The position numbers were made by a program, and so were the translations under genes. A DNA stretch of 33,089 nt, taken from assembly GCA_016196755.1 (NCBI GenBank), contig JACPXC010000065.1, forward strand, positions 1-33,089, in the 5' to 3' direction. The notes beneath the pieces are model-generated. The model was not told where the DNA came from. It ran no database searches and was given only the letters and a program-made list of their open reading frames with translations. This stretch comes from Elusimicrobiota bacterium. GTDB lineage: Bacteria > Elusimicrobiota > Elusimicrobia > UBA1565. Below, piece by piece: positions 1 through 33,089 of this stretch; position 1 is the first letter of the stretch; each line of letters starts with the position of its first letter.

Positions 1-45
1 CACGTTGTTGTTGGAATGCAGGTCGATGGCCGCGTATAATTTCAT
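1..45 (-). CDS. IS110-family transposase, N-terminal fragment cut by window edge
   Basis: Reading leftwards from an ATG at 45, the first 15 codons give MKLYAAIDLHSNNNV. This is the characteristic opening of IS110-family DEDD recombinases, where the Asp of AIDLH is the first catalytic acid. A strong Shine-Dalgarno sequence (GGAGAGG) lies 4 bases upstream. The rest of the gene is outside the window, so intactness cannot be judged. IS110 elements carry a structured noncoding segment next to the recombinase gene that makes a bridge RNA; the region 46-150 is where it would lie. Family identification rests on only 15 residues but these are distinctive. Confidence 0.72.
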   Translation of the reverse strand, partial: MKLYAAIDLHSNNNV

Positions 46-112
46 GGGTCCTCTCCTTTGTTTGGTCTGTGTGTGTCGGCAAACAAACACTACCAACCCC
101 GGGAGGGGACCT
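46..112 (-). promoter_or_regulatory. Structured leader of IS110 transposase (possible RBS-sequestering hairpin or bridge-RNA part)
   Basis: An 8-bp perfect inverted repeat, TTTGTTTG at 57-64 and CAAACAAA at 80-87, encloses a 15-base loop. It is flanked by a second pair of arms, 46-56 and 102-112, pairing at 9 of 11 positions. On the minus-strand transcript the inner arm of the second pair is the GGAGAGG ribosome binding site, so folding would hide it. This could regulate transposase translation or be part of the IS110 noncoding RNA. The pairing is seen; the role is inferred. Confidence 0.4.
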
Positions 113-189
113 CTAACTTCTAGATGATTATCAGTCCCTGAGCTTCTGATTTGAGGGAACCAAATCGGGGGGGGCGGCGTACTAGTGGT

Positions 190-996
190 ATGCCCAGACA
201 AGCACGCAGCTTCCCTCCGGATGCGACGTTCCACATCATCTCACGCGGCAATCGCCGCCAACCCATCTTCGAAGCGGAGGAGGATTGGGGGCGCTTCCTC
301 AAGAATCTCCTCACTGAATTGGACGCCGAAAGCGTGATGCTGCTGGCATTTTGTCTGATGCCCAATCATTTCCACCTGGTCGTGAGATTCCTTCAGGACG
401 CATTGTCGCGCGCCTTGCATCGCGCCCTGACGTCGCATGCCGCCTACATGAACAAAAGATATGGGCGGACCGGGCATCTGTTCGAGGACCGCTTCCAGGC
501 GTACCCTTGCGCTCCCGAGGGGCTTCTCCCCTTGGTCGCCTACGTTCATCGCAATCCGGTGAGGGGCAAGCTCGTCGCCACGGCCGACGACTGGACTTGG
601 TCGAGCCATCGCGACTATCTGGACCTTTCGAGCCCGGCTCCGTCTGGTAAGGCGTTCGTGCTATCCACGGTCGATAAGGACATCGCGATAGCGACGGACT
701 TCTATCGCAGTTACATGAAGGGATATGAAGGCGGCGTTTTCGAAAAGACCGGGCGGCCGTCGCTCGAAGCCCTGTGCGCGAAGGTCGAGCGGGAAGGCGG
801 TCATGTCCCCAACCTCATCAGAACCCGTTCCAAGCGCCGCGATATCACGGGAACACGCAGACGTTTCATAGACGCGGCCCTGAAGGCGGGCTTCAAAGCT
901 GTCGCGATCGCTGATTTTCTGGGCTTGGCTCAGTCGGCCATCAGCAGATATCGGGATGATTTGAGTGCGAATGTGAATTTCAGGGAGTGTCCCTAA
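190..996 (+). CDS. REP-associated tyrosine transposase (RAYT, Y1/HUH family) with C-terminal HTH
   Basis: Single-strand DNA transposase of the IS200/IS605-like Y1 superfamily (TnpA_REP type), 268 residues from the ATG at 190. Residues 14-19 (FHIISR), the HUH motif MPNHFH (His60, His62), KRYGRTGHLFEDRF at 89-102 and YVHRNPVRG at 118-126 are family hallmarks; Tyr118 is the likely nucleophile. A C-terminal extension (about 228-256) looks like a helix-turn-helix ending SAISRYRDDL. A longer in-frame start exists at 151, but the conserved core begins just after 190. Base composition is less G+C-rich than the neighbours, which suggests acquisition. The last codons and stop are formed by a REP-like palindrome (978-994). 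RAYTs usually act on REP hairpins elsewhere in the genome; another copy lies at 24976-25008. Confidence 0.9.
   Translation: MPRQARSFPPDATFHIISRGNRRQPIFEAEEDWGRFLKNLLTELDAESVMLLAFCLMPNHFHLVVRFLQDALSRALHRALTSHAAYMNKRYGRTGHLFEDRFQAYPCAPEGLLPLVAYVHRNPVRGKLVATADDWTWSSHRDYLDLSSPAPSGKAFVLSTVDKDIAIATDFYRSYMKGYEGGVFEKTGRPSLEALCAKVEREGGHVPNLIRTRSKRRDITGTRRRFIDAALKAGFKAVAIADFLGLAQSAISRYRDDLSANVNFRECP
978..994. repeat. REP-like palindrome, copy 1, overlapping end of RAYT gene
   Basis: The stretch contains AGGGA-GTG-TCCCT, a perfect 5-bp hairpin with a 3-base loop, within the 16-base sequence TTCAGGGAGTGTCCCT (979-994). The same 16 bases recur at 24983-24998. It encodes the last residues of the transposase and runs into its stop codon. 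Confidence 0.65.
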
Positions 997-1005
997 TCAG
1001 AAGTA

Positions 1006-3333
1006 TTACGCCTTGAGCAGGGCGGACTTGAAGGCGCGGGCGTCGGAGAGGCGGGTCTCGGGGTCGGGGTCGAGGGCGCGGACGAGGAGCTCGTCTAAAG
1101 CCGGCGAGACGCCGGGGACGGTGCCCGTCAGGGGCTTGAAGAGCGCCCGCTCGGCGGCCCAGCCGTCCGGGCCGAAGGGCAGCTCTCCGCTCAGGAGCTC
1201 GTAGAGGCAGACCCCCAGGCTGAAGACGTCGAAGGCCGGGCCGACGACGCCGCGCTCGGCGTCGGGCGGCCGGTAGCCGGGTGTCCCGGCGATGGTGCGG
1301 GTGCGGGTCAGCGCGATGGGGTTGGGGGTGGGCGTGGCGGCCGGGACGGCGCTGGCCGCGACAGCCCCCGAGGCGCGGGCCACGCCGAAGTCCATGAGCT
1401 TCACGTGGGCGTCGGCGCTGACCATGACGTTGCCGGGCTTGAGGTCCCGGTGCACGACGCCGTGTTCGTGGGCGAAGGCCAGCGCCTCGCAGACCGGGGC
1501 CAGCACGGCGCGCGCGGCGTCCAAGGGGACGGTGCGCTTCTCGGCGAGGACATGGGCCAGGGTCTTCCCGGAGACCCACTCGAAGACCAGATAGAGCTGG
1601 GGCTTGAGGTCTAGGATCTCGAAGATCTCCACGATGTTCGGGTGGTGCAGGGTGGCGATGGTCCGGGCTTCCTTGATATAGAGCTCGCGCAGGGCCGGGT
1701 CGCCGGCCAACTCCGGGGCCATCTCCTTGAGCGCCACCTGCCGCCGCAGGCTGACGTCCATCCCTTCCCAGACGATGCCCATCCCGCCGCGGCCGGCGAC
1801 CCGCTTGAGGCGGTATCTGCCGGCCAGGAGTCCGTCGCTCTCGACGGGCTGGAGCCGGGCGGCGGCGACGGGAGCCGGCCCCGCCGCGGGCTTCGGTGCG
1901 GCGGCGGCGCTGTTGCGGCGCCAGCGCTGGACGGCCGGGACCAGGGCCCGCGCTGCGGCCGCCGAGGCGGCCAGCGCGAGGAAGACGGCGCCTAGCAGCG
2001 TCAAGGGGTTGGCGCGCTTGACGGGCGGGGCCGAGAGGCCGGACAGGAGGTTCTCGTTGTCCGACGCGGAAGGGTCGAAGAGCCGGATGCCGGCCTTGGC
2101 GCGGGCTAAGTGGTTCGCGAAGCGCGGGTCGAGGGCCGCGGCGCGCTGGAGGTCGGCCAGCATGCGCTCGCGGTCGTTCTTGAGCTCGTAGGCGAAGGCC
2201 CGCATCAGATAGCCCTCGGGGTTGTCCGGCTCGAGGATGACCATCTGGGTGGCGCTGGCTTCCGCCGCGTCGGCCTTGCCGTTATGCAGTTGGGCCCAGG
2301 TCAGTTCCCTGTAGCCCTTGAAATTTCCGCGGTCGAGCTGGACCGCGCGCTGGGCGGCCGACTCCGCGTCGCCGTAGCGTCCCAGCTTGTTGAGGGCCGC
2401 GGCCTTCATCGTCCAGGCCTTCGCATTGCGCGGGTCCTCTTTGAGGGCGGCCTCCGCGGCGCGCAGGGCGCCGCGCGGGTCTCCGTCGGAGAGGCTGTCG
2501 CCCGCTGCCGAGAGCAAGCGTCGGCCCGCCGCCCCGCGCATGTCGCCGGTCTGGCCCCCGGAGAGCAGGATGGCCTTGTCGGAGCGCAGGCCGTCGACGG
2601 TTCCCGCAGGGCGGCCGTAGCCGATGTTCGCGGCCGCGCTCGGACCGCCGCTTCCTGCTCCGGGGCTGCCGGCCTGGGCCGTCCAGCTCTCCGGCTCCTC
2701 GGCGGGAGCGAGGTCGCCCCCGCGGGTCAAGGAAGAATCGAGGGTCTGGGCGACCAGGTCGTCGCCGAGCTTGCTCAGGCCCTGACTTTTGGCGGCCATC
2801 TCTCCGAGCCCCATCTTGCCCGACTGGAGCGCCTTCTGGATGCTCTGCGCCTCCTGCTGGGCCTGCTCGGGGGTGGCGGCGTGGGCCTCGTGGGCGTTGG
2901 CGGCGGCCGAGTAGTGGATCTGGTCCTTTACCGTCGCGTACTGCTGTTCGTTGTAATAGCCCCCGGTGGTCCTGAGGTAGTCGTTCTCGGCGTCGACGTA
3001 GGCCTTCCCGGTGTCGACGAAGGCGCCTTCGGCCATCATGGCCTGCGTGCGGGCGTCCTTGTAATACGCGCTGGCTTTCTCGGCCTTGTGCTCGGCCTCG
3101 TTGAACCAGTCCCAGCCGCTCGGGTTCTGGGCGCGGCGGGCGGCGTCGAGGGCCCACTGCTTGGCCTTCTCCTTGCGCTCGGCGGCCTCGTCCGCCTTCC
3201 TGCGCGCGTCGTGCATCGCTCGCTCGGCGGCCCGCACCTTCGCCGCGGCCTTCTGGTCGGCCTCGCTCATCGCTCCGCGGCCGGGCGCGGGAAGGCACAG
3301 CCCAAGGAGGGCGAGCAAGGCCAGATGCCGCAT
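1006..3333 (-). CDS. Membrane Ser/Thr protein kinase with extracytoplasmic coiled-coil/TPR region
   Basis: Predicted signal peptide at 1-21, then an Ala/Lys/Glu-rich helical region to about 195. TPR-like repeats follow at about 272-415 (KAWTMKAAALNKLGRYGDAE), then one membrane segment at 443-466 and a Hanks-type kinase at about 506-775. All kinase landmarks are present: glycine loop GRGGMG 514-519, Lys536 in VALKE, Glu555, HRD at 628-630 with Asn635, DFG 648-650, and PPDAE 689-693 in the APE position. The activation segment has a Thr/Pro-rich insertion (about 655-680), plausible for autophosphorylation. The kinase is at the C-terminus, the reverse of PknB-type receptors. If the signal peptide is cleaved, the TPR part faces the periplasm and the kinase the cytoplasm. 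A promoter lies exactly 6 bases before the ATG. Substrates are unknown. Confidence 0.9.
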   Translation of the reverse strand: MRHLALLALLGLCLPAPGRGAMSEADQKAAAKVRAAERAMHDARRKADEAAERKEKAKQWALDAARRAQNPSGWDWFNEAEHKAEKASAYYKDARTQAMMAEGAFVDTGKAYVDAENDYLRTTGGYYNEQQYATVKDQIHYSAAANAHEAHAATPEQAQQEAQSIQKALQSGKMGLGEMAAKSQGLSKLGDDLVAQTLDSSLTRGGDLAPAEEPESWTAQAGSPGAGSGGPSAAANIGYGRPAGTVDGLRSDKAILLSGGQTGDMRGAAGRRLLSAAGDSLSDGDPRGALRAAEAALKEDPRNAKAWTMKAAALNKLGRYGDAESAAQRAVQLDRGNFKGYRELTWAQLHNGKADAAEASATQMVILEPDNPEGYLMRAFAYELKNDRERMLADLQRAAALDPRFANHLARAKAGIRLFDPSASDNENLLSGLSAPPVKRANPLTLLGAVFLALAASAAAARALVPAVQRWRRNSAAAAPKPAAGPAPVAAARLQPVESDGLLAGRYRLKRVAGRGGMGIVWEGMDVSLRRQVALKEMAPELAGDPALRELYIKEARTIATLHHPNIVEIFEILDLKPQLYLVFEWVSGKTLAHVLAEKRTVPLDAARAVLAPVCEALAFAHEHGVVHRDLKPGNVMVSADAHVKLMDFGVARASGAVAASAVPAATPTPNPIALTRTRTIAGTPGYRPPDAERGVVGPAFDVFSLGVCLYELLSGELPFGPDGWAAERALFKPLTGTVPGVSPALDELLVRALDPDPETRLSDARAFKSALLKA

Positions 3334-3339
3334 TTCCCG

Positions 3340-3368
3340 AGTTTAACCGGGGACCCCCGCCGCCTCAA
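3340..3368 (-). promoter_or_regulatory. Promoter of kinase gene, leaderless type
   Basis: TTGAGG (3368-3363), a 17-base spacer, then TAAACT (3345-3340) and exactly 6 bases to the ATG at 3333. The predicted transcription start is the A of the start codon. No Shine-Dalgarno sequence is seen. Confidence 0.55.
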
Positions 3369-3377
3369 GGCCCGGTC

Positions 3378-3407
3378 TTGACGCGCCGGGCTCCCAAGCC
3401 CTAGCCT
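3378..3407 (+). promoter_or_regulatory. Promoter of aat, leaderless type
   Basis: TTGACG (3378-3383), an 18-base spacer, then TAGCCT (3402-3407) and exactly 6 bases to the ATG at 3414. It is divergent from the kinase promoter 10 bases away. Confidence 0.55.
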
Positions 3408-3413
3408 ATCCCG

Positions 3414-4076
3414 ATGCCGCGCTTCCCCGACCCCGCCGCGCTGCCGGACGGCGAAAGCCTTTGCGCGGTCGGGGGAGACTTGGAGCCCGAGACCCTCCTC
3501 GAGGCGTACGCGGCGGGCATCTTCCCGTGGCCGCGCGAGCGCCCGCCGCTCCTATGGCATTCCCCCGACCCGCGCGGCGTGCTGGATTTCGGCGACCTGC
3601 GCGTCCCGCGCAGCCTGCGCCAGGAGATCAAGAAGTCCGGGTTCACCTTCACGGCCGACCGCGCGTTCGCGCGCGTAATCAAGGCCTGCGCCGCGGCGCG
3701 CGGCCCGGGCCGGCACGGCACCTGGATCACCCCCGCCATGGTGCGCGCCTACGTCCGCTGGCACGAGTTGGGGCACGCGCACAGCGTCGAATGCTGGTCG
3801 GGCGGAACGCTCGTGGGGGGGCTCTACGGCGTCTACGTGGGCGGGGTCTTCAGCGGCGAGAGCATGTTCCACGAGGCCTCCGGGGCCTCGAAGGCCTGCA
3901 TCGCCGAGACCGTGCGCCGCTTGGCCGCCCAGGGGCTCACGTGGATGGACATCCAGATGGTGACGCCGGTGACCGGGCTCATGGGCGGCAAGGAGATCCC
4001 GCGCCGCGGGTATCTGGCCCGTTTGAAAGCGGCAAGGGTTTCCGGCCTCCCTGAGCGCCTGGATTTCGCGGCATGA
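3414..4076 (+). CDS. aat: Leucyl/phenylalanyl-tRNA--protein transferase
   Basis: Cytoplasmic enzyme that transfers Leu or Phe from tRNA to N-terminal Lys/Arg residues, making N-degrons for ClpS/ClpAP in known bacteria. At 220 residues it has the usual Aat length. Motifs seen include the N-terminal FPDPxxxxxDGLxAxGGDL-like block, AYAAGIFPW, the WHSPDPR block, and the diagnostic VFSGESMFH with downstream ASKACI. The start ATG at 3414 lies just before the conserved N-terminus. The stop overlaps the next gene start in an ATGA arrangement, so translation is probably coupled. Confidence 0.96.
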   Translation: MPRFPDPAALPDGESLCAVGGDLEPETLLEAYAAGIFPWPRERPPLLWHSPDPRGVLDFGDLRVPRSLRQEIKKSGFTFTADRAFARVIKACAAARGPGRHGTWITPAMVRAYVRWHELGHAHSVECWSGGTLVGGLYGVYVGGVFSGESMFHEASGASKACIAETVRRLAAQGLTWMDIQMVTPVTGLMGGKEIPRRGYLARLKAARVSGLPERLDFAA

Positions 4077-4780
4077 GCCGCTGGCAGATAGGCAAAGCCG
4101 TCTCCTTCGTTTTCGCCATGGCGTTGTGGTTCGCCGTGTTCCGCCTCTGCCGCCACACGTGGCTAAGCGACCGGGACCCATCCATGCTGTTGTTCTGCGG
4201 CATGGCCGTCTTGTTCGCCGTGATCTTCACGCTCATCCCCTTTAAGCTGCGCGAGGAAGAGGAGCGTCTGGCGCAAGCGCTCGGCCTGGAGAACACCGGC
4301 TTCCTCGGCGGGCGCGCGGGCATGCGCGGCGCTTGGCAGGGTTTCCCGGTCGTCGTCCGTCGTTGGGCGGAAGGGGGCGGAAACACATACAGCCAAGGCG
4401 GCTTCGCGGACGCTTTCCTTACCGCGGTCGAGGTCCAGCGGCGCCGGCCCGCCCCTTTTCACCTTTGCGCCGGCCAATGGGCCAAGAGCAAGAGGCCGGT
4501 TCCCGAGATGGAGCGGATCGTCGTGGCGGAGGCCGGCGGCATAGAAGTCTATGGAAAGCCGGCGCCTCTGGCGCGAGAGTTCTGCGCCCGCAGCGTCCGC
4601 TCTCTGCCGCATCCGCGTCCGCCGCGCGGCGAGCGTCCCGTAATCGGCGATCCGGTCCTCGACCTGCTGATCATCTCGGAGCGCCGCCTCGAGTTGGTCT
4701 TTCTGGAGCACACGCCCATCGACGAGAATATGATGCGCCGCCTGCTCGACTATGCGGTCGCCGTCGCCGCGGCGTTCTAA
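4073..4780 (+). CDS. Hypothetical membrane protein, two N-terminal membrane helices
   Basis: A 235-residue protein I do not recognise. Two hydrophobic segments near residues 9-24 and 40-57 are followed by a soluble domain of about 175 residues containing a Glu-rich stretch (REEEERLAQALGLE) and several Trp/Arg-rich strands. It overlaps aat by 4 bases (ATGA), so it is probably co-translated with it. The soluble part is likely cytoplasmic if the two helices form a hairpin. No catalytic motif is apparent. The gene ends 15 bases before the convergent tRNA gene. Confidence 0.75.
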   Translation: MSRWQIGKAVSFVFAMALWFAVFRLCRHTWLSDRDPSMLLFCGMAVLFAVIFTLIPFKLREEEERLAQALGLENTGFLGGRAGMRGAWQGFPVVVRRWAEGGGNTYSQGGFADAFLTAVEVQRRRPAPFHLCAGQWAKSKRPVPEMERIVVAEAGGIEVYGKPAPLAREFCARSVRSLPHPRPPRGERPVIGDPVLDLLIISERRLELVFLEHTPIDENMMRRLLDYAVAVAAAF

Positions 4781-4795
4781 GAAGAAATCCGAGTG

Positions 4796-4879
4796 TGGCG
4801 CGGGAGGGAGTCGAACCCTCAAGGAGCAAGCTCCGAGCGATTTTGAGTCGCTTGCGTCTGCCAGTTCCGCCACCGCGCC
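4796..4879 (-). tRNA. tRNA-Leu (anticodon CAA)
   Basis: The minus strand folds as a class II tRNA of 84 bases. The acceptor stem GGCGCGG pairs with CCGCGCC, the discriminator is A, the D arm contains GGCGGAACUGGCAGACGC, the anticodon stem AGCGA/UCGCU encloses CUCAAAA (anticodon CAA, reads UUG), and there is a long variable arm CGGAGCUUGCUCCU. The T arm is GAGGG-UUCGACU-CCCUC. CCA is not encoded (ACA follows the acceptor stem), so the 3' end needs CCA-adding enzyme. Confidence 0.95.
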
Positions 4880-4887
4880 GACGCGAG

Positions 4888-4917
4888 ATTGTAGCTTTTG
4901 AGACGACCCGGCGTCAG
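4888..4917 (-). promoter_or_regulatory. Promoter of tRNA-Leu
   Basis: TACAAT (4893-4888) lies 8 bases before the tRNA 5' end, with CTGACG (4917-4912) 18 bases upstream. The -35 overlaps the end of crcB. Confidence 0.45.
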
Positions 4918-5300
4918 GCGCCGAGGCGGGCGGCCCAGGCGCCGGCGCGAAAGAGCACCAGGCCGAGCAGGACGCTGGTCAGGACGTTGGCGGCGGCCAG
5001 GGCGAAACGGCCATGGCGCAGCAGATGGTCGGTCTCCGAGGCGAAGGTCGAGAAGGTCGTGAAGGCCCCGCAAAGGCCCACGATGAAGAGTATGCGTCCC
5101 TGGTGGCCGAACAGCTGGTGCCGCGCCGAGAGCTCCTCGAAGAGGCCGATCAGGAAGCAGCCCGACAAGTTGACGGCCAGGGTCCCCCACGGATAGTCCC
5201 GTCCGGCCAGGTGGGCGACGCGCGCGGCAAGGAGGTAACGTCCGAAACCGCCCACGAGGCTGCCCGCCGCCAGCGAGAGGACGGCCTTCATCGAGTCCAT
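4914..5300 (-). CDS. crcB: Fluoride channel Fluc/CrcB
   Basis: Small dual-topology fluoride exporter in the inner membrane, 128 residues with four hydrophobic segments. The family signatures are GGFGRY near residue 18, WGTLAVNLSGCFLIG (about 38-52, with the pore Asn) and GLCGAFTTFSTF (about 75-86), which carries the Phe box and the central Na+ site threonines. The start at 5300 is chosen because TAAAAT lies exactly 6 bases upstream; an internal Met at residue 4 is possible. Many crcB genes sit under a fluoride riboswitch, but the very short upstream region here has no room for one. It is a single copy, so it presumably works as a homodimer. Confidence 0.95.
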   Translation of the reverse strand: MDSMKAVLSLAAGSLVGGFGRYLLAARVAHLAGRDYPWGTLAVNLSGCFLIGLFEELSARHQLFGHQGRILFIVGLCGAFTTFSTFASETDHLLRHGRFALAAANVLTSVLLGLVLFRAGAWAARLGA

Positions 5301-5306
5301 GCCTGG

Positions 5307-5312
5307 ATTTTA
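5307..5312 (-). promoter_or_regulatory. -10 element of crcB, leaderless type
   Basis: TAAAAT (5312-5307) is exactly 6 bases before the ATG at 5300. No convincing -35 is seen; the region overlaps the divergent rmuC promoter. Confidence 0.45.
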
Positions 5313-5326
5313 GCCTTTCCCCGAGC

Positions 5327-5355
5327 TTGAATCGCCGCGCCAGGGGGGGTATATT
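5327..5355 (+). promoter_or_regulatory. Promoter of rmuC, near-leaderless
   Basis: TTGAAT (5327-5332), a 17-base spacer, then TATATT (5350-5355) and 8 bases to the ATG at 5364. The transcript would start at or just before the start codon. Confidence 0.55.
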
Positions 5356-5363
5356 GGTACGTA

Positions 5364-6626
5364 ATGCCGCCGATCCTCTGGCTCCTCGCCGCGTTCCTGC
5401 TCGGCGCCCTCCTGGCCTCGCTGATCTGGTGGTTCTTGACCCGCGGCCGGGCGGAGTTCGCGGCGCTCAGCGCCCGGCTCGAGGCCGAGAAGGAGGCCGC
5501 CGGCCTCAAGGAGCGCCTCAAGCTCCTGAGCGACGGGGCCGCCGCGGCCGAGGCCCAGTTCCGCTCCACGGCCGCCGAGGCGCTCGAGTCCAACAACAAG
5601 GTCTTCCTCGACCTGGCCAAGTCCACCCTCGAGCGCTACCAGCAGGCCGCCCAGGGCGACCTCGAGAAGCGCCAGGAGGCGGTCCGTCAGCTCGTCGAGC
5701 CGGTCAAGACCACCCTCGAGCGCTTCGATGCCAGGATGACCGAGATGGACAAGGCCCGCTCGAAGGAGGCCACGTCGCTGGGCTCGCACGTGGAGAGCCT
5801 GGTGCGCCTCCAGAACGAGCTGCGCGACAAGACCACCGACCTCGTGCGCGCCCTAAAGTCCTCGGCCGCCACCGGCCGCTGGGGCGAGGTCCAGCTCAAG
5901 CGCGTCGTCGAGCTGGCCGGGATGGTCGAGCACTGCGACTTCGTCCAGCAGACCGGCAGCCAGGGCGCCGAGGGCCTCTTGCGCCCCGACATGCTGGTGC
6001 GCCTGCCGGGCGGGAGGACGATCGTCGTCGACGCCAAGGCCCCGGTCTCGGCCTACATGGAGGCCGCCGCGGCGCCTACCGACGAGGCCAAGCGCCTCCT
6101 GCTCCTGCGCCACGCCCAGCTCGTCAAGGAGCACGCGGTGCGCTTGGGCCGGAAGGCCTATTGGGAGCAGTTCAAGCCCGGCCCGGAGTTCGTGGTCATG
6201 TTCCTGCCCGGCGAGAACTTCTTTAGCGCCGCGCTCGAGGCCGACCCCCAGCTCCTCGAGTCCGCGGTGGGCGAGCGCGTCGTGCTGGCCACGCCGACCA
6301 CCCTCATCGCCCTGCTCAAGGCCGTCTCCTACGGCTGGCGCCAGGAGCGCATGGCCGACAACGCGAAGGTGGTGGCCGAGCTCGGCCAGCTCCTCTACAA
6401 GCGCTTGGCCGACCTGGCCTCGCACCTGGGAGACACCGGCCGCTGGCTCGACAAAGCAGTGGAGTCCTACAACAAGACCGTGGCGTCCTTCGAGACCCGG
6501 GCGCTGGTCAGCGCGCGCAAGTTCAAGGAGCTCGACGCGGCGGGCGAGGAGAAGGAGATTCCGGAGCTCGCTCCGGTCGACAAAGCGGCCCGCAAGGTCG
6601 AGTTGCCGGCCGAGTCCCAGCCTTAA
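5364..6626 (+). CDS. rmuC: RmuC-family DNA recombination protein
   Basis: A 420-residue membrane-anchored member of the RmuC family (PD-(D/E)XK nuclease-like fold), named for limiting recombination at inverted repeats in E. coli. An N-terminal membrane helix (about 3-25) is followed by a long coiled coil rich in Ala/Glu/Lys (about 30-170). The RmuC core follows, with TGRWGEVQLKRVVELAGM, the VVDAKAPVSAYMEA block (nuclease-like Asp-x-Lys) and FLPGENFFSAAL. The start is set by the membrane helix and the promoter spacing. Its stop codon overlaps the convergent glycosyltransferase stop in a shared TTAA. Confidence 0.94.
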   Translation: MPPILWLLAAFLLGALLASLIWWFLTRGRAEFAALSARLEAEKEAAGLKERLKLLSDGAAAAEAQFRSTAAEALESNNKVFLDLAKSTLERYQQAAQGDLEKRQEAVRQLVEPVKTTLERFDARMTEMDKARSKEATSLGSHVESLVRLQNELRDKTTDLVRALKSSAATGRWGEVQLKRVVELAGMVEHCDFVQQTGSQGAEGLLRPDMLVRLPGGRTIVVDAKAPVSAYMEAAAAPTDEAKRLLLLRHAQLVKEHAVRLGRKAYWEQFKPGPEFVVMFLPGENFFSAALEADPQLLESAVGERVVLATPTTLIALLKAVSYGWRQERMADNAKVVAELGQLLYKRLADLASHLGDTGRWLDKAVESYNKTVASFETRALVSARKFKELDAAGEEKEIPELAPVDKAARKVELPAESQP

Positions 6627-8188
6627 GGCCGGCCCAAGACCACGATCCTCGGCCCGTTGCCGGAATCGAATTCCACCAGGCGCCGCCAGCCGACGGCGCC
6701 GGGCTCCTTCAGGAGCGCGCGGTAGACGGTCCTGGCGGCTTCGAACTTCGGCCGCAGGGGGTCCGAAGCCCGGGGGCCGTTTCCGTCTACGAAGCGGTCG
6801 AAGCTGCGGCTGCTCAGGACCATGAAGTCGGCGTCCACCGCGGCGACCCAAGGGAGCTCGTAGCGCAGGGGGACGGTCTCATAGCTGGATTCAGCGGCGA
6901 GGGTGCGTTCGTAGAGCCGGCGGTGCGGGCCGCTGAGGGCGCTGCGCTTCTGCTCCGCCGTCCAGAGGCGGGGGGTATACGCCCAGTCCATGACGACGCC
7001 GCTGCCTTCCGGGGCGCGCTCCTGGATCCAGCGGTGGGCCTGGCGGCGTGAATCCTCTCGGAAGGCCAGGCGGACCTTTTTCGCCGCTGCCCAACCGGGG
7101 AGCGCCAGCAGGCCGACCAGCAGCAGGGCCGGGAGGGGCCGTCCGAAAGGCGTCGACAAGACGCGGTCGTAGGCTCGGCCCGCTAGGAGCGCCAGCGCGG
7201 GGAGGGCGAACAAGAAATAGTGCGGCGACGGACGCTTCAAGCTCCCTATATTCAGAAAGGCTGGCACGATAAGGGCGAACAGGATGGTCTCCTCTCGTCG
7301 CCTGCGCTGGATGGCGCCTGCTACTGCGGCCAGATATAGAAGTGCCAAGACTCCCTCGGTCCGCCAGAGAGCCTGCGACAAGCCCAGCCATGGCGGCGCC
7401 CATGACATCGAGGGGTTGCCGCGCTGAGTGGTGGAGAACCATTGGACGGAGACCCCCTCTACGATCTTCGACGGGGAGAGCGTCCAACCGATCGCGCCGA
7501 AAGCCGCGGCCGCCGCGACGAGGAGTAGCAGCCTTAGCGCCTGACGGGGATCCCGGCCCCGGATTAGCGCGGCGAGTGCTAGCGGGAAGATGATCGTCGC
7601 GCAATTGTACTTTGCGGCCAGGGCCAGCCCGGCGAACACCGCGGCGCGGTCCAGGTGGACCGAGGCACCCTTCTGGACGCTGAGCAGGCAATGACGCAGG
7701 GACAGCGTGACGAAGAAGGTCATCGCGGCATCGGGAAGGGCGTAGGCGGAGTAGGTTGCATGCAGAGGCGAAAGTGCCAGGGTACCTCCGGCCATCGCCG
7801 CCGCGCGCCCGCCCCAGAGATCTTTGGCCGTCCGGTACGCGGTGAGGACCGTCGCCAATCCGAAGGCCGTGCTCAAGAGGCGTCCTGGAAGATATGAGAG
7901 GACGCCGCCCGCGGAGCTCAGGGAGGCGAAGTCGCTGGGGGCCGGGATGACTCCGAGCATGGTCAGCGCCAGCGCCGTGGGAGCGCTGACGGCCGCGAAC
8001 AGGTAGGAGTAAAGGGGTGGATATACCGTGGCGGCGGGAATCAAGGTGCGCTCCTTGATTAGTTGGACCGCGCATTCGAGCACGTGCGCCTCGTCCCAGA
8101 ACGGGTAGGCGAACGTGAGGGCCAGGCGCGGCAGCAGGGCGACGAGGAGCAGGACGAGCTCCGCGCGCGTGAGGGAGGGGAGCTTCAG
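6623..8188 (-). CDS. GT-C family glycosyltransferase (ArnT/PMT-like, PMT_2)
   Basis: Multi-spanning inner-membrane enzyme that should transfer a sugar from a polyprenyl-phosphate donor to a lipid, glycan or protein. The hallmark acidic motif FWDEAH lies in the first periplasmic loop (Asp32, Glu33). YPPLYSYLFA and the HATYSAYALPDAAM block follow, with about 10-12 hydrophobic segments and a soluble C-terminal domain of about 150 residues. In this frame no ATG, GTG or TTG lies near the first helix. The likely start is a CTG at 8188, overlapping the thioesterase stop as CTGA with GGAAG upstream, giving 521 residues. The only standard upstream start in frame (ATG at 8356) would add 56 non-hydrophobic residues deep inside the thioesterase gene. 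The acceptor substrate cannot be told from sequence. Confidence 0.85.
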   Translation of the reverse strand: MKLPSLTRAELVLLLVALLPRLALTFAYPFWDEAHVLECAVQLIKERTLIPAATVYPPLYSYLFAAVSAPTALALTMLGVIPAPSDFASLSSAGGVLSYLPGRLLSTAFGLATVLTAYRTAKDLWGGRAAAMAGGTLALSPLHATYSAYALPDAAMTFFVTLSLRHCLLSVQKGASVHLDRAAVFAGLALAAKYNCATIIFPLALAALIRGRDPRQALRLLLLVAAAAAFGAIGWTLSPSKIVEGVSVQWFSTTQRGNPSMSWAPPWLGLSQALWRTEGVLALLYLAAVAGAIQRRRREETILFALIVPAFLNIGSLKRPSPHYFLFALPALALLAGRAYDRVLSTPFGRPLPALLLVGLLALPGWAAAKKVRLAFREDSRRQAHRWIQERAPEGSGVVMDWAYTPRLWTAEQKRSALSGPHRRLYERTLAAESSYETVPLRYELPWVAAVDADFMVLSSRSFDRFVDGNGPRASDPLRPKFEAARTVYRALLKEPGAVGWRRLVEFDSGNGPRIVVLGRP

Positions 8189-8604
8189 ACCGCCGCTTCC
8201 AGCGCCTCCGCCTTGCGGCGGAACTCCTCGGGGACGCGCTTGACCTTGCCGGCAGCGTAGTCGAAGCAGGCCTGGACCGTCTTGGCCTGGGCCATCAGAC
8301 GGCCGGCGCCCTTCTCCTCGAGCCGGTATTCCATCGTGAAGCTCGAGCGGCCCCACTCCGAGACCCGCACCCAGCAGGCCAGCTCGGTGTCGAGCATGAC
8401 CGCGGCGCGGTAGTCGATCTCGACGCGGGCCACGATGATGTCTATCGCCTTGATGTCGCGCGAGCCCGTCACGGTCCGCCAGTAGTGCAGGCGCGCCAGC
8501 TCCAGGTAGCTTAGGTAGACGGCGTTGTTGACGTGCCCCATCGCGTCGGTGTCGCGGAAGCGCACCTGGACGTCGACGGAGACCTTGTAGCCGGGCGGGG
8601 GCAC
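8185..8604 (-). CDS. Acyl-CoA thioesterase, hotdog fold (4HBT/YbgC-like)
   Basis: A 139-residue single hotdog domain. RFRDTDAMGHVNNAVYLSYLE near the N-terminus carries the conserved Asp-x-x-Gly-His-Val-Asn-Asn signature with the likely catalytic Asp20. It probably hydrolyses an acyl-CoA thioester in the cytoplasm; chain length is not predictable. It starts with GTG at 8604, only 5 bases after the stop of the giant gene, and its own stop overlaps the presumed glycosyltransferase start, so the three genes form one transcription unit. A second hotdog domain is fused to a response regulator at 18616-19722. Confidence 0.92.
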   Translation of the reverse strand: MPPPGYKVSVDVQVRFRDTDAMGHVNNAVYLSYLELARLHYWRTVTGSRDIKAIDIIVARVEIDYRAAVMLDTELACWVRVSEWGRSSFTMEYRLEEKGAGRLMAQAKTVQACFDYAAGKVKRVPEEFRRKAEALEAAV

Positions 8605-8609
8605 GCGGC

Positions 8610-11600
8610 CTAGATCGCCGGCGGCAGGTGCGGCCCGCGGCCGCGGTTGCCGGGCCGGTTGTGCATGAAGTCGTTCCAGTCCTGGTGCATGCCGCCGCTC
8701 GAGGAGCTCGAGCCGGGGGTGTAGAGTTCAGGCAGGTCCCCCGGCGCGGGGGCGTCGGGACGCGGCTCGACGTCGGGCTCCAGGCCGCGGCCGCCCAAGC
8801 GCTGCTGCTCCAGGGCGATCGCGTAGAGCGCCGCCGCCGCGATCATGGGGTCCTGGGAGGTCAGCATCTTCTGGATCTTCGAGAGCCCAGGGGTGCCGTC
8901 GGCGTTGGGCTCCGAACGGGTCATCCCGGCGAAGAGGCCGTTTCGGACCACGACCTTGGCCCAGGTCACGGGCAGCTCGAAGAAGGGCTGTTCGTAGTTC
9001 GCGTTGAGGTTGCCGGGGTTCTGCCTCATCGCGGTCTCGAGGGCGTCGAGCAGCTCCGGTCCGCCCACCTTCTGGGCGGTGTACAGATACGCCAACAGGA
9101 CCGGCCACTTGTCGTCGTAGGACGTGAACGAGTGCTTCTCCAGGTACTTCTCGAGCTGGCGCTGCAGGTTCCCCGAGAGGTTGAGGCGCGCGGCGATCCG
9201 CGAGTAGGCCTCGGCGGCGTGGTAGTGGGTCACGCGGTCGTCGTTGAGGGTGCCGTTGAGCACTTCCTTGAGGATGGCCAGGTCGCGCTCCGGCCGGCCG
9301 TAGCCGCGGCCGACGAGCTTGAGGATCAGGATCTTCTGCTTCGCGTCCCACTTCTTGAACGGGGCATTGGAGTACTTGCCGCTGCCGTCGGGCTGGGGCG
9401 GCCAGTGGGCCTCGAAGAAGCCCTCCAGGCGGGCGGGCTCGACGCGCTCGAGGAGCTCGATGAGGGAGTCGGGGTTGACTTCCTTGAACTCGGCGTCGGC
9501 CATCGTCGGCAGGTCCTCGAGGACGCCGACCTTGCCGAGCGCCAGCTGGGCGGCTTCCTTGACCTGTTTCTGGGTGTAGTCGCCGGCGGCGGCCTCGTCG
9601 TAGACCGCGCGGGCGCGCTCGCGCCCGGCGCGCGCCAGGACGGAGCCCACGGCGTCGATGAGGGCCATCTTGGCCGGGATATGGGCGTGGGTCGAGGATG
9701 TGTACTTCTTCAGGATGCGGACCAGTATCTCGGCGTCGGCGGCCGTGCCGTAGCGCTTGAATAGGAGCGCGGCCGCCATCAAGAGCGGCCAGGTGTCGGT
9801 CAGGCGGCTCTCGGTGGCGTCGCGGTCGGCCCAGCCCTTCTCGACGATCCAGCGCCGTGCGGCGGCCAGGTCGCCCTTGCCGGCCAAGGCGGCCCAGCCC
9901 GAGGCGGCGGCCACCTTCATGTTCGGGCCGGAGTCGGCGGTGGAGAGCAGGGTCTTGAGGAAGAGCTCCTTGGTCTTGGCGCGCTCGCGCTCCTGGTGCG
10001 GCGTCAGCGGGCGTTCGGCGTCGGCGGCGGCGACGACTGGAAGGGACCCCCTCGGCGCCGCGGCGGCGCCGGAGAGGGGGAGCTCGATCCAATAGTCGGT
10101 CCCCTGGGCGCCGGTCGAATAGCCGAAGCGCGCCCCGGGGATGGCGGTGAGCTTCCGGTAGAGGTCGAGCAGGTTGTGGTCGCGCAGGATGGCGGCCGTC
10201 ATGTTGACGGCGTCGGCCGCCTGCTGGGCGGCCTTGAGGTCCTTGGGCGGGTTGCCCGTGAAGTGGAGCCGCATGGCCTCCGCTTCGCCCTCGCTCATCG
10301 CATGGGCGGAGTGGACCCTGACCCGGACGGCCGAGGCGGTCGTCTCGTAGGAGACGCTGACGGGCTCGGCCGCGCCGGCCTTCTCGGCCTCGGTCTTGGC
10401 GTGGCGGGTGAAGTGCTTCACCCAGCCTTCGCCGGGCTGGCCGGCCTCGGGCTGGAGGACGTCGAGCACCGCGGGGACGGCCCCGGCGGCTTTGGCGCGG
10501 GCCTGGAGGTCCTCGCCGGCGCCGCGCAGGGCCTTGTCTTTCTTGGCGGCCGTGTTGTGCTCGCCCTTGACGGTCGTGCCCGCCGTCCCCGGGTAGGACG
10601 TCTGGGGGTTGAACACCGGCGCGGCCGCGGGGGCGGCGGCCGGCGCGGCCCGGCCGGTGACCTGGCGCAGGAGGGCGTCGAACGTCGACTCAGTGGGCTC
10701 CGGCGCCGGCGCGTCGCCGATGCGCGCGGCGGCCTGGGCCTCGACTAGGGTCATGACCTCGCGGGTCAGGGCTTCGGCGGTTCCCTCGAGGGTCCGCTTC
10801 TCGACGACCTTCTCGGGGCGGTCCAGGGACTCGAACTTGGTCGTGCCGTTCTCCACCGAGACCTTTATGCGCCGGCCGCGGGCCGTGCCGCCCTGCTGGG
10901 CCATCTCGAGGACCCACTTGGCCAGCGGGTCGACGATGAACTTCTCGATGGCGCCCTGCATCGGCCGCGCTCCGTAGAGCGGGGAGAAGCCGTGCTCGAC
11001 GAGCAGGTCCATGACCGCGTCGTCGACCTCGATGTCGGTGTCCTGGCGCTCGCGCATGAGTTCGATGAACTCCTTGATCTGGAGCTTGGCGATCAAGCCG
11101 ATGTTCTCGCGCTTGAGGCGGTTGAAGATGACCCACTTCTGCTTCGAGTCGGGGTCCTCGTCGAGGCGGTTGATGAACTCCGGGCGGAAGCGCGACATCA
11201 CGCCTTCCTGGATGGCCAGGGCGATCTCGGCGTCCCAGGCCTTCTCGATCTCTTCGACGTCCTTGGCCAACTGGGCGCGGCGGGCGTCGATGTCCCCGTT
11301 GATTCCGTAGCGGGCCTGGATCTCGCCGCGCTTGGACTCTACGGCCTTGGCCTGCTCGGCGGCGGCGGCCTTTAGGGCCCGGTCAGCCTCGGCGCGCAGG
11401 CCCTGGAGCTTGTTGGCGACAGCCGAGATCTGCGCGAGGTCCGTGAGGTCCTCGGCCTTGCTCTCAAGGGCGGCGATCGCCTTATCATTCCTGGAGCGCA
11501 GCTCATCGAGGGCGAGCTCCTGGCTCTTGCGCAGCGAGGCCAGACCCTTCTCGACGGCCGCCGCCACCGCGGCGGGGTCTTGGGCGGTGTCCAGCCGCTT

Positions 11601-14600
11601 GATCTGCTCCCACTTCTCCTGGAGCATGCGCTCGTACTTCTGGGAGTCGACCGCGCCCATGCCGACGTTGGAGGTCATGATGATGACGGTGTTCTTGAAG
11701 TCCACCGTGCGGCCTTCGGAGTCGGTCAGGCGGCCGTCGTCGAGGATCTGCAGGAAGACGTCCCAGACCTTCGGGTGGGCCTTCTCGACCTCATCGAACA
11801 GGATGACGGTGTAGGGGCGCTTGCGCACCGCCTCGGTGAGCTGGCCGCCCGCGCCGTAGCCGACGTAGCTCGGCGGGGCGCCGACGAGGCGCATGTAGGT
11901 GTGCTCCTCCATGAACTCGGACATGTCGAAGCGCACGTAGGCCTCGGGGTCCTTGAAGAGGAAGCGGGCCAGCTCCTTTACCAGGTGGGTCTTGCCGGTG
12001 CCGGTGGGGCCGACGAAGAGGAACTTGCCCATCGGCTTGTGAGGGTTTGAGAGGCCGGACTTGTTGCGGCGGATGGCGTTGGCCAGGGCGCGGATGGCGC
12101 GGCCCTGGTTGACGACCTTCTTCTCGACCTCGGCCTCCATGTTCACGTAGCGGGAGGCGTCCTCCTCGCCGAGGGTGAGCTGGCCGGCGGAGATGCCGGT
12201 CTTCTCGGCCAGGACCTTCTTGATGAGGTCGACGTCGATCTGGCCGCGGCCGTCCTTGACCTCGGCCTGCGCCGCGTAGCCGTTGGCGATGGCGTCGACC
12301 AGCACGGCGATCTTGTTGTAGGCCTCCATCGGCAGGGCGATCGCCGAGGCGATGCCCTTCTTGGCCAGCTCCTTGGCGGCGGCCGTCACGGCCACGCCGA
12401 GCTGGCGCCAGCCTTCGCGCAGCTCGAGCGCCAGGGCGGCCCGCAGGTTGTCGGGGCGGGCCAGCTCGGCGGTCTGCTCGACGAGCTTGACCGACTTGCG
12501 CGGGTTGTGGGTCTCCTTGTCGAACTGGTCGGAGAGCTTGGCCGCGGCGTCGAGCGCCTCGTCGGAGATGTCCGCCTCGTGCTTCCACTCGTAGTACGAC
12601 TTGGCGCCGTGGAGCATCTGCTGCGTCTCCTCCACGGTCGGCTCGTCGATGTCGATCTTCTCGAAGCGCGACTTGAGGGCGTCGTCGGAGTCGAAGTACT
12701 CCTTCCACTCCTTCTCGGTGGTCGTGCCGGCCACGGAGATGACGCCGTCGCGGATCGGCCCCTTGAGGGCGTTCATGATCTTCACGCCCTGGGGGTCCAT
12801 CCGCAGCTTCTGGGTCTCGTCCATGAGCAGGATGACGCGGTTGCCCTTGCGGGAGTCGGCGTCGTTGAGCTGCGGCAGGAGGTCGAGGAGGGAGAGCAGG
12901 ACCTTGATCGGCTCGTCCTCGGCCAGCAGGCGGTCGATGTCGAGGTTGACGAACCAGCGGCCGCGCAGGCGGCGGATGTCGAGCCAGGCCGAGCCGTCGG
13001 AACCCTCGAGCTTCCCGGAGTCCTGGTTGACCGAGTCCTCGATGAGCTGGGCCAGGCCCTCGAACACGGCGGTCTTGCCGGTGCCGGCCGGGCCGACGAG
13101 CATGACGCTGTTGATCATGCCGCGCGGGGCGGTGAGGATCGGGATGACCCGCTTGGTCTCCTTGACGCGGCCGATGACCGGGTGGCGCTTCTGGCCGGCG
13201 GGGGGGACGACCGGCTTGAGGAAAGTCGAGATCAGCCCGACCGCCTTGGGGTTGAGCGTGCTCTTGCCGTCGATGAGCACCTGGGTCTGCAGGAAGTTGA
13301 GCCAAGCGGCTTGAGCGTCGCGCCGGCGGGCCTCCAGCTGGGCGGGGGTCTCGGCGGGAGCGTCGGCGGCGGCGGGAGCCTCCGCGGCGGGCCGCTCGGC
13401 CAGCGGCCGCAGCGAGGAGACCGGGGCCTCGGCGGTGACGGCCGAGGCGGCCGCGTCGATCGACCAGGCGGGGTCATCCGACTCGGCGGCCTCGAAGAGG
13501 TGCAGGCCCGTCATGCCGCGGTAGTCGGCCTCGACGAGCTTCAAGCGCAGGCCCTCGGCCCAGGCCTTGACCGCGTCGAGCCCGGCGCCCTCGCGGGCCT
13601 GGAGCAGGACGCCGCGGGCCTCGTCGGCCCCGGCCTGCTCGCTGTGCGTGGCGTCGTTGGCGATGCTGTGGTCGAAGGCGTCGGGGTCGTTGCCGCGGTA
13701 CTCCTCGAGCGCCTGCATCCCGGCGGGGCTGAGCTTCATCGTCGCCAGGTGCTCGTTGCCTTGCACGGCCGAGGCCAGGGCCGCGCCGTAGCGCATCTCG
13801 CGCAGGACGAGGGTGATCGCGCCGGCCTCGATCTTGTAGCGCAGCGCGCGGCTGCGGACGTGCATGTCGACGAATTCCTTGACCGCGGAGGGCTTGGTCC
13901 CCTCCTTGAGCTCGAGGCGCACCGTCTTGCGCTCGGTCATGGCCGGGTCTTCCTGCGCCTTAGACGGCAGCGGGGCGGCGAACTGGGCGCGCACCTCGCG
14001 GGACGCCCGCGGATGGACCTTGATCATCATCACGTCGGGCTGGCGCGAGGCCTCGACGGCCTTGGCCGCGGCGGCGGAGGCGTCCGCGGCGTTGACCGTG
14101 ATGTTGTAGGGCCGGGAGAAGCCGATCGTACCGCCCAGCGCGGCGGCGATCTCAGCCACCTTCTCATCGGAGGCCAGGGAGGTGACGATCACCTCGATCT
14201 TCCCGGCCTCGTCCCAGTCCGCCTCGGAGCTGATCTTTTCGAAGGCGGGGGGCGGCTGCTGGGCGGCGGCCTCGGTGGCGTCCACGGCCGCAGACAGGTC
14301 CAGCCGGCCGACGACCTCGGGGTGAACCGAGATCGAGGTCACCGCGGGATCGGTATTGGCCTCGCGGATGATGCGCTCGGCCTGGGCCCAGTCGTTGGCG
14401 ACGACCTTGAGCCGGTAGCCGTTGATCCATTCGTAGGACTGGACCAGGTTGTCGGCGCCGTTGTAGATGTTGTGGCGCGCCATGAACGCCTGCTGGTCGG
14501 CGAGCGTGGGATTATCCTGCGGGGTACCGACGTTGATCCAGAACTCGAGCTCCGAGGACATCGTGCCGTTCTGGGTCCACTTCGCCGTCGGGGCGGCGGG

Positions 14601-17417
14601 GGCGGCGGCGACGGCCTTGCCGATGTTGAGGACCCGGGCGGTGGTCGGCTCGACGACGACCTTCGTGACGGTCTCGGAGGCGGCGGCGGCGAGGGCGAAG
14701 CGCGCCGCCGTGACGGCGTCGGGGGCGTTGACGACGGCCGTGACGTAGGTGGTCATGCCGTGCATCCTGAGCTTCGTCTCGACGGCCGCGGCGGGGGCGG
14801 CGGCCGCCAGGGCCTCGCGGACCTGGGCTTCGCTCTGGCCGGAGGCGAAGTCCGCGTAGAAGTTCACGCCCTCGGAGCCGACCGGGGCCGGGAGGTTGGC
14901 CGAGACGAGCTTGGCGCGCGCCGCGGGGGCGGCGGCCTCGACGACCTCGGCGGCCGTCAGGAAGTAGGCGGTGGGGTGGACGTCGACCCGCTCGACCTCG
15001 GAGCGTCGCGCCAGGACCATGACCTTGCGCCTGGCGTCCTCGGCGTCCGCGACGGGGACCGAGGCGCGGAACTCGGGCGGCGCCATGCCGCGGCTGTGCG
15101 CGGTGACCTCGCCGCCCATGGCGGCGGCGATCGTGTCGGCCTGCTCGCGGCTGGTCGCGTCGGCGAACGTGACCGAGATACGGCCGGCGTCCGCCGAGCT
15201 GTCGGAGCGGACCTTGGCCCGCGCCGCGTCCTCCGCGGCGTCGGAGGCGGCGGAGTCCCCGACCGTGCCGAGCATAGCCCCCAGGCCCAGGGCCGCGGCC
15301 AGCGAGATCATGATCTCGGGCGCGGCCCCCATGAGCTCGAAGCCCGGGATGCCGGCGGCCAGCGCGAGCAGGCCCAGCGGGGCGAACGCCGCCATCCCCG
15401 AGCCGCCGGCGCCGCGGGCGCGCTTCTCGTCGGCCTCCTTCATGGAGTCCTTGAGCTTCTTCTTGGCGTGCGGGCTGTGCATCTTCTCGAAGACCTTGTG
15501 GTCGGCGAGCCACTTCTGGAGCCGCGCCATGTAGTTCTCGTTGCGCGGGTCGGCCAGGATCTCGCGGATCTTCTCCTCGGAGTCCTGCGTGAAGACCTTC
15601 TCCTTGAGGAACTTGACGGCCATGTCCGGGTAGACGCGCATGAACTCGGCGATCTTCTCCTCGTCGGAGAGGGCCTGGAACTCCTCCTTGGCCATCAGGT
15701 CCTCGAGGAGCTGGTCGACGGCGTTCTTCATCGCGTGCTCGGCCTCGTAGGACGAGACCTCGCTCTCGGCGTCGTGGTCCTCGGCGATCTGCACCAGGGC
15801 CGCGCCCCATTGGCTCATGAGGTCCATCATCTCCTCGACGGCCTCCTCGGAGCGGACCTTCTCGCGGATGCACCAGTAGTCGTAGGAGCAGGGCAGGGCG
15901 AGGAAGAGCAGGGGGAACTGCATCGTCGTGAAGACCAGCGCGTAGAACGCGCCCAGGGCGGCCAGGGTGGCCACGCGGGTTATGGTGTTGACCTGGTCGA
16001 GCGACTTGATGTTGAAGCGCGAGAGCAGATAGGCCGGGCCCTCGTAGATGCGCCGGAAGATCCCCTGGTACCCCTCGGGGAGGTTGGGGTTGGCCGTCCA
16101 GCGCGCGTAGGCGCTCTTCGAGAACATCGCTACCAGCAGCTTGCCGCCGTCGAGCCAGGGCAGGGGCAGGAGGTTGAAGAGGGTCAGCGCCAGGTTCATC
16201 TTCCAGAGAGTCGAGAGGATGAGCGCCCCGGTGCCGGCCGCCGACATGAGCCCCAGGGCCGGCAGGGCCCAGAGCGCGCCGAAGGCCAGCCCGGCTAGGC
16301 CCAAGTTCATCAGCGGCCCCAGCGCCGCCACCTTGGCCGCGTCGTGCTGGACGTCCTTGAGATTGTTGAAGTCGACCGGGACGGGCTTGGCCCAGCCGAA
16401 GAGGACCGGGAAGCCCAGGACGGCCTGCGAGACCGCCAGGCTGACGGCGGGAAGCAGGAGCGTGCCGAAGACGTCGATGTGCGCGAAGGGGTTTATGTCG
16501 TCGCGCCCGGCCTCTTTAGGAGAGGGGTCGCCCCAGATGCGCAGGCCGAGGATGTGGGCCGACTCGTGGGCCAGGATCGAGAACATCAGCGCGCCGGAGA
16601 TGACGGCGGCCGGGATCAGGCTGGCCTGGAAGATCAGGGCGGTGGCGCCGAGGATGGCGATCGGCGCGCCGTAGCGGACCAGCGGCTTGTTCCAGATCGA
16701 GTCCGGGACGCCTTCTTCCTTGTGAGCGCCGGGGGTGGGGACGCCGCAGGAGCCGCCCGCGCATTCGTTGACGGCCGAGATCGCGGCGGCGGGCTTGAGG
16801 CTGTTGATGACGCGGCCGGCGCGGCCCTGGACGGCCGTGGCGCCTTCCGGGGACGCTTTGCGGGAGTTCGCGTCGAAGACGGCGTTGAGCGAGGCGGCGG
16901 CGCGTTCGCCCTGGGGAGCGGCGCCGGGGCGGTTGGCGAGGATGCGCGAGACGAGGTTCCTGAGGCCGCGGCTGGAGGCGGCCGGCCGGGGCGCGGGAGT
17001 CTCGGCCGCGATCGCGGCGGCGGGGCGGGAAGTCGGCGCGGCGGCATGAGGGGCGGCCGACCGAGCGCCATCGCGAGGATGCGCCGCCTCCGAGGCTATG
17101 GGAGCGGCCTGGGGGGCGATGGCGGAGGCGGCGGCTGCACGGGCGGCGGGGCTGACGGTCGGGATGGCGGAGGGCAGGCTCAGGGAGGGAGTGCCGAGGG
17201 AGGCGGCGGGGCTCGAGAGCGGGGAGGCCGAAGGGACGGCGACGCTCTGGGGGGCCACGACGTTGACTCCGGCGGAACGGCCCGAGGCGGCGGCCCCGGA
17301 GACCATCTGGGCGTAGGCCCTGGTGGCCAGCGGGCCCGGCGCCGTCACGAGCAGGGCGGCGGCCGTAATGGTCGCCGCTGCCGACGTGAAAGCACTGCGT
17401 TCGGAGCGATTAATCAT
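8610..17417 (-). CDS. Giant M50 site-2 protease / I9-like repeats / double Clp AAA+ fusion protein
   Basis: One uninterrupted frame of 2,935 residues from the ATG at 17417, chosen for its GGGAGA site 4 bases upstream. Domains in order: signal peptide 1-37; Ala/Pro/Ser-rich region to about 150; M50 metalloprotease about 245-515 with HESAH 284-288, [15 protein letters not shown] 309-323, GWAKPVPV and [11 protein letters not shown] 415-425 (third ligand Asp423); charged helices 513-670; two hydrophobic segments 676-719; five or six repeats at 745-1310, each about 70 residues and ending like VDVHP/SVHP/KVHP, similar to subtilase propeptide I9 domains; Clp D1 (GPAGTGKT 1442-1449, Asp1533-Glu1534, Arg1584); Clp D2 (GPTGTGKT 1803-1810, pore loop [11 protein letters not shown], Asp1875-Glu1876, [17 protein letters not shown] sensor 2); a coiled-coil insertion 1920-2070; helical repeats about 2470-2880; Ser/Gly/Pro tail. 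It presumably unfolds envelope or membrane substrates and may cleave them in cis. The topology of the AAA+ part is unresolved. Confidence 0.9.
17059..17101 (+). repeat. 43-bp interspersed repeat, copy A (inside giant gene)
   Basis: Matches 28761-28803 (inside ileS) at 39 of 43 positions in the same orientation. Here it is read antisense, as residues of the low-complexity N-terminal region of the giant protein. Confidence 0.75.
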
Positions 17418-17436
17418 AGCGTCTCCCTTGATCGAT

Positions 17437-17458
17437 GACATTGACCGGAATCAATGTC
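17437..17458 (-). promoter_or_regulatory. Perfect 8-bp inverted repeat in leader of giant gene
   Basis: GACATTGA (17437-17444), a 6-base gap, then TCAATGTC (17451-17458). It lies between the predicted transcription start (about 17463) and the Shine-Dalgarno site (17422-17427). It could be a repressor operator or an RNA hairpin. It does not match the CIRCE heat-shock operator. Confidence 0.5.
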
Positions 17459-17469
17459 CCCTAGGCCTA

Positions 17470-17513
17470 TTTATAGGGAAAACCAGGGAATTCAGAGAGG
17501 AGCCTAGGGCCCA
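17470..17513 (-). promoter_or_regulatory. Promoter of giant gene with 17-bp upstream operator candidate
   Basis: On the minus strand TATAAA (17475-17470) is a good -10. At the -35 position there is no TTGACA-like box but the 17-base sequence GAGGAGCCTAGGGCCCA (plus-strand reading, 17497-17513). It is repeated exactly at 31028-31044 in front of another secreted-protein gene at nearly the same distance from its -10 (21 versus 20 bases). An activator site replacing the -35 is the simplest reading. Confidence 0.5.
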
Positions 17514-17624
17514 CGAAATGGATTTCTTTCGACCCACGGGGCCCCTGGGACTAAGGGTGGGGGGGGAGTAGGCCTAGCGGGAAGTAGATTCCATTGAGTA
17601 TCGTTGCGTGCTTTTTGTGAACGC

Positions 17625-18548
17625 TCAGCGGGGGATGCGTCCGCGTTCGATCACGAGCATCGCCGGGCGGGTATCGTCGCCCAGGATGAGGGCCGAGCAG
17701 AGGATGCCGCCCGCGTCGAAGGCGATGAGGGTCTGTAGGGTAGGGGCCTTGTCCGTCGGGGACGTCTTGGACAAGAGTACGATTTCATGGGCCTGCCAGC
17801 CGTTTTCCAGCCGCGTCGATTTGGAAGACCTCACCTCGACGGCCCCCGCGCGGCGAAGCAGCTGGAGCTGGCCTTCCGCGATGCGCGCCGGGTTCGCGCC
17901 GCGCACGGCCTTCCCTATATAGCTGATGGAGAAGACGCCCGGCGCAGCCTTCAGGCGCAGCCCGCGGGCGCGCTCGGAGTCCGGCGTCACGTCGGAGACG
18001 ACTCCGGCCGTCAGCGGGAATTCGACCCTGTCATCGAAGGCCTTCAGCCATGTCACCTCGGCTTCCCCGCCGAGCCGGCCCGTGCCGACGATGGCGGCGG
18101 CCTGTTTTCGGTCGACGCCTATCCCGATCCCCACATAATGAGCCCCTCCGGCGGCGAATGCCAGGATGCTGTGCGGAAATGGCTCTCCTGAGGGCGTCAC
18201 CCCGCAGACCAGCTGGGCTTCGACGGCAGGCCAGTCGTTGGACAGCGCGCGCGGGGCCGTGAAGACCCCCTCCATGCAGGCCGACCGCTTCAGGCGCAGG
18301 CTCTTCTCGTTTTCCACCAGCGTGCGCAGGTCTCTGGACACCGCCGGATGGATGTCGAGCCGTCCCAGCGGCGTCCTGAGACTGAGCAGGTCCCTCCGGT
18401 TCTCGTCCGGGGTCTCGTCGACGACGCCTTCAGGCACGGCGAAGCTGAGGCGTCCCTCGAACGCGGGGAGCCGCCGCGCCGAGTCCGCGTGGGTGCCGGC
18501 AAACGCCGCGCCGCCGATCAACAGGACCAGTAGGGAGCACAGCGGCAT
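17625..18548 (-). CDS. Secreted protein of unknown function
   Basis: A 307-residue protein with a clean signal peptide (MPLCSLLVLLIGGAAFA) when started at the ATG at 18548; a longer in-frame start at 18674 would bury it. TACCCT lies exactly 6 bases before this ATG, supporting the choice. The mature part is a globular-looking mixture with segments such as RLSFAVPEGVVDETPDENRR and HSILAFAAGGAHYVGIGIG, and two pairs of similar beta-rich stretches. I see no catalytic motif or lipobox. It is exported to the periplasm or beyond. The gene is monocistronic and divergent from the response-regulator gene 67 bases away. Confidence 0.75.
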   Translation of the reverse strand: MPLCSLLVLLIGGAAFAGTHADSARRLPAFEGRLSFAVPEGVVDETPDENRRDLLSLRTPLGRLDIHPAVSRDLRTLVENEKSLRLKRSACMEGVFTAPRALSNDWPAVEAQLVCGVTPSGEPFPHSILAFAAGGAHYVGIGIGVDRKQAAAIVGTGRLGGEAEVTWLKAFDDRVEFPLTAGVVSDVTPDSERARGLRLKAAPGVFSISYIGKAVRGANPARIAEGQLQLLRRAGAVEVRSSKSTRLENGWQAHEIVLLSKTSPTDKAPTLQTLIAFDAGGILCSALILGDDTRPAMLVIERGRIPR

Positions 18549-18579
18549 CGGCTTAGGGTAGAGGATAGCATGGGGGGAC

Positions 18580-18608
18580 TGGACAAATCCTGAGAATCCC
18601 AGCATAGT
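18580..18608 (+). promoter_or_regulatory. Promoter of response regulator-thioesterase gene
   Basis: TGGACA (18580-18585), a 17-base spacer, then CATAGT (18603-18608) and 7 bases to the ATG at 18616. Near-leaderless. Confidence 0.45.
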
Positions 18609-18615
18609 TATCCCG

Positions 18616-19722
18616 ATGGCGGAAAAGAGCATCCTGATCATCGATGACGACCAGACCTTGGTGGCCGCCATCAAGGAAGGCTTGGAGACCCTGGGCTTCC
18701 GGGTGGCGGCCGCGTTCGACGGCCTGCAGGGCGTCCTGCAGGCCCATCAGGGCAGACCCGATGCCGTGATGCTCGACTTCAACATGCCGGCGGGCGGCGG
18801 GGCGGGCGTCTACGAGCGCCTGCGCTCTTCCTCGGTGACGGCCCAGACCCCGATCATCTTCCTGACCGGGGCGACGGTCGACGAGGTCAAGAAGGTCATC
18901 CGCTCGACCCCCAACACCTATTTCCTCAAGAAGCCGATCTCGGTCAGCCAGTTGCGCAAGGTGCTCGATAAGATCCTGGGCGGGGGGGGCGGGCCGCTGT
19001 CGTCGAAGTCCCGCCCGGTGACGCTCGGCCTGCCGGCGGCCCCGCCCGCGGGCGCCGATTTCGCCGGCCTGGGCGGCGGCCTGCCGCCGCTCCCCAAGCA
19101 GCCCGGGGCGACGCCGCTGCCCGGCGTGCTGCCGACGCCGAAGCCGATCACCAACTCGACGCCTCTGCCGGCCCTGATCCCGGGACAGCCCTCGGCCTTC
19201 GTCTCCGCCCCGCCGCCGGCCGCCGGTCCGGCCCCGTTCTCCCCTCAGCCGCTGCCGGCCCCGTCGCCGCCGTCGGCGGCGCCGGCCGCCGCGGGGTTCG
19301 AGGGTTCGGTGCACCGCCTCGAGCTGCGCGTGCCCTACGCCGACACCGACCGGTTGGGCATCGTCTACTACGCGAATTTCCTGCGCTACTTCGAGCTGGG
19401 GCGCACCGAGTTCATACGCATGCTCGGCGTGCGCTACCGCGACCTCGAGCTGGAGCGGCGGATCTTCCTGCCGGCCGTCGAGTGCCGCGCGCAGTACCTG
19501 GCGCCCTGCCGCTACGACGACCTGCTGCGCGTGCGCACCTGGCTGTCCTGGCTGGGGCCGGCCAGCGTCTGCTTCCAGAACGAGGTCCTCAACGCCGACG
19601 AGGGTGGCCGGCTGGTGGCGCGCGGCTTCACGCGCCACGCGGTGCTCGACGGGAACTGGAAGCCGGCTCGGCTGCCGCCGGACATAAAAAAACGGCTTGC
19701 GGCCTACCTGAAGCCGGACTGA
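18616..19722 (+). CDS. Response regulator receiver domain fused to hotdog thioesterase
   Basis: A 368-residue cytoplasmic protein. Residues 4-122 are a CheY-like receiver with acidic pocket Asp10-Asp12, phospho-acceptor Asp54 (MLDFNMP), Thr84 and Lys106-Pro107, all intact. Residues 123-230 are a Pro/Ala/Gly-rich linker with no predicted fold. Residues 231-365 are a YbgC-type 4HBT hotdog domain with VPYADTDRLGIVYYANFLRYFE, where Asp245 matches the catalytic Asp of E. coli YbgC. Receiver domains usually drive DNA binding or cyclic-di-GMP enzymes; control of an acyl-CoA thioesterase would couple a two-component signal to lipid metabolism. No histidine kinase is adjacent, so the partner lies elsewhere. 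The stop codon directly abuts the convergent AI-2E gene. Confidence 0.92.
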   Translation: MAEKSILIIDDDQTLVAAIKEGLETLGFRVAAAFDGLQGVLQAHQGRPDAVMLDFNMPAGGGAGVYERLRSSSVTAQTPIIFLTGATVDEVKKVIRSTPNTYFLKKPISVSQLRKVLDKILGGGGGPLSSKSRPVTLGLPAAPPAGADFAGLGGGLPPLPKQPGATPLPGVLPTPKPITNSTPLPALIPGQPSAFVSAPPPAAGPAPFSPQPLPAPSPPSAAPAAAGFEGSVHRLELRVPYADTDRLGIVYYANFLRYFELGRTEFIRMLGVRYRDLELERRIFLPAVECRAQYLAPCRYDDLLRVRTWLSWLGPASVCFQNEVLNADEGGRLVARGFTRHAVLDGNWKPARLPPDIKKRLAAYLKPD

Positions 19723-20808
19723 TTACAGGTAGGGGATCTCGACGCCGGCGACCGCCTGCGGCGGCGCCGTCTGCGCCTCGCTGACGTACCAGTCCCAGCT
19801 CACCATCAAGAGCGCCTTGAGGACGCAGGCGGCCGGGACCGCGAAGAGCAGGCCCACGAAGCCGAAGAGCTTGCCGCCCACCATCAGCGAGAGCAGGAAG
19901 AGCAGCGGGTGCAGGTGCACCGAATGCTTCGCCACCACCGGCTGGACCAGCGCCTCGTCGGCGAGGCGGATGCCGATGAAGAGCGCCGCGACCTTGAGCG
20001 GCATCGTCACGTTCTGGAACTGGAAGAAGGCCACCAGGCCGCCGACCACCAGCCCTATCGCGGCTCCGAGATAAGGGACCAGGCTGGAGAGGCCGGCCAG
20101 CGTGGCGATGGCCACCGGGTAGTTGACCCCCAGCGCCGACAATCCGATCCAGCTGGCGGCCGCGATGGTCCCCGAGATGATGAGGACTCCGCGGATGTAG
20201 TTGCCGAGGGCCGTGTCGATCTCGCTTAGCACGTGCAGGGCCTGCTCGACGTAGCGGCTCGGGAGCACCTGGATGGCCTGCTGGAGGAGGGTGGGGGAGT
20301 CGAGCAGGAGGAAGAATGTGATGAAGGGGACGAGGAACAAGAGCGAAAACAACGGGACCAGCCCCATCACGTACTGAGGGATGAGCGGGAGCTGCTCCAT
20401 CAGGGGCTCGTAGAGCTTCATGTTCCAGGACTCGACTAGGCTGCTGCCGAACGGCAGGCGGTGAGCCGCCGCGTATTGTATCGAGCCGACCAGGTCCTTG
20501 GCGCGCGTGATGTAGCCAGGGACCTTGCCCTCGAGCAGGGCGAACTCGCGGGTGGCGGCCGGCAGGACCCAGTTGGCGGTCAGCGTGATGACGGCGGCCA
20601 CGAGCAGGTAGATGCCCAGCACGACCTGCTCGCGCCGCATGCCCCGCACCTCGCAGTAGTGGACGAGCGGGTTGAGGAGGTAGGCCAGGGCGAAGCTGAG
20701 CATGAACGGCACCAGGGCGTCGTGGATCTGGTAAAGCGCCCAGGCCGCGCCCGCGAAGACGATCATCGTCCACCACGGAGGCCGGGGCGTTCGGCGCGCC
20801 ATGCTCAA
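19723..20808 (-). CDS. AI-2E family transporter/permease (PerM/YdiK-like)
   Basis: A 361-residue inner-membrane protein with about eight hydrophobic segments. The family pattern is clear: an N-terminal helix pair with LAYLLNPLVHY, a central PFITFFLLLDSP block, GNYIRGVLIISG, and the C-terminal VPYLGAAIGLVVGGLVAFFQF and HLHPLLFLLSLMVGGKLFGFVGLLFAVP blocks. Members transport AI-2, other small molecules or Na+/H+; the substrate cannot be assigned. It starts with TTG at 20808 overlapping the upstream stop (TTGA), or with ATG two codons later. It is the last gene of the four-gene operon. Confidence 0.92.
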   Translation of the reverse strand: MSMARRTPRPPWWTMIVFAGAAWALYQIHDALVPFMLSFALAYLLNPLVHYCEVRGMRREQVVLGIYLLVAAVITLTANWVLPAATREFALLEGKVPGYITRAKDLVGSIQYAAAHRLPFGSSLVESWNMKLYEPLMEQLPLIPQYVMGLVPLFSLLFLVPFITFFLLLDSPTLLQQAIQVLPSRYVEQALHVLSEIDTALGNYIRGVLIISGTIAAASWIGLSALGVNYPVAIATLAGLSSLVPYLGAAIGLVVGGLVAFFQFQNVTMPLKVAALFIGIRLADEALVQPVVAKHSVHLHPLLFLLSLMVGGKLFGFVGLLFAVPAACVLKALLMVSWDWYVSEAQTAPPQAVAGVEIPYL

Positions 20809-21308
20809 GGGATCGCGGAGACCGCGGTCTGGTTCGAGACCCGGCGCAGGCGGGCCGAGAGCAGGCGGGCCAGGTGGCGCATGACCGCCACGCCGATGCG
20901 CGGGTGGTAGTGCAGGATGTCGTCGAGCTTGGAGCGGTAGAGCAGGAGCAGGGTGGAGGTCTCGAGGGCCACCGCCGAGGCCGAGCGCGGAAGCTGCTCG
21001 AGCAGCGCCATCTCCCCGAACAGCGCCCCGGGCCCGAGCTCGGCGATGCGCTGGGGCGCGCCGTCGGGACCGTGCTTGGTCAGCTCCACCTTTCCCGACT
21101 CAAGGACGAACAGCGCGCGCCCGATGTCGCCCTCGAGGAACAAGGTCTCGCCCTCGTTGTAGACGCGGTTGTGGAACGAGAGCTGGAAATAGCCGAGCTC
21201 GCGCTCGCTGAGGCCCTCGCATAGCGGCAGGTCCTTTAGGAACTCGCGGCGCGACGAGAAGCTCTTATCCCGGAAGTAGCGCCGCAGGAACGCTAGCGGA
21301 CTGTCCAC
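20805..21308 (-). CDS. Cyclic nucleotide-binding domain protein without DNA-binding domain
   Basis: A 167-residue protein with one CRP/PKA-type cNMP-binding barrel at about 27-140: FHNRVYNEGETLFLEGDIGRALFVLESGKVEL and GALFGEMALLEQLPRSASAVA, the phosphate-binding cassette with its Glu and Arg. The remaining C-terminal helices (RHLARLLSARLRR) correspond to the dimer helix, and no helix-turn-helix follows. It is therefore a sensor module rather than a transcription factor, perhaps acting on the adjacent AI-2E permease. Its GTG start overlaps the upstream TAG (TAGTG), indicating translational coupling. Confidence 0.9.
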   Translation of the reverse strand: MDSPLAFLRRYFRDKSFSSRREFLKDLPLCEGLSERELGYFQLSFHNRVYNEGETLFLEGDIGRALFVLESGKVELTKHGPDGAPQRIAELGPGALFGEMALLEQLPRSASAVALETSTLLLLYRSKLDDILHYHPRIGVAVMRHLARLLSARLRRVSNQTAVSAIP

Positions 21309-21562
21309 TAAGTGCCGGTTTCACGATAGGCCTTCTTCCCGGCTTCCCAGGCGGCCTCGATCTGCTCCTTCTTGTGGGACAGGGTGTCGCGCTCCTCGCG
21401 GACGAACTCCTTGGTCTTGTCGCGCCGCTCCTCGAGCCAGTCGGTGATCGCCTCACGGGTATCGGAGCCCTTGCGCGGCGCCAGCAGGACGCCGAGCGCG
21501 CCTCCGATGATGCCGCCGACCAAGAACGCCAGGATGCTGTCGCCGCTGCTGTTGTTCGACAT
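21308..21562 (-). CDS. YtxH-like small membrane protein
   Basis: An 84-residue protein with one N-terminal membrane helix rich in glycine, ending in the YtxH signature GGALGVLLAPRKGSDTRE (about 20-37). An amphipathic charged helix/coiled coil (LEERRDKTKEFVREERDTL) makes up the rest. YtxH-type proteins are associated with stress and the envelope in other bacteria. It is the second gene of the operon, 17 bases after the upstream stop. Confidence 0.88.
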   Translation of the reverse strand: MSNNSSGDSILAFLVGGIIGGALGVLLAPRKGSDTREAITDWLEERRDKTKEFVREERDTLSHKKEQIEAAWEAGKKAYRETGT

Positions 21563-21579
21563 GATGGCCTCCAGAGAAA

Positions 21580-21855
21580 CTAGTTCCGGCTCCGACGCGC
21601 GCCCCAGACCGCGGCGGCCATGCCGAGCGCCGCCGTCCCGACCTTCATCCAGCCCGAGCCCAGCGTGCCGGCCACGCCTTCGACCTTCCGCGTGAGCTCT
21701 CCGAGGCGCGCCACCTGGTCCTGCGCCTGGTAGGCGACGACCTCGACGGCCTCGGCCGCCAGGCGAACCTGCAAGAGGGCGATGACGAGGAACACCGCCC
21801 CGACGACATGGGCCGCCGTCAGGAGGCCGAGACAGACCGCGATGAAAGTCAGCAT
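21580..21855 (-). CDS. Small DUF948-like membrane protein
   Basis: A 91-residue protein with an N-terminal membrane helix (about 3-27), an amphipathic heptad-like middle (QVARLGELTRKVEGVAGTL) and a second hydrophobic stretch near the C-terminus ending in WGARRSRN. The arrangement resembles DUF948/YtxG-type proteins, which commonly neighbour YtxH, and YtxH is the next gene here. TATAAT lies exactly 6 bases before the ATG. Confidence 0.75.
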   Translation of the reverse strand: MLTFIAVCLGLLTAAHVVGAVFLVIALLQVRLAAEAVEVVAYQAQDQVARLGELTRKVEGVAGTLGSGWMKVGTAALGMAAAVWGARRSRN

Positions 21856-21861
21856 GGCGGC

Positions 21862-21890
21862 ATTATAGAATAGGCGCCGGCCGGCGGCAA
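21862..21890 (-). promoter_or_regulatory. Promoter of the DUF948-YtxH-cNBD-AI-2E operon, leaderless type
   Basis: TTGCCG (21890-21885), a 17-base spacer, then a perfect TATAAT (21867-21862) and exactly 6 bases to the ATG at 21855. Confidence 0.65.
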
Positions 21891-21920
21891 GTAGGTCTTA
21901 AGGCCTAGGTCCTTCGGCCC

Positions 21921-21949
21921 TTGCTGCGGGCCCAAAAGACCCCCACACT
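21921..21949 (+). promoter_or_regulatory. Promoter of membrane protein gene at 21956, leaderless type
   Basis: TTGCTG (21921-21926), a 17-base spacer, then CACACT (21944-21949) and exactly 6 bases to the ATG. The GGGGAG touching the ATG is too close to act as a Shine-Dalgarno site. Confidence 0.4.
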
Positions 21950-21955
21950 GGGGAG

Positions 21956-23575
21956 ATGAAGGAACAACGCCGACGGCGCCGCTTCGAGACCGAGCCCAAG
22001 GCCGTCCCCGAGCCGCCGCGTTCGCTCTCCACTTTGCCGCCCGAGATCCCGACCCTCAAGGAGAAGGAGGAGGAGAAGAAGGGCGCCGGCGTCCCGTGGT
22101 ACGCGGGCTCGAGCGGCAGCGCCCCGGGCATCATCGGCGGACAGGGCGTGGCGCGGCTGGGCGCCTCGGCGTCGCTGCGCGGCGGTTTCCTCGGCCGGAT
22201 CTCGGCGGGCCTGTCTAACGCCCTGGGCGGCCCGAGCACCTTCCTCGGCGGGATGTTCGCGGGCGCGGTGGGCAAGTGGCTCGTCCTCGGCGGCATGCTG
22301 GCCTGGGGCGGCCTGATGCTGGCGGCCGGCGGCCGACTCATGGGCGGTTGGGGGGCGAGAGGCCTCGACACCGTCGGCTTCCCGTCGATGAGCGGGGCCG
22401 GCGCCTCGGGCATCGTCATCGACGCGCCGAAGGACCGTTCCTTGGGCTATCTCACCAGCGCCAACAACGGCGAGATCCTCTGGGACGCCAACAAGCCCAA
22501 GGAGACGGAGCCGGTCAAGGACGCCGCGGGGGCCGAAGCCGGCACCCCGGTGGAGGCCCCGAAGCCCGAGATCCCGAGCTTCGAGATGCCCGACGTCGCG
22601 GAGATGGTGAAAGGCGGCCTCAACCGCGACGGTTTCATCAAGAAGCTGACCGGCGACGTCGGCCAGCTCCATGGCGGAGCCCCCAAGATCAAGGACGCCT
22701 CGGGTTTCGCGTTGAAGAAGACCTTCAGTCCCAAGGGCACCCCGGCGGGCCGGATCGGCAGCCTCACGCGCGCCAAGCGCCAGCTCGCGGCCAGCCGGCT
22801 CAACATGCGCGGCCGCTCCTCGCGCGCCTCCGGCCAGCTCAAGCTGGCCAAGGCCCTCTCCAAGTCCGGCAGCACGGCGGGGAGCCTCGGAGACGCCAGG
22901 ACGTTCGCGGCCGACGCCTTCGACCAGGGCAAGACCATCGGCGGCGAGCTCGCCGCCGGCATCGGCGACGGCATCGTCGCGCCCAGCGGGAGCGGGGCCC
23001 CGGACGTCGGCGTCCCGGACCTCCCGCCCGGCACGAACATCACCCCCTATCAGTCCCAGATCGACAACGCCAAGGCGATGGACAACAACTCGGCCATGCT
23101 CAAGGTCCTGGGCATGATGATGATCGCCATCGGCGTCGGGCTCGTGGCGGTCGGCCGCGCCTTGATGGGCAACCATACGACCTTCCCGATCGGCATAGCG
23201 CTGGTCGCCGCGGGCATGTCGTTGATCGCCCTGGGCACGATGATGCTGGCGATGTCGGCCAGCCAGGCCAAATCGGCCCAGAACCAAGGCAAGAACATCG
23301 ACGAGCAGTACGGCCAAGAGGACCAGGGGGCGATCGTCGATGACTGCGCGAACCAGGCGCAGAACGGCGGCACCAAGGCCGACAACTGCAACAGCACCCC
23401 GCCGCAGGTCAACGGCCGCAACACCGTCCGCGAGGACGTCCAGACCGAGCTCGATTCGGACTACACGCTCGAGGGCGGGATGAACGCCGCCGGCGAGATG
23501 ATCAAGGGCGCGGCGCAGAAGGCCGGGCCGGTCATCAATCGCGAAGCGCAGCGCGGCCAGGACATCAGGCAGTAG
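21956..23575 (+). CDS. Hypothetical membrane protein with Gly-rich and Arg/Ser-rich regions
   Basis: A 539-residue protein not assignable to a family by eye. It has a basic N-terminus (MKEQRRRRRF), Pro/Glu-rich residues 10-45, a Gly-rich stretch and a membrane segment at 103-125. A long soluble part includes a KRQLAASRLNMRGRSSRASGQLKLAKALS block (about 274-302) that looks helical and basic. Two adjacent membrane segments lie at 381-402 and 408-433, followed by a polar Asn/Gln-rich C-terminus with a Cys pair (Cys464, Cys476 region). There is no signal peptide, so the N-terminus is probably cytoplasmic. It stands alone, divergent from the envelope operon, and may be a structural envelope or secretion component. 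Confidence 0.75.
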   Translation: MKEQRRRRRFETEPKAVPEPPRSLSTLPPEIPTLKEKEEEKKGAGVPWYAGSSGSAPGIIGGQGVARLGASASLRGGFLGRISAGLSNALGGPSTFLGGMFAGAVGKWLVLGGMLAWGGLMLAAGGRLMGGWGARGLDTVGFPSMSGAGASGIVIDAPKDRSLGYLTSANNGEILWDANKPKETEPVKDAAGAEAGTPVEAPKPEIPSFEMPDVAEMVKGGLNRDGFIKKLTGDVGQLHGGAPKIKDASGFALKKTFSPKGTPAGRIGSLTRAKRQLAASRLNMRGRSSRASGQLKLAKALSKSGSTAGSLGDARTFAADAFDQGKTIGGELAAGIGDGIVAPSGSGAPDVGVPDLPPGTNITPYQSQIDNAKAMDNNSAMLKVLGMMMIAIGVGLVAVGRALMGNHTTFPIGIALVAAGMSLIALGTMMLAMSASQAKSAQNQGKNIDEQYGQEDQGAIVDDCANQAQNGGTKADNCNSTPPQVNGRNTVREDVQTELDSDYTLEGGMNAAGEMIKGAAQKAGPVINREAQRGQDIRQ

Positions 23576-23592
23576 GACGGCGAGGTCGGCCG

Positions 23593-24468
23593 TCAGGACC
23601 AGCGCGCCAGGCGGCGCGCCAGGGAGTACTTCCGGTCCATAGCGCGCAGGTCCCAGAAATCCTCGTAGACCATCCATTGGCCCGGCCGGCGGGCGATGAA
23701 GCGCTGCATCGAGGCCGCCACCGCGGCGTGGAGTTCGGTCAGCGTCTTGCCCTGGGGCCGGATCGGCTCGTCGCACTCGACGACGCCGCGGTCGCCGTTG
23801 GCCGTGGCGTAGACCGGGAGGATGGGGGCGCCGGAAGACAGAGCCAGGCGCGCCGGGGCATAGCCGATCGGGGCCGGCGCGCCGAAGAAGTCCGTCGTGA
23901 TGCGGCGCGGCAGGAAGTTGATGTCCGAGATCGTCGCCACGATCTCGCCGCGTTCCAGCGCCTCCAAGGCGGCGGTGGCCGAGGCGCCCACGGTCTTGAT
24001 GGCCGAGTATATCCCGGGGGGGAAGTGAGCCAAGAACTCGCGGTTGAGGATCGGCAGGCTCAGCGGGACGCCGCCCTCGACCAGCGCCCAGAGGAAGTGG
24101 GCCACCAGCCCGTAGTTCGGCGTGGCGATGATGACGCCGCGCTTCTCGGCGCCCAGGCTTTTGAGCCGCTCCATCATCGGGAAGTCGAGCGTGCGGCGGG
24201 CCGCCTCGACCTCGACGGGATGCGCGGCCATGAGGAGGAGGAAGCGCGCGAACAGCCTCAGGCTCTCGTCGAGCAGGGGGTCGACGTCGTCGTCCCGGCA
24301 GGAGCGCCCCGCGTGGGCCAGCACGCGGCGCAGGTTGCCGCGCGCCGCGCGGCGGTTCGGCGGCCAGCCGAGCATGAGCCCGCGCACCATGATCCGCTCG
24401 AGGAGGAACCGGGCGGCCGGCCCTGGCAGGCGGCGCACCAGGCGCGACCATGCCGAGAAGGCGGTCAT
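23593..24468 (-). CDS. LpxL/HtrB-family lipid A acyltransferase homologue with altered active site
   Basis: A 291-residue protein starting at the ATG at 24468, which overlaps the upstream TGA (TGATG); a longer in-frame start at 24702 lies inside the upstream gene. The family framework is clear: VATISDINFLPRR and TDFFGAPAPIGYAPARLAL with GAPILPVYA (about 178-222), and FIARRPGQWMVYEDFW (257-272), matching the usual C-terminal PEQWxWxHRR-type motif. In the catalytic region, however, the expected H-x4-D/E reads PNYGLVAH, with Asn118 in the His position and Ala123 in the acid position by my alignment. It may be inactive, use another residue, or bind lipid only. It is coupled with a SRPBCC-like protein. 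Confidence 0.82.
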   Translation of the reverse strand: MTAFSAWSRLVRRLPGPAARFLLERIMVRGLMLGWPPNRRAARGNLRRVLAHAGRSCRDDDVDPLLDESLRLFARFLLLMAAHPVEVEAARRTLDFPMMERLKSLGAEKRGVIIATPNYGLVAHFLWALVEGGVPLSLPILNREFLAHFPPGIYSAIKTVGASATAALEALERGEIVATISDINFLPRRITTDFFGAPAPIGYAPARLALSSGAPILPVYATANGDRGVVECDEPIRPQGKTLTELHAAVAASMQRFIARRPGQWMVYEDFWDLRAMDRKYSLARRLARWS

Positions 24469-24935
24469 CAGCCTGCGAGCAGCCTCAGCGCTTTGGCCAG
24501 GCGCCTCCGGTAAAGGAAGGCCACCGGCAGAAGGAGGCTCGTCAGCTCGACGAAGCGGTTCATGAACACGACCTTCATCGTCAGCTCGAGCGAGGTCAGG
24601 TCCTCGTTGAGCTCGGAGAGCTTGAGGGTGAAGGTGGCGTGATAGGCGCTCAGCCAGCCGCCGGAGGAGGCCGTCAGGGTGAAGCCGCGCGGCGGGTCCC
24701 ACCAGGCCACCCGGGCGCGCATGAAGGGAGCGCCTTTGGCGCCGCGTCCGATCGCCAGCTCGGTGCCCATCCCGGCGGGCTCTTGCGGGCCGGCCACCAC
24801 CTCGCCGCGGAACTTATTGGCGCCGTAGCCCGCGAACGCCTCGATGAAGCGCGGCCAAGCCGCGGGGTCGGAGGCCTTGGTCCAGACCGGGCGGACGCCT
24901 TCCCTGGCCCTCAAGGCGGCGACGACGGATTGCAT
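24468..24935 (-). CDS. SRPBCC/START-like ligand-binding protein
   Basis: A 155-residue protein resembling the polyketide cyclase/SRPBCC fold. It has an N-terminal helix, WTKASDPAAWPRFIEAFAGY, then alternating beta strands (MRARVAWWDPPRGFTLTASSGG) and a long hydrophobic C-terminal helix that could touch the membrane (VELTSLLLPVAFLYRR). Such domains bind hydrophobic ligands. Its stop overlaps the start of the acyltransferase, so a role in presenting or sensing an acyl lipid is plausible but unproven. It has one of the best promoters in the window. Confidence 0.72.
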   Translation of the reverse strand: MQSVVAALRAREGVRPVWTKASDPAAWPRFIEAFAGYGANKFRGEVVAGPQEPAGMGTELAIGRGAKGAPFMRARVAWWDPPRGFTLTASSGGWLSAYHATFTLKLSELNEDLTSLELTMKVVFMNRFVELTSLLLPVAFLYRRRLAKALRLLAG

Positions 24936-24941
24936 CTACTC

Positions 24942-24970
24942 CATATAACAGGGTTCCCGCCCCCTGTCAA
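24942..24970 (-). promoter_or_regulatory. Promoter of SRPBCC-acyltransferase operon, leaderless type
   Basis: Consensus TTGACA (24970-24965), a 17-base spacer, then TATATG (24947-24942) and exactly 6 bases to the ATG at 24935. Confidence 0.65.
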
Positions 24971-24975
24971 TCGAG

Positions 24976-25008
24976 AATTAAATTCAGGGAGTGTCCCTTA
25001 ACTTAATT
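24976..25008. repeat. REP-like palindrome, copy 2, intergenic
   Basis: A hairpin with 15-base arms (24976-24990 and 24994-25008) pairing at 13 of 15 positions around a GTG loop. Its core TTCAGGGAGTGTCCCT is identical to the sequence ending the RAYT gene 24 kb away. It overlaps the stop codon of the subtilase gene (25003-25005) and could also act as a transcription terminator or mRNA 3' stabiliser. Confidence 0.65.
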
Positions 25009-27075
25009 CTTGCCGCGGAGGGTGTCGACGACCCAGGCGGTGAGCCTGGCCGGGTCGAAGACTCCGGCGGCCGGCTCGGGCGCCGGCGCCTTCGGACCCC
25101 GGGCGTCCAGCCGCCGTTGGAGCTCGTTGACCGCGGCCACGGGGTCGAGGCTGGGGATGCCCAGCGGGTGCAGGGGGGTGTCGACGGGCTTGCCCGTCGA
25201 GCGCAGGATCTCCATCTTCTCGTCGACGCTGACCTTGACGCCGCGCTGGCGGGCGACCTGCTCGAGGGCCGTCATCGCCGCGCTGACCCACGGCGCGGCG
25301 TACGAGGTGCCGTTGGAGGGGGCATAGAGGTTGGCCGGGTCGGCGTACCGGCGGCTCGGGTCGCGGGCCGCCATGGGCACCTGCTCGCCGAAGGCCATGA
25401 GCTCGGGGACCGTCCGCAGCCGCACGCCGCCGGTCGGCAGGGCGTCGATGGAATCGCCCTCGCTCGAGAAGCGGGCGGGGATGTCGTTGGCGTCGACGGC
25501 TCCCACCGAGAAGGCGAAGGCGGCGGGAGCGGACAGGGTCCCGGGGCCCTCGTTGCCGGAGGCCGCGACGACCGGGACTCCGGCCTTGTGCGAGGCCGCC
25601 ACGGCGTCCTGAAGCGGCTCCCGGAGCGGCACGCCCCATTCGATCTCCGTCCGCTGGCTCAGGTTGACGGCCGCCACGCCGTCGCGGCGCGCGGCGGCTA
25701 TCGAGCGGGCCAGGTTGTGCGTATAGACCCAGTCCGGTGAGACGTCGCGCCAGGGGGGCAGGTTGGCCTCGTCGTCGGGCAGGTTCTTGTACGAGCGCAG
25801 GCGGGACTCAGGCATGGCGGCGACGACGACCGAGCCTACCGCGGTCTCGTGGTCGCCGTCTGCCATGGCTACCGGCTTTCCCCCGGGGCCCGGGCGGCGC
25901 TCCTGGGAAGAGTTGCCGGCATGGATCACCCGGCCGGCCAGGAGCGGGTGCTTGTCGTCGACGCCGCTGCCGATCACGCCGACCTCGAGGGCGGTGCCGT
26001 CCGGCAGCCGGCCGGTGATGCCCATGCGCCATAGCTTGGCCCAGCCCATGCGGTTGATGCTCCCGCCCATCGGGAACCGGTCGATGAGCGCCGTCCATTG
26101 GGCTTCGTCGAGCTGGCTCTCGTGGATGAAGCGGACCAGCGGAAGGAGGGCCTCCTGGCGGTGGGTGCCGGCGGCGCCGGGCACGGTGAGGTCGTCGATG
26201 GCGGCCACCACGAGCTCGAGCTCGCGGGCCTGGGCGGGGTCGGCGCGCAGGGCCTGCTTGGTCGCCGGGCCGTTGAGCCAGCCCAGGAACTTCGCGCTGC
26301 CCTCTAGCCGGCGCAGCTCCTCTTCGTTGCCTCCGGCGGCGCGCCGGGCGGCGGCCTGCTGTTCGACCGCGCCCTGGCCGGCGTCGAGGAGGCCGCCGAG
26401 CATGCGCCGGCCGGCGATGAGGCCCTGCTGGAGCTGGGCCCGCGACTTGGCCATGCGCAGGACGTCCTCGGTGGTGTGGGCGGGAGGCGGCGGCGGAGGC
26501 GGCGCCCCGCCGCCCCCGCCGCCTGCGGCGTTCGCGTCCTCCCTTTCGGGAATCCGGGCCAAGGCTTTTTGGGCCTCGGCCAAGAGCGAGTCCCGGTCGT
26601 CGGGAAAGAGCTGGGCGTGGGTGCCGCCCGCGGCGGTGTGGTTGTTGTCCATCGGAAGCACGTATTGATGGAGGATGCGCGCCGCCTCGCGCAGCTCGCG
26701 GTCGTTGGGCTGGGCCCCGCCCAGCCGCGCCTTGAGGACCTTGCGCTGACCCGGGCTGAGCTTCCGGAGCATCGCGTAGAGCTCGCGGCCCAAGTCGCTG
26801 ACCGTGCAGGCGCGGTCGGTGGGCCAGGGTTCGGGCTCGACGGGCTCGGCGTAGCCGAGCGTCACCCAGGCCGGGGTTCCTTCCTTCACCTCGAAGAGCT
26901 CCAAGGGGCGGTTCACGAATCCGCCGCCGAACGGGTTGCGGTGGAATCGGGCGTAGTCGATCTTCGGGCCCATCCCCAGGTCCTCGAAAAAGGCCGCGAT
27001 GCCGCAATCCGACTCGGCACGGGCGGCCGAAGGCTCCAGGAGCGCCAGAGCGGCGAGCAGGAGGAACCTTCTCAT
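25003..27075 (-). CDS. Secreted subtilisin-like (S8) protein with altered catalytic triad
   Basis: A 690-residue protein with signal peptide 1-20. An N-terminal domain of about 330 residues is of unknown function, including a Gly/Pro-rich hinge (185-198). A subtilase domain spans about 350-660. Catalytic His409 (GDHETAVGS), oxyanion Asn508 (ASGNEG) and Ser591 (NGTSYAAP) are present. The aspartate motif, normally DTG or DSG, reads VIGSGVDDKHP with Gly369 where Asp is expected. The protein is thus either a pseudo-protease, a weak enzyme, or one using nearby Asp373/Asp374. No I9 propeptide is recognised in it, whereas I9-like repeats occur in the giant protein. TATCCT lies exactly 6 bases before the ATG. 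The gene is divergent from ileS. Confidence 0.9.
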   Translation of the reverse strand: MRRFLLLAALALLEPSAARAESDCGIAAFFEDLGMGPKIDYARFHRNPFGGGFVNRPLELFEVKEGTPAWVTLGYAEPVEPEPWPTDRACTVSDLGRELYAMLRKLSPGQRKVLKARLGGAQPNDRELREAARILHQYVLPMDNNHTAAGGTHAQLFPDDRDSLLAEAQKALARIPEREDANAAGGGGGGAPPPPPPPAHTTEDVLRMAKSRAQLQQGLIAGRRMLGGLLDAGQGAVEQQAAARRAAGGNEEELRRLEGSAKFLGWLNGPATKQALRADPAQARELELVVAAIDDLTVPGAAGTHRQEALLPLVRFIHESQLDEAQWTALIDRFPMGGSINRMGWAKLWRMGITGRLPDGTALEVGVIGSGVDDKHPLLAGRVIHAGNSSQERRPGPGGKPVAMADGDHETAVGSVVVAAMPESRLRSYKNLPDDEANLPPWRDVSPDWVYTHNLARSIAAARRDGVAAVNLSQRTEIEWGVPLREPLQDAVAASHKAGVPVVAASGNEGPGTLSAPAAFAFSVGAVDANDIPARFSSEGDSIDALPTGGVRLRTVPELMAFGEQVPMAARDPSRRYADPANLYAPSNGTSYAAPWVSAAMTALEQVARQRGVKVSVDEKMEILRSTGKPVDTPLHPLGIPSLDPVAAVNELQRRLDARGPKAPAPEPAAGVFDPARLTAWVVDTLRGKN

Positions 27076-27081
27076 GCCTCA

Positions 27082-27087
27082 AGGATA
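27082..27087 (-). promoter_or_regulatory. -10 element of subtilase gene, leaderless type
   Basis: TATCCT (27087-27082) is exactly 6 bases before the ATG at 27075. No good -35 is seen. Confidence 0.4.
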
Positions 27088-27117
27088 GACGGGAATCTCG
27101 GGCGCGTATTGGACGAA

Positions 27118-27146
27118 TCGGACACCGCGGCGTAAATTTGTAGAAT
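27118..27146 (+). promoter_or_regulatory. Promoter of ileS-lspA
   Basis: TCGGAC (27118-27123), a 17-base spacer, then TAGAAT (27141-27146) and 9 bases to the ATG at 27156. There is no T-box or other leader room. Confidence 0.5.
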
Positions 27147-27155
27147 CCCGTCCCA

Positions 27156-30062
27156 ATGGCCACCGGGCAGGAACCCAAGAGCCGCTACTCGTCGACGGTC
27201 CAGCTCCCGCAGACCGAGTTCCCGATGCGCGGGGACCTGGCCAAGCGCGAGCCTCAGATCCTCGAGCTTTGGGACCGCCTGGGGGTCTACGAGCGCATGC
27301 AGGAGCGCGCCAAGGGCCGCCCCGCCTACGTCCTCCACGACGGGCCGCCCTACGCCAACGGCCACATCCACATCGGCCACGCCCTCAACAAGGTGCTCAA
27401 GGACGCGGTGGTCAAGTCGCGCGCCCTGATGGGCTTCCGCGCCCCGTTGGTCCCCGGCTGGGACTGCCACGGCTTGCCGATCGAGTACGCGCTGCTCAAA
27501 GAGAAGAAGATGTCCAAGCGCATGGTGGCCGACGCGGTGGCCTTCCGGCAGGAGGCCGCCGCCTTCGCCGAGAACTTCATCCAGCTCCACATCACGGAGT
27601 TCCGCCGCTTGGGCGTCTTCGCCGATTGGGCCCGCCCCTACAAGACCATGTCGCGCGGCTACGAGTCGGCCGTGCTCAAGGCCTTCCGCCTGCTCTACAA
27701 GGCCGGCTACATCTACCGCGGCCGCAAGACCGTCTCCTGGTGCGTGACCTGCGAGACCGCCCTGGCCGAGGCCGAGGTCGAGTACAAGCCGAAGACCAGC
27801 CCCTCGGTCTATGTGGCCCTGCCGGTCCTCGAGTCCGCGCTCAAGGAGCTCTCCGGCGCCTCGGTGCTGGTCTGGACGACGACGCCATGGACCCTGCCGG
27901 CCAACCAGGCCGTGGCTTTCCATCCCGGCCTCGACTACGTCCTGGCCGACTTCGAGGGCCGCCGACTCGTCGTCGCCCAGGCCCGCCTCGAGGCCGTGGG
28001 CAAGGCGCTGGGCAAGGCGGCCTCCGTCCTGGGGACGTGGAAGGGCGCCCAGCTCGTCGAAAGCGGGTTGGTCTGCCAGACCCCCTTCGGCGACCGCCCG
28101 GGCTTCCCCTGGCTGCGTTCGCGCGCCGTGCTCGCCGACTACGTCACCGCCGAGGACGGCACGGGCGTCGTCCACACCGCTCCGGGCCACGGGGCCGACG
28201 ACTATCTGACCGCCGTGCGCGAGAAGCTCGACATCGCCTGCCCGGTCGACGGCGCCGGGCGCTACACGGCCGAGCTGCCCGCGCCGTTCACCGGGGTGCA
28301 CATCTTCGCCAAGGGCAAGGAGGGCGAGCCCTCGGGCAACGACCTGGTCCGCGCCCTCCTGACGGAGTCTGGGCGTCTCCTGGCCAGCGGCGACATCTCG
28401 CACAACTACCAGCACTGCTGGCGCTGCAAGAACCCCATCGCCTTCCGCGCCACCGAGCAGTGGTTCCTGCGCGTGAGCGGCGACATCCGAGAGTGCCTCC
28501 TCGAGGCCGTCAAGAAGACCCGCTGGGTGCCGGCTCAGGGCGAGGAGCGCATCGCGGCGATGCTGGGCTCGCGGCCCGACTGGTGCCTGTCGCGCCAGCG
28601 CCTATGGGGGACGCCGATCCCGATCTTCTCCTGCGCCTCCTGCGGCAAGGTCCAGGCCGACGACGACGCCCTGGAGGCCGTGGAGCGGCGGGTGGCCGAG
28701 CACGGCTCGGACTTCTGGTTCGCCGACCCGGGGCGCCTCGTGGCGTTCGGCCCGGGCGGCGACCGAGCGCTATCGCGAGGAAGTGCCGCCTCCGAGGCTG
28801 TGGTGGCGGCCGACGAGCCCGGCGCGGCGCGCTGGGAGTTCATGCCCGCGAAGGCCTGCCCCTGCGGCGGGAAGACCTTCCGGCGCGAGACCGATATCCT
28901 CGACGTCTGGCTCGACTCGGGCGCCTCTTGGCTGGCCGTCCTCGGCGAGGGTGAGGTCCCGGCCGACCTCTACCTCGAGGGCTCCGACCAGCACCGCGGT
29001 TGGTTTCAGAGCTCGCTGGTGCCGGCCGTGGCGCTGACCGGCAAGGCGCCCTACAAGGCCGTGCTGACGCACGGCTTCGTGCTCGATGACAAGGGCCGGG
29101 CCATGCACAAGTCGCACGGCAACGTCGTCGCCCCCCAGGAGGTGGTCGGCAAGCTCGGCGCCGACGTCCTGCGCCTGTGGGTGGCGCTGGCCGACTACTC
29201 CGACGACGTCCGGCTCTCGGCCAAGCTGCTCGAGGGCCCGACGGAGGCCTACCGGAAGCTGCGCAACACGCTCAAGTACCTGCTCGGCAACACCGACGGC
29301 TTCGACCCGCGGGCCGACGCCGCCCAGCGCGGGGCGATGCCCGAACTCGAGCGCTTCGTCCTCATGCGCCTGGGGCGCCTGGACAAGGAGGTGCGCGCCG
29401 CCTACGAGGCCTTCGAGTTCCGGCGCGCGGCCACCCTCCTGCTCGACTTCTGCAACCTGACGCTGTCCTCGTTCTACCTCGACGCCCGCAAGGACGCCCT
29501 CTACACCCTTCGCAAAGACGACCCCGCGCGCCGCGCCGCCCAGACCGTGATGTGGGAGAGCTTGCGCCGGCTCCTGGGCCTGGCCGCGCCGATCCTGTCA
29601 TTTACCTGCGAGGAGGCTTGGTCCGAGGCGCGCCGCCAGCACCCCGGGGCGGGCCTGGCCGAGAGCGTGTTTCTGGCCGACCTAGAGCCCGCGCCGCCAT
29701 CGTGGGAGGAGCCGGGTCTTTCGGAGCGCTGGGAGCGCGTGCTGGCCCTGCGCGAGCGGGTTCACAAGGCGCTCGAGGAGGCCCGGGCCGCGAAGCTCAT
29801 CGGTTCCTCGCTGGCCGCCAAGGTCCTGCTCTCCGCGGCCGACGCCGCCGAGAGGGAGCTCGTGGGCGCTATGGGTGCTGAGGCCTGGGCCGAGCTCTGC
29901 ATCGTCTCGGAGTTCGAGCTGGCCGGCGGCGAGCCGCGCGTCGCCGTCGAGAAGGCCGCCGGCGCCAAGTGCCCGCGCTGCTGGCGCTGGCGCGTCGACG
30001 TGAACGTCAGTCCCGAGGACCCGGAGCTTTGCGCGCGGTGCGTGCGACAGACCGCCGCCTAG
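27156..30062 (+). CDS. ileS: Isoleucyl-tRNA synthetase
   Basis: A 968-residue class I aminoacyl-tRNA synthetase. HIGH is at 72-75 (GHIHIGHALN), with the VPGWDCHGLPIE block after it. The editing domain contains VWTTTPWTLPANQAV. The KMSKS motif is present as MHKS at 650-653 (GRAMHKSHGN), a variant I believe occurs in other IleS proteins. A C-terminal zinc site is formed by CPRC and CARC. Residues 536-550 (beginning DRALSRG, ending SEAVV) come from a 43-bp interspersed repeat, inserted in frame in the loop between the catalytic-domain Cys pairs and the DILDVWLDSG motif. It overlaps lspA, with which it is presumably co-transcribed. Confidence 0.98.
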   Translation: MATGQEPKSRYSSTVQLPQTEFPMRGDLAKREPQILELWDRLGVYERMQERAKGRPAYVLHDGPPYANGHIHIGHALNKVLKDAVVKSRALMGFRAPLVPGWDCHGLPIEYALLKEKKMSKRMVADAVAFRQEAAAFAENFIQLHITEFRRLGVFADWARPYKTMSRGYESAVLKAFRLLYKAGYIYRGRKTVSWCVTCETALAEAEVEYKPKTSPSVYVALPVLESALKELSGASVLVWTTTPWTLPANQAVAFHPGLDYVLADFEGRRLVVAQARLEAVGKALGKAASVLGTWKGAQLVESGLVCQTPFGDRPGFPWLRSRAVLADYVTAEDGTGVVHTAPGHGADDYLTAVREKLDIACPVDGAGRYTAELPAPFTGVHIFAKGKEGEPSGNDLVRALLTESGRLLASGDISHNYQHCWRCKNPIAFRATEQWFLRVSGDIRECLLEAVKKTRWVPAQGEERIAAMLGSRPDWCLSRQRLWGTPIPIFSCASCGKVQADDDALEAVERRVAEHGSDFWFADPGRLVAFGPGGDRALSRGSAASEAVVAADEPGAARWEFMPAKACPCGGKTFRRETDILDVWLDSGASWLAVLGEGEVPADLYLEGSDQHRGWFQSSLVPAVALTGKAPYKAVLTHGFVLDDKGRAMHKSHGNVVAPQEVVGKLGADVLRLWVALADYSDDVRLSAKLLEGPTEAYRKLRNTLKYLLGNTDGFDPRADAAQRGAMPELERFVLMRLGRLDKEVRAAYEAFEFRRAATLLLDFCNLTLSSFYLDARKDALYTLRKDDPARRAAQTVMWESLRRLLGLAAPILSFTCEEAWSEARRQHPGAGLAESVFLADLEPAPPSWEEPGLSERWERVLALRERVHKALEEARAAKLIGSSLAAKVLLSAADAAERELVGAMGAEAWAELCIVSEFELAGGEPRVAVEKAAGAKCPRCWRWRVDVNVSPEDPELCARCVRQTAA
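28761..28803 (+). repeat. 43-bp interspersed repeat, copy B (inside ileS)
   Basis: Matches 17059-17101 at 39 of 43 positions. It is read in sense, adding about 14 residues to a variable loop of IleS without breaking the frame. The two host genes are unrelated and use different strands and frames of the repeat. Confidence 0.75.
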
Positions 30063-30514
30063 AGGCCTTTGCCGTCGCCGCCATCGTGGCGGCCGACCGC
30101 CTCACCAAGGTCTGGGCCCAGGTCTGGCTCGAGCCGCGGGGCTCGGTGCCGGTGACGCCCTTCTTCCACCTGAGCTACGTCGAGAACTCGGGGGCCGCCT
30201 GGGGCATGCTGGCGGGCAGCAACGGCCTGCTCGCCGTGCTCTCGCTGGTCCTGCTCGGCGGCCTGATGTGGGCGCGCCGCTCTTGGGACCCGGACAACCG
30301 CTGGGCGCACAGGGGAGCGGTCCTGGTCGTGGGAGGAGCGCTCGGGAACCTTTACGACCGGCTGGCCTACGGGGCGGTGGTGGATTTCCTGGATTTCCGG
30401 GTCTGGCCGGTATTCAACGTGGCCGACTCCTGCATCACGGTAGGCGCCTGCGCCCTGGCCTGGGGCCTGCACCTCGAGGACAAGCGCCAGGCTACTCGAT
30501 CGGGTTGTTGTTGA
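30038..30514 (+). CDS. lspA: Lipoprotein signal peptidase (signal peptidase II)
   Basis: A 158-residue inner-membrane aspartyl protease that removes signal peptides from prolipoproteins. Four hydrophobic segments are present, with family motifs DRLTK (20-24), VENSGAAWG (48-56), GGALGNLYDRLAYGAVVDF (99-117) and FNVADS (126-131). The catalytic pair is Asp116 and Asp130. I choose the GTG at 30038, which overlaps the ileS end by 25 bases and puts the first helix at the N-terminus; upstream in-frame sequence only mirrors ileS. The last eight codons overlap the convergent gene by 23 bases, giving an atypical QATRSGCC tail. Confidence 0.94.
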   Translation: MRATDRRLEAFAVAAIVAADRLTKVWAQVWLEPRGSVPVTPFFHLSYVENSGAAWGMLAGSNGLLAVLSLVLLGGLMWARRSWDPDNRWAHRGAVLVVGGALGNLYDRLAYGAVVDFLDFRVWPVFNVADSCITVGACALAWGLHLEDKRQATRSGCC

Positions 30515-30995
30515 GGTAGGTGATGCCGGCGAAGGCGCCGAAGCCGATGGCGCCCAGCGCCAAGGCTCCCATCGGGCCGCCGAAGATGAAGCCGAAGACC
30601 GCCAAGACCATGCCCGCCGCCGCGCCCCCGATCATCGCGCGTTTAAAGTCGCTCTTCTCCTTCGCGTCCTCTTCCTTCTTCTTGGCGGCCGCCTCGTCCT
30701 CCTTGTCGGCTCTGATCAGCGAGCCGTCGGGTCGGGGAATAGAGTTGTAGCGGACGCCGGAACCCGCGCCCGAGCCCTCGAGGCCGGAGGGAAGGGGGGC
30801 CGAGTTGTCGACGGCCGTGCCCGCGGCGGGTGAGCCCGCGGCGTCGTAGCCGCGCGAGAGGGGTTGGCCGGCGGCGGCCAGGTCGGCCACGCGCTCGAGC
30901 GACTGGCGGCCGGCGCCGTCGGGGCCGGCATTGACGGCGGCCGAGGCTGGGGCGGTCAGGGACGCGGCTAGGACGAGGCTGAGGGCTCTGGTCAT
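30492..30995 (-). CDS. Secreted protein with C-terminal glycine-zipper membrane module ending NNNPIE
   Basis: A 167-residue protein with signal peptide 1-19 (MTRALSLVLAASLTAPASA). A low-complexity Gly/Ala/Ser region reaches residue 85. It ends in a module of about 78 residues: YNS...IRADKED, a Lys/Glu-rich stretch, SDFKRAMIGG, glycine-spaced hydrophobic segments with VFGFIFGGPMGALA, and TYLNNNPIE at the end. The same module closes the neighbouring 561-residue protein, also at DNA level. The hydrophobic part (about 118-160) is likely a membrane hairpin. TACACT lies exactly 6 bases before the ATG, and a 17-bp motif shared with the giant gene covers the -35. Function unknown; the small size suggests an envelope structural or anchoring role. 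Confidence 0.82.
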   Translation of the reverse strand: MTRALSLVLAASLTAPASAAVNAGPDGAGRQSLERVADLAAAGQPLSRGYDAAGSPAAGTAVDNSAPLPSGLEGSGAGSGVRYNSIPRPDGSLIRADKEDEAAAKKKEEDAKEKSDFKRAMIGGAAAGMVLAVFGFIFGGPMGALALGAIGFGAFAGITYLNNNPIE

Positions 30996-31001
30996 ATGGA
31001 G

Positions 31002-31044
31002 AGTGTAGCGGGCGGGCATTCCCATTCGAGGAGCCTAGGGCCCA
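31002..31044 (-). promoter_or_regulatory. Promoter of NNNPIE small-protein gene with 17-bp operator candidate
   Basis: TACACT (31007-31002) is exactly 6 bases from the ATG at 30995. The -35 region is replaced by GAGGAGCCTAGGGCCCA (31028-31044, plus-strand reading), identical to 17497-17513 at the giant gene promoter. Confidence 0.5.
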
Positions 31045-31074
31045 GACGGCGGCGGGGCCAAAGACCTAGCCGGA

Positions 31075-31117
31075 CAATGAAAAGCCCCCCGGCTTGCGCC
31101 GGAGGGCTGGGGGCTTT
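31075..31117 (-). terminator. Rho-independent terminator downstream of the 561-residue secreted protein gene
   Basis: AAAGCCCCC (31081-31089) and GGGGGCTTT (31109-31117) form the outer stem, with an inner CCGGC/GCCGG stem. On the minus strand the hairpin is followed by a TTTT run, fitting termination of the gene that ends at 31241. The outer stem also gives TTT in the plus direction, so it may be bidirectional. Confidence 0.75.
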
Positions 31118-31213
31118 CGAACGCGGCGAGGGGTCGCGCGCCCTACCGCCTCCATCTCCAGCATAGGCCGCGCGGGGAAGAAGCGCGAGGACTGCTATGC
31201 CTAGAGGCTTATG

Positions 31214-31225
31214 GGCCCTAGGGCC
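31214..31225. promoter_or_regulatory. 12-bp perfect palindrome related to the CCTAGGGCCC motif
   Basis: GGCCCTAGGGCC is its own reverse complement and shares 11 bases (TGGGCCCTAGG) with the operator candidates at 17497 and 31028. It lies just downstream of the 31241 gene stop and has no promoter-like sequence beside it. Confidence 0.3.
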
Positions 31226-31240
31226 TGGATTGTTCCGACC

Positions 31241-32926
31241 CTACTCGATCGGGTTGTTGTTGATATAGGAGACGCCGGCCATCAGAGCGAAGCCGACGGC
31301 CCCCATCGCCAAGGCGCCCACCGGGCCGCCGAATATGAAGCCGAAGACGCCCAGGACCAGCGCCCCGCCCATGCCGCCGATGACGGCGCGCTTGAAGTCC
31401 GTCTTTCCCTTGGCGGCCTTCTCTTTCTCCTTGGCGGCCTTGGAGTCCTCTTTGTCGGGGCGGATCTGGGTACCGCCGCCCGGGACCTCGGAATTATAGG
31501 CGGCGCTGCGGCGCGAGGCGGCGCGCTGGCGCGCGGCCTCCGCGGCGTTCTCGCGCTGGGCCAGGTCGGCGTCGCGCCATTGCCGGCACTCCGCCTCGAG
31601 GGCGGGGTCGATCGGCCCCGCCGGAGGCTGGGCGGAGACGGGCGTCCCGGTCTGCGTGTTGGTGAAGTCCGCGGCGCGCGAGGCGCCCTCGGTCGTCGTC
31701 TGGGCGTCCGGGGCGCGCGAGTCCGCCAGGTCTCCCTGCGCCCTGGCGCCGGCCGCGCCGCGCTCGCCGCCCGCGCCTGGCGCGCCGGCGTCGACCGCGC
31801 AGTAGAAGGCGACCAGAGAGTTGCGGTCGACGCGCTGAGCCTCGAGCACGGCCTTGAGCCCGGAGGGCTGGTTCGCGTCCTTGAGGTGCGCCGCCGCGGC
31901 CTCGCGAGCCTTGGCGAGGATCCCCTGGCGCGCCGGGCCGTCGCCGCCCAACGCCTTGTCGAGCTCCTCGGAGAACGCCGCCTCGGCCTCGTCGCCGGTC
32001 TTGCCGCCCCAGGACTTGGCGAGGAAGACGGCCAGGGCGCGCTCGGCGCGGTTCTGGAAGACCATGCCGACGCGGGCTTCGAGCGGGCCCTTGTTGAGCC
32101 GGCCCTGCCAGGTCTCGACGACGCGGCGCCTGCGAGCCTCGTAGTCGGAGGCGCGCCGGTCGAGGGCGCGGAGTTCGGCGGAGAAGCGGGAGTGCATACG
32201 TTCGCCGGTCGCGGGGCCGAATACGCGCACGAAGTCCTCTTTCTTCGGCTCGGGGGTGGCGGCCGCCGGCGCGGTCCGGGGGGCGGTGGCCGCCAGGCGC
32301 GTGCGCACTTCGGCGAGGCTCCCCGCCAGGTTGGCGTGGGTCACGGCGTCACGCACCCCGTTCCAGTCCTGCTCGGCGGTGCCGAGCGCCCCGGTCGGCT
32401 GCGCGGCCACGTAGGCGAGGAAGCGACGGACGGCTAGGCGGTTGCGCGCGATGATCTCCAGGTCGGCGTCCAGCGTGCCCGCGGTGGAGCCGAGCTGGCG
32501 GGCGGGGACCACGCCCCGGGTCTGTGCCAAGACATACTCGTCGCCGTTGAGGATCTTGGAGACTTTTTCCTCGAACCCCGCGAGACGGTGCGCTGGGAAC
32601 TGGGTCAGGTCGGCGGGATTCTCGGCTAAGAGCGCGGTGGCCCGCTGCCTGAAGAGGGTGCGCCAGCTTTCCGCGAAGCTCTGTACGGCGGCGGCATTGC
32701 CGGCCGCCTCGTCGTTTTTGGCGCGCATGAGGTCGTCATAGAAACGGCCGAGGACGGCGGGATCGGAATTGAGCGCCCTGAGGACGATGAGCTGCGCCGG
32801 GGAGAATATCGACGAGATATCCAGCGCGCGGGCCTCTTCGGCGGTGAGGGCCCAGGCCGGGGCGGTCTGGACGGCGGGCAGGCAGACGGCCAAGAAGAGG
32901 CTCAGGGCAGCGGAGGGGCGCGCCAT
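31241..32926 (-). CDS. Secreted protein with helical body and C-terminal NNNPIE membrane module
   Basis: A 561-residue protein with signal peptide 1-26 (MARPSAALSLFLAVCLPA...), started at the ATG at 32926 because GAGG lies 7 bases upstream and the longer start at 32983 would bury the signal. The body (about 27-400) is mostly alpha-helical, Ala/Glu/Arg-rich and without a known catalytic motif. About 100 disordered residues follow, then the module: YNSEVPGGG, IRPDKED, a Lys/Glu-rich run, TDFKRAVIGG, VFGFIFGGPVGALA and SYINNNPIE. The module matches the neighbouring 167-residue protein over about 78 residues, pointing to duplication or a shared anchoring signal. It is terminated by a strong hairpin at 31075-31117. 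Confidence 0.82.
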   Translation of the reverse strand: MARPSAALSLFLAVCLPAVQTAPAWALTAEEARALDISSIFSPAQLIVLRALNSDPAVLGRFYDDLMRAKNDEAAGNAAAVQSFAESWRTLFRQRATALLAENPADLTQFPAHRLAGFEEKVSKILNGDEYVLAQTRGVVPARQLGSTAGTLDADLEIIARNRLAVRRFLAYVAAQPTGALGTAEQDWNGVRDAVTHANLAGSLAEVRTRLAATAPRTAPAAATPEPKKEDFVRVFGPATGERMHSRFSAELRALDRRASDYEARRRRVVETWQGRLNKGPLEARVGMVFQNRAERALAVFLAKSWGGKTGDEAEAAFSEELDKALGGDGPARQGILAKAREAAAAHLKDANQPSGLKAVLEAQRVDRNSLVAFYCAVDAGAPGAGGERGAAGARAQGDLADSRAPDAQTTTEGASRAADFTNTQTGTPVSAQPPAGPIDPALEAECRQWRDADLAQRENAAEAARQRAASRRSAAYNSEVPGGGTQIRPDKEDSKAAKEKEKAAKGKTDFKRAVIGGMGGALVLGVFGFIFGGPVGALAMGAVGFALMAGVSYINNNPIE

Positions 32927-32954
32927 GGTGTACCTCGGTTGCGGCGTTGGGGCT

Positions 32955-32983
32955 AGGATAGGGCGCGAAGCCCGGGATTTCAA
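32955..32983 (-). promoter_or_regulatory. Promoter of the 561-residue secreted protein gene
   Basis: TTGAAA (32983-32978), a 17-base spacer, then TATCCT (32960-32955). Unlike most neighbours it leaves a leader of about 22 bases containing a GAGG Shine-Dalgarno site. Confidence 0.55.
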
Positions 32984-33041
32984 GGGGAAACGCCCCAGGG
33001 AACCTGGCCCAAGCTCAGCGTTCGCGGAGGCAAAGTCGGGC

Positions 33042-33089
33042 TCATCGCGCGCCGGACGGCGTCTCGAGGGCGGCCACCTGGGCTACGCC
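33042..33089 (-). CDS. Possible C-terminal end of a gene entering from the right edge
   Basis: The minus strand reads GVAQVAALETPSGAR followed by TGA at 33044-33042. The composition resembles the coding style of the window, but 15 codons are too few to identify a protein. A second frame is also open here. A weak CCAGG/CCTGG hairpin follows at about 33000. Confidence 0.25.
   Translation of the reverse strand, partial: GVAQVAALETPSGAR

Follow-up and report, generated by a model that had tools for sequence, protein, structure and literature searches.

A conserved single-chain fusion of a site-2 protease with a two-ring Hsp100 motor in Elusimicrobiota

Bacterial ATP-driven membrane proteolysis is described as the work of FtsH, a single chain with a membrane anchor, an AAA+ motor and an M41 zinc protease, plus relays of separate enzymes. 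A gene on a 33,089-nucleotide contig of an Elusimicrobiota bacterium (JACPXC010000065.1 of assembly GCA_016196755.1; this whole stretch is the window below) raises the question of whether a site-2 protease (S2P) and a Clp/Hsp100 unfoldase are joined in one chain and, if so, what such a chain does. An earlier note on this DNA had proposed an S2P-Clp fusion; we find that the fusion is genuine, ancient and conserved, and that selection has maintained both of its active sites.

The whole fusion open reading frame occupies 8610..17441 on the minus strand (2,943 codons), the strand on which all features of the chain given below lie. The frame of 2,935 codons recorded in the earlier note exists, with its strand now assigned as minus, and a plus-strand reading of 8610-17417 was rejected because stops interrupt it. 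The first in-frame ATG overlaps a palindrome at 17437..17458, which makes the second, M9 at 17417 (giving a protein of 2,935 aa), the probable start. Third-position GC is 0.89-0.99 along the entire frame, and therefore the fusion is a single continuous coding frame.

The chain begins with a Sec-type signal peptide (residues 9-45; 17307..17417) ending in an AYA/Q cleavage-like site, and every complete N-terminus among the fusion members is likewise a predicted Sec-type signal peptide with an AxA site, called from mechanical sequence features rather than by a trained predictor. A fast-evolving low-complexity region rich in Ala, Pro and Ser (residues 46-250; 16692..17306; dN/dS 0.73) leads to the M50 S2P domain (residues 251-520; 15882..16691), which is COG1994-like by motif reading. 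The residues of its zinc site are all present: the HESAH zinc-ligand and catalytic motif (residues 292-296; 16554..16568), as had been read before, and an LDGG motif that supplies the third zinc ligand, Asp (residues 430-433; 16143..16154), with H, E and H of the former and D of the latter invariant in 20 of 20 sequences. An invariant CxxxxxC pair (residues 518 and 524; 15870..15890) lies at the end of transmembrane helix 6 (TM6). Peptidase_M50 was matched by Pfam at 1.2e-4 in the whole protein and at 2.7e-6, just above the family cut-off, for the piece alone, and an M50 match was obtained in 18 of 18 members. The domain resembles the site-2 proteases RseP, SpoIVFB and COG1994-type M50 in its HExxH and LDG zinc site and in its GPxxN, NPxxHID and KPVPV segments. 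Behind it come a conserved soluble helical segment (residues 525-680; 15402..15869) and a hydrophobic hairpin (residues 683-728; 15258..15395) whose conservation is not universal among members. In the S2P groups listed by a 2023 review, extra domains are PDZ or CBS or absent (PMC10202637); unlike the fusion, no group is described as carrying AAA+ modules.

Between protease and motor lie five ferredoxin-like domains (residues ~754-1346; 13404..15182), weakly similar to the fervidolysin prodomain, to which 4 of 18 members have weak Pfam matches. AlphaFold modelled this array with pLDDT mostly 80-95. A Foldseek search with the model of the M50 part and linker returned RRM arrays, which represent a generic ferredoxin-like fold, and no S2P among the top 50 matches; the M50 part of the model is only moderately confident, and therefore the model does not settle topology.

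The motor consists of a D1 AAA+ module (residues 1418-1665; 12447..13190; Walker A 13071-13094), a D2 AAA+ large domain (residues 1739-1945; 11607..12227; Walker A 11988-12011), an insert where a ClpP-docking loop would be (11187..11606) and a ClpB D2-small domain assigned by Pfam (residues 2109-2181; 10899..11117). The Pfam search that the earlier note had suggested as a check gave, besides the M50 match, AAA_2 at 4.8e-57, ClpB_D2-small at 9.9e-16 and AAA_lid_9 at 6.6e-9, and the best full-length model was ClpB. Walker A and B, sensor and arginine motifs of both rings are conserved across 16 sequences, with the D2 P-loop altered (GPTGVSKT) in one further genome, G024 (locus L030). The claim of two full AAA+ modules thus stands for the Walker A/B and arginine motifs of both rings and fails for the pore loop of D1, where the KYRG type is missing, as it is in all 24 fusion frames, several of them partial frames without D1. 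D2 has a GYVGY-type pore loop, which reads GAPPSYVGY in the window protein (SYVG) and GDVG in one relative. The insert, which separates sensor 1 from the arginine finger of D2 at the place where ClpA, ClpC and ClpX carry the ClpP-docking loop, has no [ILMVY]G[FLM] docking motif in any of 18 members; this stretch measures 157 aa in the window protein and 44-156 aa in relatives, and we rejected its length as a special feature because the insert is long solely in the window's genus. The ClpB disaggregase has a long coiled-coil M-domain in D1 and a Clp_N domain; the D1-D2 connector is short in A2, and among the best 25 of 40 matches neither Clp_N nor M41 appeared. The protease is N-terminal and the AAA+ modules are two, while FtsH has one AAA+ module followed by a C-terminal M41 peptidase.

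In common with ClpB, ClpC and ClpA (Hsp100 class I), the fusion has D1 and D2 AAA+ modules and a D2-small domain. The Clp parts of the fusions nevertheless form one clade (support 100/100) apart from the ClpB and ClpC of the same genome and from E. coli ClpA and ClpB, and differ from these in lacking the D1 pore loop and the ClpP-docking loop and in being joined to M50, GHKL-like and HEAT domains. The GHKL or histidine-kinase CA-like domain (residues ~2277-2455; 10077..10613), found by Foldseek to have a RetS-like fold (probability 0.99 over ~98 columns, E only 0.09), is probably degenerate. It is followed by a HEAT-like helical solenoid (residues ~2481-2883; 8793..10001), recognised by fold search and by HEAT_2, for which sequence matches were obtained in 4 of 16 members (best 4.9e-5). 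Because the E-values of the tail in the PDB fold search are weak (best 0.002), both names are suggestive, fold-level readings. The earlier note named the S2P and Clp parts; it recorded neither the signal peptide nor the array of ferredoxin-like domains, nor the HEAT and GHKL-like tail, nor a depletion of cysteine discussed below.

The fusion is present in relatives, so that the refuting condition named in the earlier note, its absence from all related genomes, does not hold. Some match to the M50 part was found in 40 of 57 related genomes, the strong matches lying in frames of 848-3,365 aa, and at least 15 Elusimicrobiota genomes besides this one share the domain order. HExxH and both P-loops share one frame in G002, G011, G015, G016, G017, G020, G023, G025, G032, G034, G035, G036, G037 and G052, and also in G050, whose contig is cut at both ends; the contigs of G001, G003 and G056 stop before a complete Clp part. 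With the distant relative G230 (5,022-codon frame), the members span at least four families of the class. Across 341 genomes of the phylum, a profile search reached E <= 1e-40 in 27; of these, the three with the poorest scores have short stand-alone S2Ps of ~215 aa and not fusions. A scan over genomes of 84,980 species gave 22 loci, all in Elusimicrobiota or in MAG contigs equal in length to Elusimicrobiota contigs of the set analysed, and no fusion in another phylum; being based on two short motifs, the scan could have overlooked distant fusions in other groups. The distance from protease site to first P-loop varies among members from ~480 to 1,740 aa. Very large proteins have been noted in Elusimicrobiota (PMC11573180). 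Besides M50, Clp and HEAT-like parts, the frame of G230 (locus L083, contig C27) holds what read as a HExxH segment further upstream and, at the C-terminus, a part resembling M14 carboxypeptidases; in a divergent M50-Clp frame (L191, G008:C68) the D1 P-loop is degenerate and the C-terminus reads as a formylglycine-enzyme-like domain.

Compared with a congener, dN/dS was 0.23 for M50, 0.17 for the segment after M50, 0.19 for D2, 0.41 for D1 and 0.57-0.73 for the linkers, rough values obtained by the Nei-Gojobori method from one sequence pair; purifying selection acts on both catalytic parts. The genome also has separate ClpB, ClpC (with an SLGF docking motif), ClpP and RseP-like genes, and therefore the fusion is an additional machine.

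We consider the best explanation, with a probability of about 0.45, to be a phylum-specific S2P-Hsp100 chain of single origin that cuts membrane substrates and then extracts or unfolds them. The domain make-up, the intact catalytic motifs, the conservation of the fusion, its single clade and the purifying selection are observed; the order of events is proposed. In this scheme the M50 domain would anchor the chain in the inner membrane, its zinc site lying close to the cytosolic face; a flexible spacer or a substrate-binding arm would be provided by the ferredoxin-like array, and the Clp part would form hexamers on the cytosolic side, D1 serving mostly ring assembly and D2 pulling. The M50 site would cleave membrane-spanning substrates, D2 would pull on and unfold the released or trapped part, and the unfolded part would leave via D2 for other proteases, while the HEAT and GHKL-like tails could act in substrate selection or regulation. 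Hsp100 rings take substrate in at D1 and release it at D2. Since substrate enters at D1 and M50 lies on this entry side, cutting followed by extraction is favoured over FtsH-like feeding of the protease. The variable distance between protease and first P-loop suggests loose coupling of protease and motor and counts against our best explanation, and we found no direct sign of substrates common to the two.

The proposal places the motor in the cytosol. Six transmembrane helices are predicted in the M50 domain, the first (252-271) weak, and the K/R-rich loops (means 2.8, 3.4, 8.4 and 3.0) are all on the zinc-site and C-terminal side, the opposite loops having no K/R. By the positive-inside rule the C-terminal domains would thus be cytosolic, where ATP is, so that the loop charges support an S2P oriented as usual, with the Clp part in the cytosol. 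A signal peptide followed by six helices would, however, place the C-terminus outside unless helix 252-271 does not span the membrane; signal peptide and loop charges agree only in that case. In keeping with a first helix that does not span, the HExxH helix comes first in the stand-alone S2P that this genome also encodes.

The cysteine content points the other way. After TM6 and the CxxxxxC pair, the fusion chains hold 5 Cys in 36,898 aa, a ~65-fold depletion, compared with 249 in 27,114 aa (0.918%) for neighbouring frames without a signal peptide; signal-peptide-like neighbours hold 12 in 5,253 aa. In the homologous D1-D2 stretch, the fusions have 1 Cys in 11,011 aa and the canonical ClpB and ClpC of the same genomes 33 in 11,447 aa, a difference whose binomial figure of 5e-13 is overstated because it treats related sequences as independent. 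In this respect the part beyond TM6 resembles proteins from outside the cytoplasm. The main rival to our explanation is export of the Clp module: the signal peptide would be cleaved, all six M50 helices would span the membrane in inverted orientation, and the rings would lie in the periplasm or another oxidising compartment that contains ATP. The AxA sites at all complete N-termini are in keeping with export, as are the DsbA-like matches in the same genome; VKOR, considered as an oxidant, is absent from most relatives. Against it, we know of no ATP pool in the bacterial periplasm, known S2Ps act at the cytosolic face, and the positive-inside rule indicates the reverse orientation. Hsp100-related AAA+ proteins that leave the cytosol via a signal peptide do exist, namely Plasmodium Hsp101 and the torsins, a likeness relevant only if export occurs; unlike the fusion, they are eukaryotic and reside in compartments with ATP.

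A second family bears on the same point. Another leader-bearing gene of this genome, used as the query, identified ClpC-like proteins with a signal peptide (loci L117-L125, L192, L193 and L103, at the end of G000:C52) that are nearly Cys-free after the leader, some without an obvious transmembrane segment before the AAA domains, which favours export. Of eight members, six have a KYRG-type loop and seven keep the [IM]GF docking loop, which argues for cytosolic ClpP contact and against export; a leader-bearing ClpP as partner was rejected, since the ClpP frames that we inspected read without a signal peptide. On balance, we judge export of the fusion's motor to be unlikely, if a serious contender, and it is somewhat more doubtful that Clp motors with a signal peptide and almost no Cys (M50-Clp and ClpC-like, some with other membrane-protease-like domains) make up an entire class in Elusimicrobiota that works outside the cytosol or in an oxidising, ATP-containing compartment. 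Were export true, these would be the first bacterial extracytoplasmic Hsp100 machines, and the signal peptide and missing cysteines raise the question of where an Hsp100 motor can work. The C-terminal membrane parts of the second family are Rce1-like (G003, just below cut-off), signal-peptidase-II-like (G015) or missing, and such other fused membrane domains suggest that the pairing is a theme in the phylum. In two genomes, second-family genes adjoin signal-peptide M48 and M50-subtilase genes; at L120 and L121 these form a same-strand row of leader-bearing genes (Clp family, M48, in one case also MFS, and M50-subtilase fusion). Cys-free single-chain fusions of signal peptide, M50 and subtilase (S8) were seen at L056 (G000:C49), L059, L060 and L120:2415-5657.

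It is also conceivable, with still less likelihood, that the chain is made as a polyprotein and later cut, yielding a soluble Clp-like chaperone and, acting apart from it, a membrane protease. The linkers do evolve fast, and related giant chains hold several proteases, for example the frame of 5,022 codons that holds M50, Clp and what reads as a carboxypeptidase-like part; yet the order is kept over class-level divergence, a separate-gene form was not found, and the ferredoxin-like array is folded, unlike a bare processing linker. We give even less credence to an FtsH-like processive protease, in which the rings would feed unfolded chains into the M50 site. Conservation of both active sites within one chain fits such a machine. 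Against it stand the position of M50 on the entry side of the rings, the lack of a pore loop in D1 and the long, very variable linker, and S2P sites are membrane-embedded and cleave transmembrane segments rather than loose chains. The earlier suggestion of a self-contained ATP-driven protease is weakened by the first two of these points and by the lack of a ClpP-docking loop. An assembly or frame artefact, finally, has next to no chance: the gene of G044, a single-contig genome, is split over three overlapping frames, which may reflect sequencing errors, whereas one unbroken frame in many independent assemblies, the recurrence of the order, the uniform third-position GC and selection on both catalytic parts rule out a chance or assembly join.

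Under our preferred explanation of cutting followed by extraction, one chain would unite the RseP step with the unfolding step of ClpXP. The proposed order, intramembrane cut and then Clp unfolding, is that of the RseP-then-ClpXP relay on RseA, which uses two separate proteins plus ClpP where the fusion uses one chain. With FtsH the fusion shares a single chain, a membrane anchor, an AAA+ motor and a zinc protease; it differs in having an M50 intramembrane protease ahead of a two-ring Hsp100 motor, on its entry side. That it was built independently of FtsH, as had been proposed, agrees with an Hsp100-type Clp part and a protease of M50 rather than M41 type, and with a conserved chain of this kind, bacteria would have a second route, independent of the first, by which intramembrane cutting is coupled to mechanical unfolding. 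The view that no such fusion had been described holds for the openly accessible papers that we searched for S2P/AAA+ fusions or an Elusimicrobia site-2 protease.

At the promoter lies the palindrome GACATTGATTCCGGTCAATGTC (17437..17458), which is FNR-box-like (TTGAYNNNNRTCAA), and a -10-like box, TATAAAT, is found at 17469-17475. Palindromes of the form TTGA-N6-TCAA occur at the 5′ end of 12 of 18 fusion loci, often directly before a TATAAT-like box. The narrower pattern TTGAYNNNNRTCAA, chosen after the sequences had been viewed, occurs 10 times in the genome versus 4 times for the reversed control pattern, one of the other copies lying at a signal-peptide Clp gene. We take the palindrome as a lead to a candidate regulatory site. 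In eight loci, all from one genus, the next gene upstream encodes an HspR-like (heat-shock repressor) MerR regulator (E 1e-17, below the curated cut-off; for example L030:14239-14598 and L042:3146-3511), which speaks for our preferred explanation. Matches to the HspR HAIR operator upstream of the fusion reached at best 8-10 of 14 bases, none outstanding. No operon partner is conserved across families, synteny being local, within genus or family; this counts against the preferred explanation. Elsewhere in the window, one frame (18616-19719) combines a response regulator receiver with a 4HBT thioesterase domain, and another (1006-3333) encodes a TPR protein with a C-terminal Ser/Thr kinase domain.
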